This document shows positions 1-64,000 of a stretch of DNA of 64,000 nucleotides, piece after piece. Each line of letters opens with the position of its first letter. Within the stretch, counting starts at the first letter, position 1. The stretch covers positions 1 through 64,000 of the forward strand of contig JAJZMC010000001.1 of assembly GCA_021803105.1 (NCBI GenBank), read 5' to 3'. Under the pieces are notes generated by a model. It ran no database searches. It worked only from the letters and a program-made list of their open reading frames with translations, and had not been told where the DNA came from. A program made the position numbers and the translations under genes. The stretch comes from a bacterium (GTDB lineage: Bacteria > Patescibacteriota > Saccharimonadia > Saccharimonadales > UBA4665).

Positions 1-849
1 GGCTGTTTTGTTTTCCTTATCATGCAAAGGATTATATTCGGCAACATCAACTCCCACAACATGACAATGCTGGCCAATATAATCAGCGATTACAACAATC
101 TCACGATAAGTTAAACCTTTAGCATTTGGCATACCTGCACCGGGAGCATAGATTTGATCTATGACATCAAGATCTAAACTAACCCAAACATTATTAGTAA
201 TCTTAGAAATACTATCTATCATCTTTAATAAAGGTGCTAAGTTTTGACTAAGTAAGTCAAACATACTAAAAACTTTCAGATTATCACTACTAACTAAATC
301 TAGTTCTGCAGAGTCCCAATCACTTCCACCGATGTGTAAAAAATTATTATTACTTATTTTCTTACCGGGAGCATAAACATCTATTAATCGTTGATCACCA
401 TGACCCAATAGTGACGCCACATGCATACCGTGAATATTCCCACTAAGAGTAGTGTCTGAAGTATTCATATCACCATGAGCATCAAGATAAATTAACGCTA
501 AATCTCCACTAAAAACGACTGATGCTCCAGACACTACACCAAGACACATAGAATGATCACCACCAATTGCTACCACTTTCTCATTATTTTTTAAGCAATC
601 ATGAGTTATATCCGCAACTTCATTATTAACTCTAATAATTTCATCGACATACCTCATGTGACTATCACCAACAATTAAATCTTTTCGCGGATGTACTATC
701 ACATCACCTCTGTCAGTTACCTTAAGGCCAGTGGACTCTAATTTAGAAACTATATTTTGATACCTAAAAGCTTGTGGACCAATATCAACACCAAGATTTT
801 CTGCGCCCAAATCAAGAGGAATTCCTAAGATATTTATTTTATCTTGCAT
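1..849 (-). CDS. Arginase/agmatinase-family ureohydrolase (3' end outside window)
   Basis: The frame is open from the ATG at 849 to the window edge: 283 codons with no stop, so the C-terminus is missing. The translation has the binuclear Mn-binding motifs of the ureohydrolase fold in order: GGDHS near residue 101, DAHGD near residue 128, and SLDLDVID followed by APGAGMP and GLTYRE. The GLTYRE stretch fits arginase (arginine to ornithine plus urea) better than agmatinase, but the exact substrate is not proven. The enzyme would be cytosolic. There is no Shine-Dalgarno sequence. An extended -10, TGCTAAAAT, ends 6 nt before the ATG, so the mRNA is probably leaderless. It is divergent from groES. 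Confidence 0.88.
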   Translation of the reverse strand, partial: MQDKINILGIPLDLGAENLGVDIGPQAFRYQNIVSKLESTGLKVTDRGDVIVHPRKDLIVGDSHMRYVDEIIRVNNEVADITHDCLKNNEKVVAIGGDHSMCLGVVSGASVVFSGDLALIYLDAHGDMNTSDTTLSGNIHGMHVASLLGHGDQRLIDVYAPGKKISNNNFLHIGGSDWDSAELDLVSSDNLKVFSMFDLLSQNLAPLLKMIDSISKITNNVWVSLDLDVIDQIYAPGAGMPNAKGLTYREIVVIADYIGQHCHVVGVDVAEYNPLHDKENKTA

Positions 850-855
850 TGCTTA

Positions 856-864
856 ATTTTAGCA
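856..864 (-). promoter_or_regulatory. Extended -10 promoter of the arginase gene, leaderless type
   Basis: On the minus strand TGCTAAAAT occupies 864-856, and the ATG begins at 849, 6 nt downstream. Starting 7 nt after the -10 box puts +1 on the A of the ATG. The same nonamer precedes the starts at 8604 and 51583. Confidence 0.55.
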
Positions 865-957
865 CAATTAAACAATAACTTACTCTTTCCTAAATAATTA
901 AATCGGCTGGCGATAGACGAATTTTAAGTTTACATTTAATAAAATATTCTTAACTAC

Positions 958-987
958 TTGACAGAACTTTTAGCACTTTAGTATTAT
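958..987 (+). promoter_or_regulatory. Sigma-A-type promoter of groES-groEL
   Basis: A perfect -35 TTGACA (958-963) and a -10 TATTAT (982-987) are separated by 18 nt. The -10 lies inside the spacer of the first CIRCE element, and the expected start site (about 994) lies in its right arm. A repressor bound there would block polymerase directly. Confidence 0.8.
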
Positions 988-996
988 GAGTGCTAG
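970..996 (+). promoter_or_regulatory. CIRCE operator 1 (HrcA-binding inverted repeat)
   Basis: TTAGCACTT, a 9-nt spacer, then GAGTGCTAG. The HrcA consensus is TTAGCACTC-N9-GAGTGCTAA, so each arm has one mismatch, in a position that weakens the pairing only slightly. It covers the -10 box. No hrcA gene lies in this window, so HrcA must be encoded elsewhere. Confidence 0.85.
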
Positions 997-1000
997 AACA

Positions 1001-1027
1001 TTAGCACTCTCTATACCACAGTGCTAA
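1001..1027 (+). promoter_or_regulatory. CIRCE operator 2 (HrcA-binding inverted repeat)
   Basis: TTAGCACTC, a 9-nt spacer, then CAGTGCTAA: a perfect left arm and one mismatch in the right arm. It begins 4 nt after CIRCE 1, so the centres are 31 bp apart, about three helical turns. It lies in the 5' leader, 25 nt before the groES start. Confidence 0.9.
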
Positions 1028-1052
1028 TGTAAATAAAGTTAACGGAGGAAAT

Positions 1053-1319
1053 ATGACTACACCATTACATCCATTAGGTGATAATATAATTGCCAAAACA
1101 GAAGAAGCAGATAAAAAAACAGCTAGCGGGTTATATCTACCTGATAAGGCAACCGAAAAGCCAAAAATAGCAAAAGTATTAGCTATTGGTAAAGATGTTA
1201 AACAAGTAAAAATTAATGACCGGATAGTATATAAAAGCTATTCTACAACAGATGTTAAAGTCGGTAGTGAAGAATACGTTGTAGTTAAGGAAGAAGACGT
1301 TTTAGCTACGGTCAAATAA
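1053..1319 (+). CDS. groES: Co-chaperonin GroES
   Basis: 88 residues, the slightly short end of the usual 90-100 for GroES. It has the family N-terminus (PLGDNIIAK), the mobile-loop region (TASGLYLPDKATEKP) and the C-terminal EYVVVKEEDVLA strand. It forms the heptameric lid on GroEL during ATP-driven folding in the cytosol. The ATG follows a strong ribosome site (GGAGG, 5 nt spacing). It is the first gene of the groES-groEL operon and sits directly behind two CIRCE operators, so heat-inducible HrcA repression is expected. groEL starts 23 nt downstream. Confidence 0.97.
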   Translation: MTTPLHPLGDNIIAKTEEADKKTASGLYLPDKATEKPKIAKVLAIGKDVKQVKINDRIVYKSYSTTDVKVGSEEYVVVKEEDVLATVK

Positions 1320-1342
1320 AATATAATAACTAGGAGTAAATT

Positions 1343-2989
1343 ATGTCAAAAAAAGTTTTTTATGATGATGATGCTCGTAAACGAGTTCTCGGTGGAGCTG
1401 AAATTTTATATAACGCCGTTAAAACTACTATGGGTCCAAAAGGTCGTAATGTAGTGATTTCAAAAAGTTACGGTAACCCAACTATTACCCATGATGGTGT
1501 AACAGTTGCTAAAGGGGTTGAATTAGCCGACGTTGACGACGAAACACTTGGTTTTAAAGTTGGTGCTGAATTAATCAAACAAGCTGCTTCAAAAATGAAT
1601 GATGTAGCTGGCGACGGAACAACTACCGTTACGGTTTTAACTTACCATATATTAAACGAAGCTAATAAATTAATCGCAGCTGGTCATAATCCTATGTTAC
1701 TAAGAAAAGGATTAGAAAATGCCTCTCAGACTGCTATTAATCAATTAAGTACTTTAAGTGAAGATATCCAAAGTAAAAAAAGTAGAGTAGCCGAAGTGGC
1801 TACTATATCGGCTGGCGATAACGAGATTGGTAACTTAATAGCCGATGTCATTGATAAAGTTGGTAAAGACGGTGTTGTAACAGTCGAAGAAGGACAAGGT
1901 CTTCAACTAGAATCAGAAGTAGTTGAAGGATTTACCTTTGATAGAGGTTTCGTTAGTCCCTACATGGTTACAGATACCGCACGCATGGAAGCGGTTTACG
2001 ATAAACCAGCTATTGTTATTACTGATAAAAAAATAACATCTATTCAAGAATTTTTACCTTTATTAGAAAAACTAGCTCAAGCTGGCAAAAAAGATTTAGT
2101 ATTGATTGCTGAAGATGTTGAAGGAGAAGCTCTTGGTACATTAATTCTTAATCGACTTAAAGGAGTTTTTAACACTGTTGCTATTAAAGCACCCGCTTTT
2201 GGTGATCGTCGAAAAGATATCTTAAATGATTTAGCTATTTTGACTGGAGCCGAAGTAATTACCGAAGATCGTGGTATGTCATTTGAAAACATTGAACTAG
2301 ACGTTGTCGGAAGTGCTAGAAAAGTTATTGTTTCTAAAGATGAAACTACCATAGTAGAAGGTAATGGTAACACCATAGAGCTTGATGCTAGAATTAAACA
2401 AATTAATGCTCAAATTGAACAAGCAACTAGTGAATATGATCGTGAAAATCTAGAAAAAAGACGAGCTTCATTAAGTGGTAAAGTAGCAGTTATAAAAGTT
2501 GGTGGTGCGACTGAAACTGAAATTGAAGAGAAAAAATTCCGCGTTGATGATGCAGTCGCAGCCGTTAAAGCCGCACTCGAAGAGGGAATTGTTCCTGGTG
2601 GAGGAGTAACGTTAATTAATCTTGCTAGTGCAATTAAAATTGAAGGCACTGACTCAATAGCAGCTGGGGCTCAAATCTTAAAAAATTCATTAGAACAACC
2701 TTTTAGAATACTTCTTTCTAATGCCGGTCTTAATGCTGATGAATGGTTACCGCAAGTAAGGGCAGCTAAAGCTGGATTTGGTATTGACGTTAATAAACCA
2801 ACTAAATTAGTTGATTTAAAATCAGCAGGAATCATTGATCCAACAAGAGTAACTAAAGAAGCTTTGCAAAACGCTGTTTCAATTGCAGCCACTGCCGCTA
2901 CGATGGGAGCTCTAGTGGTTGACGTGCCAAAAGAAGAAAAAGGTATGAGCGGCGCTCCAGACATGGGTGGTATGGGTGGTATGATGTAG
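1343..2989 (+). CDS. groEL: Chaperonin GroEL (Hsp60)
   Basis: 548 residues, full length for GroEL. The ATP-site motif GDGTTT is near residue 87, the equatorial-domain motif GGGVTL is near residue 417, and the protein ends in the typical Gly/Met-rich tail (GGMGGMM). It forms the ATP-dependent double-ring folding chamber with GroES. A ribosome site (AGGAG) precedes the ATG. It is cotranscribed with groES and followed by a strong terminator. Several long antisense open frames over this gene are shadows created by its codon bias. Confidence 0.98.
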
Positions 2990-3012
2990 ATCTAAAATTG
3001 GTCTATCTATAT

Positions 3013-3044
3013 AAACCCAGACTAAAATATAGTCTGGGTTTTTT
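3013..3044 (+). terminator. Rho-independent terminator of groES-groEL
   Basis: An 11-bp perfect stem, AAACCCAGACT (3013-3023) with AGTCTGGGTTT (3031-3041), a 7-nt loop and a following T run. It lies 23 nt after the groEL stop. The A-rich 5' side could also terminate the convergent ABC permease transcript. Confidence 0.9.
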
Positions 3045-3077
3045 GATTAATATTGCCACTAATAACTCCCATAAGAA

Positions 3078-3824
3078 TTATGGTTCTATGTGACGAAAAC
3101 GAAATACGCCAAAAATTATCAAAACCACTAATGTAATTGCTAATGCAATTACATCATGCCAAATACCAAATCGAGTTGTTCCAATTAAAGACCATCTCAT
3201 AGCATCTACGGTATAAGAAATAGGATTAAGTTCAGCAATTATTCTAAGCCATGTCGGAACATGATTTAAAGGATATAATGCGCCACTCAAAAAATATAAT
3301 GGAAAAACTAAAAATTGATTTATTGCTTGAAAACCTTGCATATCCTGAACAAACGAACCAATACCAGACGAAAAACTAGTTATCGCAAGTGCCAGAATTC
3401 CCATAAATAGAAGTGAAAATAAAGCCATCACCCAATTATAAGGATGAAAACCTAAAAGAAGAGCTATAAGAAAAACAATTATACCTTGCATTACTGAGGT
3501 CGTGGCACCCCCTAAGGCACCTCCTAGCATTATCTTGAATCTACCAACTGGAGCTACCATAGTTTCTTTAAGAAATCCAAATTGTCTATCAAAGATTATC
3601 ATTGCGCCATAAAACATTGACGAGAACAATACTGTTTGAGCCATAATACCTGGCACTAAAAACTGTAAATAATTTCCTTGGCCAGCTGCTTTATAAATTG
3701 AACCTAATCCATAACCCAACGCCAATAAAAATAATAACGGTTGTCCGATTGCACCAACAATTCTTGAACGACTTCTAAAATAACGCTTTATTTGTCTTAA
3801 CCAAAGAATATAAATAACTTTCAT
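3078..3824 (-). CDS. ABC-2 type transporter permease (drug/antibiotic exporter, DrrB-like)
   Basis: About 248 residues from the ATG at 3824, with six predicted hydrophobic segments and the ABC-2 signature region 'NPISYTVDAMRW' near the C-terminus. This start overlaps the stop of the upstream ATPase gene as ATGA, which implies translational coupling. A longer version starting at 3857 (11 extra residues) is also open. With the ATPase it would form an exporter in the cytoplasmic membrane. The substrate is unknown, but the MarR and MFS neighbours suggest toxic compounds. It is the last gene of the 6672-3078 operon. Confidence 0.9.
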   Translation of the reverse strand: MKVIYILWLRQIKRYFRSRSRIVGAIGQPLLFLLALGYGLGSIYKAAGQGNYLQFLVPGIMAQTVLFSSMFYGAMIIFDRQFGFLKETMVAPVGRFKIMLGGALGGATTSVMQGIIVFLIALLLGFHPYNWVMALFSLLFMGILALAITSFSSGIGSFVQDMQGFQAINQFLVFPLYFLSGALYPLNHVPTWLRIIAELNPISYTVDAMRWSLIGTTRFGIWHDVIALAITLVVLIIFGVFRFRHIEP

Positions 3825-4609
3825 CGCATAGTCCTTGATCTTTGTCTGGCTCGCCATACTTCATGAGGATCAGCTTGTTCATCTCTCAATTCTTTTCCAG
3901 TTAAGTAAAGGTAGGCCTCTTCTAGTGATTGGGTTTTAGTTTGTTTCATTAACTCTTCAGATGTACCTATAGTAAGTAACTTTCCGTGGTCAATAATTGC
4001 GATACGACTAGCATTTGCTTCAGCCTCTTCTAAATAATGAGTAGTGAACAAAATTGTCATTTTTTTCTCATGAGCTAAATTACCAACATAATTCCATAAT
4101 AAATTCCTAGTCTGAGTATCTAACCCTAAAGTTGGCTCATCTAAAAATAATACTCTTGGGTGATGTAATAAACCCCTAGCGATTTCTAATCTTCTTTTCA
4201 TACCACCAGAATATGTTTTAACTAAACTATCTTTACGGTCCCAAAGTTCAACTAAAGTCATGAGCTCTTTTACTCTAGTCTTTAATTCTTTTGAAGAAAC
4301 ACCATACATAACAGCATGAAGTTGCATATTCTCAAAAGCAGTTAAGTCGTTATCAACTGATGGATCTTGAAACACAATCCCAAAACTTTTTCTTGTAAGG
4401 TCTTGTTGTTTAACAACATCATAACCATTTAAAGTTAATTGTCCAGAAGAAGGTTTAAGCAATGTTGTCAACATTTTAATGGTTGTTGATTTACCAGCAC
4501 CATTTGGTCCTAGCAAAGCAAACATTTCACCCGAAGCAACATTAAAACTGATATCATTAACAGCTGTAAAATTACCAAACTTTTTAGTAAGATGACTTAC
4601 TTCTATCAT
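3821..4609 (-). CDS. ABC transporter ATP-binding protein (DrrA-like)
   Basis: 262 residues. Walker [10 protein letters not shown] is near residue 35, the signature [14 protein letters not shown] near 135, Walker [13 protein letters not shown] near 155, and the switch His in [10 protein letters not shown]. The C-terminal extension after about residue 220 is typical of the DrrA/NodI group. It powers the permease encoded next, which overlaps it by 4 nt. Its own start overlaps the stop of the MFS gene by 4 nt. Export of a drug-like molecule is inferred from family and context. Confidence 0.95.
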
Positions 4610-6195
4610 AATTCTGGTCCAGATAAATGAAAACCTTCACCTTCAGCCAAATCTTTAGTACTTGAACGAAGTGGGGTTTCCTTTAGTAAAAAGGTAAAAA
4701 TCAAAGTTAAAACTGCTAAAGGAATGGCATAAAGAAACATATCATGAAAAGATAAAACAAATGATTTTAAAATGTCCTGCACAATTGAAGCTGGAATCCT
4801 ACTGAAACTAGCTGTGCCCCCAGCTAATGAAGAAGCACTAATAACTCCTGTTTTAATATGTGGTAATAAAACGCCTAAATGAAAATTTAATCTAGATATT
4901 AAAATCGTACCGAAAATTGCTCCTCCAAAAGAACTTCCAATGCTTCTTGCAAAAGTTGTTGTAGATGTCCCAGACCCCATTTGACTAAAGGGAACCGAAT
5001 TTTGAACAGCTAGAGTTGGAACCTGCATAAATAAACCAATACCAAAACCTAAAATTATCATCCAATAACTTAATGTAAGTTCTGAAGTAGATAATCCTAA
5101 TCCGGAAAATAACCACAGGCCAATTATTAAAATTGCCGCCCCAATAATTGGGAATGGTCGATAATGTCCATATTTACTAATTAATCGACCGGATAAAAGT
5201 GAAGCTATGAATAAACCAATAACTAAAGGAACGGTTAATAAGCCTGATTTAATAGGACTATACCCACGTACAATCTGTTGATACTCAGGTATATATAAAA
5301 TGGCAGCAAACATTATTATCCCTGATAAAAATGATATGATCACTGAAATAGTAAAAATACTACCTCTAAACAATTTCATCGGAATAATTGGTTCCTTAAC
5401 GAACCGTTCATTAATTGCGAAGATAATAGCAAAAACAACACCAATTATTAATAAGCTAATAATTTGCCATGATGACCAAGCATAATTTATTCCAGCCCAA
5501 ACAGACACCAAGATTAAAGCAGCAGAAGCTATAGACAAAGTAAAAGCTCCCGTATAATCAATTTTATGTTCTCTACGTAAAACTGGTAAATGTAACCGCG
5601 TGGCAATTACAAATAACGCTAACAATCCAATCGGAAGATTAATATAAAATATCCAACGCCAACCTGAAAATCCAAGTATACTATGAGCGTCAGCTAAAAA
5701 TCCGCCTAAAAGAGGACCTAACACACTCGCTACACCAAATACCGCACCAAAATATCCCTGATATCTACCTCTTTGTCTAGGAGAGACTACATCACCAATA
5801 ATCGCTAAAACTAACGATATTAAACCACCAGCACCAATCCCCTGAATAGCTCTAAACAATACAAGTTCGTTCATTGAATTACTTAAACCACATAAAGCCG
5901 ATCCGGCTAAGAAGATAATAATTGAAATTTGAAATATCTTTTTTCGACCATATAAATCACCAATCTTACCATAGAGCGGAGTAGAAATAGCACTAGTTAA
6001 TAAATAAGCAGTAGCTACCCATGATAATTTATTTAATCCATGTAAATCACTAGCTATTCGTGGTAAGGCTGTTGCCACAATAGTTTGATCTAGAGCCGAT
6101 AATAATAAAGCGAGCATTAAAGCCGTCATCACAACCATAATCTCTTTATGAGTGCGTTCTTGAGGTATTGCTATTGATGTTGAATGATTACTCAA
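4606..6195 (-). CDS. MFS multidrug efflux transporter, DHA2 (EmrB/QacA) family
   Basis: 529 residues with about 14 hydrophobic segments. Motif A appears as [13 protein letters not shown] (near residue 76). The N-terminus carries '[17 protein letters not shown]', which holds the conserved membrane Asp of DHA2 drug/H+ antiporters. It sits in the cytoplasmic membrane and probably exports lipophilic drugs with proton exchange. It lies between the MarR gene (3 nt upstream) and the ABC exporter (4-nt overlap), so one MarR-controlled operon encodes two different efflux pumps. Confidence 0.94.
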
Positions 6196-6198
6196 AAT

Positions 6199-6672
6199 TT
6201 ACCTTTCATTTAACTTTTTATGATCAAAATAATCTGACATATCATTAGACAGGCGTTGTAGTATTGTAATTAATTCTTGTCGTTCATTTACTGACCAATT
6301 AGATAATATTTTAGACATAATTAATCGTTTAGCTTTAGTTAGTTGTTTAACCATAATTTCCGCTTCGGGGCTTAGCCGTAATTCATGTATTCGTTTATCA
6401 GTATTAGGCCGACGTAATATTAATCCATTATTCTCTAATTCATGCACCTTACGACTTACCGAAGGTGCCTCTAATCCTAATTGATTAACTAGTGATTGAA
6501 ATTGACAATCTTGTTTAGAAAGAATGTGTAATATAGCAGCAGCAGGGCGATCTATATTAACTTTAGCTTGATGTTGAATTTCTTCCCAATATATTGGTTT
6601 TTTAACAATTCTAATAAAAGAATTCCACGCTAACTCTAATCTGTCTAATTCTTCAGTTGTAATATCAAACAT
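6199..6672 (-). CDS. MarR-family transcriptional regulator
   Basis: 157 residues with the winged-helix core: recognition helix region 'LGLEAPSVSRKVHELENNGLI' and wing 'RRPNTDKRIHELRLSPEA'. The N- and C-terminal helices fit MarR dimerization. It is the first gene of the efflux operon and divergent from the LytR-CpsA-Psr gene. A perfect 7-bp inverted repeat lies 16 nt upstream of its start and overlaps its probable promoter, as expected for autorepression relieved by a ligand. The ligand cannot be read from the sequence. Confidence 0.93.
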   Translation of the reverse strand: MFDITTEELDRLELAWNSFIRIVKKPIYWEEIQHQAKVNIDRPAAAILHILSKQDCQFQSLVNQLGLEAPSVSRKVHELENNGLILRRPNTDKRIHELRLSPEAEIMVKQLTKAKRLIMSKILSNWSVNERQELITILQRLSNDMSDYFDHKKLNER

Positions 6673-6687
6673 TAAAACAGTATATAA

Positions 6688-6706
6688 TACTTACTTTGGG
6701 TAAGTA
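6688..6706 (-). promoter_or_regulatory. Palindromic operator, probable MarR site
   Basis: TACTTAC, 5 nt, GTAAGTA: a perfect 7-bp inverted repeat (6688-6694 and 6700-6706). It lies beside and overlaps a minus-strand -10 TATTAT (6689-6684), 11 nt before the MarR start. The position and symmetry fit autoregulation; binding is inferred. Confidence 0.7.
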
Positions 6707-6851
6707 AATACTAGACTAAAATATTTCAAATAATAAAAGCTTATTTCAATAACTTTTAAAAGATATTACCAGATATATTCTAGAAAATTTATAGATAAAA
6801 TCAAAATAAAATTAACCCTTTAAAAAATTTAGTTTTTAAACTTTTTTGAGT

Positions 6852-6857
6852 TATAAT
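6852..6857 (+). promoter_or_regulatory. -10 box (TATAAT) of the LytR-CpsA-Psr gene
   Basis: A consensus TATAAT ends 9 nt before the ATG at 6867. No Shine-Dalgarno sequence fits in that space, so the transcript probably starts within a few nt of the ATG. No clear -35 box is seen. Confidence 0.55.
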
Positions 6858-6866
6858 ACTTAATTA

Positions 6867-8411
6867 ATGCAAAATGATTCACGAAGAAAATCAATCGATG
6901 GCTTTGTTCCGCGTAGGAATTATAATAACCAAAAATTATATTTAAATAATAAGAATATTAACCGAACTCCTCAAAAAAATATTAATAGATATTCTTATTA
7001 TCAAAATAAACCAGTCATCAAACCACAACCAGCTGTTTTAGTTAAACCAAAGAAGAAAACAAGAAAAAAACTAAAGCGAATAATTATTGGCATTATTATT
7101 CTTGTTTTGTTAGTAGTAGGGGTTTTTGGTTTTAGTCTTATTTCTAAAATAGATAAAGTTTTTCATGGTAATGTTTATTCAGATTTAAAATCAATATTTA
7201 CAACAACACATTTAAATGGCGAATCAACTGGCCGAGTTAATATTTTACTAGCAGGTTACCAAGGTACTAATTCTGACGAAGGCGCACTTACTGACTCGAT
7301 TATGATAATTAGTATAGATACCCAAAATAATACTGCTTTTACTTTTAGTATACCAAGGGACTTATATCTAAATGTACCCGGTGTTGGAAATGAAAAAATT
7401 AATGCTGCCAATGACAATTCTAATTTTTCTCAACCAGGTTATTTTAAAGGCGGTATGGGTCAACTACAAAAAACAATCGAGCAAGATTTAAACATTCCCA
7501 TTAATTACTATGCGTTAATTGATTACACTGCCTTTGAAGATGCTGTTAACGCTGTTGGTGGGATTACTGTTAATATTCAAAGTCCAGATCCAAGAGGATT
7601 ATATGATCCTAATGTTAATAAAGCCCATGGTGGACCACTAAGACTTCCCAACGGTCCCGTACACCTAAATGGATTAACTGCCTTAGCTTTAGCTCTAGCA
7701 AGAGGAGATTCACCATACGCTTATGGTTTTCCTTTAAGCGATATTAATCGAACACAACACCAAAGACAGATGTTAATTGCCTTAGAACAAAAAGCTTTAA
7801 GTGTAGGTATATTATCAAACCCAGTAGCTGTCACTAGATTAGTTAACGCGCTTTCAAATAATGTAACAACTAATCTAACTTTACCCGACATTCTAAGACT
7901 AGCCCAACTCGCTAAAACAATTAAACTTGCAAATATCAAATCCTATGGTCTTAGTTATGGAGGAGCACATCCATTACTTAAAGGTGTTTTTCTAGCCGGA
8001 CAAGATCAATTAATCCCTCAGGTAGGAATAAACAATTTCTCGCAAATTCAACACTATTATTTAACCCTAACTTCTTCTAATCCAGTCGTGAAAGAAAACG
8101 CATCAATAGTTGTTCTAAATGGCGGTAATATACCATATTTAGCTCATAATGAATCGGCTGCTCTAAATAAAGTTGGATTAAATACCATAGGTGTAGGCAA
8201 TACAAGTGTTGAATATTCTAGCTCAATGTTAATTAATTTATCCGGCAATACTAAACCAGCTACAACAAAATTATTAACGTCTTTATTACCAAAAACTGCT
8301 ACTGTCGTTAATTCAACAACTGGATCAGTAGAAGCTAGTGAAGGATCAAATTATACAAACGCTAACTTTATTCTTATACTGGGCAGAGACTGGACTAAAG
8401 TTATTAATTAA
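6867..8411 (+). CDS. LytR-CpsA-Psr family cell-wall glycopolymer ligase
   Basis: 514 residues. A basic, disordered cytoplasmic N-terminus (1-70) is followed by one membrane helix (about 71-93). The extracellular LCP domain (about 123-300) has the family blocks 'RVNILLAGYQG', 'TDSIMIISID', 'SIPRDLYLNVPG', 'KINAA' and 'QRQMLIALEQKA'. A C-terminal LytR_C-like domain (about 410-510) follows. LCP enzymes transfer undecaprenyl-linked glycopolymers onto peptidoglycan. Here it is a good candidate to anchor the polysaccharide made by the genes after 34 kb. It is a single gene, divergent from the MarR operon. Confidence 0.94.
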   Translation: MQNDSRRKSIDGFVPRRNYNNQKLYLNNKNINRTPQKNINRYSYYQNKPVIKPQPAVLVKPKKKTRKKLKRIIIGIIILVLLVVGVFGFSLISKIDKVFHGNVYSDLKSIFTTTHLNGESTGRVNILLAGYQGTNSDEGALTDSIMIISIDTQNNTAFTFSIPRDLYLNVPGVGNEKINAANDNSNFSQPGYFKGGMGQLQKTIEQDLNIPINYYALIDYTAFEDAVNAVGGITVNIQSPDPRGLYDPNVNKAHGGPLRLPNGPVHLNGLTALALALARGDSPYAYGFPLSDINRTQHQRQMLIALEQKALSVGILSNPVAVTRLVNALSNNVTTNLTLPDILRLAQLAKTIKLANIKSYGLSYGGAHPLLKGVFLAGQDQLIPQVGINNFSQIQHYYLTLTSSNPVVKENASIVVLNGGNIPYLAHNESAALNKVGLNTIGVGNTSVEYSSSMLINLSGNTKPATTKLLTSLLPKTATVVNSTTGSVEASEGSNYTNANFILILGRDWTKVIN

Positions 8412-8588
8412 ATATTTTAAGTTAATTTAATTCCTCCAAAACTTACAACCACTAAAATAAACATATATCACACCTTCTAAATAAAACACAAATTACGTCT
8501 ATACCATCTAATAATACCATTATTGACTAATAAAAATTTATCAACAAAATAAATATTAATAATATTTCAATTTATTCTTAATATACTT

Positions 8589-8597
8589 TGCTAAAAT
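8589..8597 (+). promoter_or_regulatory. Extended -10 (TGCTAAAAT), leaderless-type promoter
   Basis: TGCTAAAAT ends 6 nt before an ATG at 8604, the same spacing and nonamer as upstream of the arginase gene. It drives either the 27-codon frame at 8604 or the membrane-protein gene at 8695. Confidence 0.5.
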
Positions 8598-8603
8598 TAA
8601 TAC

Positions 8604-8687
8604 ATGAATTCGCATAATATCAATTATAATAATCTTAAATCATCAAAAATAAATAATCCGTTATTATTTAAGAAATTAATAGAGTAA
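8604..8687 (+). CDS. Possible 27-residue leaderless small ORF
   Basis: An ATG exactly at the predicted start site of the TGCTAAAAT promoter opens a 27-codon frame ending at TAA (8685-8687). It is Asn/Lys-rich at first and ends 'NPLLFKKLIE'. The next gene begins 7 nt after its stop, so it could be a small protein, a coupling leader peptide or merely the 5' leader of that gene. It is too short for composition to prove coding. Confidence 0.35.
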   Translation: MNSHNINYNNLKSSKINNPLLFKKLIE

Positions 8688-8694
8688 AATTTAT

Positions 8695-9021
8695 ATGCCC
8701 AAAAAACGATCTTCAATTAGTCCAGTCATTCTTACTAGCCCAAGCGTTAAAATAAAATTAAAGGTGTTAGTTTTGGTTGTTTTCTTTTCACTTGCTACTA
8801 GTGCGATCGTTAATATTTTAGACTCCATTCATTACAATAATATAATTACTAAAATATACAGTTCAGATGTTAATAATCAACTACAACTTGATAAAACTAT
8901 AAAAGACTATAAATTTGTTTTAACTCAAGATAATAATTCTCTGAACTGTTATCAACTACAAACCTCTTATGATCAAAATCTTTGTAATAAACACAATGCC
9001 TCATTACCAGTAATAAATTAG
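8695..9021 (+). CDS. Small single-pass membrane protein, unknown function
   Basis: 108 residues. A basic N-terminus (MPKKRSS) is followed by a hydrophobic segment at about 24-43 (VLVLVVFFSLATSAIVNIL). The remaining 65 residues are polar, probably extracytoplasmic, with two Cys near the C-terminus (NCYQ and LCNK). I do not recognise the family. It lies 7 nt after a small frame and ends overlapping, tail to tail, the stop of the convergent gene by 4 nt. Confidence 0.65.
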   Translation: MPKKRSSISPVILTSPSVKIKLKVLVLVVFFSLATSAIVNILDSIHYNNIITKIYSSDVNNQLQLDKTIKDYKFVLTQDNNSLNCYQLQTSYDQNLCNKHNASLPVIN

Positions 9022-9557
9022 ATACCAAACCACTCTATAATATAATCAATAATTGACATTTTAGTATCTTCTAAAGGTATTATAGTGGCTAACATTTTAG
9101 TTATCTCAGGTATTTTTTCATGTTTTACATAAAGAATGACACTAGGTGAAAATCTTTTTATAGGCAAAAAAGAAAGACTACTGTGATAAAGATCTACTTC
9201 TCTTATTGAATATGACTTAAAAAGTGCTAATTGATATGTGTGATTCCCGATTTTAAAATTCTGACTAGATACAGCAAAATTTATAATTTTTGGCTTTTTT
9301 AAACCATATAATACTAAAGTTATTAAACCAATTAATATAACAATTATCGTAATAACGTCTTTAGTTAAAAAATAAAGAAGACTACTGATGACGAAAGCTA
9401 CCAAGATAAGCTCTAAATACCAAGTTATTGACTTATTATGTAGAGGAAACTCCAAATCTTGCCAGGAAATAACAGCCAGATCATTTACTGATTGCGTCTC
9501 ATTACTAGATACATCATTCTTATCTTGTTGGTAATAAGTTATATTTTCTTCATTCAT
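9018..9557 (-). CDS. Membrane protein with two adjacent helices, unknown function
   Basis: 179 residues. A polar N-terminus with a 'VISWQDLEFP' segment precedes two close hydrophobic helices (about 48-66 and 69-86). A soluble tail of about 90 residues follows and looks beta-rich, somewhat like bacterial PH-type membrane proteins. This layout is common in CPR genomes but has no firm functional name. A minus-strand -10 (TACAAT, 9572-9567) ends 9 nt before the ATG. It is divergent from the gene at 9601 with only 43 bp between. Confidence 0.7.
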   Translation of the reverse strand: MNEENITYYQQDKNDVSSNETQSVNDLAVISWQDLEFPLHNKSITWYLELILVAFVISSLLYFLTKDVITIIVILIGLITLVLYGLKKPKIINFAVSSQNFKIGNHTYQLALFKSYSIREVDLYHSSLSFLPIKRFSPSVILYVKHEKIPEITKMLATIIPLEDTKMSIIDYIIEWFGI

Positions 9558-9566
9558 TCTAGTACT

Positions 9567-9593
9567 ATTGTAAGCTATATTTGCTAATATAAT
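9567..9593. promoter_or_regulatory. Divergent leaderless-type -10 boxes in a 43-bp intergenic region
   Basis: Minus-strand TACAAT (9572-9567) ends 9 nt before the ATG at 9557. Plus-strand TATAAT (9588-9593) ends 7 nt before the ATG at 9601. There is no room for conventional 5' leaders, and each gene's -35 region lies near or within the other promoter. Confidence 0.55.
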
Positions 9594-9600
9594 TAACAGA

Positions 9601-10821
9601 ATGATTAAAAAAGTTTGGTTTATTAACTTTTTAAAAGAGAATGTATTATTTATCTTACCGACTATTATCTTATCATTTATTCTAATTACAGATTTCCTAA
9701 CACAAAACGGTCAGCAATTTTCTGAATTAGCTAATTCATTTTTGCATTTTAAGCTATATTTTCTTCATCCAATTGGTGGCGTTGGTCAAGATCCAATATT
9801 TTATCATAATAAAATCTATTGGGGAGAAGGATTATTTCCAGCAATAACTCTAATTCCTTTTATAGGATTATTTAACATTTTCCACCTATTTTTTTATCAG
9901 GGTTTTCTTCAATGGATTTTAGTAATTATTACTTTAATTGTCATTAAAAAAATTTGTCAAAAAATAGGATTTTCTAATAAAGATAGCCTGTTTCTATCAA
10001 TCATTTTTTTACTAGGCACTGTCTACATTGGAGTAGCTAGTGTTTCAAGTAGCTGGTTTTTTGCTCAGGTTATTACAACCTTACTAGTATTTTTAGCATT
10101 ATCTGAATTTCTTGATAAAAAAAGATGGTGGTTACTAGGTATTTTGTCGTCATTATTATTTATTACTCGAGCCACTGCCGCTGGTATTATCGTTTTTTTA
10201 TTTTTAGAAATTATTACTGAAAAAAAGATCACTTTAAAACTAAAACCAATACTACAACTCTTATTACCGTTTAGTGGAGCAATATTAATAATTGGCTTAT
10301 ATAATTTTTTCAGATTTAATAGTCCTTTTAATGGTGGCTATACGTATCAAGATATTTCAACAATATCTGCAGCTTCTAGATCGATTGGATTATTTAGTAT
10401 CAAACATATTCCATTTAATCTTTACCACGCCTTATTTGGTGCTCCTATTATTAACACATCGAGTAATTTACCTTGGCAAGCAGCTTATCCATTTATTAAG
10501 AATAATCCTTATGGTCTTAGTATTTTTATTACTTCACCATTCTTTCTCTATATTTTTTATCAAAAAAGATCTAGCTTTCAATCCAAAACTATAAAAAACT
10601 TAATTATAACTACTTTAATTATTGCTTTAGCTGTATTTTCTTATTACGGTGTAGGAATTTATCAATATGGTTATCGTTACTCACTCGATTTTTTACCAGA
10701 ACTTTTTTTGATTTTTCTACTACTTTACAAACAAAGAAATAAAAATCTAACTTTCGGATTTAAAGTCTTAGCTAGTGTTTCCATTGTCTTAAATTTTTAT
10801 TTACTCTTAACATTTTTATAA
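9601..10821 (+). CDS. Polytopic membrane protein, possible GT-C-type glycosyltransferase
   Basis: 406 residues with about nine to ten hydrophobic segments. The first periplasmic-side loop contains 'GVGQDPIFYHNKIYWGEG', and later loops contain 'RATAAG'. Size and topology resemble GT39/GT-C membrane glycosyltransferases of CPR bacteria, but a clear catalytic Asp-Asp/Glu loop is not obvious, so the call is by resemblance only. It is a single gene with a TATAAT box 7 nt before the ATG. The downstream region holds two tRNA genes on the other strand. Confidence 0.65.
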   Translation: MIKKVWFINFLKENVLFILPTIILSFILITDFLTQNGQQFSELANSFLHFKLYFLHPIGGVGQDPIFYHNKIYWGEGLFPAITLIPFIGLFNIFHLFFYQGFLQWILVIITLIVIKKICQKIGFSNKDSLFLSIIFLLGTVYIGVASVSSSWFFAQVITTLLVFLALSEFLDKKRWWLLGILSSLLFITRATAAGIIVFLFLEIITEKKITLKLKPILQLLLPFSGAILIIGLYNFFRFNSPFNGGYTYQDISTISAASRSIGLFSIKHIPFNLYHALFGAPIINTSSNLPWQAAYPFIKNNPYGLSIFITSPFFLYIFYQKRSSFQSKTIKNLIITTLIIALAVFSYYGVGIYQYGYRYSLDFLPELFLIFLLLYKQRNKNLTFGFKVLASVSIVLNFYLLLTFL

Positions 10822-10884
10822 TTGATTATTCACAAAACCTTAATTCAGTAAAAATCAGAATTATATCTTAAATTAGTAATAATC

Positions 10885-10977
10885 TGGCGGAGAGGGAGGG
10901 ATTCGAACCCTCGCGGAGAATTGCTTCCCCCTATCGATTTAGCAAACCGACCCCTTCAGCCTCTTGGGTACCTCTCC
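10885..10977 (-). tRNA. tRNA-Ser (GCT anticodon)
   Basis: 93 nt including an encoded CCA. The acceptor stem GGAGAGG pairs with CCTCTCC, followed by discriminator G and CCA. The anticodon loop TTGCTAA is closed by a 5-bp stem (TCGGT/ATCGA). A long variable arm and the T-arm GGTTCGAATCC identify a class II serine tRNA reading AGC/AGT codons. Confidence 0.95.
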
Positions 10978-11016
10978 GTATAATATTAATTAAATTATAA
11001 TTATACTACTTTTTTT

Positions 11017-11106
11017 TGGCGGAAGGGGAGGGATTCGAACCCTCGATAACATTGCTGCTACGCTGGTTTTCAAGACCAGTTCCATAAACCACTCGGACAC
11101 CCTTCC
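11017..11106 (-). tRNA. tRNA-Ser (TGA anticodon)
   Basis: 90 nt including an encoded CCA. The acceptor stem GGAAGGG pairs with CCCTTCC, discriminator G. The anticodon loop CTTGAAA is closed by CTGGT/ACCAG, giving anticodon TGA for TCN serine codons. It has a long variable arm. It lies 39 bp upstream of the other tRNA-Ser on the same strand; the two are probably cotranscribed. Confidence 0.95.
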
Positions 11107-11207
11107 AAAAAACAGATCTAATTACAGTAGTATTATATACAATAATCTCTAAAAAGTTTAACCAATATCTGTTGTATTTATTATGTTGTAAATAACAAGT
11201 ATTACCA

Positions 11208-11237
11208 TTGATATCTTTTAAAAAAATAAGGTATACT
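11208..11237 (+). promoter_or_regulatory. Promoter of the small heat-shock protein gene
   Basis: -35 TTGATA (11208-11213), an 18-nt spacer and -10 TATACT (11232-11237). It leaves a leader of about 50 nt ending in a GGAGGG ribosome site. I see no CIRCE element here, unlike at groES. Confidence 0.55.
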
Positions 11238-11292
11238 GCTTATAAGACAAAAATACAAAAATATTTACTATTAATTATTTTTTGGAGGGTAT

Positions 11293-11778
11293 ATGGCAAG
11301 AAGGAATCGCGACGACGATTTATTATTAGAAGAAGATGAATTAACAGCGGCATTTTTAGGAGATGATGATATGGTACCAAATAATCAAACCAACCAAAAT
11401 CAGCCTCAAAGTAATGTCCCAACAAACGACGAATGGGACGAAGATGAAAATGTACCAGGCCAACTTGCAGTTGATGTTTATGAAACCAGAGAAAAATTAT
11501 TTGTTAAAGCTAGAACTGCTGGTGTAAATAAAAATGAACTTGATGTTAGTATTTCTGATAATCAATTAACTATTAAAGGAACCTTAAGTGCTGGAGTAGA
11601 AGAAGGGGTAGAGAATTATTTCTTACAAGAATGTTATTGGGGAGAATTTTCTCGAACAATAGCCTTACCAGTACCAGTTAAAGAAGATGAAATTGAAGCC
11701 ATCCTAAAAGATGGTGTTTTAACTATTTCATTTGGTAAAGTAAAACAAGATACAATTAAAAAAATTCAAGTACTCTAA
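11293..11778 (+). CDS. Small heat-shock protein (Hsp20/alpha-crystallin family)
   Basis: 161 residues. An acidic, Asn/Gln-rich N-terminal arm (1-55) precedes the alpha-crystallin domain (about 56-150). That domain has the family strands 'LAVDVYETREKLFVKA', 'NQLTIKG' and 'ILKDGVLTISFGK'. It is an ATP-independent holdase for unfolding cytosolic proteins. GGAGGG lies 5 nt before the ATG. It is monocistronic, with a strong hairpin terminator. The usual C-terminal IxI motif is replaced by 'IKKIQVL'. Confidence 0.92.
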   Translation: MARRNRDDDLLLEEDELTAAFLGDDDMVPNNQTNQNQPQSNVPTNDEWDEDENVPGQLAVDVYETREKLFVKARTAGVNKNELDVSISDNQLTIKGTLSAGVEEGVENYFLQECYWGEFSRTIALPVPVKEDEIEAILKDGVLTISFGKVKQDTIKKIQVL

Positions 11779-11801
11779 AAACTAAAAATGAATGTTACGT
11801 T

Positions 11802-11830
11802 AAAAAAGACCGATCTCCTCGGTCTTTTTT
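11802..11830. terminator. Bidirectional terminator between hsp20 and the pilin array
   Basis: A 12-bp perfect stem: AAAAAAGACCGA (11802-11813) pairs with TCGGTCTTTTTT (11819-11830) around a 5-nt loop. A runs on one side and T runs on the other make it usable by both converging transcripts. Confidence 0.88.
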
Positions 11831-11853
11831 AATAGTTAAATATTATATATTTA

Positions 11854-12291
11854 TTAACCGTTTGTGGCTGCACCAGCAGCAGTGTTAATAACGTAATGAA
11901 CTATTACTTGGGCTAAAAGTACTATAATAAGACCGACAATGGCGTAAATTAAGGTGTTTTTTGCTCCTCCAACTTTATTTGAATCACCACCAGAGGTAAT
12001 ATACCTAAAGCCAGCGAATATAACCATAATTACAGCTATAATTCCTACTATAATTGAAAAAATATTTACAATTTGAGAAGCTAAACTACTAATATTAGTA
12101 CTTAATCCATTTTGTGGTTGACCACAACTCGAACTATTTGTACCAGTTGCATTATTTACTCCTGTACACAAACTTTGAGTAATAGTAGAAGATGCTAATG
12201 CTGTAGCAGCTAAAGCTGGCACGAAACCGGGAGCCATAATTCCTAAACTTATTACTGATAATAATACTAACCTTTTAATTTTTGCTATCAT
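11854..12291 (-). CDS. VirB2-like type IV secretion pilin, paralogue 6
   Basis: 145 residues. A signal-type N-terminal helix (about 6-32) is followed by a short Ser/Asn-rich segment with two Cys (LCTG, SCGQ). Two hydrophobic helices flank the family loop 'AGFRYITSGGDSNKVGGAKNTL' (given in two parts here: AGFRYITSGGD and SNKVGGAKNTL). This is the T4SS_pilin fold found widely in CPR genomes. It should be inserted in the cytoplasmic membrane and assembled by the neighbouring secretion genes. It is last in the array, 72 nt after paralogue 5, and shares 33 identical nt with it. Confidence 0.88.
   Translation of the reverse strand: MIAKIKRLVLLSVISLGIMAPGFVPALAATALASSTITQSLCTGVNNATGTNSSSCGQPQNGLSTNISSLASQIVNIFSIIVGIIAVIMVIFAGFRYITSGGDSNKVGGAKNTLIYAIVGLIIVLLAQVIVHYVINTAAGAATNG
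11997..12029. repeat. 33-nt stretch identical to 12486-12518 (pilin paralogues 6 and 5)
   Basis: The DNA coding the AGFRY-region helix of paralogue 6 is identical over 33 nt to the same region of paralogue 5. Flanking sequence is diverged, which suggests local gene conversion. Confidence 0.85.
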
Positions 12292-12363
12292 TTTAACCTT
12301 TCATTAAGCTTTAGTTAATTTATACTACAAAACCACTCATAAAATCAACACCTCTTTAAAAAA

Positions 12364-12753
12364 CTATGTAGAAGTTATAACAAAATGTACAATTACTTGG
12401 GCTAAAATTATAATTACTATACCGACAATGGCGTAAAGTAAAGTGTTTTTTGCTGAATTTACCTTATTAGCATCACCCGCAGAACTAATATACCTAAAGC
12501 CAGCGAATATAACCATAAACAAAACTATAACTCCAGCAATGTAAGATAAAATATTAATAACTGAGGCGACTAAACCGCCAGAACTCGTCAAATTTTTGCC
12601 AGAACAACTACTACCAAGTTCATTTGCACCTTTTAATGCTAGGTTAGTTGACGGACTATTATTGTTGCTACAAGCTAACACTAAAGAACTATTAGCTTGC
12701 AACAAACTAATACTAACTACAAATATAGATAATGTTAATATAAATAATCTCAA
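12364..12753 (-). CDS. VirB2-like type IV secretion pilin, paralogue 5
   Basis: 129 residues: an N-terminal signal-type helix, a Cys-containing polar segment (LACSNN, SSCSGK), then two helices around 'AGFRYISSAGDANKVNSAK'. The family motif is R/K-Y-x-x-S-x-G-D-x-x-K. It lies 4 nt after paralogue 4 in the same transcript. Its 3' half is nearly identical at DNA level to paralogue 4 and its middle to paralogue 6, so it is a mosaic. Confidence 0.88.
   Translation of the reverse strand: MRLFILTLSIFVVSISLLQANSSLVLACSNNNSPSTNLALKGANELGSSCSGKNLTSSGGLVASVINILSYIAGVIVLFMVIFAGFRYISSAGDANKVNSAKNTLLYAIVGIVIIILAQVIVHFVITST
12421..12483. repeat. 63-nt stretch identical to 12821-12883 (pilin paralogues 5 and 4)
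   Basis: Both copies code for the GDANKVNSAKNTLLYAIVG region. The 63 nt match exactly with an offset of 400 bp, while sequence on either side differs. This is consistent with recent duplication or gene conversion. Confidence 0.9.
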
Positions 12754-12757
12754 TTTT

Positions 12758-13159
12758 TTATCCTTTTAGATGATTAACTACATAGCCCACTATAGTATAT
12801 GTGGCGACAATAACTATAAGACCGACAATGGCGTAAAGTAAAGTGTTTTTTGCTGAATTTACCTTATTAGCATCACCCGCAGAGACAGCATATTTAATAC
12901 CAGAAATTATTATTATAACTACCGCCACTATACCTGCAACCTCAACAATTATTTTAACAATATTTCCTATCTGAACCGATATAGGATTAGTGTTTGATTG
13001 AGTCGAACTACTACTTGAAGGATTAGAACTACAAACAGCTGAAGAAGCAGCATTATTATTACAAACATTATTATAATTAAATGTGCCAGCTACAGCTAAA
13101 TCAGTTAATGACATCATAAAAATAAATAAACTTACTAAAAATATCGCTAATTTTCTCAT
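12758..13159 (-). CDS. VirB2-like type IV secretion pilin, paralogue 4
   Basis: 133 residues: a signal-type N-terminal helix (about 5-24), a Ser/Asn-rich spacer with two Cys, and two helices around 'SGIKYAVSAGDANKVNSAK'. Its start overlaps the stop of paralogue 3 by 4 nt (ATGA), so translation is coupled. It shares 63 identical nt with paralogue 5. The membrane pilin role is inferred from the family and the adjacent VirB4 operon. Confidence 0.88.
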   Translation of the reverse strand: MRKLAIFLVSLFIFMMSLTDLAVAGTFNYNNVCNNNAASSAVCSSNPSSSSSTQSNTNPISVQIGNIVKIIVEVAGIVAVVIIIISGIKYAVSAGDANKVNSAKNTLLYAIVGLIVIVATYTIVGYVVNHLKG

Positions 13160-13476
13160 TTCACGCTTCCTAAAACAAAAGCAACAATTGCTTCTGCTGA
13201 TATTGCAACAGCTAAACCAATTAGAGAATATAAGATTCCATCTTTAGCTTTAGTTACTTTTTGAGGATCACCACCAGAAACAATATACCTTACTCCTGAA
13301 ATTATTATAGATAATACAGCCAGTGAACCAATAATTCCAAAAACTATACTAAGTATCGTTTGAATTTCAGAACTAGAAGCAAGTGAAGTTGGACTATTTG
13401 CTCCAGGAAGAGAATTAGTACAAATATTATTACTACTATTGCATACAGTCGCTAAAACTTTATCTAGTATTATCAT
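13156..13476 (-). CDS. VirB2-like type IV secretion pilin, paralogue 3
   Basis: 106 residues, the shortest of the six. It lacks a clear cleavable signal helix: the start is 'MIILDKVLATVC'. After a polar stretch with two Cys (TVCN, NICT) come two helices around 'SGVRYIVSGGDPQKVTKAK'. It lies 7 nt after paralogue 2 and overlaps paralogue 4 by 4 nt. The missing leader peptide may mean a different insertion route or function from the others. Confidence 0.85.
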   Translation of the reverse strand: MIILDKVLATVCNSSNNICTNSLPGANSPTSLASSSEIQTILSIVFGIIGSLAVLSIIISGVRYIVSGGDPQKVTKAKDGILYSLIGLAVAISAEAIVAFVLGSVK

Positions 13477-13483
13477 AATTTCA

Positions 13484-14029
13484 TTATTTTATTAAATTAT
13501 TACCTATATAGGTTACTATTGCAATTGCACTAACTGCAATTATAAGTCCTACTAAAGCATAAAGGATTGTGCTTTGAGCCTTAGCTGAATTTTCTGGGTT
13601 ACCTTGACTGGTAACATAACGAAAAGCTGCAAATATAATAAAACCAACAGAAACTAATCCAGCAACACGTAATAAGTCATCAATAATAGCTAGAATTACT
13701 AATGGAATATCACTATTTGTGCTTTTACCACATCCGGTGCTATTAGGGGGATTGATAGATGATTTATTTCCTATAAAATTAAAACATATGCCACATTTGC
13801 TAACAGAACCCGTCTTAACTTTATAAGTATTAAGAAAGTAATACCACGGCTCTAAGCCAAAAAATGATGATGATTGGCAAAGCGACTTATTACTGGCTTG
13901 ACTAGTATTAAAAGTAGCTATAACCTTTGGCGCAATTGAATCGGCTGACGATATTTTCATTCCAAAAAATATTACAATTACTGTAAAAAAAAAGGTACTT
14001 ATTAACAATTTGTAAGAATTTTTTTTCAT
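13484..14029 (-). CDS. VirB2-like type IV secretion pilin, paralogue 2
   Basis: 181 residues, the longest. The N-terminal helix is at about 8-28. A central domain of about 85 residues contains five Cys (SLCQ, KCGIC, GCGK included), then two helices flank 'AAFRYVTSQGNPENSAKAQ'. The motif is changed here: GN replaces GD, and the usual Lys before the second helix is moved. It sits 6 nt after paralogue 1. Confidence 0.84.
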   Translation of the reverse strand: MKKNSYKLLISTFFFTVIVIFFGMKISSADSIAPKVIATFNTSQASNKSLCQSSSFFGLEPWYYFLNTYKVKTGSVSKCGICFNFIGNKSSINPPNSTGCGKSTNSDIPLVILAIIDDLLRVAGLVSVGFIIFAAFRYVTSQGNPENSAKAQSTILYALVGLIIAVSAIAIVTYIGNNLIK

Positions 14030-14035
14030 TACATT

Positions 14036-14557
14036 TTACTTTGCTTGACTTAGCAAACCTCCAGGTATAATAAATTGTAAAAAGGCATAAAGAAAAATAT
14101 ATACTAAAAGAGCAAGTATCGAATTTATTATTCTAGACTTTGCTTTGGCAGTCTTTTGAGGATCACCGGCTGACGCTGAATATTGGATACCTCCCATAAT
14201 AATAGAACCAATGACAACTAAAACAACTATACCAGATAATAAATTTATAGCTGGGTTTATATAATTAGATAATAAACAATTGCTTGTAGTCACACAACCA
14301 TTATTAGTTGATGAACTAGTTGATGGGCAAGCGTTATTAGTAGTTGTTTGAGATGATGGACATAATAAACATAAGTTTTGATTTTGACCATTACAACTAG
14401 GACAAGTACCAGAAGATTGGCTACAATTATTTGCATTAATTGTAGTTGCTATAACAATAGGTTTATTAATTAATGAAAAACCACTAAAATACAATGCAAC
14501 CATTAACATTACCGCTAAAAAGATTGCTATTTTTTTTCTAAATCTATTTTTTTTCAT
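14036..14557 (-). CDS. VirB2-like type IV secretion pilin, paralogue 1, Cys-rich
   Basis: 173 residues. A signal-type helix (about 12-38) is followed by a low-complexity Ser/Thr/Asn segment with eight Cys, including CPSC and CLLC pairs. Two helices then flank 'GGIQYSASAGDPQKTAKAK'. The Cys pairs suggest disulfides or metal binding outside the membrane. It is the first gene of the pilin transcript and divergent from the secretion operon across a 117-bp region. Confidence 0.85.
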   Translation of the reverse strand: MKKNRFRKKIAIFLAVMLMVALYFSGFSLINKPIVIATTINANNCSQSSGTCPSCNGQNQNLCLLCPSSQTTTNNACPSTSSSTNNGCVTTSNCLLSNYINPAINLLSGIVVLVVIGSIIMGGIQYSASAGDPQKTAKAKSRIINSILALLVYIFLYAFLQFIIPGGLLSQAK

Positions 14558-14659
14558 TTCTAATCATTATCTATAAAACTTATTTTGGTAACTATTATAC
14601 AATATATTCTATTAATCTATAGTATGATATTATTAATCTATAATAAACCAAAAAGTAGT

Positions 14660-14665
14660 TAAAAT
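14660..14665 (+). promoter_or_regulatory. -10 box of the secretion operon
   Basis: TAAAAT ends 9 nt before the ATG at 14675, with no Shine-Dalgarno sequence between. This fits the near-leaderless pattern seen at other transcript starts in the window. Confidence 0.4.
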
Positions 14666-14674
14666 ATTACCCAA

Positions 14675-16111
14675 ATGAAAAATAAAATAATAAGTTCTTT
14701 CTTCTTAACCATTTTAATGGTTTTTTTTGGTGTTGGCTTATTTCCAGTTTCTTCTAGTGCTACTTCTTCAATTACTATCGTTGATTATTCTTATGGACCA
14801 AAAGAAGAATCTATTCTTTATTCCACTGGTGGTAATAATGTCACGCAATATTCTCTTAATCGAAATCAAAAAACATGTTTACAAAATAATAATTCTAACA
14901 ATCACCCTGCATACTCTAATAACTCTAATAACATAACGGTGACATGTGGGACTAACGGGAATCCTGATACTATGACTCAAAGTTCTACTTTTGTAACATC
15001 TGCTCCTCAAACTATTGAACCAATATTTCCAGGAGCTATTGAAGGAAATTGGATTGATCACAGTACCTTATCTTTAGCTACATATATGAATTCCGGAATA
15101 ACTAGTCCACCAATAATCGGTCAATATTTTGATAACAAAATAGATTCCACTATGTCTTATCAATATCAAGGCAACTCTAGTGCTTGTTCCTCTCAAAGTC
15201 ATATTTTTTATAACAAATCTGTTAATACACCTAGTTACCAAAATGTATCTGTAAATGCTTCTAATTGGTATCTAGCATTATATAATACTGGAGGTATTAC
15301 AAACCAATCAAATAACCAAAGCTGTATAGAAACTATTGAACCAATTAATGCCTTTAGTAACACATCTAATTATAATGATTACTTCTCTTACACTAACTCT
15401 CAGACTATTTTTACTTCAGATAGAACAACAATGGCTTTTTCTTCTAGTACTCCTCAAAGTTTTAATACTGTTTATACTGCCAATCAAGCCTCTAACCCAG
15501 CTGATATAGTATGTAAAAGTACAATACAACCTAGTTATAAAAATGGAGCTATTACATCTGGGTGGCTTATTATCTCAGCTTCAGCAGGCGATGGTATTAA
15601 TAACGGAAACGGTAATCCTTTTACATCTGGGTGGCCAAATAATATACAAAACGCCACATTAGGAACAACTAGTGGTAACTGTAACAAATCTAATCCAATA
15701 AAAATTAATCTGTCAGATCCTACAATATCTGGTAAGCTTGCTTCACAACTCGCACCTACTAGTGCTAGTTCATCTTTAGGTGGTAGTAATACGGGTTCAT
15801 CAACCAGTAGTACACCAGCTCTTAGCTGTAACACTGGATTTAATCCATTAAATTATGTCTTATGTGCAATTGTCAAAGGATTAACTAGTTTAACTGTACA
15901 AGCTGATAATTTAATCAATAAATTACTCAATTTAGGTGTTTGTAATGGAAGTACATCAACCACACCCAATGCTATTTTCGGACAATGTAGTAATAATAAT
16001 GCTATATCGGCTGATTACTATACAGCTTGGAGTAGTTTTCGAAACATCGCATTAGGATTATTAGTGTTAATTGGTTTAATTATAATTATTGCTCAGGCAA
16101 TAAAAGGATAG
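14675..16111 (+). CDS. Secreted, membrane-anchored component of the type IV secretion-like operon
   Basis: 478 residues. A signal peptide (about 1-30, ending near SSATSS) is followed by a Ser/Asn/Thr-rich extracellular region with paired Cys. The C-terminal helix follows 'YYTAWSSFRNIALG' (about 450-475). That C-terminal block resembles the start of the conserved membrane core of CPR TrbL/VirB6-like proteins, whose remaining helices are encoded by the next gene 2 nt downstream. The protein may therefore be the extracellular half of a split TrbL/VirB6. A TAAAAT box ends 9 nt before the ATG. Confidence 0.75.
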   Translation: MKNKIISSFFLTILMVFFGVGLFPVSSSATSSITIVDYSYGPKEESILYSTGGNNVTQYSLNRNQKTCLQNNNSNNHPAYSNNSNNITVTCGTNGNPDTMTQSSTFVTSAPQTIEPIFPGAIEGNWIDHSTLSLATYMNSGITSPPIIGQYFDNKIDSTMSYQYQGNSSACSSQSHIFYNKSVNTPSYQNVSVNASNWYLALYNTGGITNQSNNQSCIETIEPINAFSNTSNYNDYFSYTNSQTIFTSDRTTMAFSSSTPQSFNTVYTANQASNPADIVCKSTIQPSYKNGAITSGWLIISASAGDGINNGNGNPFTSGWPNNIQNATLGTTSGNCNKSNPIKINLSDPTISGKLASQLAPTSASSSLGGSNTGSSTSSTPALSCNTGFNPLNYVLCAIVKGLTSLTVQADNLINKLLNLGVCNGSTSTTPNAIFGQCSNNNAISADYYTAWSSFRNIALGLLVLIGLIIIIAQAIKG

Positions 16112-16113
16112 CT

Positions 16114-18024
16114 ATGTTAGACGCCTATACTTTAAGAAAAACCATTCCAAGGTTAGTTGTTGCAGCAATACTAATATCAATTTCATGGCCTCTGCTATCA
16201 TTTGCAGTCCAATTATCTAATGATTTAGGTAATGGAGTTGTTTATTTAATAGAAAGTCCGTTTAATCAACTTCCAGATATTGTGCATTTTGGAAATGTAG
16301 TGTTTGATCTTTTATCTGCTGGCGCCATATTAGCTCTTGGAATTATTGGTTTATTAAGTTTTGTTCTCACGGGAGCTATAGCCATATTTGTAGCAATTAT
16401 TACCTTAATAGTACGACAAATCTTAGTTATTGCTCTTTTAATTATTTCGCCTATAGCAATTGTTGCTTATGTTCTTCCTAATACTGAAAAAATATTTAAA
16501 TTATGGCGAAGTTCATTTATTAGTGTTTTAATTGCTTTTCCTATTATTTCAATGTTTATAGCTACAGGAAGAGTATTTTCAGCTATCGCAGCCAACAATG
16601 ATGGCCAAAACCCAGTTAATCAAATTATTGCTTTTATTGCTTATTTTGCACCATATTTTATGTTACCTTTAGCTTTTAAACTATCGGGTGGCATCATGGG
16701 TAGTGTGGCTGGCGTAATAAATAACAGAGCTGGTGGAGTTCAAAAAATGTTATCAGCATACCGTGGTAATAGAACAAAAGAAAACCTAATGAAAATTAAA
16801 TCAGGAGAACGATTTTCAAACAGAAACGGAGTTTCAAGAACATTCAATAGACTTTCTGAAAATATTGGTCTTGGTAGTAAAGGACATTTTGGAGTTGGAA
16901 GACAAGGTCAACAATCACGTGCTTTAAATAGAACAATTAATGCCAGAAATAGATTAAAATCAAATGAACAACTTCAACAACTTGCCTTTGATGATAATGC
17001 TAATGGTTTATTAGCATTAAGTGGTGGTTCGGAAGAAGGAGCTAGAAATGTTGCAAATACCCTCGGACTCACTACCGATGAAACTAATCGATCAATAGCA
17101 GCCATTAAAGCCTCTGGAGGTTTTACATACGCAAGTGCAACTGCAGCCCTTCAAACAATGGCTCAAAATAAGAGCCGAATACTAAAAGGAGCTTTTAGTG
17201 GACCCCAAGGCACAAATTTACTAAGAACATCAATGAACAGCTTAGCTAATGGTAATACTACTCTAAGCGACAATCTAATGAATACTTTTCAATTCGATTC
17301 TAGAAATGCCGGTAGAGTTGACCTGGGTGGAGATCCACTTGACGTTGGATGGACTAAAACATCAACCGGACATCATGCTCAATCCGATGTAAATTCAATG
17401 GAAGCTTTTGCCAACCATTTCACAACAATGTTCCAAACATCTGCCCCCGGAACTATTGAAAAAAAACGTGCAACACTTGCATTAATGGAAATGCAGAGTA
17501 TGTTACCGAACTCAACAGAAGGTAATCAAGTTATAATTAATAAAGCACTTGAAAAAGTTGGAGTTGATCACCACAAACCCGAAACAACCGAAACTCAACT
17601 TACACAATTAGCAAACGATCCTGATATTAACGAAAACTGGATTCGTGGCAATGCACGAGTTTACGACAGTACCGTACCTTATGGTAGTCAAAATCCATCG
17701 GGTCAACAAAGCCAACAAAGTCAAAATCCATCGGGTCAACAAGGTCCAGGCGGAACAATTTTACCCTCAGATTTACGTCTTAAAAAAGATATTCATTATC
17801 TAAAAACAACTACATCTGGATTAAAGTTATACACATTCAAATATATTTGGAGCAATACAGTTTATGTTGGAGTAATAGCTCAAGATATTATCAAAACTCA
17901 CCCAAATGCAATTACTATTGATATAAATGGCTATTATTTGGTTAATTATAAATTGCTCGGTATAAATATGTGTACTTATAATGATTGGTTGAAAATTAAT
18001 AAAAAACCCATATATCGTGTTTAG
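16114..18024 (+). CDS. TrbL/VirB6-like membrane protein with C-terminal peptidase S74 chaperone domain
   Basis: 636 residues. About five membrane helices (residues 10-205) begin with 'LRKTIPRLVVAAILISISW', typical of the inner-membrane core of CPR type IV systems. A long polar cytoplasmic or exported region (210-545) ends in a Q/S/G linker with repeated QNPSGQQ. From residue 552 comes a domain matching the intramolecular chaperone of phage endosialidases: SDLRLKKDI, TFKY, GVIAQDI, HPNAI, GYYLVNY. Ser552 and Lys557 match the self-cleaving Ser-Lys dyad spacing, so the last 85 residues may be released autocatalytically. It lies 2 nt after the preceding gene. Confidence 0.85.
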   Translation: MLDAYTLRKTIPRLVVAAILISISWPLLSFAVQLSNDLGNGVVYLIESPFNQLPDIVHFGNVVFDLLSAGAILALGIIGLLSFVLTGAIAIFVAIITLIVRQILVIALLIISPIAIVAYVLPNTEKIFKLWRSSFISVLIAFPIISMFIATGRVFSAIAANNDGQNPVNQIIAFIAYFAPYFMLPLAFKLSGGIMGSVAGVINNRAGGVQKMLSAYRGNRTKENLMKIKSGERFSNRNGVSRTFNRLSENIGLGSKGHFGVGRQGQQSRALNRTINARNRLKSNEQLQQLAFDDNANGLLALSGGSEEGARNVANTLGLTTDETNRSIAAIKASGGFTYASATAALQTMAQNKSRILKGAFSGPQGTNLLRTSMNSLANGNTTLSDNLMNTFQFDSRNAGRVDLGGDPLDVGWTKTSTGHHAQSDVNSMEAFANHFTTMFQTSAPGTIEKKRATLALMEMQSMLPNSTEGNQVIINKALEKVGVDHHKPETTETQLTQLANDPDINENWIRGNARVYDSTVPYGSQNPSGQQSQQSQNPSGQQGPGGTILPSDLRLKKDIHYLKTTTSGLKLYTFKYIWSNTVYVGVIAQDIIKTHPNAITIDINGYYLVNYKLLGINMCTYNDWLKINKKPIYRV

Positions 18025-18043
18025 CCATCAATATCAAATCATT

Positions 18044-18049
18044 TATAAT
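18044..18049 (+). promoter_or_regulatory. Possible internal promoter -10 (TATAAT) before the PrgI gene
   Basis: A consensus TATAAT ends 11 nt before the ATG at 18061, in the 36-bp gap after the S74-domain gene. No good -35 and no Shine-Dalgarno sequence are visible. Confidence 0.35.
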
Positions 18050-18060
18050 AATTATTAACT

Positions 18061-19002
18061 ATGGCAACATATAAAGTAATCCAAGACATCGAAGCAGAAG
18101 ACCACATCTTAGGTCCATTTTCATTTAGACAGTTTGTTTATTTATTGATAGCAGTTTTTTTCTTATATCTTAGTTTTCTTACTTTAACTAAAAATGTTGC
18201 TTTTCTGCTTATCTTATTTTTTCCGCCGGTTTTATTTTTCGGTTTTTTATCATTTCCATTTATTAAAGATCAACCAACTGAAGTATGGGCCTTAGCAAAA
18301 ATTAGGTTTTTGGTTAAGTCTAGAAAAAGATTATGGGATCAATCTGGTTCCAAAGAATTAGTTATCATTACGGCACCTAAAAAAATTGATATCGCTTTAA
18401 CTGATAATTTAAATCAATCCGAAGTTCGAAATCGACTTAAAGCCTTATCTGAAACCATTGATAGTCGTGGTTGGGCAATTAAAAATATAAGCGATCCGAA
18501 CTCATCAATATTGCAAGAAAATTCTGACAGATTAATTAACCCCGATACTTTACCAAAAAATGTACCTGATTATGTTGTCGATCCTCAAGCTGATATATTA
18601 GATGATGATAATAATATTATCGCTAATCATATGAGTCAAATGATAAATCAATCAAGCTTAGATCATAGACAAAAATTAATGGAAATAATGATGAAATCAA
18701 AATCAGTTGATAATAAGTCAAATGAAGAAATTTCTAATGAAATTAAATCTCAAAAAAATATTTCGCAAAACACAACATCACATTTGCATAACATTTCCCA
18801 GATAGAAACTCCTGATAATGCTAAATCTGAGACATCAATCAATTCAGTTCCTCTTCAAAAAAACTCAACAATGACACCTCAAAAAAATCCTGTTATACTT
18901 AATCTGTCACAAAATGATGGCTTAAATATATCTACCATATCTAAAGAAGCAAATAAAACAATTGATTCAAATAATAATGAAGTTGTTATTTCGTTAAGAT
19001 GA
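18061..19002 (+). CDS. PrgI-family protein of the type IV secretion-like system
   Basis: 313 residues. The N-terminal part (1-100) matches PrgI-family proteins: 'YKVIQDIEAEDHILGPFSFRQFVYLL', two membrane helices (about 24-65) and 'DQPTEVWALAKIRFLVKSRKRLWD' (both are paraphrased family blocks; the key residues are the E-D-x-I-L-G-P and the P-x-E-x-W). The rest (110-313) is a polar Asn/Ser-rich tail, longer than usual. PrgI proteins are VirB3-like partners encoded just before VirB4 ATPases, as here. Confidence 0.85.
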   Translation: MATYKVIQDIEAEDHILGPFSFRQFVYLLIAVFFLYLSFLTLTKNVAFLLILFFPPVLFFGFLSFPFIKDQPTEVWALAKIRFLVKSRKRLWDQSGSKELVIITAPKKIDIALTDNLNQSEVRNRLKALSETIDSRGWAIKNISDPNSSILQENSDRLINPDTLPKNVPDYVVDPQADILDDDNNIIANHMSQMINQSSLDHRQKLMEIMMKSKSVDNKSNEEISNEIKSQKNISQNTTSHLHNISQIETPDNAKSETSINSVPLQKNSTMTPQKNPVILNLSQNDGLNISTISKEANKTIDSNNNEVVISLR

Positions 19003-19025
19003 ATCATTAATCTAGGGTGGAAAAT

Positions 19026-19895
19026 ATGTATCCTAACACAGATCAAAACAATATAACTTCATCATCAAACAATAGTCCAGGTCATCAAGTTATACCCTCA
19101 ACTCAAACAAACCAAACAACATTAAACTCTAATGTGCCACAAATTACTGTTAAAAATACATCTAACCCTAATAGTACCCAAAACAGTTTACAGATTGCCG
19201 AAATAAGGGATGGGATTGTTATTATGAATGATGGTTCGTTTAGATCTGTTGTTATGGTTAAAAGTATTAATTTTGATTTAATGAGCCAAGAAGAGCAAGA
19301 AGCAGTTGAATTTAGTTATCAAGGGTTTTTAAACTCTCTTTATTTTCCAATTCAAATATTTGTTCATTCTCAAAAAATTGATCTTAAGCCTTATATAGAT
19401 AAGCTAGATAAAATACGCCTGGAACACGATAATATGTTACTAGCGCTTATTATGGCTGACTATTTAGATTTTATAGATAATTTAAGTGCTCAAGCCAATA
19501 TTATGGATAAATTATTTTATATCGTTATTCCATATTTTCCGATAGATGAAGTCCAAAAAGCTATTTCTCAAAGCAAAAACTTTCTAACGGGTCTAACTCA
19601 AATTTTTTCACCAAGCAAAGAAGAACATATCATTATTAACGAAGCAGACTTAGATAAAGCTAAAACCGAACTAAGAAACCGCGTACAAGCAGTTTTAGCC
19701 GGTTTAACTCAATGCGGTATTCAAGGACTACCACTAGACACCCAAGAATTAATCGAACTGTACTATGATGTTTATAACCCTGACACATCCACTAGACAAC
19801 AACTTAATAATTTTAACAGTCTAACGGCTGATATTATAACTAAAGGTACTGGATCTGTTGTGCAGTCTCATTTAAAAAGAGAGTTAGAAAATTAA
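19026..19895 (+). CDS. TraC-like domain protein, VirB4 partner
   Basis: 289 residues from the ATG at 19026; a GTG at 19017 would add three residues. A polar N-terminal tail (1-55) precedes an alpha/beta domain with 'EIRDGIVIMNDGSFRSVV' and 'QIFVHSQKIDLKPYIDKL', resembling the N-terminal domain of TraC/VirB4 proteins without the ATPase part. A block of CPR systems carries this as a separate gene before VirB4. A GGTGG sequence spaced 5 nt favours the ATG start. The exact role is unknown; assembly with VirB4 is inferred. Confidence 0.75.
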   Translation: MYPNTDQNNITSSSNNSPGHQVIPSTQTNQTTLNSNVPQITVKNTSNPNSTQNSLQIAEIRDGIVIMNDGSFRSVVMVKSINFDLMSQEEQEAVEFSYQGFLNSLYFPIQIFVHSQKIDLKPYIDKLDKIRLEHDNMLLALIMADYLDFIDNLSAQANIMDKLFYIVIPYFPIDEVQKAISQSKNFLTGLTQIFSPSKEEHIIINEADLDKAKTELRNRVQAVLAGLTQCGIQGLPLDTQELIELYYDVYNPDTSTRQQLNNFNSLTADIITKGTGSVVQSHLKRELEN

Positions 19896-19922
19896 TTGAT
19901 ATGAAATCTAAAGGAAAAATAC

Positions 19923-21806
19923 GTGTTTAAAAAGAAAAAACCAATTAGTCCAGTTAATATAGCTCAGCAGCAGCAGGCTATTGAACAACAAGAAGTTCAA
20001 TCTGCTTTTCAAAAGGGTATTACTGCATTACGAGACTTTATAGCTCCTAGTTCTATAGAGTATAGCTCAACTTATTTCCAAATCGGTACTAGGTTTGCTA
20101 GAACCTACTATGTTTATGGTTATCCAAGACAAATATATACTGGCTGGCTAAGTAGTATGATTAATCTTGATGAAATAATGGATATGTCTATTTATGTTTA
20201 TCCTGTTAACAGTCAGGTGGTTTTAGAAAATCTCCGAAAAAAAGTTACACAACTAGAAGCAGGTATTCAAATTGATTCAGAAAAAGGGCGGATTCGTGAT
20301 CCTGCAAAACAGGCCGCTATTTTAGATGCTGAAGAAATCAGAGATAAACTACAAGTTGGCGAAGAAAAGTTTTTTAGATTTGGATTATATTTTACAGTTT
20401 ATGGTTTCTCTAAAGAAGAATTAGAGTTTGTTTCTCACAAAGTAGAATCAATGCTTGGTCAACAACTAATTTATTCTAAACCAGCTACCTCTCAACAAGA
20501 ACAAGGCTTTAATAGCACCTTACCTCAAATGGTTGATCAATTACAAATAAGAAGAAATCTAAGTACTGGAGCACTTAGTACTAGCTTTCCGTTTACTAGT
20601 GCCGATTTGACACAAGAAAATGGTATTTTGTATGGAATTAATATGCATAATTCAGGCTTAGTTATTTTTGATAGATTTTCTTTAGAAAACAGTAATTCAG
20701 TTGTTTTTGCTAAGTCTGGAGCCGGAAAATCATTTACTGTAAAGCTTGAAGCTTTAAGAAGTATGATGTTTGGTACTGAAATAATGATTATTGATCCAGA
20801 AAATGAATACCAAAAAATGTGTGATGCCGTAGGTGGTGCTTATGTAAGATTAAGTCTTAATTCATCAACTCGAATTAACCCATTTGATTTACCAAAAGTA
20901 ATTGATACCGAAGAAGCCGATAATGCTCTCAGAGGAAACTTGGTTACCCTACATGGTTTACTAAGACTTATGATGGGTGGAGCACAAAATCAAATGATCG
21001 GTGGCACAACAACTCTAGTACCAGCACTAAATCCAATCGAAGAATCAGACTTAGATAGTGCCTTAATTGAAACCTATTCTAAAGCTGGTATTACAAACGA
21101 CCCATTCACTCATAACGTTACACCACCGACTATTTATGATCTTTACGATACTTTACTACATATGGGTGGAACAGGCCCTCAGCTTGCTCAAAGATTAAGA
21201 AAATATACTACTGGTACTTTTGCTGGAATTTTTTCTCAACAATCTAATATTGAAATAAACAATCCATTAGTTGTTTTTAATATTAGAGATCTAGAAGATG
21301 AACTAAGACCAGTTGCTATGTATATTATCCTAAATTATATTTGGAATAAAACTAAGACTGATCAAAAAAAACGTCTTTTAATTGTTGATGAGGCTTGGCA
21401 GTTAATGAAATACGAGGACTCAGCAAACTTTTTATTCTCACTCGCTAAACGAGCTAGAAAATATAATCTTGGTATTACAACAATTTCACAAGATGTAGAA
21501 GATTTTATTGGTTCACAAATGGGACGAGCTATTGTTGCTAACGCCAGTATGCAGATTTTACTAAAACAATCTCCAACAGCAGTAGATATGTTAGCAAACG
21601 TGTTTAAACTTACTTCTGAAGAGAAAAAAAGGTTAAGTCAATTTCCAATCGGACAAGGACTATTTTTTGCTGGACAAAATCATGTTCATATTCAAATAGT
21701 TGCTAGTCAAACGGAAACCGATTTAATATCTACTACACCAACAGCGAATCCTAACTATATTAATATCAACCAACCAAATCAAACAATCAATCTAAACAAT
21801 GGTTGA
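19923..21806 (+). CDS. VirB4/TraC-type secretion ATPase
   Basis: 627 residues from a GTG start preceded by AAAGG. The N-terminal domain (about 30-230) is followed by a HerA/FtsK-type ATPase core: Walker A FAKSGAGKS near residues 262-270, Walker B RLLIVDEAWQLM near 486-497, and the later 'TISQDVEDF' motif. VirB4 ATPases energise pilus assembly and substrate transfer at the cytoplasmic face of the inner membrane. It is the only secretion ATPase in the window; no VirD4 or VirB11 partner is present. Confidence 0.93.
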   Translation: MFKKKKPISPVNIAQQQQAIEQQEVQSAFQKGITALRDFIAPSSIEYSSTYFQIGTRFARTYYVYGYPRQIYTGWLSSMINLDEIMDMSIYVYPVNSQVVLENLRKKVTQLEAGIQIDSEKGRIRDPAKQAAILDAEEIRDKLQVGEEKFFRFGLYFTVYGFSKEELEFVSHKVESMLGQQLIYSKPATSQQEQGFNSTLPQMVDQLQIRRNLSTGALSTSFPFTSADLTQENGILYGINMHNSGLVIFDRFSLENSNSVVFAKSGAGKSFTVKLEALRSMMFGTEIMIIDPENEYQKMCDAVGGAYVRLSLNSSTRINPFDLPKVIDTEEADNALRGNLVTLHGLLRLMMGGAQNQMIGGTTTLVPALNPIEESDLDSALIETYSKAGITNDPFTHNVTPPTIYDLYDTLLHMGGTGPQLAQRLRKYTTGTFAGIFSQQSNIEINNPLVVFNIRDLEDELRPVAMYIILNYIWNKTKTDQKKRLLIVDEAWQLMKYEDSANFLFSLAKRARKYNLGITTISQDVEDFIGSQMGRAIVANASMQILLKQSPTAVDMLANVFKLTSEEKKRLSQFPIGQGLFFAGQNHVHIQIVASQTETDLISTTPTANPNYININQPNQTINLNNG

Positions 21807-21838
21807 ACATCTTAAAATATGGTAATCTGTTTAAATAA

Positions 21839-24475
21839 ATGGTAGTTATGTTAGACGACGAAACAAAAAAAGAAGAACCAGAAAGTTTATATAAACCTGA
21901 AAAAAAAACTACAGGTCTTAAATCAAATTTAAAACGACTAACCAAACATAAGCTTCTACTATTTGGTGTTGGAGGCACAGCTAGTGGTGGTATTATCGGC
22001 ATAGGTATAATTATTTTTTTAGCATCATCTCTTTCTTTAACAAATTTAACACAAGTTATTGAAAGCTATGCGTTTGCTTCAACAACTAGATATTTTACAA
22101 ATATGGCTACTAATGTTACTGATCAAAATCTTGCGGTTAGTGCTGCTCCTAGTGCTGCTCCTAATACATTACTAGGAGAAACAGCTGCAAATCCAGGTGG
22201 AATATATGGATCATTTAAAGATACCTACCAATCATTAATAGATAATACCTGGGGTAAATTGAATTCCATTCGACCACAAGCAATTATCGATAATTTAGGA
22301 CAAAATAATGGCTTAACACTTAACTATAAAACTACGGCTTTCGGACGAGAAATATTTACTGGTGCTACTTTAGATGGTGTTGATTATCCAGTTGCAGAAT
22401 TATCTGGTATTAGTAGTTACGTACCAATATTAAAAAACGTTATGAATGTTAAAAATTATGCTGATTTTTATGCAAAATTTCAACCAGCTGTGACTGGTGC
22501 TATGGATACCGCTGGTGTTAATGAAATATCTCAAGGTTTAGTTATGAGAGCTTTAATTAAATTAACTAACGGTAATTTAGGTGGATGGATTCTTAGTAAA
22601 TTTAATAAAACCCCTGAAACACCGAAAGAACTACCAGCTATTGAAGCCCAACAACTTGATGGTGACACTCAAAGTGGAAATTATAATCCGGTTACAGCTT
22701 CCGACAGCACAATAAATAAAGCAGCCAATGATGCTCAAAATGTTGCTAATCAAGATAGTTTAAATTTAAAAGCAGTTGAAGATACTTTGGCTAACAATGG
22801 TATTGATACTAATGTTCAAAATGTTATAAACAAAGATTTTTCAACTAGTTTATTAGGCAAAGTAGAAAATTTAGCTGCTGGATTTTTAGATCCAATCTTT
22901 AATCTAGCCATACCAGCTTGTATAGTCTATGATGGTTCAGTTGTACAATCTGGACCAACTATTAATAATCAAACAAACCAGCAACAAAATCTATTTGATG
23001 GTCTAGCTTCTCAGGCAGATGAACAAAAAGCTGGTGGACCGATTGGTAGCACATCCTCCAGCGGAGCTTTAGCTAATGCAGTTAGTGCAACTAATCAAAA
23101 TTTGGGTAATATATCTCAATCTGATGCTGAAATACTAGCTAACGGTGGATCAATAAACACAAGTTCTATTATAAGCCCAGAAGCCGGGGCGGGTGGATCA
23201 TATAATTATAGTATCTTAACAACTCTTGGAATTACTCCCACCAGTGTTAGTGGTAAGGTTATTACAGGAATATTTAATCAATGTCGCGTTTTAACCAGCC
23301 CAAAACTTGCTATCGGGGTTGGGGCAGCAACTTTAATATTTACAGATGGAGGCGATGCTTTCCTAACAGGCACCCTTAAAACATCCCTAGATAAGTTAAT
23401 GTCAGGTGATATAGCAGGCATAATCTCTGATATCAAAAGTTACTTAACCACCGAAACTATCACTACCTCTACTGAGGGTGGGATTAATGTAGCCACTTCA
23501 TCAACTGGTTTAAGTAGAAGTATGAAATTTATCGTTCACCAAGGTAAAATATTACTTGGTACAGCTGCTTTAACAGAAATAGCTCACTTAATAGTGGCCT
23601 CTCAGGCTGGTTTAATAAATAATGGTTTAGCCCAAGGCACCGATTTAAGTAATGAAGCATTGTCCGGTGCATTAATTCAAAGTAATAATATTAATCGTTC
23701 TCAAATGTTTGGTCGACCCCTAACTCAAACCGAAATGGCTCAAAACAGTCAGCAAAATTCCAAAGCTTTAGCTGATACTTTAAGTAAAAAAAGTGCTTTT
23801 AGTCGGTATGCTTCCTTATCTAATCCTTATTCTTTATTATCGAGACTAGCTGTAATGTCTAGTGGTTTAATTCATCTATCAAGTATCACGAATTTTATGA
23901 AACTTGCTGGTGATATATTAAATCCATTAAAAGCTTTCGGGACTATTTTTAGTGCTTTAGATCATTCAGTAGTATTAGCTGCAAACACAGCAAATCCGAT
24001 TAATAGTAACTTTGGGATTGTTGAATTTGGTTGGTCTAATTCTGAATTAAACTTAATTAATAGTAATTCTTCTTATGCTCCATTAGAAAATCAACAGATA
24101 TTAGATAATTCTGGAAAAGAAATCGCAATTGCAAAACAATATGCTACTTGTTTTGGTTATCAATATAATCCTAATGGGGACGGTTCTCTTGATCCAACCG
24201 ATCCAAATAGTAATATGCAGATTAGTACTAGTGGTTCTATAGGCACTCTTTTATCGACTGGAGCTATTATGAGAAACTCTCAAGGATATGTAATAAACAG
24301 TGGTTTATGTTCAAAATCACAATTAGGTGTTAATAATAAGACATATGGCGATTTAGTTTTTAGATGGCGACTTGCTATGGCCTATGACACAACAATGAAT
24401 CAACTCTGCCAAGAAAGTGTTGGACCTATTAATAACCCAGCATCAAATAAATGTAGTGGGGTATCTAAACCATGA
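21839..24475 (+). CDS. Large membrane-anchored protein of the secretion operon, unknown function
   Basis: 878 residues from 21839; an ATG at 21848 is an equally good start. A basic cytoplasmic N-terminus precedes a Gly/Ile-rich membrane helix (about 42-64). A large, mostly polar region follows, with further hydrophobic stretches near 490-510 and 570-590 and a Cys-containing C-terminal domain with 'YATCFGYQYNPNGDGSLDP' (key residues C and D). I recognise no catalytic motif. Its place between VirB4 and the muralytic enzyme, which overlaps it by 4 nt, suggests a structural part of the channel or surface complex. Confidence 0.75.
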   Translation: MVVMLDDETKKEEPESLYKPEKKTTGLKSNLKRLTKHKLLLFGVGGTASGGIIGIGIIIFLASSLSLTNLTQVIESYAFASTTRYFTNMATNVTDQNLAVSAAPSAAPNTLLGETAANPGGIYGSFKDTYQSLIDNTWGKLNSIRPQAIIDNLGQNNGLTLNYKTTAFGREIFTGATLDGVDYPVAELSGISSYVPILKNVMNVKNYADFYAKFQPAVTGAMDTAGVNEISQGLVMRALIKLTNGNLGGWILSKFNKTPETPKELPAIEAQQLDGDTQSGNYNPVTASDSTINKAANDAQNVANQDSLNLKAVEDTLANNGIDTNVQNVINKDFSTSLLGKVENLAAGFLDPIFNLAIPACIVYDGSVVQSGPTINNQTNQQQNLFDGLASQADEQKAGGPIGSTSSSGALANAVSATNQNLGNISQSDAEILANGGSINTSSIISPEAGAGGSYNYSILTTLGITPTSVSGKVITGIFNQCRVLTSPKLAIGVGAATLIFTDGGDAFLTGTLKTSLDKLMSGDIAGIISDIKSYLTTETITTSTEGGINVATSSTGLSRSMKFIVHQGKILLGTAALTEIAHLIVASQAGLINNGLAQGTDLSNEALSGALIQSNNINRSQMFGRPLTQTEMAQNSQQNSKALADTLSKKSAFSRYASLSNPYSLLSRLAVMSSGLIHLSSITNFMKLAGDILNPLKAFGTIFSALDHSVVLAANTANPINSNFGIVEFGWSNSELNLINSNSSYAPLENQQILDNSGKEIAIAKQYATCFGYQYNPNGDGSLDPTDPNSNMQISTSGSIGTLLSTGAIMRNSQGYVINSGLCSKSQLGVNNKTYGDLVFRWRLAMAYDTTMNQLCQESVGPINNPASNKCSGVSKP

Positions 24476-25842
24476 ATCTAAATTTTATAAGATATAACTT
24501 ATTAAAGATTATTAAATCTTTGTATAGATTAATGATCATAATATCTTTAATTGTTTTTATTATGGGTCAGGGTAATGCTTTTGCTTATACTTCTTCAGAA
24601 TTTAACGCTATACTCAATAATACTGGGTGGTATGATCCTAGTATTAGTAGTTGTATGAACACTTTAACATCTGTTGGAAGCAATTCTTTAGCATCAAATG
24701 CTTCTCAGATTGCTATTGCTAATGCTCAAATAATAATGGGTATTGATAAAACCTATCATTTAGGCAAAAACGGAGCTTTAATAGGTCTAATTGTCGGTTT
24801 AGATGAATCGGGTTTAGAAAATCACGCTAATAGTATGATTCCTGTATCAGAACTAAACCCCAATAAACAGGGGAGTGGTAGTGATATGGATTCTGTAGGA
24901 ATTTTTCAGCAAAGAGTAGCTTCCGGTTGGAGTACGCTCGCCCCAGCAGCTCCAGCTAATATTGAATCTAACGCCAGTTTATCTCAACAATATGCTAATT
25001 CATATCCAGCAGCCGTCAATCAATTAATGACACCTTCTTATGCAGCTGAAGCTTTTTATCATAGACTTAGTCAACTACCAAACTGGCAAAATATGTCACC
25101 ATGGGTTGCAGCTCAAACTATTCAAAGATCAAATATTAGTAACGGTAGCAACTATCAAGCTGAAGTTCCAAATGCTATAACTTTGATTAATAATTATTAT
25201 ACTGCGGCGCCAATAATTCCTTTGCCTGTCAATTTAACTATTCCTTCATCTAATATATCAATGACTTCTGGTTTTAATAGTAGTTTTATTTGTGGTGTTT
25301 CAGGTAGTGGTGTGGTTAACGGTAGTATTGTTCAAACAGCCATTGGTCTTTCATGGCCAAATAACACTCACGGTAACACACCAACCAGTAATTATACTGC
25401 TGCTATGGAACAATATAATAAAGCTGGTTATAGTGAAACCGCTGGTTTAGGGAATGACTGTGGTGTTTTTGTAGCAACTGTTATGAGAGCTAGTGGAGTT
25501 GATCCAAATTATCCTGTCTACAATACAGTAACTCAAGCCAATTATGTTATTAACCATCCTAATTTATATAAAGTAATTTATCCAGCAACTTCAACCTCTC
25601 AACTTCAACCAGGTGATATACTAATATTAAACACCGGTACTACTGAAAAAAATGGTGTGATCACAGTAGGTAAATATGGTGGCGGAGCTGGTGGTCATAC
25701 TTTTATTTATATTGGTCAACAAAGTAATGGTACTAATGAAGCTAGTGCGTCATTAGGTAGTCAATCTGCTGCTCTTGGTATAACTTACTTAAGCGATAGT
25801 CGAGGACAATACCTAATCGCAAGATATATAGGTCCATCATGA
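24472..25842 (+). CDS. Bifunctional peptidoglycan hydrolase (lysozyme-like plus CHAP/NlpC-P60-like)
   Basis: 456 residues. An N-terminal signal/anchor helix lies at about 18-39. A lysozyme/transglycosylase-like domain (about 80-240) has 'IGLIVGLDESGLENHA' with a plausible catalytic Glu and 'SVGIFQQRVASGW'. A C-terminal cysteine-peptidase domain (about 305-456) has Cys330 in GNDCGVF and His409 in GGHTFIYIG. Such enzymes open the cell wall for secretion machines, a VirB1-like role. ATGA overlaps on both sides couple it to its neighbours. Exact bond specificity is not readable. Confidence 0.86.
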   Translation: MNLNFIRYNLLKIIKSLYRLMIIISLIVFIMGQGNAFAYTSSEFNAILNNTGWYDPSISSCMNTLTSVGSNSLASNASQIAIANAQIIMGIDKTYHLGKNGALIGLIVGLDESGLENHANSMIPVSELNPNKQGSGSDMDSVGIFQQRVASGWSTLAPAAPANIESNASLSQQYANSYPAAVNQLMTPSYAAEAFYHRLSQLPNWQNMSPWVAAQTIQRSNISNGSNYQAEVPNAITLINNYYTAAPIIPLPVNLTIPSSNISMTSGFNSSFICGVSGSGVVNGSIVQTAIGLSWPNNTHGNTPTSNYTAAMEQYNKAGYSETAGLGNDCGVFVATVMRASGVDPNYPVYNTVTQANYVINHPNLYKVIYPATSTSQLQPGDILILNTGTTEKNGVITVGKYGGGAGGHTFIYIGQQSNGTNEASASLGSQSAALGITYLSDSRGQYLIARYIGPS

Positions 25843-26447
25843 AAAAAGTATTAATTTTAATTAGTATTATTATTTTTATTTTAATAATCGGTTTTTTTAT
25901 ATTTGAAAATCCTTTTAATAATTCTTCTACCTTAAAAATATTAGTTACACCAACAAGCAGTTTGATAAAACTTAATAATTCTACTTCTTCAATTGGAATT
26001 CATCATCTAAGGCCAGGTAATTATACGATTACTGTTAGTCACCCTGGTTTTAAAACTCAATCAAAAAGTTTTTCAATCAAAAAAAACAATACGAAATTTA
26101 TTGGTATAATTTTACAACCCAATACAGCCAAAACTGCCAATTTTTATCAGACAAATAATTACCAAGAACAAATGGTTGAAGCAATATCTAGTAATAATAA
26201 TTTAACAGGTGCTATTTCTAGTGTATCTAGTGAACCGATTATTAAATATTTACCTTACATTGGTCCTAATTTACAATACAAAATAAACTATAGCGTTGAC
26301 CCGAAAAATTCAAAAACTCCATATATTACAATTACAGCTAACAATCCTCAAGGAAGACAAGACGCATTATCGTTTATTAAATCAAAGGGAATTGACCCAA
26401 CGTATTTAAATATAGTCTTTATTAATAAACAACCGTCAGTATTCTAA
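25839..26447 (+). CDS. Membrane-anchored PEGA-domain protein
   Basis: 202 residues. The N-terminal membrane helix is at about 4-24. A PEGA-like beta domain (about 32-92) has 'LVTPTSSLIKLNNSTSS', 'LRPGNYTITVSHPGFK' and a following 'IKKNNTKFIGIIL' strand. The remainder (95-202) is an unassigned domain with a KH-like look near 'NPQGRQDALSFIKSKGID'. PEGA domains are extracellular beta modules found on surface proteins. It overlaps the muralytic gene by 4 nt. Confidence 0.75.
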   Translation: MKKVLILISIIIFILIIGFFIFENPFNNSSTLKILVTPTSSLIKLNNSTSSIGIHHLRPGNYTITVSHPGFKTQSKSFSIKKNNTKFIGIILQPNTAKTANFYQTNNYQEQMVEAISSNNNLTGAISSVSSEPIIKYLPYIGPNLQYKINYSVDPKNSKTPYITITANNPQGRQDALSFIKSKGIDPTYLNIVFINKQPSVF

Positions 26448-26467
26448 TATGAAAGAATTTATTTATT

Positions 26468-27568
26468 ATGAAAAATAAAGTTTTTAGAAAAATATTAATT
26501 GTTCTGTTATTTATTGTTGTTTTATTAGGAATTATTGTTATTATTAATAAATTCTTTTTCAATAAATCTAAGGTTAGTTTTTATCCAAAAAATAGTACGA
26601 TTAAAATCGAGCAATTAAATTCAGTGGGTCATATTATAAATTCATTTCAAACTAATGTTAGTATAACTAAAACTTTTAATAATGGCTTTTATGATGTTAT
26701 TTATCAATCAAATAACCCTAATTATCAGCCAGTTAATTTAATCATTAATCTAACTAAAAATATTTCTTTAAAAACACCATCATTTAATTATAAACCCTCT
26801 TATTTAAATCAATTATTCAATAGTGAACGTAATCAAATTCATTTAGCGTTTATAAATTCTTCTTATGGTTATTTAATTAAAAATTTAAACTATCAATTTG
26901 GATTTGAAGAACTTTTAGGTAATGGTAATTGGTATATCGCACGACTATATCCAAATAATCCTTTAAAACAAGATAGTTTAGTGTATATAATGCAGAAAGT
27001 AAATAATTTATGGAAACTTGAAACTACACCATCTATTGTACTATATACTGGTAATTATCCATCTATACCTGTTTCGTATTTACAGATAATTAATAATACC
27101 CCTTACTCTAATTTATCTTCTGAAAATTCATCATCAAATACAATAATGTCAGTAGTAACTCAATATATTAATGCTAGAGAAAATAATATTGGATCCAATC
27201 AATCATCACCAAGTAGTTGGGTTAATAATATAAAAAATATATTATCATCAAATTTTTATAATCAGATAATAAGTTCATATAATAATAGTTTAACTGGTCA
27301 AGAAAGTAATGATTATATTACTGCTCATAATAATGGTTTTATTATTAATGCTAATTTATCTAATTGTAGTTTTTATCAAAATAACCCTTCAACAACATCT
27401 GTTAGTTGTTCTTTAAGCGACACAGTTATATATCAAAACGATAACTTACTTGTTCCGATTAATAATATTCCGTTTGGATTTATTCATAGTGGCACTCAAC
27501 CGTTTGTATCACTTGGTTTAATTAAACAAAACGGCCAGTGGTTAATAAATTCGGATCAAAATTTTTAA
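26468..27568 (+). CDS. Membrane-anchored extracellular protein, unknown function
   Basis: 366 residues. The N-terminal membrane helix (about 7-28) is followed by a beta-rich segment like a diverged PEGA module (about 35-100). A larger Asn/Ser-rich extracellular domain has two or three Cys (NCSFY, SCSLS). No known catalytic motif. It is probably the last gene of the secretion operon, 20 nt after the PEGA gene, and converges with recF. Confidence 0.7.
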   Translation: MKNKVFRKILIVLLFIVVLLGIIVIINKFFFNKSKVSFYPKNSTIKIEQLNSVGHIINSFQTNVSITKTFNNGFYDVIYQSNNPNYQPVNLIINLTKNISLKTPSFNYKPSYLNQLFNSERNQIHLAFINSSYGYLIKNLNYQFGFEELLGNGNWYIARLYPNNPLKQDSLVYIMQKVNNLWKLETTPSIVLYTGNYPSIPVSYLQIINNTPYSNLSSENSSSNTIMSVVTQYINARENNIGSNQSSPSSWVNNIKNILSSNFYNQIISSYNNSLTGQESNDYITAHNNGFIINANLSNCSFYQNNPSTTSVSCSLSDTVIYQNDNLLVPINNIPFGFIHSGTQPFVSLGLIKQNGQWLINSDQNF

Positions 27569-27585
27569 GTATCTGTTAAAAATAA

Positions 27586-28644
27586 TTATTTAATCGGTAT
27601 AATATTAGCTTTTTCAGTAAAATTTTTGATTACCACGTCTGCATCAGTAGTAGTTATAAATGTTTGATAATTATTTATATATTCAGTTAAAAATTTTCTT
27701 CTACTACCATCAAGTTCACTAAACACATCATCAAGTAAAAATATTGGTTTTATGTTTCTTATTTTCTCAATATATTTTGACTCTAAAATTTTTAAAACAA
27801 GTATTAATGTTCGTATTTCTCCTCTTGAAGCCACTACACTAGAACTTTTATTATTAAATTCAATTGTTATATCTTCTCGATGTGGACCAATGGTTGTATA
27901 GCCATATTGAATATCTATGTTCAAATTTTTTTCTAAGTAATTTAGAATTTTGGTATTATAAGTATCTTCTGAAAAGGTTGGGTGATATAAAATTTTTGTA
28001 TTATATTTTGTACTCCCTGATATTTTATAGTAAATATCATTTATTTCTAAATTTAAACTATTAATTAATTGAGTTCGATTTATTACTATTTGACTTGCTA
28101 GTTCAGACAGTTTTATATTCCACGGAAAAATGCTTGTTTTATTAAAATTTTTTTCTCTGATTAAAGTGTTTCTTTGTATTAAAACTCTTTTGTATTGATT
28201 TATAATCTTATCAAACCCAGGATATATTTTTTCTGCTAACTCATCAAAAAATAGCCGTCTTCGTTCAGGTCCACCGGTAAATAGGTTTAGGTTATTTGGT
28301 TCAAACAAAATAACTGGTAATGTTTTTAGGTAAGGAAGTCGGATATAACTAACTTCATTGATGGTATATTTTTTTTCTAGAGTATAGTTTGTTAATTTAT
28401 AACTTAATGAACGAATTAATTGTTTATCGTCTTCTGCTGTGATTTTAAACCAATTTTTATTATGTTGTATTAAATTTAAATTATTTAATCTATATGATTT
28501 ATTACTAGCAATTAATAAAATAGCTTCTATTAAATTAGTTTTTCCACTACCATTAGGACCAATAATTATATTTACGCCGTCACTAAACTCAAAAGAATCA
28601 TCTAAATAAGACCTAAATTGTCTTAAATTTATATTTAATAACAT
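27586..28644 (-). CDS. recF: DNA replication/repair protein RecF
   Basis: 352 residues. Walker A GPNGSGKTN is near residue 30, the family region 'RRRLFFDELAEKIYPGF' near 130, the ABC-type signature region 'ASRGEIRTLILVLKI' near 270, and Walker B 'PIFLLDDVFSELD' near 300. RecF loads RecA at gaps with RecOR. It is third in the dnaA-dnaN-recF order, as in many bacteria. A minus-strand TATAAT (28659-28654) ends 9 nt before the ATG, so it may also have its own near-leaderless promoter. Confidence 0.95.
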   Translation of the reverse strand: MLLNINLRQFRSYLDDSFEFSDGVNIIIGPNGSGKTNLIEAILLIASNKSYRLNNLNLIQHNKNWFKITAEDDKQLIRSLSYKLTNYTLEKKYTINEVSYIRLPYLKTLPVILFEPNNLNLFTGGPERRRLFFDELAEKIYPGFDKIINQYKRVLIQRNTLIREKNFNKTSIFPWNIKLSELASQIVINRTQLINSLNLEINDIYYKISGSTKYNTKILYHPTFSEDTYNTKILNYLEKNLNIDIQYGYTTIGPHREDITIEFNNKSSSVVASRGEIRTLILVLKILESKYIEKIRNIKPIFLLDDVFSELDGSRRKFLTEYINNYQTFITTTDADVVIKNFTEKANIIPIK

Positions 28645-28653
28645 TTATTAATA

Positions 28654-28659
28654 ATTATA
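28654..28659 (-). promoter_or_regulatory. Possible recF promoter -10 (TATAAT)
   Basis: A minus-strand consensus TATAAT lies in the 23-bp gap between dnaN and recF and ends 9 nt before the recF ATG. No Shine-Dalgarno sequence is present. Confidence 0.4.
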
Positions 28660-28667
28660 ACTAAGTA

Positions 28668-29759
28668 TTAACTTTTTAGTGGCATAATAATATGGTTATA
28701 ATCAGTTTTTTTAGGATCTTTAATAATAGTTGGTTCTAATTTTCCATTAAATGAAAACTCAACTATTTCACCCGGGATTGCGTTTAATGCTTCTAATAAA
28801 TATCTAGCGTTTATGGTTATTTCTCCACTATTATTTATTTTTGCTTCAGCAGAAGCAGTGTTTTCACCAATCTGAGAAGCAATTGATTTAACAGATAAAG
28901 TTGAGTCTTCTTTATTCACTTCTATCTTTATACTACCGGCATTTTCTCTCGCAAATAAGCTAGAAACCTTTACAACGTTTAAAAGATCTGTCTTTTTTAA
29001 TACTGCTGACGTGCTAAATTGTTTAGGAATTAGTTGTTTATAGTCAGGGTAGGTGCCATTTAATAATCTTGTAAGTAGTTCTATTTCGTTAATTTTAAAT
29101 TTGATTTGATTTTCGTCATATGTAATCAAAACTTCTGTATCATTATCAGGTAAAATTCTTAATAAGTCATGCGTTGAACTAGCTGGAATTAAAATATTCA
29201 TTTCATGATCTAATTTAATAACTTTTTTTTCAGCTAATCTATAGCTATCTGTAGCTACTAAATATAGGTTGTTATTAATAACAGAAAATAAAATACCAGT
29301 TAATATTGGTCTTGTCTCATCTGAACTAGCTGTAAAAATAACCTGAGAAAGTGCTTCTTTTAGTGTTAATGACGAAATTTTCCAATTATTTTTATTATTA
29401 ATAGATGGCATTACTGGATAATCTTCAGAAATTATTCCATTAATTATAGAGTTATATTTATCAGTTTCTAGTTTTAATTTAGTTCCGTTAAGTTCTAGAT
29501 TAATTATTCCGTTAGGTAAACTAGAGATAAACTCTTGCATTAATTTCGCTGGAACGGTGATTGAACCTTTAGTTGTTACTTTTGCGCCTATAGAATGAGT
29601 GATAGCAATATTTAAGTTAGTTGCTGAGACTGTTAGTAAGTTATTGTCGGTTTTAATTAAAACATTAGCTAGAATAGGTAGGGTACTCCTACTACTAGCG
29701 ACTCTGGCTACTGAATTTAAAGCTTTATTTAAATTTTCTTGTGTTACTTGTAGTTTCAT
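28668..29759 (-). CDS. dnaN: DNA polymerase III beta subunit (sliding clamp)
   Basis: 363 residues, the normal length, with the three-domain clamp architecture. Recognisable blocks include 'SSRSTLPILANVLIKT', 'ATDSYRLAEKKV' and the C-terminal 'IIMPLK' ending. It encircles DNA and tethers polymerase III. An AGGAGG ribosome site lies 5 nt before the ATG. It lies 264 bp downstream of dnaA, across a gap that contains DnaA boxes. Confidence 0.97.
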   Translation of the reverse strand: MKLQVTQENLNKALNSVARVASSRSTLPILANVLIKTDNNLLTVSATNLNIAITHSIGAKVTTKGSITVPAKLMQEFISSLPNGIINLELNGTKLKLETDKYNSIINGIISEDYPVMPSINNKNNWKISSLTLKEALSQVIFTASSDETRPILTGILFSVINNNLYLVATDSYRLAEKKVIKLDHEMNILIPASSTHDLLRILPDNDTEVLITYDENQIKFKINEIELLTRLLNGTYPDYKQLIPKQFSTSAVLKKTDLLNVVKVSSLFARENAGSIKIEVNKEDSTLSVKSIASQIGENTASAEAKINNSGEITINARYLLEALNAIPGEIVEFSFNGKLEPTIIKDPKKTDYNHIIMPLKS

Positions 29760-29830
29760 AGTTATCCTCCTATATTATATGTGATTATGAAATAATTTAA
29801 TTTAATATTCTTAGTATTTATTATTGGTGC

Positions 29831-29848
29831 TGTGGATATTGTGGAAAA
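29831..29848 (-). other. DnaA-box pair in the dnaA-dnaN intergenic region
   Basis: Two adjoining boxes read on the plus strand as TGTGGATAT (29831-29839, one mismatch to TGTGGATAA) and TGTGGAAAA (29840-29848, fits TTWTNCACA in reverse). With the cluster on the other side of dnaA they suggest a bipartite origin. Confidence 0.6.
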
Positions 29849-30023
29849 CATCATATTTAACTGGGTTAAAAACAATTTTATTGCTGAGTAAAAATAGTTC
29901 ATAAAATTAGTACAAAAGGTTGTATAACTAAACATTTTATTCACTATCCAAACTAATACAAAATTAATATAGGTGCATAAATCAGATATTAAACACATAG
30001 TTTGTTTAAAATATAAACAGGTT

Positions 30024-31388
30024 TTAAACATATAATTTATCCGTTATGTCATTAATTGCTTTTTTAAGATCCATATTAATTTTTGCTTCTTTCTCAATTT
30101 TTTCAACAGAATGGATAGCTGTAGTATGATCTTTTCTACCAAGTTCTTTAGCGATTTTAGGAAAGCTAAGATGAAGTTCGTTTCTCAAAATATACATCGC
30201 CACCTGTCTTGGCATAACAATATCCTTATCTCTTTTAGAGCCTAGTATTTCCTCAAGTTGTATTTGGAAGTATCTAGCAGTTTTTTCAACAATTTGTTTT
30301 GCACTTAAATGTTTAGGTCTGTTTTTAATAGAGCTAAATAAACTTGATACTATAGATAAAGTTGGATCTAGTGCTCTCATCTCACAAAAGGCAAGTAATT
30401 GATTTAAGGCTCCTTCTAGCTCTCTAATATTAGTTTGAATATTAGTTGATAAATAATCTACTACATCAGCCGGTAGTTCGATATTCTGTTCAGCCGCTTT
30501 TGTTTGAATGATTGCACATCTTGTTTCAAAATCAGGGTTTTGCATATCAATACTCATTCCCCAAGCAAATCGACTTCGAAGTCTTTCTTCAAGAGTTGGA
30601 ATATCTTTCGGTGGCTTATCTGAACTAATAATAATTTGTTTATTTGCTTGATGTAAGGCGTTGAAAGTGTGAAAAAACTCCTCTTGCATTTTTTCTTTAC
30701 CGGCTATAAATTGAACATCATCAACAATTAATACATCAGCAGTTCTATAATAACTAGCAAAATCAGCAGTTTTACGAAATCTAAGAGCATCAACAAATTC
30801 TTGAACAAATTGTTCAGTCGAAATATAAAGTACTTTAGAAAAATTTTTATCTTTAACTAAAGCATTACCAACAGCTTGAATTAAATGAGTTTTACCAATA
30901 CCAACCCCACCATAAATAAAAAGAGGATTATATCTAGTACCAGGTTGAGAAGCAATAGCCTGACAAGCTGCAAAAGCTAATTCATTACCATCACCTACGA
31001 TAAAATTATCAAAAGTATATTTTTCATTTAAACCTTGCCGATAAGAATGAGATAGACTATTACTGTTTGTTTGCTTTGAGATGGTTTTTAAGGAACTTTG
31101 ATTTGATTTAATAGGCTCATCGTCGGTGTTTTTATTCCCAACAAAATTATAAATCTTAAATTCTACACTTTTAACCTTTAAACCATTTTTTGTAAGTAGT
31201 TTAATAATAAGATCACAAAACTTGTTTTCTAGTTGTTGCTTAATAAAAACGTTAGTTACACCAATAGTAATTACACCACTATTATTACTCAACAAACAGG
31301 TATTTTTAAACCAAGTGATAAAATTACCATGTGATATTGATAATTCGATTTCACCAAGCACCGCTTGCCAAATATTATCGTTCTGCAT
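30024..31388 (-). CDS. dnaA: Chromosomal replication initiator DnaA
   Basis: 454 residues from the ATG at 31388. The open frame extends 18 codons further, but GAGGAG sits 5 nt before this ATG, and 'MQNDNIWQAVLGEIE' is the normal DnaA start. Domain I (1-80), linker (80-115), and the AAA+ core with Walker A GGVGIGKTH and Walker B VLIVDDVQF follow. The C-terminal DNA-binding domain carries 'GRKDHTTAIHSVEKI'. It binds DnaA boxes and opens the origin. DnaA boxes directly upstream imply autoregulation. Confidence 0.97.
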   Translation of the reverse strand: MQNDNIWQAVLGEIELSISHGNFITWFKNTCLLSNNSGVITIGVTNVFIKQQLENKFCDLIIKLLTKNGLKVKSVEFKIYNFVGNKNTDDEPIKSNQSSLKTISKQTNSNSLSHSYRQGLNEKYTFDNFIVGDGNELAFAACQAIASQPGTRYNPLFIYGGVGIGKTHLIQAVGNALVKDKNFSKVLYISTEQFVQEFVDALRFRKTADFASYYRTADVLIVDDVQFIAGKEKMQEEFFHTFNALHQANKQIIISSDKPPKDIPTLEERLRSRFAWGMSIDMQNPDFETRCAIIQTKAAEQNIELPADVVDYLSTNIQTNIRELEGALNQLLAFCEMRALDPTLSIVSSLFSSIKNRPKHLSAKQIVEKTARYFQIQLEEILGSKRDKDIVMPRQVAMYILRNELHLSFPKIAKELGRKDHTTAIHSVEKIEKEAKINMDLKKAINDITDKLYV

Positions 31389-31623
31389 ATTACTCCTCTT
31401 CTTCCCACTTATAATAACTAAAAAATTAATAGTTTTCCACAACTATTTTTAAAAACAGTTAAAAAACTAATAAAATCACCTGTAAGAGATAAGTTATCCA
31501 CATTTAAAAATCACATCTTGTTAATAGTGGAAAACAATTGGAAAATAGAGGAAAACTTGTTATACTTGGTAGGTTAAACATTGTTATTTTTACTAAAGCG
31601 TAATAAAGGTTAATTTAAACAAT
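31389..31623. other. Probable replication origin (oriC) between dnaA and rpmH
   Basis: A 235-bp AT-rich region between divergent dnaA and rpmH holds a consensus DnaA box TTATCCACA (31494-31502) and a variant TTTTCCACA (31433-31441). A weaker reverse copy, AGTGGAAAA, lies at 31526-31534. Gene order recF-dnaN-dnaA / rpmH-rnpA-yidC-jag is the classic origin neighbourhood. A cumulative GC-skew minimum here would confirm it. Confidence 0.8.
31538..31566 (+). promoter_or_regulatory. Probable rpmH promoter
   Basis: TTGGAA (31538-31543), a 17-nt spacer and TATACT (31561-31566). The -35 overlaps one of three helically phased GGAAAA motifs. The start site would be near 31573, leaving a leader of about 50 nt. 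Confidence 0.5.
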
Positions 31624-31761
31624 ATGCCAAAAAGAACATACCAACCAAAGAAATTAAAAAGACTAAAAGTTCATGGATTTTTAAAACGAATGTCTACTCG
31701 AGGTGGTAAGAATATTTTAAGTCGTCGTCGACTTAAAAACCGAACCAATATCTCAGCTTAA
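31624..31761 (+). CDS. rpmH: 50S ribosomal protein L34
   Basis: 45 codons plus TAA. It starts [10 protein letters not shown] and continues with the Lys/Arg-rich core ([25 protein letters not shown]) that is diagnostic of bL34. It belongs to the large ribosomal subunit. It lies between oriC and rnpA, its usual place. No clear Shine-Dalgarno sequence precedes it. Confidence 0.96.
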
Positions 31762-31791
31762 AAATCAACTAAAGTTAAACTAGGACTAAAA

Positions 31792-32127
31792 TTGTTAGCC
31801 GTAAAAAATAGAATACATGGTCGTAATGTTTTTTTAAGGATTTTTAAATCAGGAAAAACTATTAGATCGAAGTATATGAACCTTAATTATTCACCTATTC
31901 GGGGTAAACATTTTAAGGTAGCGGTGATTGTTAGCCGTAAAGTTAGTAAAAAAGCCGTGATTCGAAATCGGATTAGACGACGGATTTACGAGTTAATTAG
32001 ACAAGAATTTACTGACTATGCTAACGGTTATAACCTTATTTTTACCGTTTTTTCTAATGAATTAGCTGTTTTAAAAACTAGTGAGTTAAAAAAGATAATA
32101 GAAGATATTCTTAAAAAAGTTCAATAA
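31792..32127 (+). CDS. rnpA: Ribonuclease P protein component
   Basis: 111 residues from a TTG start. The family signature 'KAVIRNRIRRRIYELIR' is near residue 60, and 'NRIHGRNVFLRIFKSG' is at the N-terminus. It assists the catalytic RNA in maturing tRNA 5' ends. It follows rpmH by 30 nt. The RNase P RNA gene itself is not in the window. Confidence 0.95.
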   Translation: MLAVKNRIHGRNVFLRIFKSGKTIRSKYMNLNYSPIRGKHFKVAVIVSRKVSKKAVIRNRIRRRIYELIRQEFTDYANGYNLIFTVFSNELAVLKTSELKKIIEDILKKVQ

Positions 32128-32161
32128 ACAACAAAAATCTTTTTTTAACCACAGCATCAAA

Positions 32162-32190
32162 TTGACAAACAATACAGCTTATGCTATTAT
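32162..32190 (+). promoter_or_regulatory. Strong leaderless promoter beside the origin
   Basis: A perfect -35 TTGACA (32162-32167), a 17-nt spacer and an extended -10 TGC-TATTAT (TATTAT at 32185-32190). Position +7 after the -10 is the A of the ATG at 32197. This is the best full promoter in the window apart from groES. Confidence 0.75.
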
Positions 32191-32196
32191 TAATTA

Positions 32197-33325
32197 ATGA
32201 CAGAAACAAACACAAAAAAAAGAAAACAATCTTCAAACATTACTTGCAACCACAGAATTACCTAGACGTGGTGACTTTGTGAATTATGATGATAATTTTT
32301 ATGATCCTAAGTATTATGATTTTGAATTACCAGTCGGTCATTTACCTGAAGTACGTAAAATCGCCAGAGCTGAATATAAAAAAGAACAACCAATTATCAA
32401 ACGACTTGGCAGGTTCGCTGTTGATAGTATTGCAACACTAGCTTTAGTTACTAGCAACCCACAGCTTTTCGTACGAAGTAAAGAGCAAAATGAACAATCG
32501 TTTAAGACAGGTCAAGGAATTAATTTTATTGGTCGCATAGCTGCTAGTCGTTTAAATAAGATGTTTAAACGTGGTATAGAACAAACAGAACGTAAACAAG
32601 CTGTTCACGGAAGTGCTGTTGCAAAATATCGTGAACAACATCCTGAAATTGCTGAGCACGAAGCTAAATTACAAAATGAATTACAAAAGAAGCATGATAA
32701 AGAGTATAAACGTAATACACTAAATGAACTTTTAGCGAATAGTGAATATGTTATCGATTCTTTTGGAGGTAATAAAGCATCTTTTGGAGGTAATAAAGCA
32801 TATTATTTCTCATCTTGTATTCCTCGCCGGCCAGAGTTTGATCACAGTCCGGGTTTCACGGGCGACTATGCTACCTTAGCTAAACAAACACTCAGTAGTG
32901 CTATGACGTATAAAACCGAAGATGGGATTATTCCTTTGCTTGGGTTTAATTTAGAACAGGAGCGACTAGCTAATCATTATAAAGAAAACCAATCATTAGC
33001 GGTAATTCGTGAGCACGAAACAAGGTATGTAAAAGGTGTGAGTACAGCTCTATGGCAACTTGGTTTTGTTCAGTTTAAAAATGAAAAGGATATATCTTAT
33101 AGGAATGGTAACTTTAATCCATCTATAAAATGGGAAAAAACATATGATGACGTAACAGCCCGTATTCCTTTTGACCCCGATAATGAACTCCATCAAATGT
33201 TAGCTCCTAATCAGAACACAAATGCTAGGTCAATGCTAGAACTTAAGATGTCAAACCTTTTTCATAACATCAGACAACCTTTATATTTAAATATGCGTGT
33301 AATCGAACCTACTGTAGTTGATTAA
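32197..33325 (+). CDS. Hypothetical protein with a frameshift at an A8 run near its start
   Basis: The open frame is 348 residues from GTG 32279, but coding-like sequence continues upstream in that frame (LQTLLATTELPRRGDF) back to a stop at 32198. A perfect promoter places +1 on an ATG at 32197 in another frame. The two frames join if one A is lost from the A8 run at 32214-32221, giving a start MTETNTKKENN. The alternatives are a sequencing error, transcriptional slippage or a GTG start. The protein has a basic helical middle (about 105-160) and a Tyr/Phe-rich C-terminal domain. I do not recognise the family. Confidence 0.6.
32759..32800 (+). repeat. Perfect 21-bp tandem duplication inside the hypothetical gene
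   Basis: Two identical 21-nt units (32759-32779 and 32780-32800) code for SFGGNKA twice in frame. It is a recent in-frame slippage duplication in a probable loop. Confidence 0.9.
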
Positions 33326-33565
33326 TTTAAATAGTATTATCTATTATCGGATTTGCCATAAATTAACATCATAACAAATTATTAATAGCATAATAGTATT
33401 ACAGTAAAATGATGACACAACAATAAACTATCTATTTAAAAGTAGTCGTAATTTATAAATATAAAAGTACTCTACATCAATAACTTAAATTTAATACTAA
33501 TTTCAAACTTACTTTAATAGACCAGTTTATGATATAGTTATTACAAAACTGGGAGAAAACTCAAA

Positions 33566-34501
33566 ATGTTTACAACCTTCATTGTACAACCGATTTTTAA
33601 TTTATTGGTTTTTGTTTTGGCTCTTTTACCAGGGCATAATTTTGGTTTGGCCTTAATAGTTTTTACTATAATTATTAGATTTTTGCTTTGGCCGTTAGTT
33701 AAAAAACAACTAAATCAAGCTAAAGTAATGAAAAAATTACAACCTGAAATAAAGAAAATTAAGGCTCAAACAAAAGGCAGTCGCCAAAAAGAATCACAAC
33801 TTTTAATGGAGCTTTATAAAGAAAAAGGAATTAATCCAATCGGTACTTTGCCGATTTTGGTAGTTCAGTTTATTGTTTTAATTGGTCTTTATAGTGGTTT
33901 AGAGCGAGTTATTTCTAATCCTCACAATTTAATAAGTTTTGCCTATCCTTTCCTACAAAACTTACCCTGGATGAAACATTTAGCCACTAATATTCATCTT
34001 TTCGATAATACTCTTTTTGGTGTAGTTAACTTAAGTCAAAGTGCTCTTGGTCCAAAAGGATTATATATTCCAGCCATGATTATAGTAATCGGAAGTGCTG
34101 TTGCACAGTATTTCCAAAGTAAACAATTATTACCAACCACAAAAGACCAACGAGGACTAAGGGCCATTCTAAAAGATGCTAGTAGTGGTAAACAAGCTGA
34201 TCAGTCAGAAGTTAATGCTGCTGTTGGTAAGAGTACTAGATATTTACTACCAGTAATGATTTTTTTCTTTACTGTAGATCTTGCTTCAGCTTTAAGTCTA
34301 TATTGGTTAGTCGGAGGAGTAGTGGCATATATCCAACAGTCTTATGTTTTAAGAGAGGATGAAGAAAAAATGGAGGAAATTGCCGATAAACCAACAAAAG
34401 ATATTGATAATATCCCAGAAGCAGAAATAATTACAAAACCTAAACTCAACCAATCAACAAAACCAAAAAATAAAACTACTAAAAGAAAGAAGAAAAAATG
34501 A
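33566..34501 (+). CDS. yidC: Membrane protein insertase YidC/Oxa1
   Basis: 311 residues, the short Gram-positive-like form without a large periplasmic domain. About five membrane helices; the first core helix carries the conserved Arg in 'IIIRFLLWPL' near residue 34. The C-terminal tail is very basic (KPKNKTTKRKKKK). It inserts membrane proteins, and pilins and secretion components here are plausible clients. A GGGAG ribosome site precedes the ATG. Its stop overlaps jag by 4 nt. Confidence 0.94.
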   Translation: MFTTFIVQPIFNLLVFVLALLPGHNFGLALIVFTIIIRFLLWPLVKKQLNQAKVMKKLQPEIKKIKAQTKGSRQKESQLLMELYKEKGINPIGTLPILVVQFIVLIGLYSGLERVISNPHNLISFAYPFLQNLPWMKHLATNIHLFDNTLFGVVNLSQSALGPKGLYIPAMIIVIGSAVAQYFQSKQLLPTTKDQRGLRAILKDASSGKQADQSEVNAAVGKSTRYLLPVMIFFFTVDLASALSLYWLVGGVVAYIQQSYVLREDEEKMEEIADKPTKDIDNIPEAEIITKPKLNQSTKPKNKTTKRKKKK

Positions 34502-34965
34502 ACCCGTCAATTAATGAAGCAGCTTTATATGCTCAAAAATATATTGAAGATTTGTTATCTTTTTTTGGGTTAAACACCGATGTCAATAGTTCAATAGATG
34601 ATGAAGTAATTCAATTATCTGTTCCAAGTACTCATATGAATGGTTTTTTAATAGGGCAAAATGGTGAAAATATGAGATCAATACAATACTTAACCACTAT
34701 GGCTCTTAAAAATAAAAACTTTGAACATATTAGAGTTAACTTAGATGTTGCAGATTATAAAAAACATCGAGCCGATAGGTTAAAAGAGAAAGCAACAATC
34801 TGGGTTAAAGAGGTTAAAGAAAAAAATACTATTATGGATTTAGAACCAATGAATTCAGCCGATAGAAGAATTATTCATCAACTTGCCGCTGAATATGGGC
34901 TTAGTTCTGATTCAGTAGGTGAAGGAAGGGATCGTCATATTGTTCTTAAAAAAATAGCTGACTAA
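34498..34965 (+). CDS. jag: Jag/KhpB-type RNA-binding protein (KH-R3H)
   Basis: 155 residues. The KH domain GxxG loop is in 'LIGQNGENMRSIQYL' (near 55). The R3H domain is at about 95-155, with the R-x-x-x-H motif in 'NSADRRIIHQLAAEY' and 'GEGRDRHIVL'. The N-terminal Jag domain is short or absent. It overlaps yidC by 4 nt, the usual partner, and overlaps the stop of the convergent glycosyltransferase gene. Confidence 0.92.
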   Translation: MNPSINEAALYAQKYIEDLLSFFGLNTDVNSSIDDEVIQLSVPSTHMNGFLIGQNGENMRSIQYLTTMALKNKNFEHIRVNLDVADYKKHRADRLKEKATIWVKEVKEKNTIMDLEPMNSADRRIIHQLAAEYGLSSDSVGEGRDRHIVLKKIAD

Positions 34966-36053
34966 AGAAGAGCTTTATTATAGACGTCAAGTGTTTGATT
35001 TGCCATTCTTTGCCAGGAGTATTTTTTTATTTGTGAATAACCGGCTGTAATTAATTTATTTCTAATGTTTTTATCCGATATTACTAAACTAATAGTTCTG
35101 ACCATGTCATCAACACTTAAGGGATTGAAATAACTAGCCGCTGAGCTATATATTTCCGGTAAACAGGTAGCACTACTACTAATAACAGGAGCACCGTGAA
35201 TCATAGCTTCTAATCCAGGTAAACCAAAACCTTCACTTAGAGAAGGAAATACATAAGCTAAACAATTTTCGTATAAATAACGTAGCTGACCATCACTAAT
35301 AAAATCAGTAAATATTATATAAGGTTTAATGTTAGGGTTTAAACTAGACTCAATCTTCTGATAATTAACATCTTTTTTTCCAGCTAGTACTAATAATAAA
35401 TCGGGGTAAGTTTTTCTTAGAATAATAAAAGTTTTAATAAGCCTCCCTAAATTTTTATGAGGATTTGGTCGACCAACATATAGTAAAAACTTTTTATTAG
35501 CTAAAGCAGGTAAAGCAATAGTTTTATCGGTGATTTTATCGGCTGCTTCATAGGTTACAACTATTTTACTGGGATTAATTTTAGAAAAGCTGGCTAGATC
35601 TTTTTTTACGAAGTTTGAGGGAGTTAGAATAAACTTAGATTTTTTGGAAGCGACGATGATAACTGCTTTATAAATAATTTGTTTGATTTTAAAAACAACC
35701 TTATTTTTAGCTGGATTATTAAATCTAGCAGTTGTTAAATCATGAATAGTGGTGATAGTTTTACCCCAATATAGTATAGGCTGTTCAGTCTTACCAAAAT
35801 GAACTAAATCTGGCCTTAAGTCCTTTAATTGTTTTTTAAAATCAAATTGTTCAGCAAAACTAAATTCTTTAAAAGGGGAAGAAAAGACTCTAAAATTTGG
35901 AGTTATTTCTTGAAAAAAAGCTACCCGATCCGGCTTAGTTAAAATAATAATTTCATGAGCTGGGTTTAGTCTATATAAATACTCAATTAATTTATCTATA
36001 TATCGACCAGTACTGGTTCCAGATTCTCTAGCATCAATAACTATTTTTTTCAT
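34962..36053 (-). CDS. Glycosyltransferase family 4 (GT-B)
   Basis: 363 residues. The N-terminus 'IVIDARESGTSTGRYIDKL' binds the acceptor side. The C-terminal nucleotide-sugar half has 'LYVGRPNPHKNLGRLI', 'VFPSLSEGFGLPGLEAM' with the E-x7-E motif, and 'PVISS'. It resembles mannosyl/rhamnosyl transferases of polysaccharide loci and acts at the inner membrane face. A decayed copy of its 5' end lies at 37965-38140. Sugar specificity is not readable. Confidence 0.92.
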   Translation of the reverse strand: MKKIVIDARESGTSTGRYIDKLIEYLYRLNPAHEIIILTKPDRVAFFQEITPNFRVFSSPFKEFSFAEQFDFKKQLKDLRPDLVHFGKTEQPILYWGKTITTIHDLTTARFNNPAKNKVVFKIKQIIYKAVIIVASKKSKFILTPSNFVKKDLASFSKINPSKIVVTYEAADKITDKTIALPALANKKFLLYVGRPNPHKNLGRLIKTFIILRKTYPDLLLVLAGKKDVNYQKIESSLNPNIKPYIIFTDFISDGQLRYLYENCLAYVFPSLSEGFGLPGLEAMIHGAPVISSSATCLPEIYSSAASYFNPLSVDDMVRTISLVISDKNIRNKLITAGYSQIKKYSWQRMANQTLDVYNKALL

Positions 36054-36063
36054 TTTTCAAAAC

Positions 36064-37962
36064 TCAATTTCTTAATAATCCACCCCATTCAACAACCGTA
36101 AAACCTTTTCTATTAGGAGTAATGAATGTTTGAGACTGTAGAGGTATTGGTTTATTAAGTCCTTGAAAATCAAGAAAAGCTCGTATTATAGTAGTTGGTT
36201 TAGGAGAGATTTTTAACGGAGCTAGTTCGTTCATTTGAGGGGTTGTTAGCCAAGTTAATCTGGTATATGGGGTGTTAGGTAATTTAGGTTGCCAGTAGGA
36301 TAAGAAATTTGTTATTTCAGTCTTATTAAAACCTTGTTTTTTGAGCTGACTTTTAATAGTAGATAATACTTGGTTATGAGGTACAATTGTTCCTTTATTA
36401 ATTAAAGGATAAATACCTAGTCCTTGACCTTCCCAGTATAATGAACTATATTTCTTACCTTGATATATTAAAGTACCACTTGGATTTGCTAAAATATTTT
36501 GCCAACCATATTTTGTATAGAGTGGTTTAGAAGCGGTTATTTTAGCTCCTACTTGAACATTAACAATAGTTGGTTTTGTTGGGTAAAGATAAATAACTGG
36601 TTTACCACATCCTCCTCCGGTAGTCATATTTTCTTTTAAATAGATAACGTATTCGCCAATAGCATTTTTTTCTATAATTACTGCATGAGCATTTTGATAT
36701 TGAGTTGGAGATAAATTAACAAGATTAGATGGAATTTGGTTTATGCTGCCATTAGGATTATAACCGTAGTATGTGTTGTAAAGATTTTTAAATAGAGCAC
36801 TACTGGTTGGAAGTTGATAAATTTCTTTACCGTTCGGAGTAGTGCCAGCGGGTATTAATTCGTTAGAGGGAAGGTTTTTAATAATGCCATAACCTGTAGG
36901 AAGTCCACATCCTCCTCCGGTAGCATAACCATAAAGACTATTATTTATTTGACCGTCATTCCATCGTATTTTAACTGGTTTACCACTGGTTCCGTTGTAG
37001 TTGTAATTACTTTGGTCTTCTAGACTACTATTAAAAACATAATTTGCGCCATAAACTCCTCCAATTACATCAAATATTTCTTTAACCTGATAATTAGTAT
37101 GGTTTAGAGCTGTAACTTCATAAAATGTTTGTAGACCGTTTTGACCAAGTTTAGTGATAGAGGATTTATTAACAGTATTACTAGACATACCATCAAGAGT
37201 AAGTATATTAGGTAGACCATTTAAAAATGATCCTATCATACTGTTGTATGGTGGTGTTGACCCAGGTTGATATAAAGACATACCGGCTATGTTAATGTTT
37301 TGAGGAAAACTAAAGGCTGGAATTACAGTAGTTGTATTAATAGTTACATTTTTGTTAACTTCAGCAGCAAGTGAAGCGGTTGAAGTCATATTTGAGTTAT
37401 TGTTTGTCGTTGATGTTGATATGAAGGACGGACTAAGTTTACTTAATATCGTATAATGTCCTGGCGTGGTTTCAATACTTACCAGCGTTACCTGAAATTG
37501 ACTATTGTCATATTTACTGTTTGTTACAATAATGATTGGTTGATTTTGGGGTGTTAAACCGATTTGAAAGTATAGTAATTGATTTGCCGAATATTCGGGT
37601 GGACAGTAGTTAATTATTCGTGAAGTACCGCAGTTGGTTCCAAAAATACTAGTATCGTTAAAGAAATTTAAATTACCAAGTCTTTTAGGAGAATTATAGA
37701 AGTGATAATTACCAGATAGGCTGTGGCTAGTAGTATTATTGGAAGCAAGCATACTTTTAATAGAGTTTCGAAACCCATAAATTAAACCGCTAATAATACC
37801 TATACAAACAAGAGTAATTAATAACCACAAAAATAAATGATGTTTTTGCTTTGGTATAACTGGTGGAGTAGGCGTTTGAATGATTTGAGGTTGTTCTAGG
37901 TTGTTTATTTGAAGGTTATCGGGGTTATCTTGAGGAGTAAAATTATCCGATTGCTGGTCCAT
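36064..37962 (-). CDS. Membrane-anchored extracellular protein with a KPVIYLYP domain
   Basis: 632 residues. A disordered Pro/Gln-rich cytoplasmic N-terminus (1-42), one membrane helix (about 43-65), then a long extracellular part. Paired 'GGGCG' motifs occur twice (near 350 and 450). The second precedes 'KPVIYLYPTKPTIVNVQVG', which marks a C-terminal domain (about 450-632) I have seen as a conserved uncharacterised block in bacterial surface proteins. It ends 'VVEWGGLLRN'. It lies between a GT4 gene and the remains of a second GT4. Function unknown. Confidence 0.72.
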   Translation of the reverse strand: MDQQSDNFTPQDNPDNLQINNLEQPQIIQTPTPPVIPKQKHHLFLWLLITLVCIGIISGLIYGFRNSIKSMLASNNTTSHSLSGNYHFYNSPKRLGNLNFFNDTSIFGTNCGTSRIINYCPPEYSANQLLYFQIGLTPQNQPIIIVTNSKYDNSQFQVTLVSIETTPGHYTILSKLSPSFISTSTTNNNSNMTSTASLAAEVNKNVTINTTTVIPAFSFPQNINIAGMSLYQPGSTPPYNSMIGSFLNGLPNILTLDGMSSNTVNKSSITKLGQNGLQTFYEVTALNHTNYQVKEIFDVIGGVYGANYVFNSSLEDQSNYNYNGTSGKPVKIRWNDGQINNSLYGYATGGGCGLPTGYGIIKNLPSNELIPAGTTPNGKEIYQLPTSSALFKNLYNTYYGYNPNGSINQIPSNLVNLSPTQYQNAHAVIIEKNAIGEYVIYLKENMTTGGGCGKPVIYLYPTKPTIVNVQVGAKITASKPLYTKYGWQNILANPSGTLIYQGKKYSSLYWEGQGLGIYPLINKGTIVPHNQVLSTIKSQLKKQGFNKTEITNFLSYWQPKLPNTPYTRLTWLTTPQMNELAPLKISPKPTTIIRAFLDFQGLNKPIPLQSQTFITPNRKGFTVVEWGGLLRN

Positions 37963-37964
37963 AT

Positions 37965-38140
37965 TTTAATTGTATATTAAAAATGCTTAGTGAACCAAAT
38001 GATTCTTTAATAAAGTTTGATGGAGTTAACGCAATAATTTCATGAGCTGGTTTTAACTTATATAAATGTTCTATCAATTTATTAATATATTGACCAGTAT
38101 TAATACCTGATTATTTGGCGTCAATGATTATTTTAGACAT
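37965..38140 (-). pseudogene. Degenerate fragment of a GT4 glycosyltransferase gene
   Basis: Reading minus from an ATG at 38140 gives MSKIIIDAK-stop-SGINTGQYINKL and EHLYKLKPAHEII. This matches the N-terminus of the GT4 at 34962-36053 (MKKIVIDARESGTSTGRYIDKL). Codon 10 is TAA (38113-38111). After about residue 39 the match jumps to the internal block TPSNFVKKDLASFS, so a large internal deletion is also present. Its start overlaps the end of the upstream GT2 gene, as in a former GT2-GT4 operon. Confidence 0.85.
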
Positions 38141-39158
38141 GTTTTTTTCTCAAAATTGACCAGTAGATACTTCTTAGTCGTCTTATTTTAGTAGCGTTGG
38201 GGGGTAAATCATAAATTAACGTGGATTTGATATATGAATCTGGTACAACTTTGTGTTTTAAAATATATATTCTTTGAATAGAAGCTCTTGGTAAAAGTAG
38301 TAACATTTTAAAAAATCCTTTAAGAGCAAATTGTAATTGTTTTCTGATTGCTGCGCTAATAAAAAAACTTAAATATACTATTAAAAATCTAGGCATTATT
38401 TTAATTAATAAGCTTGAAGGCATATTCTTCCATAGTAAAAGTGGTAGATTCTTCATTGTTTGATATGTTGTGAAACCTTTAATTGTTTTACTAGTAGCGC
38501 CAATGTGATGATAAACTAGTGCGTCTGGTTGATATAAAACTTTCCAACCGAATAATTGAGCTCTGAAACTAATATCAACATCTTCATAGTAAGCAAAAAA
38601 AGATTCATCAAATAATCTAATTTGTTTTAACATGGATGAGCGATATAAACTGGCACCACCACTACCTGCAAAAACAAAATTATCTAAATCATATTTATCA
38701 GACAAAAGTTCTCCTCGTCCTCTTGGATAGGGTAAACCCCAACTAGTATAAAAATCTCCAGTACTGTCAATATGTTTTCCTTGATAATCTAAAATTTTGG
38801 AAGTTACTATGCCAACATTTTTATGAGCTTCTAGGACCGTAACTAAGCTATTCAGCCAGTTTTTATCAGCAATCGCATCGTTATTAAATAAACCAATAAA
38901 ATCGAAACCAATATCAATAGCATATCGAATACCAACATTAACACCACCAGCAAAACCTAGGTTTCGTTTCTGTTTTAATATAATAATTTCTGGATATGAT
39001 TCTTCTATAATTTTCAAGGAATTATCAATTGAACCGTTTTCAACTACAATAATTGTGGAAACCAGTGACTGATTTAATAAAGAATCAATGCAATCAACAA
39101 TAGTCTCTTGACCATTCCAGTTTGGTACTATAATAGTTGTTTTAGGTATCGACTTCAT
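38133..39158 (-). CDS. Glycosyltransferase family 2, rhamnosyltransferase-like
   Basis: 341 residues. A GT-A fold: 'TTIIVPNWNGQETIVDCIDSLL', 'VENGSIDNS', the D-x-D equivalent 'GLFNNDAIADKNWL', and 'FFAYYEDVDISFRAQLFGW' with the catalytic-base region. A C-terminal segment near 250-285 is hydrophobic or amphipathic. This pattern is common in WbbL-type rhamnosyltransferases. Its divergent partner is the exporter permease, only 32 bp away. Confidence 0.9.
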   Translation of the reverse strand: MKSIPKTTIIVPNWNGQETIVDCIDSLLNQSLVSTIIVVENGSIDNSLKIIEESYPEIIILKQKRNLGFAGGVNVGIRYAIDIGFDFIGLFNNDAIADKNWLNSLVTVLEAHKNVGIVTSKILDYQGKHIDSTGDFYTSWGLPYPRGRGELLSDKYDLDNFVFAGSGGASLYRSSMLKQIRLFDESFFAYYEDVDISFRAQLFGWKVLYQPDALVYHHIGATSKTIKGFTTYQTMKNLPLLLWKNMPSSLLIKIMPRFLIVYLSFFISAAIRKQLQFALKGFFKMLLLLPRASIQRIYILKHKVVPDSYIKSTLIYDLPPNATKIRRLRSIYWSILRKKHV

Positions 39159-39167
39159 AAGGTATAT

Positions 39168-39177
39168 TCTATATAAT
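39168..39177. promoter_or_regulatory. Overlapping divergent -10 boxes in a 32-bp intergenic region
   Basis: Plus-strand TATAAT (39172-39177) faces minus-strand TATAGA (39173-39168), which ends 9 nt before the GT2 ATG. The boxes share two base pairs, so both promoters cannot be occupied at once. Confidence 0.5.
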
Positions 39178-39190
39178 ACTCTATAAATAA

Positions 39191-39994
39191 ATGTTTAAAC
39201 GTATTTTTTCAAAACAAAATATTATCTTAGTGAAAGAGTTGGTACGAACTGACTTTAAATTAAGATATCAAGGATCAGTTCTTGGATATACCTGGTCTTT
39301 ATTACGGCCTCTTTTGATATTTATAATTTTATATATAGTTTTTGTTAAATTTCTTAAAGTAGGTGCCGGCATACCACATTATCCGGTTTATCTATTATTA
39401 GGCATGGTAATGTGGAACTTCTTTTTAGAAATGACTATGATGAGCTTAGGTTCAATTGTTGGTCGAGGCGACCTGATTCGTAAAATTCGTATTCCTAGAT
39501 GGATAATAGTGATCAGTAGTAGTTTATCTGCGGTTATTAATTTTTTATTAAACCTTGTTGTTATAGCGATTTTTATGATCGCTAATCATGTATCGATTTC
39601 TTGGTCGGTATTATTTCTCCCTCTTATTTTCTTTGAGGTTTATGTTTTTTCATTAGGTATATCATTTTTTCTGTCAGCCGCATTTGTTAAATTTCGTGAC
39701 ATTAATTATATCTGGGAAGTTTTTTTACAAGCAGGATTTTATATAACGCCTATCTTGTATCCTTTATCACGAATTTCAAATCATACGTATCAGAAATTAA
39801 TGATTTTAAATCCTATGGCTCAGACTATGCAAGACGCTCGTTATAGTATTATAACCCATCAAACAATCACTAGTTATGCGTTATTCAATAATGGTTATTA
39901 TATTTACATACCTTTTTTAATAGTTTTAATAACATTATTAATCGGTGCTACTTACTTTAAGAAAAGTTCTAAGTTTTTTGCTGAGGAGATTTAA
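39191..39994 (+). CDS. Polysaccharide ABC exporter permease (Wzm/TagG-like)
   Basis: 267 residues with six hydrophobic segments. The N-terminal block 'VRTDFKLRYQGSVLGYTWSLLRPL' is diagnostic of O-antigen/teichoic-acid ABC-2 permeases, and 'FRDINYIWEVFLQ' and 'NPMAQTMQDARY' follow. It forms the membrane channel for lipid-linked glycan with the ATPase encoded 2 nt downstream. Its mRNA leader is at most about 13 nt. Confidence 0.94.
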   Translation: MFKRIFSKQNIILVKELVRTDFKLRYQGSVLGYTWSLLRPLLIFIILYIVFVKFLKVGAGIPHYPVYLLLGMVMWNFFLEMTMMSLGSIVGRGDLIRKIRIPRWIIVISSSLSAVINFLLNLVVIAIFMIANHVSISWSVLFLPLIFFEVYVFSLGISFFLSAAFVKFRDINYIWEVFLQAGFYITPILYPLSRISNHTYQKLMILNPMAQTMQDARYSIITHQTITSYALFNNGYYIYIPFLIVLITLLIGATYFKKSSKFFAEEI

Positions 39995-39996
39995 TA

Positions 39997-41241
39997 ATGG
40001 AACAAGATATTGTCATAAAAGTTGATAATGTAACAAAAAATTTTAAGTTACCACATAATAAAAATAATTCAGTAAAAAGCGCTGTTATAAATTTTTATAA
40101 ACGTAATAAAAGCTATGATTTACAAAAAGCTGTAAATAATGTTAGTTTTGAAGTAAAAAGAGGTGAGTTTTTCGGCATAGTAGGTAGAAACGGAAGTGGT
40201 AAAAGTACTTTATTAAAGCTACTAGCAGGCATTTATTCTCCAACAAATGGGAATATTAATATACAAGGCAAGCTTATACCTTTTATTGAACTTGGAGTTG
40301 GTTTTAGTCCAGAATTAACTGGTCGCGAGAACGTATTTTTAAATGGAGCTCTTTTGGGATTTAGTCGAAAAGAAATGGAAGTTTTATATAAAGATATAGT
40401 TGATTTTGCAGAGTTAAGTAAATTTATGAACCAAAAACTTAAAAATTATTCATCAGGCATGCAAGTAAGATTAGCTTTTTCGATTGCAATACGAGCAAAA
40501 AGTGACATTCTTTTAATTGATGAAGTCTTAGCTGTTGGTGATGCTGCATTTCAAACCAAATGTTTTGATTATTTTGTTGAATTAAAGAAGACCGACACTA
40601 CAGTTATTTTTGTGTCTCATGATAGAGGTTCTTTAGAGCGTTTTTGCGATAATGGCATTTTACTCAACGAAGGTACTGTTATAGAAAGTGGGACTATGCA
40701 AAAAGTCTTATCAGCTTACAGTGAAATTATAATGGAAGAGCTTTCTCATAATCAAACACCAACGGTTAATGAAAATACAACAGATTTTGAGGCGGAAAAA
40801 AATATTAACTCGGGAGAAGCTGTTATTACAGACATTAAAACAATTAATAATACTGGCGGAAAAAAATCAAAATTTAATTATGGTGAAGAAATTGCTATTG
40901 AATTTAAAGTACTAATTAAAAAAACAGTTATAAACCCAATAGTTGGTGTTACTGTCTGGCAGAAAAATATCGATAGGGCTATTTTTGCTACTAATACTAT
41001 GATTGAAGGAATTAAACAGTCGGGCAAGTTCACTAATGGTGAGACAATTTATTTTAAAGCTAATATTCCACCAGGCCTTAATGATGGAGAATATTATACT
41101 GAACCAGCTGTTTCTAACGAGTCTGGTACATTATTCTTTGATCGAAAGCAAAAAGCAACAACTTTCTTTATCTCAGGGAGCAATAATCCGCATTCATTAA
41201 TATCTACGAGAGAAAAGATAGTATTTAATAAAATAACATAA
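39997..41241 (+). CDS. Polysaccharide ABC exporter ATPase (Wzt/TagH-like) with Wzt C-terminal domain
   Basis: 414 residues. The ATPase domain (1-245) has Walker A GRNGSGKST, signature 'KNYSSGMQVRLAFSIA', Walker B 'DILLIDEVLAVGD' and switch His 'FVSHDRGS'. The C-terminal beta domain (about 270-414) resembles Wzt_C, which recognises the non-reducing end of the glycan before export. That suggests the exported chain is completed and capped in the cytoplasm. The ATG follows GAGGAG. Confidence 0.94.
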   Translation: MEQDIVIKVDNVTKNFKLPHNKNNSVKSAVINFYKRNKSYDLQKAVNNVSFEVKRGEFFGIVGRNGSGKSTLLKLLAGIYSPTNGNINIQGKLIPFIELGVGFSPELTGRENVFLNGALLGFSRKEMEVLYKDIVDFAELSKFMNQKLKNYSSGMQVRLAFSIAIRAKSDILLIDEVLAVGDAAFQTKCFDYFVELKKTDTTVIFVSHDRGSLERFCDNGILLNEGTVIESGTMQKVLSAYSEIIMEELSHNQTPTVNENTTDFEAEKNINSGEAVITDIKTINNTGGKKSKFNYGEEIAIEFKVLIKKTVINPIVGVTVWQKNIDRAIFATNTMIEGIKQSGKFTNGETIYFKANIPPGLNDGEYYTEPAVSNESGTLFFDRKQKATTFFISGSNNPHSLISTREKIVFNKIT

Positions 41242-41290
41242 AAAACAGTTAGTTTTTGCATGTAGTATTATTTAAATAGTAAAATGAAGT

Positions 41291-42223
41291 ATGGATATAA
41301 ATTTATTTATAAAAATAAGAAATGGATTATCACTTAAAAAAAGAAGGGTATTGAACCTGGGATTTTCTTTAAATGTTACCAAAAAATATCGAGAAAATCA
41401 TAAAGTTCTAACAAGAAATATAAACAGATCTTCTGAAACAAAAATAGCTGTAGTTGTTCATTTGTTTTATGAAGAAAGTTGGGATGTTATACAAAAAAAT
41501 CTAAAAAATCTTAATAAACCATTTGATTTATTTATATCGATACCTAGTAGAACTTTTAAAGTAATTGATAAAATTCAAAAAGATTATCCCTTGGTATATA
41601 TCTATGAAACACCTAATAGAGGTAGAGATGTATTGCCTTTCATTAAAATCTTACCGGTTATTAGAGAAAAAGGCTATCTTTATATTTTAAAAATACATTC
41701 TAAAAAATCTACTCATAGAATCGATGGTAACGAGTGGATGAATGGTATGTTAGAGAGTTTATTGCCCAACAATAAACAAATATTTAATAAGTTAATTAAT
41801 GTTCTTGATAAAAAAGATACTGGACTTATTGGGCCAAGTGGTCAATATATTCAGCTCACTGTTAATTTTGAAGCTAATGGTGTTCTGATGACCGAAATTT
41901 TAAAATTAATTTATCATAATAAAGTAACAGTATTTAACGTTCTACAATCAAACAGAACAGATTATGGTTTTTTTGCTGGTACTATGTTTTGGGCTCGAAT
42001 AGATAGTTTAGATAAAATAGTTAATCATAATTTTGGAGTTTATAAATTTAATTCTGAGGCTGGTCAGATTGATGGAACATTAGCTCATGCCTTTGAAAGA
42101 GTTTTTTGTTTAATACCGGAAATAGACGGTAAACACATGTACGAAATAAGCCCAGATAATATAATGAAAATTAATTACAAAACAAATAATATACCAGATT
42201 GGTCTGATGTTTATATAGGTTAA
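41291..42223 (+). CDS. RgpF-like rhamnan synthesis protein
   Basis: 310 residues, corresponding to one RgpF domain. Blocks include 'KIAVVVHLFYEESWDVI', 'NRGRDVLPFIKIL', 'YILKIHSKKSTHR', 'GLIGPSG' and 'FFAGTMFWARIDSL'. RgpF proteins act in rhamnose-glucose cell-wall polysaccharide synthesis, probably as glycosyltransferases. It lies 49 nt after the exporter ATPase. A TAAAAT ends 5 nt before the ATG, so it may have its own start. It fits the rml genes near the right end. Confidence 0.85.
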   Translation: MDINLFIKIRNGLSLKKRRVLNLGFSLNVTKKYRENHKVLTRNINRSSETKIAVVVHLFYEESWDVIQKNLKNLNKPFDLFISIPSRTFKVIDKIQKDYPLVYIYETPNRGRDVLPFIKILPVIREKGYLYILKIHSKKSTHRIDGNEWMNGMLESLLPNNKQIFNKLINVLDKKDTGLIGPSGQYIQLTVNFEANGVLMTEILKLIYHNKVTVFNVLQSNRTDYGFFAGTMFWARIDSLDKIVNHNFGVYKFNSEAGQIDGTLAHAFERVFCLIPEIDGKHMYEISPDNIMKINYKTNNIPDWSDVYIG

Positions 42224-42240
42224 TATAATTTATTTTTTTC

Positions 42241-43227
42241 TTAGTTCTTAGTTTTAGATTCCAGAGATAGTTTTTTGCGAGCATTGTTATTTCGAATATT
42301 TTTAAGCGCATGGTAACGACCTAATTTTTCTGCAAAATTGAAGAATGGTGATTCTATACTCCATACTAGCTTAGATTTAGTACTGTATTCTTGATCACGT
42401 CTGATAAATTTTAAATCTGCTATAGTTGGTTTAATCCAACCCAGTAGAAGCGAACGTTTACTCGGTAATAGTTTTAGATTGACGCTTTCCTGTAGACCAA
42501 TATATTCATCGAATTTACGATGAAAATATTGTCTAGCAGTGTATTCGTTGGAATGCCAAACTGAACCTAGGGGGGCAAAAGCTTTAAAGTATCCATTTTC
42601 TAACATATCTTTCGCAAGTGCTTGATCTTCGGCATAAGCTACATCTCTAAATGGTATTTTTCCAATTAATAAATCTCGTCGAATTGCTGAATTTACGTCC
42701 GAAAAGAAGCTACTAATGGGAGCTATGGTTTCGTTAGTTACTAATGATTTGTGCCTATATATAAAAATAGTATCAGATGCTGATAGTCCACCAAACACTC
42801 CAGATACCTCTCTTTTAATAGTTGAAGCGGCATTTGGACGAGGGATTTGTCTACCAAATACACATCCTATTAAATCATTGATAAAAAATGGCTCTATCAT
42901 GTTAATTATCCATTTATAATTTGTTGGAGTGGCGTCTTGTGATAGATAAAGCATAAATTCACCTTTTGCATTATGAGCTGCAATGGAGCGGGTTTTGCCA
43001 TGACCAAACTCTGAATTTGGGATTTTATTAAAAATTATTTTACTACCGTAGCTTTTTATTATATTGACTGTTTGATCTGTTGATCCTGAGTCAGTAATTA
43101 AAAGTTCTAAATTATAACCTGTTGGAAGTTGTTGCTTTAGAATCATTTCAATAGAATCTTTAAGATATTTTTCTCCGTTATATGTTGGTATAAAAACTGA
43201 GATATATTTATTTGAGGTCTTTGACAT
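42241..43227 (-). CDS. Glycosyltransferase family 2, rhamnosyltransferase-like
   Basis: 328 residues. The GT-A core has 'ISVFIPTYNGEKYLKDSI', 'ITDSGSTDQTVNII', 'FMLYLSQDATPTN' at the D-x-D position, and 'DVNSAIRRDLL' and 'AEDQALAKDML' in the acceptor half. It resembles RfbF/RgpB-type rhamnosyltransferases. Its 5' end overlaps the epimerase gene by 20 nt, so the pair is translated from one transcript. Confidence 0.88.
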   Translation of the reverse strand: MSKTSNKYISVFIPTYNGEKYLKDSIEMILKQQLPTGYNLELLITDSGSTDQTVNIIKSYGSKIIFNKIPNSEFGHGKTRSIAAHNAKGEFMLYLSQDATPTNYKWIINMIEPFFINDLIGCVFGRQIPRPNAASTIKREVSGVFGGLSASDTIFIYRHKSLVTNETIAPISSFFSDVNSAIRRDLLIGKIPFRDVAYAEDQALAKDMLENGYFKAFAPLGSVWHSNEYTARQYFHRKFDEYIGLQESVNLKLLPSKRSLLLGWIKPTIADLKFIRRDQEYSTKSKLVWSIESPFFNFAEKLGRYHALKNIRNNNARKKLSLESKTKN

Positions 43228-44149
43228 ATTGCCAGGTCCTTTTTATTCCTTCATCTAAAGATACAGTCGGTCTGATATTGAATTCTTGAACAAATCGATT
43301 AATATCTAGTACACTTTTATAAACAAATGTTAATGGAACATCAATGTGTTTGCTACCTACTGAATATCCAGTATGTTTTTCTATACTATTTATTAATTCA
43401 TTAACCGTATGTCCTTGACCACTACCTAAATTATATTCGCTAAATTGGTTGTCTTTGTCATATGATTTTACAATCATATTAATTAAATCATCAATATAAA
43501 CATAATCTCTAATCATTGTGCCATCACCATAGATTGTAATAGGTTCTTGTAATAGGAATTTATGCATAAATATTGGTATGACACCTTGTTTACCAAAAAT
43601 ATTTTGGCCTGGTCCATAGGGATTACCAATCCGATAGACTATGTAATTAAGATTTGATATATGTTTGAAGTAACGTAAATAATGCTCAATAGTAAGCTTG
43701 CTTATACCATATGGTGAACGAGGTTTGGGAACGATTTCTTCACTTATTTGCAAACTGTCAATATCACCGTAAATTGTACCACCTGATGAAGGAAAGATTA
43801 TTTTTTTAATATTATATTCTACACAAAGTTCGAATAGTTCGATACTGCTTTTAATATTTGTATCAATATCGATAAATGGGTCGTTGGAAGAAGAAACTGG
43901 ATTAGTGGAAGATACGAGATGAAAAACGTAGTCAGTGTTTTCTAGAACATTCATCACGTCTGTTCGATTAAAAAAATTGCCCGGAACTATTTTAACATTC
44001 TTAAAATTTACAAAAGGGTTGTTAAGAGTATTCTCGTAGTCAGAAAATCGATCAAAGGCTATAATTTGATTTTCTGAAACAGTAGCTAATGCTTTAACTA
44101 AATGTTGTCCAATAAATCCACAAGCTCCAAAGACAACAATCTTATTCAC
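43208..44149 (-). CDS. NAD-dependent sugar epimerase/dehydratase (extended SDR)
   Basis: 313 residues. The NAD site GACGFIGQHL is near residue 8. The active site has the SSGGT motif and Y-x-x-x-K in SPYGISK (near 150). 'GNPYGPGQ' and 'IRDYVYIDDL' mark nucleotide-sugar 4-epimerases or dehydratases such as GalE. The product sugar cannot be fixed. It overlaps its neighbours by 8 and 20 nt in a three-gene minus-strand operon (45395 to 42241). Confidence 0.88.
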   Translation of the reverse strand: MNKIVVFGACGFIGQHLVKALATVSENQIIAFDRFSDYENTLNNPFVNFKNVKIVPGNFFNRTDVMNVLENTDYVFHLVSSTNPVSSSNDPFIDIDTNIKSSIELFELCVEYNIKKIIFPSSGGTIYGDIDSLQISEEIVPKPRSPYGISKLTIEHYLRYFKHISNLNYIVYRIGNPYGPGQNIFGKQGVIPIFMHKFLLQEPITIYGDGTMIRDYVYIDDLINMIVKSYDKDNQFSEYNLGSGQGHTVNELINSIEKHTGYSVGSKHIDVPLTFVYKSVLDINRFVQEFNIRPTVSLDEGIKRTWQYVKDLK

Positions 44150-45395
44150 TTTTTCTTGTCTCCCGTTCTATAATTTTAACAAATTTATCACCAGATTGAT
44201 CCCAGGTGTTATTTTCCACACTTTTAGAACCTTCTTTAGCATATTTATTTAAATTTGGTTTGGTAACAATTTCTGATAATGACCTAGCTAAAGCTGCTGG
44301 ATTATTAGCCGAGTATTTAATGAATGGATTATCGGATACCAATGAGTTATTGCTTCCTTCATTCATAACAGGTATAGCACCACTGCTTAGTAATTCTAAA
44401 GGAAGTAAGGACATATTAGTATATGATAATACCAAGCCAGCAGCACATTTGTTGTATAGATCATTTAATTGATTAATTTCCAGAGTCTTTAAATTATTAT
44501 AGGGAAATGGAATATGATAATTTGAAATATCCCAGCCTGCTAGATTGATTTTGTATTCCGGGTGTTGTTGATGAAATAAATCGAGAGTCATAATACCTAT
44601 TTCAAAACCTCGGCGTTCGGTGTGTGGCCTAGCATAAAAAAATATTTCTTTTCTTGGAGTTGAATTAATGTGGTTATAAATATTATTGTCTGACCCAAAA
44701 CTATAATAATCAGTTTCCATGCAGTAATCTTTTTTTAGTTTAGTCGCTAACCATTTTCCAGCAGTTATGCCATAAAAACCAAATTTATAAGTATTTTCAG
44801 CTAGAGAATATAAACTACCAACAGGGTAAAAGTATGGTTCAAAATCTTGAACAAAATAGAATCGTTTTCCTTTAGCTGAAGAATTAAATGATGGGTAGCA
44901 TGTTTCCCAGCTAGTAGAAAATATACCATCTGCTGAATCGATATCGCTCCCATTATTAATCCATATCATTTTTGCTTTTAATTCTGGGTATGAATCACCC
45001 ATTAAATTTATAATGTCATTTATTTTACCTGGTTTATGTTGAGTATATATATAAATTTTATTTTGATGACCAGCATCTTCTAGATATTTAATAAATCGAA
45101 ATATATTTAAATGTCCACCACTACCTTTTCCTGGTGGCGGCATTAACCAATTAAAGCTAAGATTCTTCTTATTAGTGCCAGTCCACTTAGTCTTAGCTTT
45201 TGTATAATCAGCTTGCAGAGCATCGTTATATTTTACTTTGGTATCGATTAGGTGCTTTTCTTGATTAGTTTTGATAAGTTTTGATAAGTTTTTTTCAGCG
45301 AATCGTAAACCTAGAATAATAAAAGATATTAACCCTTCATTTCTTAATATTTTAAAACCAACCTTAGCTTTATGTATTATTTTTTTGACGTACAT
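44142..45395 (-). CDS. WsaF-like glycosyltransferase (GT-B)
   Basis: 417 residues. 'LSFNWLMPPPGKGSGGHLNIFRFIKYL' holds the S-G-G-H nucleotide/acceptor motif of WsaF-type rhamnosyltransferases. 'FYFVQDFEPYFYPVG' follows, then a C-terminal half with 'YARPHTERRGFEIG' and 'LVLSYTNMSLLPLELLSSG' (key E in the GT-B position). It is the first gene of its operon. A TAAAAT ends 9 nt before the ATG. Rhamnose transfer is likely but inferred from family. Confidence 0.85.
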   Translation of the reverse strand: MYVKKIIHKAKVGFKILRNEGLISFIILGLRFAEKNLSKLIKTNQEKHLIDTKVKYNDALQADYTKAKTKWTGTNKKNLSFNWLMPPPGKGSGGHLNIFRFIKYLEDAGHQNKIYIYTQHKPGKINDIINLMGDSYPELKAKMIWINNGSDIDSADGIFSTSWETCYPSFNSSAKGKRFYFVQDFEPYFYPVGSLYSLAENTYKFGFYGITAGKWLATKLKKDYCMETDYYSFGSDNNIYNHINSTPRKEIFFYARPHTERRGFEIGIMTLDLFHQQHPEYKINLAGWDISNYHIPFPYNNLKTLEINQLNDLYNKCAAGLVLSYTNMSLLPLELLSSGAIPVMNEGSNNSLVSDNPFIKYSANNPAALARSLSEIVTKPNLNKYAKEGSKSVENNTWDQSGDKFVKIIERETRKSE

Positions 45396-45436
45396 TGATA
45401 TTTAATTTTACACCTTTTATGTCTGATGTGGCAATA

Positions 45437-47815
45437 TTAATTAATCGCTGTACCAGTTGGTAGGGTCGAGAGAGTGGAGCCACTTAAATCGACAATGTAT
45501 GGATTTGTTGTTCCGGTTTGAGAGACAAGGGCACTCCAGCTAGAATAAGGATATTTAATGCCATTATTGATATAGTAGATGGCTCCTGTATTAGGGTCAA
45601 GAGCATTATTACTGCCAAATCGACAGGAGGCTAGATTTAAATTACTAAATACACTACCGGTGTATTGTTGATGACTCGCAATATTGTTGATGGTTAGTCC
45701 ATAATTAGATAAAAGACCAGCTGATAACGCATAACAACCATTTTTATCGGCTAAGTAAACAATTTTATTGGAATAATCGTAAATATATTTTTGAATGTTA
45801 ACATTATTATATGGATAGCTTTGATCTAGGTTTGATTGTGGTAGAGTAATGATGTTAGACCAAAGGAAATGATACGCTAGAAAATCATCTGCGGAAGCAA
45901 ATAAAACCCTAGAATTTCCTGAAATAATATAAACAGCTCCACTGGTATCGGATTTAACTAGTTGACCATCGACAAGTTTAATACCCAAAGATTGAATTGA
46001 TGATAAAGCGTCGTTTGTTAAAGTAGTTATAGAACCGGTGTTAAGTAAACTTAAAGTAGATAAAGAAGGAATAGCTTTTTTAACACCATTCTCTAAGTAC
46101 CAGACAACTGGATAACTTGAAGACATTACGGCTTGGGATAATGGTTGAGGAGCATTCGGGATTTGAGCTAAAATATCTATTATGTTTTGATCTGGATTAA
46201 AGGTTTCAGGAAATTGACCATAACTACTCGGAACAGGATATTTATCAGTGTTATTTAATAGATAAGTCGTACCTTGATTATTATTGGCTAAACAACTACT
46301 AATATTGGAGGCAGTTTTAATAGGAGCAACATCGCTATTGTAGACTAAGCCATAAAGGGGCATACTTAATGTGGTAGTAAAACCCCAACAATTATATACG
46401 TTCATAGAAGGAATCCCATAGTACTGATTATTACTAAATAAGAATACCGCTCCTTCGTTATTTAATATCAGTATGTTGCTATTAGATATTGGTAAACCAG
46501 ATGCTATTGAATTGGCGATATAGTCACTGACAGGAGTATATAAACCACTCGGATTTAATGAACTATATGTTTGATAATTGAAGATAATTCTTTTTACACC
46601 ATTACTAACTTGAAACACTGAATTATGGATGTTTTGAATGTAATTGGTTAAATCCTGTGATCCATTAATGGAAGCGATAAAATCAAGCGGTAAATAAGCA
46701 ATGTTAGCAGAATTAAAACCAAAGTCATTGAATTGTTGTTGACTAGTAATAATATATTTATTTCCAAGAGTAACTAAATAAATCGTTGGTTGTGAAGTGG
46801 TCTGAATTAAATAGCTTAAAGTTGGACTTATATTATCAGAAGCAACGCTAGGAGTTGGGATATTATTAACAGCAGTTTGGGATAGCACCTGTATAGAACT
46901 CGGACTTATTCCGTAATCTTGTAACATGGCCATATTAGGTACACTAACTTTATATCCGTCGACAAATAAATACACAGTAGAACTGGAACTTGACATAAAA
47001 GCATAAGGTGTTGGAGAAGAGCCAAACCAAATAGAGAAATAGTAAACAAACCAATAAGACCCAGAATAATATTGAGCAGAACTTCCTGGGAAAACATGAG
47101 GAGTGTAACAATATAAGGCCGCGGTAGCACTATTTGGAATAACAAAAGTAGTATAAGCATTACCGTAACTGTCATAAAATGTTACATTATTCCCAGGTTT
47201 TAAAGGTGCACTATAATAAGATGTTGCTCCATTGCATGGGTATGAAGAAGGAGAATAACCCCAGTAGCTAATACCGTTCATTAAATCTATGTCTGCTCTA
47301 AACTGCCAAGTGCCATTATCTACTTGGTTAAAAAACCCCGATACACTACAGCTATTTGAAGAATCGGCGCAGCCATAACCCATAGCATAATCTAATTGAG
47401 AAGAAATAGGATTAGGAGTAGTAATTAGTGATTGTTCCTTTTGCATGGTTGCTAATATGACCTGAGGATTTATTTGATAAGCTTGAGAAACATCATAAAT
47501 GATTTGGGCGGCACTTTCGCTGCTACCACAATGGTAGTATTGAGTATAGAAGGTATAATTAGCCCCAGTGGTTGGTCCACAATTTTCAATATCGGAAAAG
47601 GTCGCTAGTCCACTACCTTCGTTTTGTAAAAAAGTTTGAATAGCACTAGCGCTCATCGTGAAGGAAGCTGTAAAAGTAGAATCGTTCATCGGGTAATTAG
47701 TGTAATTATAGGAAATAGCACTAGCATGTGATGGAAAAAGAACCGTCTGGAATAAAAAAGCCACACTAAGCGTTAGGATAGGTAATATAAATAGTTTAAT
47801 ATTTTTCATAGACAT
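45437..47815 (-). CDS. Large secreted protein: lysozyme-like domain plus repeated surface modules
   Basis: About 792 residues from the ATG at 47815 (the frame is open 24 codons further, into the upstream gene). A signal peptide (ending near PSHASA) is followed by a domain with 'INPQVILATMQKEQSLIT' and paired Cys, like the Glu-containing lysozyme/transglycosylase-type domain of actinobacterial secreted proteins; it ends 'SIWFGS'. The remaining 500 or so residues form roughly nine degenerate repeats of 40-70 residues, each with an aromatic-x-x-x-x-G-x-K-x-x-(I/V/Y)-P/S core. The repeats could bind wall glycan or fold as a propeller. Confidence 0.8.
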   Translation of the reverse strand: MSMKNIKLFILPILTLSVAFLFQTVLFPSHASAISYNYTNYPMNDSTFTASFTMSASAIQTFLQNEGSGLATFSDIENCGPTTGANYTFYTQYYHCGSSESAAQIIYDVSQAYQINPQVILATMQKEQSLITTPNPISSQLDYAMGYGCADSSNSCSVSGFFNQVDNGTWQFRADIDLMNGISYWGYSPSSYPCNGATSYYSAPLKPGNNVTFYDSYGNAYTTFVIPNSATAALYCYTPHVFPGSSAQYYSGSYWFVYYFSIWFGSSPTPYAFMSSSSSTVYLFVDGYKVSVPNMAMLQDYGISPSSIQVLSQTAVNNIPTPSVASDNISPTLSYLIQTTSQPTIYLVTLGNKYIITSQQQFNDFGFNSANIAYLPLDFIASINGSQDLTNYIQNIHNSVFQVSNGVKRIIFNYQTYSSLNPSGLYTPVSDYIANSIASGLPISNSNILILNNEGAVFLFSNNQYYGIPSMNVYNCWGFTTTLSMPLYGLVYNSDVAPIKTASNISSCLANNNQGTTYLLNNTDKYPVPSSYGQFPETFNPDQNIIDILAQIPNAPQPLSQAVMSSSYPVVWYLENGVKKAIPSLSTLSLLNTGSITTLTNDALSSIQSLGIKLVDGQLVKSDTSGAVYIISGNSRVLFASADDFLAYHFLWSNIITLPQSNLDQSYPYNNVNIQKYIYDYSNKIVYLADKNGCYALSAGLLSNYGLTINNIASHQQYTGSVFSNLNLASCRFGSNNALDPNTGAIYYINNGIKYPYSSWSALVSQTGTTNPYIVDLSGSTLSTLPTGTAIN

Positions 47816-47819
47816 AAAA

Positions 47820-48368
47820 TTAGTTAAAGTTAATTGGTATCTGGACTTCATTAATTTCTTTACCATTAGGATCGGTGCTATAAACATCTAAACGTCCGCT
47901 ACTATTATGCGTTCCAAAGTTTATAATTGCCGAAAAAGAACCATTTTTTACAGGAATAATGCCTTGAGAAATAACTCCAACCTGATTATCTAATAAGGTA
48001 TAATCAACTTGGCTAACATCTGCTAAACCTCGTAACATAAAACCTGTTGATAGATAAGAATTTGCAATTGGTTTTTGAAGTGTAATTGACCCTGATTGAG
48101 ATTGTACCCATTGGCTTTGAGTGGTGGCTACAGGCGTTGAAGTGGTGGTTGGAGTAGATGTTCCTTGAGATAAAGTAGAGGTTGTTGGTTGTTTGTTTTG
48201 ATTATTACTACTAGGCGATTGGGGTAATTTTGTAATAGTCGGTTTCGGAATAGATTGTTTCGTTATTTGATTATTGAGTTGAATATGAAAATAATAGACC
48301 GCACCCAGAGCAATAACTATCAGAATCGCAGTGGATAATAATTTATGGTGTTTAAGTAATTTCATCAT
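47820..48368 (-). CDS. Membrane-anchored Gmad2-like immunoglobulin-fold protein
   Basis: 182 residues. An N-terminal membrane helix (about 11-28), a Ser/Thr/Pro-rich stalk (35-90), then a beta domain (about 92-182) with 'ITLQKPIANSYLSTGFMLRG', 'VKNGSFSAIINF' and 'GRLDVYSTDPNGKE', matching Gmad2-type domains of spore-former and CPR surface proteins. A TAAAAT ends 6 nt before the ATG (leaderless type). Its stop is 5 nt before the start of the large repeat protein, so they are cotranscribed and probably act together at the surface. Confidence 0.8.
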   Translation of the reverse strand: MMKLLKHHKLLSTAILIVIALGAVYYFHIQLNNQITKQSIPKPTITKLPQSPSSNNQNKQPTTSTLSQGTSTPTTTSTPVATTQSQWVQSQSGSITLQKPIANSYLSTGFMLRGLADVSQVDYTLLDNQVGVISQGIIPVKNGSFSAIINFGTHNSSGRLDVYSTDPNGKEINEVQIPINFN

Positions 48369-48374
48369 GTTTTT

Positions 48375-48380
48375 ATTTTA
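48375..48380 (-). promoter_or_regulatory. -10 box (TAAAAT), leaderless-type promoter
   Basis: Minus-strand TAAAAT (48380-48375) ends 6 nt before the ATG at 48368. The context is AGCTAAAAT, one base from the TGCTAAAAT nonamer used elsewhere. Confidence 0.5.
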
Positions 48381-48421
48381 GCTTACGCTCATTAAATAAT
48401 ATCACAAAATAACTAGTAATT

Positions 48422-51400
48422 CTATAATTTTTCTAATAGTTGAATTAAGTTATTTTTGGCAGTCTCAGGTGAGAAATATTTTATGAGTACGTTTTGAGAG
48501 TTAAGACTAATTTTCTCCCAACTTTTACGGTCATTATAAAGTTTAATAACAGCATTAGCGAAATCGATACCTTCATTAGCAACCAAACAATCTACACCAT
48601 TCTGTAAATGCATTCCGTCTATGCCGATTGATGTACTAATAACTGGTAGTCCGTATTCCATGGCTTGACCAATTTTACCTTTCACACCTGCACCATATCT
48701 TAGGGGTGAGACAAAAATTTTGGCCTTAGAGAATATTTTACTAACATCTTCAACGTATCCTAGAACTTCAATATTATTATTTGCCAGGTCTAAAATTTTT
48801 TGCGGAGGGTTACTGCCTATAATTTTTAGTTTAACGCTGGGCATTTTTTTCTGTATTAAGGGCATAATATCATTGCAAAACCAAATCATTGCGTCAATGT
48901 TTGGTGTATGGCTAAATCCGCCAATAAAAATAATGTTACTTCTGGTACCAAACGACGGTTTTGGTGTTTGATTTGAAATATGGATATTTGACACTATTCT
49001 TACAGTTGAATTTGGTATAATTTCGGATAATAATTTTTTTTCTGTATCGCTGACTACTAATGTAGCATCTACTCTTTGCATTGTGCCGAGTTCAATTTTT
49101 TTCCAATAACTAGCTATTAATGCGAGCTCCTCATTATTTTCAATTTCTGCTTGCTTCTCTATTCTACAGAATGAAAGATCAACTGTATCATAAATAGTTA
49201 TAGCATTTGAGTAGAACAAGTTTACTATATCAATAAAAGAAGGTGCAACAGACGCTCTAGAGAGTATAACAAGATCATAGGCCTCGCCTCGTTGTTCGGA
49301 GAAGTCTTTAAAACTTATACTGCCATGCACTACTTCAACACCTAATTGTTCGAGCGCTTCTGCATAGAGTGTTGTTTTCATTAAATTTTGGGGCCAAAAT
49401 GTTACTTTATAGCCTATTTCCTGGAGTACTTTTATTAATCTGAACATTCTAACTGAACCCGAATCTCTATCTGGTTCTGGTACATAATGATCTATAATTA
49501 AAACCATCTTTTTGCTTGAGATGTCTCTAGCTTTAATATTATCTTTGGGTGATAAATAGTTATTCTCTCTTAGATAAGAGCCCCATTTGCTAACAAACTT
49601 TTCCTTATTAACTACTTGGTATTTTTTCATCGATTTAGTGAGATCAGTACCGGCTGTTCCACCTTCTTTATGTATCAAGGATGAAAGAGGCTCATATACT
49701 ATTTTGTAACCCTTTTCCCTAATCGTAAAAGATAAATCAGTATCTTCATAATATCCGGGCGAGAACTCAGTATTAAACTTACCAACATCAAAGAATAGTT
49801 TTTTAGTAATAGCTATACTGGCGCCAGAGCAGTAATCTACTTCTCGCGGATAATTATATTTAAAATTATCAGGATTATCACCGTTGCCATAGTTGCATCC
49901 TGAGCCATCTTGATATATAATTCCACCCGCCTCCTGCAATAATCCATTTGGATAAATTAATTTTGAGCCAACTATACCAATTTTACTATCTGACCTAAGT
50001 CTATCAATTAGATATTTCATCCAGTTCGTATCAACAACCGTATCGTTGTTTAGAAAGATTAGGTACTCTCCTTTAGCTAGTTCAGCACCTTTATTACATG
50101 AACCGACAAAGCCTAAATTTTTATCATTTGAATGCAGAATTATACCTCTTATTTTTGAGAAAATTTTTCTAGATAAATCTGGCGAACAATCATCTACCAA
50201 TACCACTTCATATGGGTAATCAGTATGCTTAATCTTATTTAAAGCTATTAAACAATCTAATGTCATCATTGCTTTTCCGTAAATAGGAATAATGATTGAT
50301 ACTTTAGGCTCTTTTGCATTTTTAAAAGCTAAGTCTTTAATTCTATTTCTGGCATATGCTGGTGTTTTGGTGCTTATCCTCCATAATAAATTTGGAGGAT
50401 ATAGATAAATGAGGTACTTCGATTTTTTGCTTATAAAACTTTTTAATTTTAATAATTCATTAGTTGTATTGTGATAAATTACATATAATTTATTTGAATT
50501 TAATTTTGAAAAGCTTTGAAAAGTTTTGGATGATTTGATTTGCTGAAGTTCTGATTCTGCATTAGCTAGACGATGAATTAAAGAATTCTGTAAGGCTTCA
50601 ACTCCATTATCGTAGCAGTATAATTTTTTAGCTGTTTGGATATATTCGTAATCTGATATTGTTTTAATATTGTCTTTGAGGTAATAACTAACAGTTTTAG
50701 CTAGAGGTACAAAGGATTTAAAATCATGATTTTGCTTTACTTTTTCAAAAACTGGCTCTTTAAGCTTATTTTTACTAATTCCAAAGATATATCTGTAAGC
50801 GGGAAATATTGCTGGTTGTTGGTTGGCCGTTTCATTATATTCTCTAGATTGTTTATTAAAAGCAGAATCGCCTCTTGGAGATGGTAAATTCTCCAGAACA
50901 AAATAATTGCTAATTAATGCCTTCCATTCGTCTAGATTATTATTGCCATAACTTATATGAGTTAGTTTATTTTTATTAGCCCAATTTGTTACATCTTCAA
51001 TTGTTGGAAGACCATTTGTAATGTGTTCTTTAAGCCAAGGGTAGGGGATATTACTTAAAGATTTAAAAATCTCATTAGCTTCTTTTTCGGCCTTATGTGT
51101 ACTACCAGTCTCAAATGGCGCGGCAATTACGATGAAATCTTTTGAGACTCGATAGCATTCATCTAAGAATAGTTTTCTATCAGTTTTAGATATATGTTCA
51201 AAAGTATCAGCTGTTATCACTACATCAAAATGATGATTTTTGAATGGCATATCTAAGGCACTACCTTGTATATAATTTTCCATGTCAGACTCTAATATAT
51301 CTAGAATAGTCACATTGTCTTTGGGTAGAAATGATCTAGCTAAACCTGCCTGCCCACCGACATCGAGTATATTCAGTTTACTTTTTTTTCGGTTGGTTTC

Positions 51401-51469
51401 AATAATTTTAGCTATAAAAAAATATCGCCCGTATTGATCAAAACTTGCTTCAACGTTTATGTCTATCAT
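48422..51469 (-). CDS. Trifunctional fusion: methyltransferase - GT2 - GT4 glycosyltransferase
   Basis: 1015 residues in one uninterrupted frame. An N-terminal SAM methyltransferase (about 1-200) has 'LNILDVGGQAGLA' and 'FDVVITADTFEHI'. A helical linker follows (250-385). A GT2 domain (388-640) has 'VSIIIPIYGKAMMTLDCL', 'FLNNDTVVDTNWM' and 'YYEDTDLSF'. A GT4 domain (653-1015) has 'FIGGFSHTPNIDAM' and 'SPLRYGAGVKGKIGQAM'. It probably extends and methyl-caps a surface glycan in the cytoplasm. Capping would suit the Wzt C-terminal recognition domain. Confidence 0.92.
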   Translation of the reverse strand: MIDINVEASFDQYGRYFFIAKIIETNRKKSKLNILDVGGQAGLARSFLPKDNVTILDILESDMENYIQGSALDMPFKNHHFDVVITADTFEHISKTDRKLFLDECYRVSKDFIVIAAPFETGSTHKAEKEANEIFKSLSNIPYPWLKEHITNGLPTIEDVTNWANKNKLTHISYGNNNLDEWKALISNYFVLENLPSPRGDSAFNKQSREYNETANQQPAIFPAYRYIFGISKNKLKEPVFEKVKQNHDFKSFVPLAKTVSYYLKDNIKTISDYEYIQTAKKLYCYDNGVEALQNSLIHRLANAESELQQIKSSKTFQSFSKLNSNKLYVIYHNTTNELLKLKSFISKKSKYLIYLYPPNLLWRISTKTPAYARNRIKDLAFKNAKEPKVSIIIPIYGKAMMTLDCLIALNKIKHTDYPYEVVLVDDCSPDLSRKIFSKIRGIILHSNDKNLGFVGSCNKGAELAKGEYLIFLNNDTVVDTNWMKYLIDRLRSDSKIGIVGSKLIYPNGLLQEAGGIIYQDGSGCNYGNGDNPDNFKYNYPREVDYCSGASIAITKKLFFDVGKFNTEFSPGYYEDTDLSFTIREKGYKIVYEPLSSLIHKEGGTAGTDLTKSMKKYQVVNKEKFVSKWGSYLRENNYLSPKDNIKARDISSKKMVLIIDHYVPEPDRDSGSVRMFRLIKVLQEIGYKVTFWPQNLMKTTLYAEALEQLGVEVVHGSISFKDFSEQRGEAYDLVILSRASVAPSFIDIVNLFYSNAITIYDTVDLSFCRIEKQAEIENNEELALIASYWKKIELGTMQRVDATLVVSDTEKKLLSEIIPNSTVRIVSNIHISNQTPKPSFGTRSNIIFIGGFSHTPNIDAMIWFCNDIMPLIQKKMPSVKLKIIGSNPPQKILDLANNNIEVLGYVEDVSKIFSKAKIFVSPLRYGAGVKGKIGQAMEYGLPVISTSIGIDGMHLQNGVDCLVANEGIDFANAVIKLYNDRKSWEKISLNSQNVLIKYFSPETAKNNLIQLLEKL

Positions 51470-51475
51470 AGTTAT

Positions 51476-51481
51476 TTTATA
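51476..51481 (-). promoter_or_regulatory. -10 box (TATAAA) of the fusion glycosyltransferase gene
   Basis: Minus-strand TATAAA (51481-51476) ends 6 nt before the ATG at 51469, giving a predicted leaderless transcript. Confidence 0.45.
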
Positions 51482-51566
51482 AAAATCTGGTTAATTTACT
51501 CAATATAATCTTATTATACTTTATGTTATAACTATTTATAAAATATAACTATAATCTCTATAAAAA

Positions 51567-51575
51567 TGCTAAAAT
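51567..51575 (+). promoter_or_regulatory. Extended -10 (TGCTAAAAT), leaderless-type promoter
   Basis: The nonamer ends 7 nt before the ATG at 51583. It is identical to those before the arginase gene and the frame at 8604. Confidence 0.55.
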
Positions 51576-51582
51576 ATTTTTA

Positions 51583-53301
51583 ATGAAAAATAAAAAAAAC
51601 AAACTGAGGTCTATTTTTACTGAAAAACGATCTTTTATTTTACTTATTTCTCTAATACCTATCTTTGTATACATTAATAGATTTCTGATACCTGACTATA
51701 GCTTTGATACTCTTTTTTATCATTTGTTCAACGGTGTCAGGGGAGCCCAAAATTATCTTTGGCCATTTTCTTCACACGAGTTTTATCCAATTGGGTTTGG
51801 AACCATATCCCCTATTTATGATTCTATGCTGTATTTATCTCGCCTGGCGCTTGGATATAGGTTGGGCACAGTATTGGATCTCGTAGCATATATTGGAATA
51901 ATTTGGGTAACCTATAAACTAATGGTTCGAGTAGTTAATTTTAGAGTAAAAATTTCACCAATACTAAAGTTTATATTTTTCCTTAACTCAGTCATTGTTA
52001 CTGAATTACTTTTTCAGCTAGCAACACAATATGTGGATGTGATCAACGCTTTCTTTATTCTATTAGCTATCTACATATTTATAGTCTTTATCGATACCCG
52101 TAAGATTGTTTATCTGTGGCTTGCATCAATTATTATCGGTATGGCTTTTTTGGGTAAAGCAACGAATGCTATATATGTAATACCTTTTTATGTTGTTGCG
52201 ATTATTGACATACTACCAACAAAGTATAAAAGTTGGAAATATAAGATTGGAATATTAGCTTTAGTTGGTGTTATTGTTTCAGCTCCGACTTTAATCTATG
52301 GATACTATAATTTTGTTCTTTCTGGAAATCCGATTTTTCCAATATATAACAATATTTTTCATTCACTATATTCTGCACCCATAAGTTTTTCGGCTAAACA
52401 AGGTGGTGCTGGAGGACAAACTTTCCTCCAAATAATTTTTTGGCCGATTGCATCATTTTGGCACGCAGCTGGATTAGCTGAACCGCATACTATATTCAAT
52501 GATTGGAAGCTAGGTATTTATTGGTTGATTTCTATAGCGCTATTTATACCTGTTTTGTGGAAAAAATTAACTAAAATTGAACGATATTTAATTATATTCT
52601 TCTTTCTATCAACCGAGATATGGAGTTTTCTGTTTGGTATTATGCGATACGCAATTGCTGACGAAATAATTGGTGGTGTTATTTTGTTAATATTCTTCAT
52701 TAGAGTTTCCATATTGTTTGGAAAGAAAGTATATCTTTTAGCTATACCGCTAGTACTGCTAATGGTAATTGATAACTACAGGATAGTTAATTTTAATCTA
52801 AAATATGATATGAGTTGGCGACCAAATCTTATACATAATACTAGTTTATATTTGTCTCAAAAGAGTAATCTTTTTAATAATAATCTAAACTATCCAGTAG
52901 ACGTTAGTAATGCAATTAATAATAGTCAGATATTTCTAGATTGTGTTCATCAGTCTTCTGGTCTTATTGCTCTAAGCGGTTATGCGTCAAAACCAGTACT
53001 TAATATTGAAAGTGAACCACCTACTGAAGCTGTAACAGGAGAGATTCAATACAGAGAGATTTCTGCCAAGAAAATTTTTAATATATATCATCAAAATATA
53101 TTAACGTTTACTACATTTGCTATTACTAAGGGACTTGATGTTGAGTATCAAGCATGTTTACAGAATTTGTCAGTCATGGGGGGTACAGTAGTGAGAATTA
53201 TTCCTCTCAATTCGTTTTTAGGATACTCTAGCGAGAAACCAGTAGTTATAATTGGTAAAATAAATCTAACTTCTTATATTAACTCTTTGGTTCAACCTTA
53301 A
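51583..53301 (+). CDS. Polytopic membrane protein, GT-C-like glycosyltransferase candidate
   Basis: 572 residues with about ten to eleven hydrophobic segments and a C-terminal soluble part (about 400-572). The first extracytoplasmic loop has 'DYSFDTLFYHLFNGVRG', with Asp and His placed as in GT-C enzymes that use lipid-linked sugars. 'GKATNAIYVIPFY' follows. It may transfer a sugar to the glycan or a protein outside the membrane. It is a single plus-strand gene between minus-strand glycan genes, converging on an SMR-like gene. Confidence 0.72.
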   Translation: MKNKKNKLRSIFTEKRSFILLISLIPIFVYINRFLIPDYSFDTLFYHLFNGVRGAQNYLWPFSSHEFYPIGFGTISPIYDSMLYLSRLALGYRLGTVLDLVAYIGIIWVTYKLMVRVVNFRVKISPILKFIFFLNSVIVTELLFQLATQYVDVINAFFILLAIYIFIVFIDTRKIVYLWLASIIIGMAFLGKATNAIYVIPFYVVAIIDILPTKYKSWKYKIGILALVGVIVSAPTLIYGYYNFVLSGNPIFPIYNNIFHSLYSAPISFSAKQGGAGGQTFLQIIFWPIASFWHAAGLAEPHTIFNDWKLGIYWLISIALFIPVLWKKLTKIERYLIIFFFLSTEIWSFLFGIMRYAIADEIIGGVILLIFFIRVSILFGKKVYLLAIPLVLLMVIDNYRIVNFNLKYDMSWRPNLIHNTSLYLSQKSNLFNNNLNYPVDVSNAINNSQIFLDCVHQSSGLIALSGYASKPVLNIESEPPTEAVTGEIQYREISAKKIFNIYHQNILTFTTFAITKGLDVEYQACLQNLSVMGGTVVRIIPLNSFLGYSSEKPVVIIGKINLTSYINSLVQP

Positions 53302-53307
53302 ATTGAT

Positions 53308-53332
53308 TTAATAATAATTATTTTATTATTAA
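53308..53332. terminator. AT-only hairpin between convergent genes, possible terminator
   Basis: A 10-bp perfect inverted repeat TTAATAATAA (53308-53317) with TTATTATTAA (53323-53332) and a 5-nt loop. It has no G-C pairs, so its strength as a terminator is doubtful. Confidence 0.35.
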
Positions 53333-53349
53333 GCTTTTAATCTTTGTAA

Positions 53350-53703
53350 TCATTTTTTAAGGTTAAGAAATACAATACCACTGATTATTAATAATATTCC
53401 TATAATCTTTAGAGTTGTAAATACTTCTCTAAAAATAAAAAATGAAGCAGTAAATATGACAATATAAACAAAAGCAGTAGTAAGTGGAATAATATAACCT
53501 AGATTATATTTTGAGACCAGATATACATATATAAGAAAACTAAAACCATATAACATTACACCAACAATAGTATAGAGAGTTATATTAAAATGAAGTTTAT
53601 TATCTAAGTAGCTAATAGGGGGACTGGTTTTAGCGCCTAATTTTAGTACTATTAATGCCAGCGAAGTTGTAAGAACATACAAACCTATTATTATTTTTGA
53701 CAT
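53350..53703 (-). CDS. Small four-helix DMT/SMR-like membrane protein
   Basis: 117 residues with four membrane helices, the length and topology of small multidrug resistance or EamA half-proteins. The last helices 'LGYIIPLTTAFVYIVIF' and 'LKIIGILLIISGIVFL' are typical. It lacks the conserved N-terminal Glu of EmrE in an obvious position. In a glycan locus a lipid-linked sugar flippase subunit (ArnE/F-like) is more likely than a drug pump. A TACAAT ends 7 nt before the ATG. It is followed by a GT4 gene upstream on the same strand. Confidence 0.75.
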   Translation of the reverse strand: MSKIIIGLYVLTTSLALIVLKLGAKTSPPISYLDNKLHFNITLYTIVGVMLYGFSFLIYVYLVSKYNLGYIIPLTTAFVYIVIFTASFFIFREVFTTLKIIGILLIISGIVFLNLKK

Positions 53704-53724
53704 TAATATTATTGTACAAAGAAA

Positions 53725-54951
53725 TTAACTAAAGATAAAATCAAATAACCTATTTAACAGAATATTTCTTTCGAAATGTTTTAAATGATAATTTTTAGCT
53801 CGTGTGCCCATTATTTTTCTTTTTTCTAATGATAGATTATATATAGTCTTAATATTTTTAGCCATTACTAATGAATCTTCGGTTGGACCAACAAGTCCAC
53901 ATTTAATCTTATTATTTATTAATTTTTGCACTTCACCGTCCATAGCTAAAACAATAGGTTTACCTGCTGCAAGATAAGACATTACTTTAGCAGGTATTGT
54001 AGCTTCTAAGAGGTTACTTTTTACTAAACATCCTATGAGAATATCAGCTATAGCAGTATATTTTGGTATGTCATTAATAGGTTTTTGCCCTTCAAAGTAA
54101 AATATATTATTAAGATTCGCTTTTTTAACTTCATTTTTAAGCCAATTGCGTGACATACCATCACCAACAATTATCCAGTTAATATTATTAATTCCATCAT
54201 TTTTAAGATTTTTTGCAGCTTGAATAATAGTATTAAAAGATTGGGCAGGACTAATATTACCTGTATATAATATATTGAAACTATGTTTAAATTTATTAGA
54301 AATCTTTTTGTCAAATTTCTCAACTTCATATATTTTTTCACAAGCTTGAGGTATGATAATAATTTTTTCTTTTGGGATTTTAGTTATTTTAGTTAGGTGA
54401 TCTTTCATAGTACTGGATAAAACTACTAATTTATCTACATGTCGATAGTGCCAATGAGAAATTTTAGTAATTAATTTTTTAAAGAAAGGGTTATTAATAT
54501 TAATTACAGAATATAGATTTTCGGGCCATAGGTCTAAGACATACATAGTTGTTTCTGTTTTTTTTATTTTTCCAATAATAATACCGACAAAAGACATCAT
54601 GACAGGAGATGTTTGAAATAGAAAAATTTTATTATATTTTTTCGTTAATAATAAAGGTATGTGAAATAGGCTGGCAATAGGGAAAGAAATATAATTTAAA
54701 AATATCCTGATATTTGTATTATTTCCTCTAGGAATTTCAAAAACTCTTTTGATTGACACATTATTGTGTGATTCTTTTCTTCTTCGAAAATAAGAATAAC
54801 CTTTGAAAAAAAATCCAGTTGGATAATTGGGCAATCCACACAATACATCAACATCACAGCCTTTTTCAATAAAGAAATCAGTGATATCATTGATACGAAA
54901 TGATTCTGGCCAAAAATGTTGACTAACTACTAGAATTTTCTTTTTTGCCAT
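53725..54951 (-). CDS. Glycosyltransferase family 4, WbuB-like
   Basis: 408 residues from the ATG at 54951 (MAKKKILVVSQHFWPESF); the frame is open 5 codons further to 54966. 'FRINDITDFF', 'LPNYPTG', 'LDLWPENL', then the C-terminal 'YTGNISPAQSF' and 'IPAKVMSYLAAGKPIV' match WbuB-type N-acetyl-L-fucosaminyl transferases. That specificity would agree with the adjacent WecB-like cassette at 55-58.5 kb, but it is inferred. It acts on the cytoplasmic side of the membrane. Confidence 0.88.
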   Translation of the reverse strand: MAKKKILVVSQHFWPESFRINDITDFFIEKGCDVDVLCGLPNYPTGFFFKGYSYFRRRKESHNNVSIKRVFEIPRGNNTNIRIFLNYISFPIASLFHIPLLLTKKYNKIFLFQTSPVMMSFVGIIIGKIKKTETTMYVLDLWPENLYSVININNPFFKKLITKISHWHYRHVDKLVVLSSTMKDHLTKITKIPKEKIIIIPQACEKIYEVEKFDKKISNKFKHSFNILYTGNISPAQSFNTIIQAAKNLKNDGINNINWIIVGDGMSRNWLKNEVKKANLNNIFYFEGQKPINDIPKYTAIADILIGCLVKSNLLEATIPAKVMSYLAAGKPIVLAMDGEVQKLINNKIKCGLVGPTEDSLVMAKNIKTIYNLSLEKRKIMGTRAKNYHLKHFERNILLNRLFDFIFS

Positions 54952-55077
54952 GACATTTAAAAACATCCCATTTATAAGTTATAGTAACATCACTTATTAA
55001 TGTTAAACAATATAAAAAGAGTATTGATGTGATGATTAACCTATGTAATAATTAACGCCATAATAGGAGTAAATATT

Positions 55078-56034
55078 GTGAAAGTATTAATTGTTGGTGG
55101 TGCAGGTTATATTGGTGGTGCATTAACCGATATTTTATTAAAAACTAAACATGAGATTAAGGTATATGATGCGCTTTTATTTGAAGAATCTTATCTAAAG
55201 GACGTTCCTTTTGTATTTGGCGATGTTCGCAACAAGGATTTACTAAAAGAACAACTTAAATGGGCGGATGCAGTAGTTTGGTTTGCAGCTTTAGTGGGCG
55301 ACGGTGCGTGTGCAATTAATCCTGAAATTTCGATTGAATTAAATCAAGGAATGGTTAAGTGGTTAGCCAATAATTTTGATGGTCGTATTGTATTCATGTC
55401 AACTTGCTCAGTTTACGGTGAAAATGATAGTGTTCTTGACGAGCAGGCACCTACAAATCCTCTATCCGTATATGCTGTCACAAAACTAGCAGCAGAGAAG
55501 TACTTGAAAGATAAGAACGCGATTATATTTCGTTTAGGTACGATCTTTGGACTTGGAGATAGTTATGCTCGAATTAGACTGGACCTAGTTCTAAACACAT
55601 TGACCACTAAAGCAATAATTGATCATAAATTTACGGTCTTTGGAGGAGATCAGTGGAGACCGCTCTTGCACGTAAGAGATGCTGCACAGGCAGTTGCCGA
55701 TAACATCGACACTTCTCATACGGGTATTTACAATCTACACCAAGAAAATGTAAAGATTATTGATCTGGCTAGAGAAGTAGAAAAACAAGTTCCTAATCTT
55801 GAAATGGAAATTGTGGATATTAAATTTCAAGATGCGCGTAATTACAAAGTTAGTAGCGATAAAGCTAGAAAAATCCTTAGTTTTAAGCCTAAATATACTG
55901 CTGATGATGGTATTAAGGAAGTTAAGAAACTTATTGAAGAACATCGTATCAGAGATGTTAATAATCCAAGGTATTCTAATCAGAATTTTTTGACAATGTT
56001 TAATACTCATCATTATTTTTCTGAGGATAAATAA
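55078..56034 (+). CDS. NAD-dependent sugar epimerase/dehydratase (extended SDR)
   Basis: 318 residues from GTG with TAGGAG 8 nt upstream. The NAD site GGAGYIGGAL is near residue 7. The active site has 'MSTCSVYG' and Y-x-x-x-K in VYAVTK (near 144). 'GDQWRPLLHVRD' is typical of nucleotide-sugar SDRs. It is the first gene of a tight four-gene plus-strand cassette with a cupin, a reductase and a WecB-like epimerase. The sugar made is uncertain. Ribosome sites here are stronger than in neighbouring genes. Confidence 0.86.
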   Translation: MKVLIVGGAGYIGGALTDILLKTKHEIKVYDALLFEESYLKDVPFVFGDVRNKDLLKEQLKWADAVVWFAALVGDGACAINPEISIELNQGMVKWLANNFDGRIVFMSTCSVYGENDSVLDEQAPTNPLSVYAVTKLAAEKYLKDKNAIIFRLGTIFGLGDSYARIRLDLVLNTLTTKAIIDHKFTVFGGDQWRPLLHVRDAAQAVADNIDTSHTGIYNLHQENVKIIDLAREVEKQVPNLEMEIVDIKFQDARNYKVSSDKARKILSFKPKYTADDGIKEVKKLIEEHRIRDVNNPRYSNQNFLTMFNTHHYFSEDK

Positions 56035-56489
56035 TGAAAAAAAATGCATTTTTGGAACCAACGTTATTTGAAGGGGGACTTGCAGTTGATGATCGTGGAC
56101 AGGTATCGTTTATTAATGGTTTTGATTTTCTTGGTGTAAAGAGATTTTATATGGTATCTAATCATGTTCAGGGTTTTGTGAGAGCTTGGCATGCACACAA
56201 AAAGGAAGCAAAGTATGTATTGGTTGTAAAAGGTGCTGCTGTTGTGGGTGCGGTAAAAATTGATGATTGGAAAAAACCATCAAAAGATAGTGAAGTAAAG
56301 CGTTATGTCTTGAGCGAAAAAAATCCAAAAATTCTTTATATTCCAGCTGGTTATGCTAATGGTTTTATGTCGCTGACACAGGATGCACAATTAATGTTCT
56401 TTTCAACATCTACTATTGAAGAGTCTTTGGGTGATGATATTCGTTTTAGTGCAAGGTATTGGGATATCTGGACGGCTGAAGAAAGATAA
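56034..56489 (+). CDS. RmlC-like cupin, nucleotide-sugar isomerase/epimerase family
   Basis: 151 residues, a single cupin. 'RAWHAHKKEAKYVLVVKGA' holds the His pair, and 'YIPAGYANGFMSLTQDAQLMFF' is the second cupin motif. It resembles the dTDP-4-dehydrorhamnose 3,5-epimerase superfamily and the cupin part of CapF/FnlB, but is shorter than RmlC (about 180). It overlaps the preceding SDR stop by 1 nt. Partner of the reductase encoded next. Confidence 0.82.
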   Translation: MKKNAFLEPTLFEGGLAVDDRGQVSFINGFDFLGVKRFYMVSNHVQGFVRAWHAHKKEAKYVLVVKGAAVVGAVKIDDWKKPSKDSEVKRYVLSEKNPKILYIPAGYANGFMSLTQDAQLMFFSTSTIEESLGDDIRFSARYWDIWTAEER

Positions 56490-56515
56490 TAAATTTGTTT
56501 GAATAGGAGGTAGCA

Positions 56516-57448
56516 ATGTTAACTAATAAATCCAAAGTAGTAATTTTGGGTACCACGGGAATGCTCGGTTCAATTATTCTAGATTTATTTACTAAGAATG
56601 ATGATTTTGATCTTATCGCAACATATCGTAATGAAACTGATGCAGAAAAACTTAAAGATACCTATGGCGTAGTTGATTTTCGAGTACTCGATGTTGAAAA
56701 TACGTCAGTTGAGAACATTAAAGAAGTTGTTGCTGATGCTAAATGGGTGGTTAATGCAATTGGTGTGATTAAGCCATATATTCATGACGATAATGTTGAA
56801 GAAAGTGAACGAGCAATTCGGATAAATAGTTTGTTTCCATACAACCTCGGAAAAGCTACATCAGAAACTGACGCCAAAGTATTACAAATAGCAACTGATT
56901 GTGTCTATTCGGGTAATAAAGGGCAATATATAGAATCTGATGCTCATGATGCATTGGATGTGTATGGAAAAACAAAAAGCCTTGGAGAGACATATTTAGA
57001 TAACATGCTTCATCTTCGTTGCTCAATTGTAGGCCCTGAGCTTAAAGCGCATTTATCGCTCTTGGATTGGTTCCTGAGCCAAGATAACAATGCAGAAGTG
57101 AATGGTTATACGAATCATCAATGGAATGGTATTACAACACTACATTTTGCAAGAATTATACGGGGTATAATCAAAGAAGATATTAATATAAATCATATTC
57201 AACATATTGTTCCAGGTAATTTAATTTCAAAAGCCAATTTATTAAAGAACTTTGCTAAGGAATTTGGTCGGGACGACATAACTATTAACTCCGTTGAGGC
57301 GCCAAAAATAATTGATCGAACATTGGCAACTACTAACAATAAATTAAATTGCGAAATCTGGAAAGCTGCTGGCTATAGTACACCACCAACGATTGAACAA
57401 ATGATTGCTGAGCTTGCAGATTATGACTTCGCAAAGAAAATTATTTAA
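56516..57448 (+). CDS. RmlD/CapF-like nucleotide-sugar reductase (SDR)
   Basis: 310 residues. The NAD(P) site 'GTTGMLGSIILDLF' is near 10, 'QIATDCVYSG' near 127, and Y-x-x-x-K in DVYGKTKS near 147. 'HQWNGITTLHFARII' fits RmlD-type 4-keto reductases. A strong AGGAGG precedes the ATG. With the separate cupin it mirrors the two-domain CapF/FnlB enzyme of UDP-N-acetyl-L-fucosamine synthesis. Confidence 0.86.
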   Translation: MLTNKSKVVILGTTGMLGSIILDLFTKNDDFDLIATYRNETDAEKLKDTYGVVDFRVLDVENTSVENIKEVVADAKWVVNAIGVIKPYIHDDNVEESERAIRINSLFPYNLGKATSETDAKVLQIATDCVYSGNKGQYIESDAHDALDVYGKTKSLGETYLDNMLHLRCSIVGPELKAHLSLLDWFLSQDNNAEVNGYTNHQWNGITTLHFARIIRGIIKEDININHIQHIVPGNLISKANLLKNFAKEFGRDDITINSVEAPKIIDRTLATTNNKLNCEIWKAAGYSTPPTIEQMIAELADYDFAKKII

Positions 57449-57450
57449 CT

Positions 57451-58530
57451 ATGAAGGTTATAACTATACTGGGTACCCGTCCTGAGCTCATTAGGCTCTG
57501 TCTAATTGTTAAAAAACTTGATGAGTTATGTGATCATGTACTAATACATACTGGTCAAAATTATGATCAAAATTTAAACGATATTTTTATAACACAGCTT
57601 GGTATAAGAAAGCCAGACTATTACTTAGACGCGAAAGGTGCGTTTGGCGAGCAGGCGGGTATTATTTTAACTAAACTTGAAAAAATTATTAACGAGGAAA
57701 AGCCAGATGCTTTTTTGGTACTTGGCGACACTAACAGTAGCCTCGGAGCGATTATGGCAAAGCGCTACGGGGTGCGTGTTTTTCATATGGAAGCAGGCAA
57801 TCGTTGTTATGACGATCGAGTTCCAGAAGAAAATAATCGACGTATTATTGATAGTCAGAGTGATATACTGCTTCCTTATTCAGAACGTAGCAGGGCAAAC
57901 TTGATAAGAGAAGGAGTAGCTGGGGAACGAATATATGTTACAGGTAATCCAATCAAAGAAGTTCTTGATCATTTTATGCCACAAATAGATGGTAGTGATA
58001 TTATGAAAAAACTTGCTGTAGAAAAAGGTAAGTTTTTTCTCATGACGTTACATCGTGCCGAGAACGTTGACCCTGATGAAAGACTGGCAAAATTCGTTAA
58101 AGCATTCAACGCTATTTACGAAAAATATAAAATACCTATGATATGGAGTGTACATCCACGCACTAGAAAAAGGTTAAGCGAATATTCAGCCTTAAAGATT
58201 AAAGAAGATATTAAGCTTGTTGATCCTCTGGGTTTGTTCGAATTTAATAATTTACAAAAAAATGCATTTTGTGTATTGAGTGATAGTGGAACTGCACAGG
58301 AAGAATGTTCGTTATTTAGAATTCCTACAGTTACACTCAGGGATGTAACTGAGCGTCCAGAAACCCTTGAAGTTGGCAGTAATTTTTTATCTGGCTGTGA
58401 GCCAGATAATATTCTTAGGGGTGTAAATATTGTAACTACGAGTAAAAATGATTGGAAGCCACCAAAGGATTATTTAGTGAAAAATGTTAGCGATATTGTA
58501 GTTAAAATTATTTTAAGTTATTGGCGTTAG
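57451..58530 (+). CDS. Non-hydrolysing UDP-N-acetylglucosamine 2-epimerase-like (WecB/FnlC)
   Basis: 359 residues. 'TILGTRPELIRL' at the N-terminus, 'LGDTNSSLGA', 'MEAGNRCYDDRVPEE' with 'NRRIID', 'MTLHRAENVD' and 'SDSGTAQEECS' are all WecB-family blocks with the UDP- and substrate-binding residues kept. It would interconvert C2 epimers of a UDP-HexNAc, such as the last step to UDP-L-FucNAc given the partners upstream. It starts 2 nt after the reductase stop. Confidence 0.92.
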   Translation: MKVITILGTRPELIRLCLIVKKLDELCDHVLIHTGQNYDQNLNDIFITQLGIRKPDYYLDAKGAFGEQAGIILTKLEKIINEEKPDAFLVLGDTNSSLGAIMAKRYGVRVFHMEAGNRCYDDRVPEENNRRIIDSQSDILLPYSERSRANLIREGVAGERIYVTGNPIKEVLDHFMPQIDGSDIMKKLAVEKGKFFLMTLHRAENVDPDERLAKFVKAFNAIYEKYKIPMIWSVHPRTRKRLSEYSALKIKEDIKLVDPLGLFEFNNLQKNAFCVLSDSGTAQEECSLFRIPTVTLRDVTERPETLEVGSNFLSGCEPDNILRGVNIVTTSKNDWKPPKDYLVKNVSDIVVKIILSYWR

Positions 58531-58565
58531 ATACTGTTAGTTTTCTTATCAATAATTTAATTAAA

Positions 58566-59783
58566 TCAGAGTTTATTTATTGCTTGGTGAGCGAGGTATC
58601 TACCGAATGGTAATGAGCATGTTAAACCTGGACTAACAGCATTTAATACATGTATTGATTGTGATGTTTCTCGAACAAGAATATCGTCTATTAAATTACC
58701 ATTTCGATCAACTAATTGAGCACGGTTACCTGCGTAAGATCGAATAAAACTATTTTCTGTAAGCTCTGGAATTAATTGTATTGCTTCTTTAGCGATAGCT
58801 TTAATTAATATAGATTTTTTAATTTCTTGTTGTAATAATTTTTGGAATTCTGGACGTGCCATCATTTTATAGAATCCTGGCCAACCTAATGTTTTACTAA
58901 GACGTCCTCCTTTAAAACTACCAAATGTGTAAGCTTCGCGACCAAAAGCCAGCATAGCACCTGGTCCTACGATAACTCTGCCGTCGGTTCTCTTTGAAAG
59001 ATGAATTCCAAGAAATGGAAAATTAAGATCAGGCGTAGCGTAAACATGACTGTTAACCATATGAGTTAGTTGTGGGATTAATTCAGCGTAATATCCTCTA
59101 AAAGGAATAATTCGTATGTCATCAGCTATGTCATCAGCTAATTCGTCGGCATATAATCCAGCAGCATTAATTACTACTTTTGACAAAAAAATGCCTTTTT
59201 CGGTCTTAGTGGTAACAATATTCCCTTGTTCTTTAATTGAGAGAACTTTATTGTTATAGAAAATTTTTGCACCAAGTGAACTTGTATCATTAGCAAGAGA
59301 TTTTACATAAGAATATGAATCAATTGAAGCTCCGTTTATAGCTTGTAGAGCCTGTATGCCACGAACGCGTGGTTCAACATATTTTATTTCATCCTGACCT
59401 AATATTTTTACAGGAGTTTTATTAGCAATTCCTCTTTTTTCTAGTTCGTTAATAACAGTAGTGTCAGATTCAGTTTGAGCTATTATTAAAATCCCATCTT
59501 CTTTTATAGGTACTCCTTTTTCTTGACAATATTCACGTAGTTCTTGGTTGCCTTTTACGCAGTACTGAGCTTTTAATGATCCTGGCTTAAGATTGTAACC
59601 AGCATGAATTACACCAGAATTTCTTCCACTTTGATGCATAGCTGGTCCTGATTCTTTTTCAATAATTGCAACTTTTATTTTTTCTTTGGCTAAGTGGTAA
59701 GCAGTGCTAATACCAATAGCACCCGAGCCAATTACTATGGCATCAAACAATATTTGTTGAGATTCATTGGTTCTTGGTTGCAT
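58566..59783 (-). CDS. lhgO: L-2-hydroxyglutarate oxidase-like FAD-dependent oxidoreductase
   Basis: 405 residues. The FAD dinucleotide site 'AIVIGSGAIGISTAYHLA' is near residue 15. 'MHQSGRNSGVIHAGYNL' and the C-terminal 'NAVSPGLTCSLPFGRYLA' match LhgO (YgaF) of the DAO family. It would oxidise L-2-hydroxyglutarate or a similar 2-hydroxy acid, passing electrons to quinone or O2. It is the last gene of the rml operon, 6 nt after the DUF2304 gene, which is an odd place for it. A duplicated ADDIADDI sequence occurs near residue 220. Confidence 0.88.
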   Translation of the reverse strand: MQPRTNESQQILFDAIVIGSGAIGISTAYHLAKEKIKVAIIEKESGPAMHQSGRNSGVIHAGYNLKPGSLKAQYCVKGNQELREYCQEKGVPIKEDGILIIAQTESDTTVINELEKRGIANKTPVKILGQDEIKYVEPRVRGIQALQAINGASIDSYSYVKSLANDTSSLGAKIFYNNKVLSIKEQGNIVTTKTEKGIFLSKVVINAAGLYADELADDIADDIRIIPFRGYYAELIPQLTHMVNSHVYATPDLNFPFLGIHLSKRTDGRVIVGPGAMLAFGREAYTFGSFKGGRLSKTLGWPGFYKMMARPEFQKLLQQEIKKSILIKAIAKEAIQLIPELTENSFIRSYAGNRAQLVDRNGNLIDDILVRETSQSIHVLNAVSPGLTCSLPFGRYLAHQAINKL

Positions 59784-59789
59784 TTTAAT

Positions 59790-60164
59790 TTATTTTTCCT
59801 GGTTATTTCCATTATCTTTTGATAGTTGAATAGATAATTCTCGATGCATATCTTGAAAACGTTTATCCATAAGTTCTAATTTTAACCGTGATCGATTTGC
59901 CATAAAAAGAACTAATATAATCCCAGTAATTTCTATTACATCAAATAAACTCAGTGGCTCAGTTTGAGTTAAATGATTAGAAAATAAAAATTCATAAATA
60001 TATTTAGTTAGTATAATTCCAGTAAAAATAATTAACCATATAAATATCTGAAAAATAAATTTTTTTCGTTTTACTTTTTTGGTTTTATAATCTATCAAAG
60101 CATTTAATAAACCTGCAAAAACTATAGGTGCATTTAATAGGATAAGGATTAAATATCTACTCAT
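59790..60164 (-). CDS. DUF2304-family small membrane protein
   Basis: 124 residues with three hydrophobic segments (about 4-22, 36-56 and 72-90) and a charged cytoplasmic tail 'RSRLKLELMDKRFQDMHRELSIQL' (short of a coiled coil). DUF2304 proteins are commonly encoded beside DPM-type GT2 enzymes, as here with an 8-nt overlap. It probably helps anchor the GT2 or move its lipid-linked product. Role inferred from context. Confidence 0.8.
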   Translation of the reverse strand: MSRYLILILLNAPIVFAGLLNALIDYKTKKVKRKKFIFQIFIWLIIFTGIILTKYIYEFLFSNHLTQTEPLSLFDVIEITGIILVLFMANRSRLKLELMDKRFQDMHRELSIQLSKDNGNNQEK

Positions 60165-60879
60165 TAAATAACTCCATAATTCTTCTTTTTAACAAGGTTT
60201 TAATAATATTAAAGGCATTCCAGTTATTTTGACCTTTAGATTTTGAATAATCTGTATAAATTGTTGTAATTGGAAATTCACTAATATTTAATTTGAGTTG
60301 ATTAGCTCGCCATAACATCTCTGAACAATATTCGTAACCATTTGTTTTCCATTTTAAATCCGATAGAGCAGTTTTGGAAAATATTCTTAATCCTGACTGA
60401 GAATCAGTGACTTTAACACCAAATAATAAGTAAGTTATAAACGAAAGACCTTTATTACCTATTTTTTTAGAACTAGACATATCATTTTTACTCAGTAGTC
60501 TACTACCTATTAGTAAGTCAAATGAATTATTGATTAATATATTGATACCATTTAATACATCTTTTGGGTCATGTTGACCGTCCCCATCTAATGTTGCTGC
60601 CAAATCAAAATTTTTTTGCAAAGCATAACTTAAACCTGTAGCAGTTGATCCACCACTACCAATATTGATAATATGCTTTATAACTTTCGCTCCTGCCCGT
60701 TCAGCCAGTATTGCAGTTTTATCACTAGAACCATCATCCACTACAATAATCTTATAGTTAAATGATTGATTTTGAAAAACATTAATCAGACTCTTTATAA
60801 CTTTAGAAATCATTTTTTCTTCGTTATAAGCTGGAATAATTATGGCTATAGTTTTAAGTTGATTATTCATGTTAGGCAA
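60157..60879 (-). CDS. GT2 glycosyltransferase, dolichol/polyprenyl-phosphate mannose synthase-like
   Basis: 240 residues. '[18 protein letters not shown]', '[10 protein letters not shown]', '[12 protein letters not shown]' (D-x-D), '[10 protein letters not shown]' and '[15 protein letters not shown]' are the DPM-type motifs. It lacks membrane helices of its own. It would attach a sugar to undecaprenyl phosphate at the inner face. The product could feed the GT-C-like proteins at 9601 or 51583. It overlaps rmlA and the DUF2304 gene by 8 nt each. Confidence 0.9.
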
Positions 60880-61732
60880 TTAATTTTAGTAAGTATTCAC
60901 CATAACCAGATTTAATTAATGGTTCGGCTATAGTTTTAAGTTGATTTTTATTTATAAAACCTTGTTTATAGGCAATCTCTTCAACGCAACCAATTTTAAG
61001 TCCAGTTCTTTTTTCGATTACTCTAATGTATTCGCTGGCATCATTCATTGATTCAAATGTTCCGGTATCAAGCCAGGCTGAACCACGACTCATAATTTGG
61101 ACTTTAAGGTTTCCTTGTTTTAGGTAGACTTCATTTACTGAAGTAATCTCTAATTCACCTCGATCACTCGGCTTAATATTTTTAGCAATCTCGATGACAT
61201 CATTATCGTAAAAATAAAGCCCAGTAATAGCGTAATTAGATTTTGGTTTAATTGGTTTTTCTTCAATTGATACAACTTTTTTGTTTTTATCAAACTCAAC
61301 GTTGCCGTACCTTTCTGGATCTGAAACCTGATAGGCGAATATAATACTACCATCTGGGTTATTACAAGATTTTAATTTATGACCAAAATCTTCTCCATAA
61401 AATATATTATCTCCTAGTATTAAAGCAACCTTGTCTTTACCAATAAAATTTTCTCCAATAATAAAAGCTTGAGCTAATCCTTCTGGTTTGGGCTGGACTG
61501 CATAATTTAAATTTATACCTATAGCAGAACCATCACCCAGTAATCTTTTAAATTGTTCTTGATCGTGTGGAGTAGTGATTATTAAGATATCCTTAATCCC
61601 AGCTAGCATCAGGGTACTTAATGGATAATAAATCATTGGTTTGTCATAAATTGGTATTAGTTGTTTAGATATAGCTTTAGTAATAGGGTAAAGTCGACTA
61701 CCAGAACCACCGGCTAAAATAATGCCTTTCAT
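60872..61732 (-). CDS. rmlA: Glucose-1-phosphate thymidylyltransferase RmlA
   Basis: 286 residues. '[23 protein letters not shown]' at the N-terminus, '[11 protein letters not shown]', '[21 protein letters not shown]' and '[11 protein letters not shown]' are all RmlA blocks. It makes dTDP-glucose, the first step to dTDP-L-rhamnose. Cytosolic. Overlaps rmlD by 4 nt. Confidence 0.97.
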
Positions 61733-62586
61733 TTAGCGTTTTCCTGTTTAATATAACTTAGTAAGTCGTCATGCCATGTATTAGACTTAAAACCTGTGTT
61801 ATGTATTTTAGTTAAATCTAGGGTACTGTTTAGTGGACGAGGTGCAACGCCGGGTTTATCTTTAAAATATTCGGCAGTTGTTGTGTCGGTTACTTTTAAA
61901 TTAACATTTGCTAGTTTAAAAATAGTACGAGTGATATCAGACCAGCTGGTTGACTCACCAGTATTGCTAACGTTATACGTACCATAGGATGGGTTATTTT
62001 CTAGTAAATGATCAATTGCCCTAACTAGTTCACTTGTAAATGTTAGCCGACCAATTTGATCTGAAACAACTTTAGGTTCAATATTTTTTGAAGCTAATTC
62101 TAGCATTGTTTTTACAAAATTTTTGCCTTGTCCGATTACCCAGCTAGTTCGAAGAGTATATTGTTTTGATGTTAGGCTAACTGCAATGTCACCAGCAGCT
62201 TTACTTTGACCGTAAACATTTAATGGTGAAAAGGTTTCGTTTTCTAAATGATTTTCTTCAACTCCATCAAAAACATAATCTGTTGATATATGTATTAGTG
62301 TTAAATTATGTTTGGTAGCAATATTAGCTAAATTTCTTGGTCCACTTGCGTTGACTTGCCAAGCTATTTTTCTACCAGTGGTAGTTTCAGCACCATCTAC
62401 ATTAGTATAGGCAGCAGCATTAATAATAGTTAAGAAATTTTGCCAGTTAATTGTTTTTTGAAGATTTGATAAGTTCGTGATGTCTAGTTCATTAGAATTC
62501 AACGCAGTAGCTAAAGGGTATTTTTCTTTTAATGCACTGCCAAGCTGACCATTAGCACCAATGATTAATAATTTAGATTCATCCAT
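61729..62586 (-). CDS. rmlD: dTDP-4-dehydrorhamnose reductase RmlD
   Basis: 285 residues. NAD(P) site '[13 protein letters not shown]', '[10 protein letters not shown]', the active-site Y-x-x-x-K in [11 protein letters not shown], and '[14 protein letters not shown]'. It performs the last step to dTDP-L-rhamnose. It overlaps rmlC by 8 nt and rmlA by 4 nt, indicating a tightly coupled operon. Confidence 0.96.
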
Positions 62587-63163
62587 TGTTTTTAGCTAAC
62601 TCAATCATTAATTGGGCAATTGTTGGATGATGTTTGTCTTTATCAGAAACTATAGCTTTTTCTTGTGGTATTGGCCAGTTAATTGCTACATCAGGGTCAA
62701 ATAAATTTAAGAAGGTGTATTTTGTTGTTGGTGACCAATAATCGTTAACAAGATAGGTATAAGTTATGTCTTTTTCTAACGTTTGATATCCATTAGCGAC
62801 ACCACGTGGCACGAAAACAGCTTTACCAGGATTAATTTCAATAGTTAAACTTTTTCCAAAGCCATCTCCTAGTCTTAAATCAACCCAAGCTCCAAAAACG
62901 ACTCCATTAGCGACTGATATGAATTTATCCCAAGGTTCAGCATGTAATCCTCTAGTTACACCCATTTCTTTATTATAAGAAAAATTATTTTGAACTGGCA
63001 CGAAATGAGGTAATCCTGCTTTTTCCATTTTTTCTTGTTGATAGTTTTCTTTAAACCAACCTCTATTGTCTCCATTCACTATTAAATCTATTTCGTATAA
63101 ACCGGTAATACTTGTTGTCTTTACGGTTAATTCTTGATAATTATTTGGATTAAATTCACTCAT
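62579..63163 (-). CDS. rmlC: dTDP-4-dehydrorhamnose 3,5-epimerase-like, copy 1
   Basis: 194 residues. RmlC-type cupin: 'GLYEIDLIVNGDNRGWFKENY', 'GVTRGLHAEPWDKFISV' with the catalytic His region, 'VFVPRGVANGYQTLE', and the C-terminal 'YLVNDYWSPTTKY' and 'LFDPDVAINWPIP', which keep the family's Tyr and D-P-x-x-x-x-W-P residues. This copy looks the more canonical epimerase of the two. It overlaps the second copy by 4 nt and rmlD by 8 nt. Confidence 0.93.
   Translation of the reverse strand: MSEFNPNNYQELTVKTTSITGLYEIDLIVNGDNRGWFKENYQQEKMEKAGLPHFVPVQNNFSYNKEMGVTRGLHAEPWDKFISVANGVVFGAWVDLRLGDGFGKSLTIEINPGKAVFVPRGVANGYQTLEKDITYTYLVNDYWSPTTKYTFLNLFDPDVAINWPIPQEKAIVSDKDKHHPTIAQLMIELAKNNG
62772..62840. 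repeat. 69-nt stretch identical to 63356-63424 (two rmlC copies)
   Basis: The 69 nt coding for the NPGKAVFVPRGVANGYQTLE region are identical in both tandem rmlC genes. A second identical run of about 50 nt covers TRGLHAEPWDKFIS. Flanking parts differ strongly, which points to gene conversion or a mosaic duplication. Confidence 0.9.
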
Positions 63164-63747
63164 TGTTTTCTGTTGGTTAACTCAATCATTAATTGGCCAA
63201 GAGTAGGATATAGACTTTCTGTCTCTAATACTATAGCTTTTTCTTGTGGTATTGGCCAGTTAATCGCTAAGTTTTTATCAAAGGCATTAACACATAAATG
63301 CATATGTTCTATAGGATAATTTTCTGTAACAGTATATGAATTATGATTAACACTGTTTTCTAACGTTTGATATCCATTAGCGACACCACGTGGCACGAAA
63401 ACAGCTTTACCAGGATTAATTTCAGTTGTTACTATATGACCAAAATTTTTACCTCGTCTTAAATCGAGATATACACCAAAAATTGTACCCTTGCTAACTG
63501 ATATGAATTTATCCCAAGGTTCAGCATGTAATCCTCTAGTTACACCAAGCTGTTTTTCAGAAAAATTATAAGTTTTAACGGATCCAGTAGAAGGTAGTCC
63601 TATCGCTTCCATTTTTTCTTGTTGATAGTTTTCACTTATCCAATTTTCGGGTTCGTCATTAAGAGCTAAATTTGCAATAAATAAACCGGCAATATTAGTT
63701 TGTTCTTTTATTACTTCTTGCATAGTAGTTGAATTAGATTCACTCAC
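63160..63747 (-). CDS. dTDP-4-dehydrorhamnose 3,5-epimerase-like, copy 2
   Basis: 195 residues, a tandem paralogue of the next gene. The central cupin ('GVTRGLHAEPWDKFISV', 'VFVPRGVANGYQTLE') is the same down to the DNA, but the C-terminal catalytic part differs: 'TVTENYPIEHMHLCVNAFDKN' replaces the canonical YY.P and LFDP block. It may epimerise one carbon only, act on another sugar, or partner copy 1 as a heterodimer. It overlaps the end of rmlB by 8 nt. Confidence 0.88.
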   Translation of the reverse strand: MSESNSTTMQEVIKEQTNIAGLFIANLALNDEPENWISENYQQEKMEAIGLPSTGSVKTYNFSEKQLGVTRGLHAEPWDKFISVSKGTIFGVYLDLRRGKNFGHIVTTEINPGKAVFVPRGVANGYQTLENSVNHNSYTVTENYPIEHMHLCVNAFDKNLAINWPIPQEKAIVLETESLYPTLGQLMIELTNRKQ

Positions 63748-64000
63748 TTATTAACCTCCTATAAAACTTTTCGGTTTGATATTTTTGAGGCTTCCACCAC
63801 GCTTCATTATTAGTATACCAAGTAATTGTTTCTTTTAAACCTTGTTTAAAATTAATATATTTTGGTTGCCATTTTAGTTCTTTTTGTAGCTTCGAAGCAT
63901 CAATAGCGTATCTTAAATCATGACCTGGTCGGTCTTTGACGTGTTCATAATCGTTTTTATTTTTATTCATCAACTCTAGGATTAATTGAATAACTTCTTT
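63740..64000 (-). CDS. rmlB: dTDP-glucose 4,6-dehydratase RmlB (C-terminal part only)
   Basis: The last 86 codons of a gene running off the right edge; the frame stays open to base 64000. 'HVKDRPGHDLRYAIDASKL', 'ELKWQPKYINFKQGLKETI' and 'TWYTNNEAWW' are the standard RmlB C-terminal blocks. It makes dTDP-4-keto-6-deoxyglucose. It is upstream of the rmlC copies in the same operon; its stop overlaps copy 2 by 8 nt. Confidence 0.93.
   Translation of the reverse strand, partial: KEVIQLILELMNKNKNDYEHVKDRPGHDLRYAIDASKLQKELKWQPKYINFKQGLKETITWYTNNEAWWKPQKYQTEKFYRRLISE

Follow-up and report, generated by a model that had tools for sequence, protein, structure and literature searches.

S74/ICA domains have been described at the C-termini of phage proteins such as endoNF, GA-1 gp12 and T5 pb1, where they stand on a trimeric beta-helix, and in the eukaryotic membrane-bound transcription factors MYRF and MrfA. 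MYRF is cleaved at a P-S junction; the cleavage requires trimerisation, which is driven mainly by a C-terminal coiled coil (PMC8326128, PMC3742443). On the side of type IV secretion, extended VirB6 proteins have a long hydrophilic tail behind a polytopic core, the role of their large extra domains is described in a review as not yet known, and a cultivated Saccharibacterium cannot survive without its T4SS (PMC12857230). In the solved structure of the R388 T4SS, VirB6 forms a pentamer (PMC9259494). A paper on the T4SS of Patescibacteria makes no mention of S74 (PMC12102498), and our search of the open-access literature returned nothing that joins the S74 domain with type IV secretion or Saccharibacteria with endosialidase. 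The S74 domain, VirB6 and self-processing are already known singly; what is new is their joint occurrence on one T4SS channel protein, with the domain in a short form that is free of the coil.

A split VirB6 with a terminal S74/ICA domain

The window, the whole stretch of 64,000 nucleotides that was analysed, contains a T4SS locus in which VirB6, the subunit of the channel or pilus platform, has VirB4, VirB3/PrgI and pilins as neighbours. The features that matter here are the following.

11854..14557 (-): six small genes of VirB2-like/T4SS_pilin type, transcribed divergently from VirB6
14675..16111 (+): N-terminal half of the split VirB6, with signal peptide, large extracytoplasmic part and first membrane helix
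16102..16116 (+): coupling junction AAAAGGA-TAG-CT-ATG, with an RBS-like site and a stop beside the second start
16114..18024 (+): 636 aa, C-terminal half of the VirB6/TrbL protein (extended type), ending in a short S74/ICA domain
16114..16730 (+): VirB6/TrbL core, hydrophobic helices, residues 1-205
16731..17658 (+): hydrophilic C-terminal region of the extended VirB6, basic at first and then helical, residues 206-515
17659..17766 (+): Q/S/G/P-rich repeated linker, predicted disordered, residues 516-551, last residue P551
17767..18021 (+): short-type S74/ICA domain, residues 552-636 (85 aa); the dyad and R555, F575, Y577, I588 and Q590 match mapped MYRF residues
18061..19002 (+): PrgI/VirB3-like protein, the next T4SS gene after VirB6
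19017..21806 (+): VirB4, divided between two ORFs (292 aa and 627 aa, TraG P-loop)
24472..25842 (+): candidate VirB1-like cell-wall hydrolase, with a weak NlpC/P60 match only

Three of the six pilin-type genes were tested against Pfam, and all three match T4SS_pilin. The two-ORF form of VirB4 is also found in related loci across the order, wherever the examined locus contains VirB4.

The 636-residue open frame had been read from its sequence as a TrbL/VirB6-like protein. Its T4SS neighbours and its several hydrophobic helices (residues ~14-188) bear out the proposed membrane helices in a VirB6/TrbL context, but the frame is not the complete protein: the N-terminal half is the preceding ORF (14675-16111), which has one hydrophobic helix, and the S74 finding thus applies to the second, C-terminal half of a VirB6 that is split. 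The TrbL profile matches residues 15-179 of this half at 22.0 bits, under its own cut-off of 25.9, and a same-genus orthologue clears that cut-off at 29.4 bits. The first ORF ends in its membrane helix, its TAG stands 2 bases ahead of the ATG at 16114, and AAAAGGA upstream of this second ATG is a possible ribosome-binding site. The split, which apparently falls in a loop between membrane helices, recurs in two further genomes of the genus (junction AAAAGG-TTAG-TT-ATG); most other relatives encode an undivided VirB6 of about 750-1190 aa. As in the described extended VirB6 proteins, a long hydrophilic tail follows a polytopic core; unlike them, the gene is split in two here and the tail ends in an S74 domain, which we found on none of them in the T4SS literature searched. 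A search of 99 genomes, among them that of the window, gave matches to the protein of ORF 16114-18024 in 75, and unfused VirB6 proteins often have a Gly/Pro-rich tail at their end. Residues 205-300 of the ORF carry a net charge of +12, and going by charge the C-terminus of VirB6 may be cytoplasmic; R388 VirB6 has only two membrane-anchoring helices, which makes this placement tentative.

The S74 identity of the C-terminus, which had been proposed together with a Ser-Lys dyad, holds by profile search. Pfam Peptidase_S74 matches residues 552-599 above its curated cut-off (27.2 against 22 bits, E 4.8e-6), and PHROG phrog_6121, annotated as virion structural protein, matches residues 543-614 at 65.6 bits (E 1.1e-17). 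Ser552 and Lys557 are domain positions 1 and 6, at the spacing of the dyad; the GxxAQ core of S74/ICA is present as G586-V-I-A-Q590, and F575 and Y577, which align with MYRF positions, supply the aromatics of the cleavage hole. An S74/ICA homologue fused to VirB6 is thus confirmed. A profile of 86 aligned relatives, across which S, D, K, Y and G are invariant, matches the solved structure of the GA-1 neck appendage (3gud, E 7.3e-4), with profile position 1 aligned to residue 1 of the chain, and also a long-tail-fibre structure (6f45) and MYRF (7dc3). MYRF S587, R590, K592, Y615, Y617, I637 and Q639, which have been mapped as mattering (PMC8326128), align to S552, R555, K557, F575, Y577, I588 and Q590, respectively. 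A phmmer search with the whole protein against the PDB returned nothing, and only the alignment profile found these structures.

A monomer model of the 95-residue tail has a mean pLDDT of 85.4 and a pTM of 0.72, and in it the domain closes with a predicted helix of only 8 residues. The full-length model is weak (mean pLDDT 56.9); setting the membrane core aside, no region in it is predicted better than the tail, and the linker before the tail has a pLDDT of about 30. In these models the S74 domain is a separate globule, predicted with confidence, behind a linker of low confidence. The sequence-only reading had described this linker as an exposed, Q/S/G-rich and repeated segment before the site, and its composition (Q/S/G/P-rich), its repeated unit and its predicted disorder agree; P551 lies immediately before the predicted cleavage site. 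Foldseek with the monomer tail model found no solved structure in the PDB at E <= 0.001, which was not counted against homology because monomer models of intertwined trimers may mislead, and against the viral models of BFVD it matched phage ICA-domain models (E 2.8e-6, probability 1.0).

The ORF is one uninterrupted frame within a 106 kb contig, and the host genome of 810 kb contains one S74 domain. Recent import of the domain was also considered and was rejected on codon composition, GC3 being 17.6% in the S74 domain and 18.5% in the rest of the ORF.

Recurrence and history of the fusion

The same fusion occurs in other genomes. When 393 genomes of the order were searched with a profile of the tail, 10 matched, and VirB6-S74 fusions were found at 8 loci in 7 of these 10 (the window, G069 with two loci, G074, G125, G145, G170 and G276), which span five families of the order (f1, f6, f12, f17 and f32). 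S552-D553 is invariant in all eight fusions aligned, and the tails of the fused proteins share 43-52% identity, where the aligned proteins as a whole share 24-32%. Nearly all the fused relatives retrieved by name belong to Candidatus Saccharibacteria, which would place the window in this group, their order being its own. Among 380 genomes over the phylum the best S74 loci outside the order are of fibre type only, without VirB6 fusion. The S74 domain is absent from the VirB6 of same-genus relatives and is thus dispensable for the T4SS as such. A misassembled phage gene, which had been named as a possible source of the tail, is excluded because the fusion recurs in other genomes.

Two of these loci have further peculiarities. 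In the G125 fusion (L069 6172-9231, minus strand; also L077), the S74 domain has an in-frame TGA for its third codon (TCA GAC TGA CGC); the domain is open after the TGA, and the contig title gives a coverage of 3.7, so that the TGA is possibly a sequencing error, a recent loss or a site of read-through. In G276 (L071), VirB6-S74 lies downstream of VirB4 instead of upstream of PrgI, and transposase-like ORFs are present in the T4SS locus.

The fused VirB6 cores do not form one clade (rejected at p-AU 7.6e-39), and the fused/unfused label requires six changes on the VirB6 tree, at least four of these changes being forced by well-supported branches, whereas a single clade of S74 tails is not rejected (p-AU 0.41). 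The tails of G170 and G145 are sisters (support 97/92) and their VirB6 cores are not. The tail tree, with 85-90 columns, is poorly resolved; it was used only for the clade test and this one supported pair, and origin counts from it are therefore left aside. With cores that are not one clade and tails that possibly are, the tail is patchy and was probably exchanged as a module. The two T4SS loci with VirB6-S74 in G069 (L066 and L067) provide the one VirB6 pair in which selection could be tested, and purifying selection on the S74 tail is shown there (dN 0.037, dS 0.37, dN/dS about 0.10). In this pair synonymous changes are scarcer in the tail than in either the membrane core (Fisher p 0.012) or the C-terminal region (p 1.4e-6); because linker and S74 domain differ at fewer synonymous positions than the rest of the gene, gene conversion of a linker-S74 module between the two loci is suggested. 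Overall, the sequence comparisons are in keeping with a selected module, probably exchanged or converted as a unit between VirB6 lineages; ancient presence followed by many losses is a possible alternative history.

Possible roles of the tail

Our leading interpretation, which we hold at slightly less than an even chance, is that a linker-tethered, self-processing S74 tail trims VirB6 upon subunit assembly and does not serve as a trimeric-fibre chaperone. Assembly of VirB6 would gather several S74 tails together, the S74 domain would cut itself off between P551 and S552, the cut would release the 85-residue fragment and leave a trimmed VirB6, and cleavage would constitute an assembly-linked trimming or licensing step. 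The tail resembles the phage ICA domains in its dyad at residues 1 and 6, its SDxRLK...GxIAQ core, its C-terminal placement and the exposed site ahead of the Ser, and it resembles MYRF in that an S74 domain with conserved aligned active-site residues resides in a membrane protein, P551-S552 being the predicted counterpart of the MYRF cleavage site. On such sequence grounds, self-cleavage of the VirB6 tail is plausible, and the released fragment or the trimmed tail may matter to T4SS function. There are also differences. Where the phage domain stands on a trimeric beta-helix, the present copy is joined to a membrane T4SS protein via a disordered linker, and it comprises 85 residues without a C-terminal coiled coil; MYRF has a four-heptad coiled coil and trimerisation-dependent cleavage, whereas the S74 domain of VirB6 is the extreme C-terminus and has no coil. 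Since MYRF cleaves only as a trimer held by this coil, its absence counts against cleavage of the VirB6 tail, and the pentameric R388 VirB6, a symmetry mismatch with a trimeric ICA, was likewise counted against. The literature searched contains no demonstration of cleavage by a short-type S74 domain.

The generality of these features was assessed by scans for short S74 domains in the genomes of 84,980 species and in viral contigs, using patterns that excluded the Ser and Lys positions. Among dereplicated short copies from phages, Pseudomonadota and Saccharibacteria, the Ser is conserved in 97 of 99 and the Lys in 98 of 99. The A[I/V]xEL coiled-coil motif occurs in none of 107 short copies and in 33 of 49 long ones, and the fused copies that were measured run on for only 11-29 residues past their last conserved strand.

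These data bear unequally on the other readings of the tail. The sequence-only reading had transferred to VirB6 the behaviour of phage tailspikes, in which the domain trimerises or chaperones its protein and afterwards detaches by self-cleavage; homology to ICA domains with this behaviour and the intact dyad speak for it, but the motif that is absent from every short copy, the few residues past the last conserved strand, the disordered linker in place of a beta-helical stalk and the pentamer of R388 (PMC9259494) all speak against it. With coiled coil and stalk missing and a pentamer in R388, a trimer chaperone is unlikely, and this part of the earlier proposal, to which we give little credence, is not supported. 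The missing coil, together with the confident monomer model (mean pLDDT 85.4), would suit instead a non-cleaving docking or capping module, a small stable fold that remains in place and has VirB4, the coupling protein, a substrate or an adjacent VirB6 as its binding partner, with Ser and Lys kept for folding and not for catalysis. Short S74 domains also end many unrelated exported proteins, as a general binding tag might; however, the near-invariance of Ser and Lys and the matches to the MYRF active site exceed any obvious structural need, and we consider docking possible, if on the unlikely side.

A domain that merely hitchhikes on VirB6 tails, mobile, without a role in the T4SS and kept or lost near-neutrally, would accord with the patchy spread and the absence from same-genus relatives, with the strong rejection of a single clade of fused cores, with the sister tails of G170 and G145 on cores that are not sisters, and with the presence of the same domain on an unrelated reductase. 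It is made improbable by the purifying selection on the tail (dN/dS about 0.10), by tails more alike than the whole proteins and by a codon GC3 equal to that elsewhere in the gene. A misassembled contig, or read-through into the tail gene of a prophage, has in its favour that the S74 domain is phage-related, but independent fusions in seven genomes (one with two loci), a single open frame in a 106 kb contig and a genome without any second S74 domain leave it a negligible chance. If assembly-linked trimming is the true role, a recurrent self-processing module on VirB6 would be a concrete, directly testable step in T4SS assembly, and a secretion channel would join fibres and MYRF as a site of S74/ICA processing.

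Short S74 domains on other proteins

The short S74 type ends phage virion proteins and many exported bacterial proteins. Like the VirB6 tail, the copies on phage virion and ejection proteins (phrog_6121 and phrog_4287) and on exported proteins of Pseudomonadota end soon after the V-x-Y strand, and an LGxxMxTxxxW tail is common to the bacterial short copies. Unlike the VirB6 tail, they are joined to virion proteins, to caspase-, FecR- or M12B-domain proteins, or to lipoproteins, and not to VirB6; bacterial partners also include proteins with a peptidoglycan-binding domain. The short type thus spans phages and bacteria. A broader proposal, which we regard as doubtful and offer as speculation, is that the S74 domain, in its compact form free of a coiled coil, serves widely in cells and phages as a C-terminal tag for self-processing, and that on the VirB6 of Saccharibacteria it would act as an assembly sensor that fires only once the subunits form the channel platform and so licenses the T4SS of the epibiont.

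Several other arrangements of the short domain were observed. An FAD/NAD reductase with a terminal short S74 domain is encoded in two Saccharibacteria genomes (L074 741-2150 in G052 and L073 6498-7460 in G233), with a Pro/Thr- or Pro/Ser-rich linker before the domain and with ApbE-like and membrane genes adjoining. On the Rhizobium etli plasmid pRetNXC12c (L063 1077-4324), a caspase-family gene is followed by a lipoprotein-like gene with a terminal short S74 domain; matches occur in 72 plasmid records, of which Rhizobium accounts for 70. In L082, a caspase domain and an S74 domain occur within one protein.
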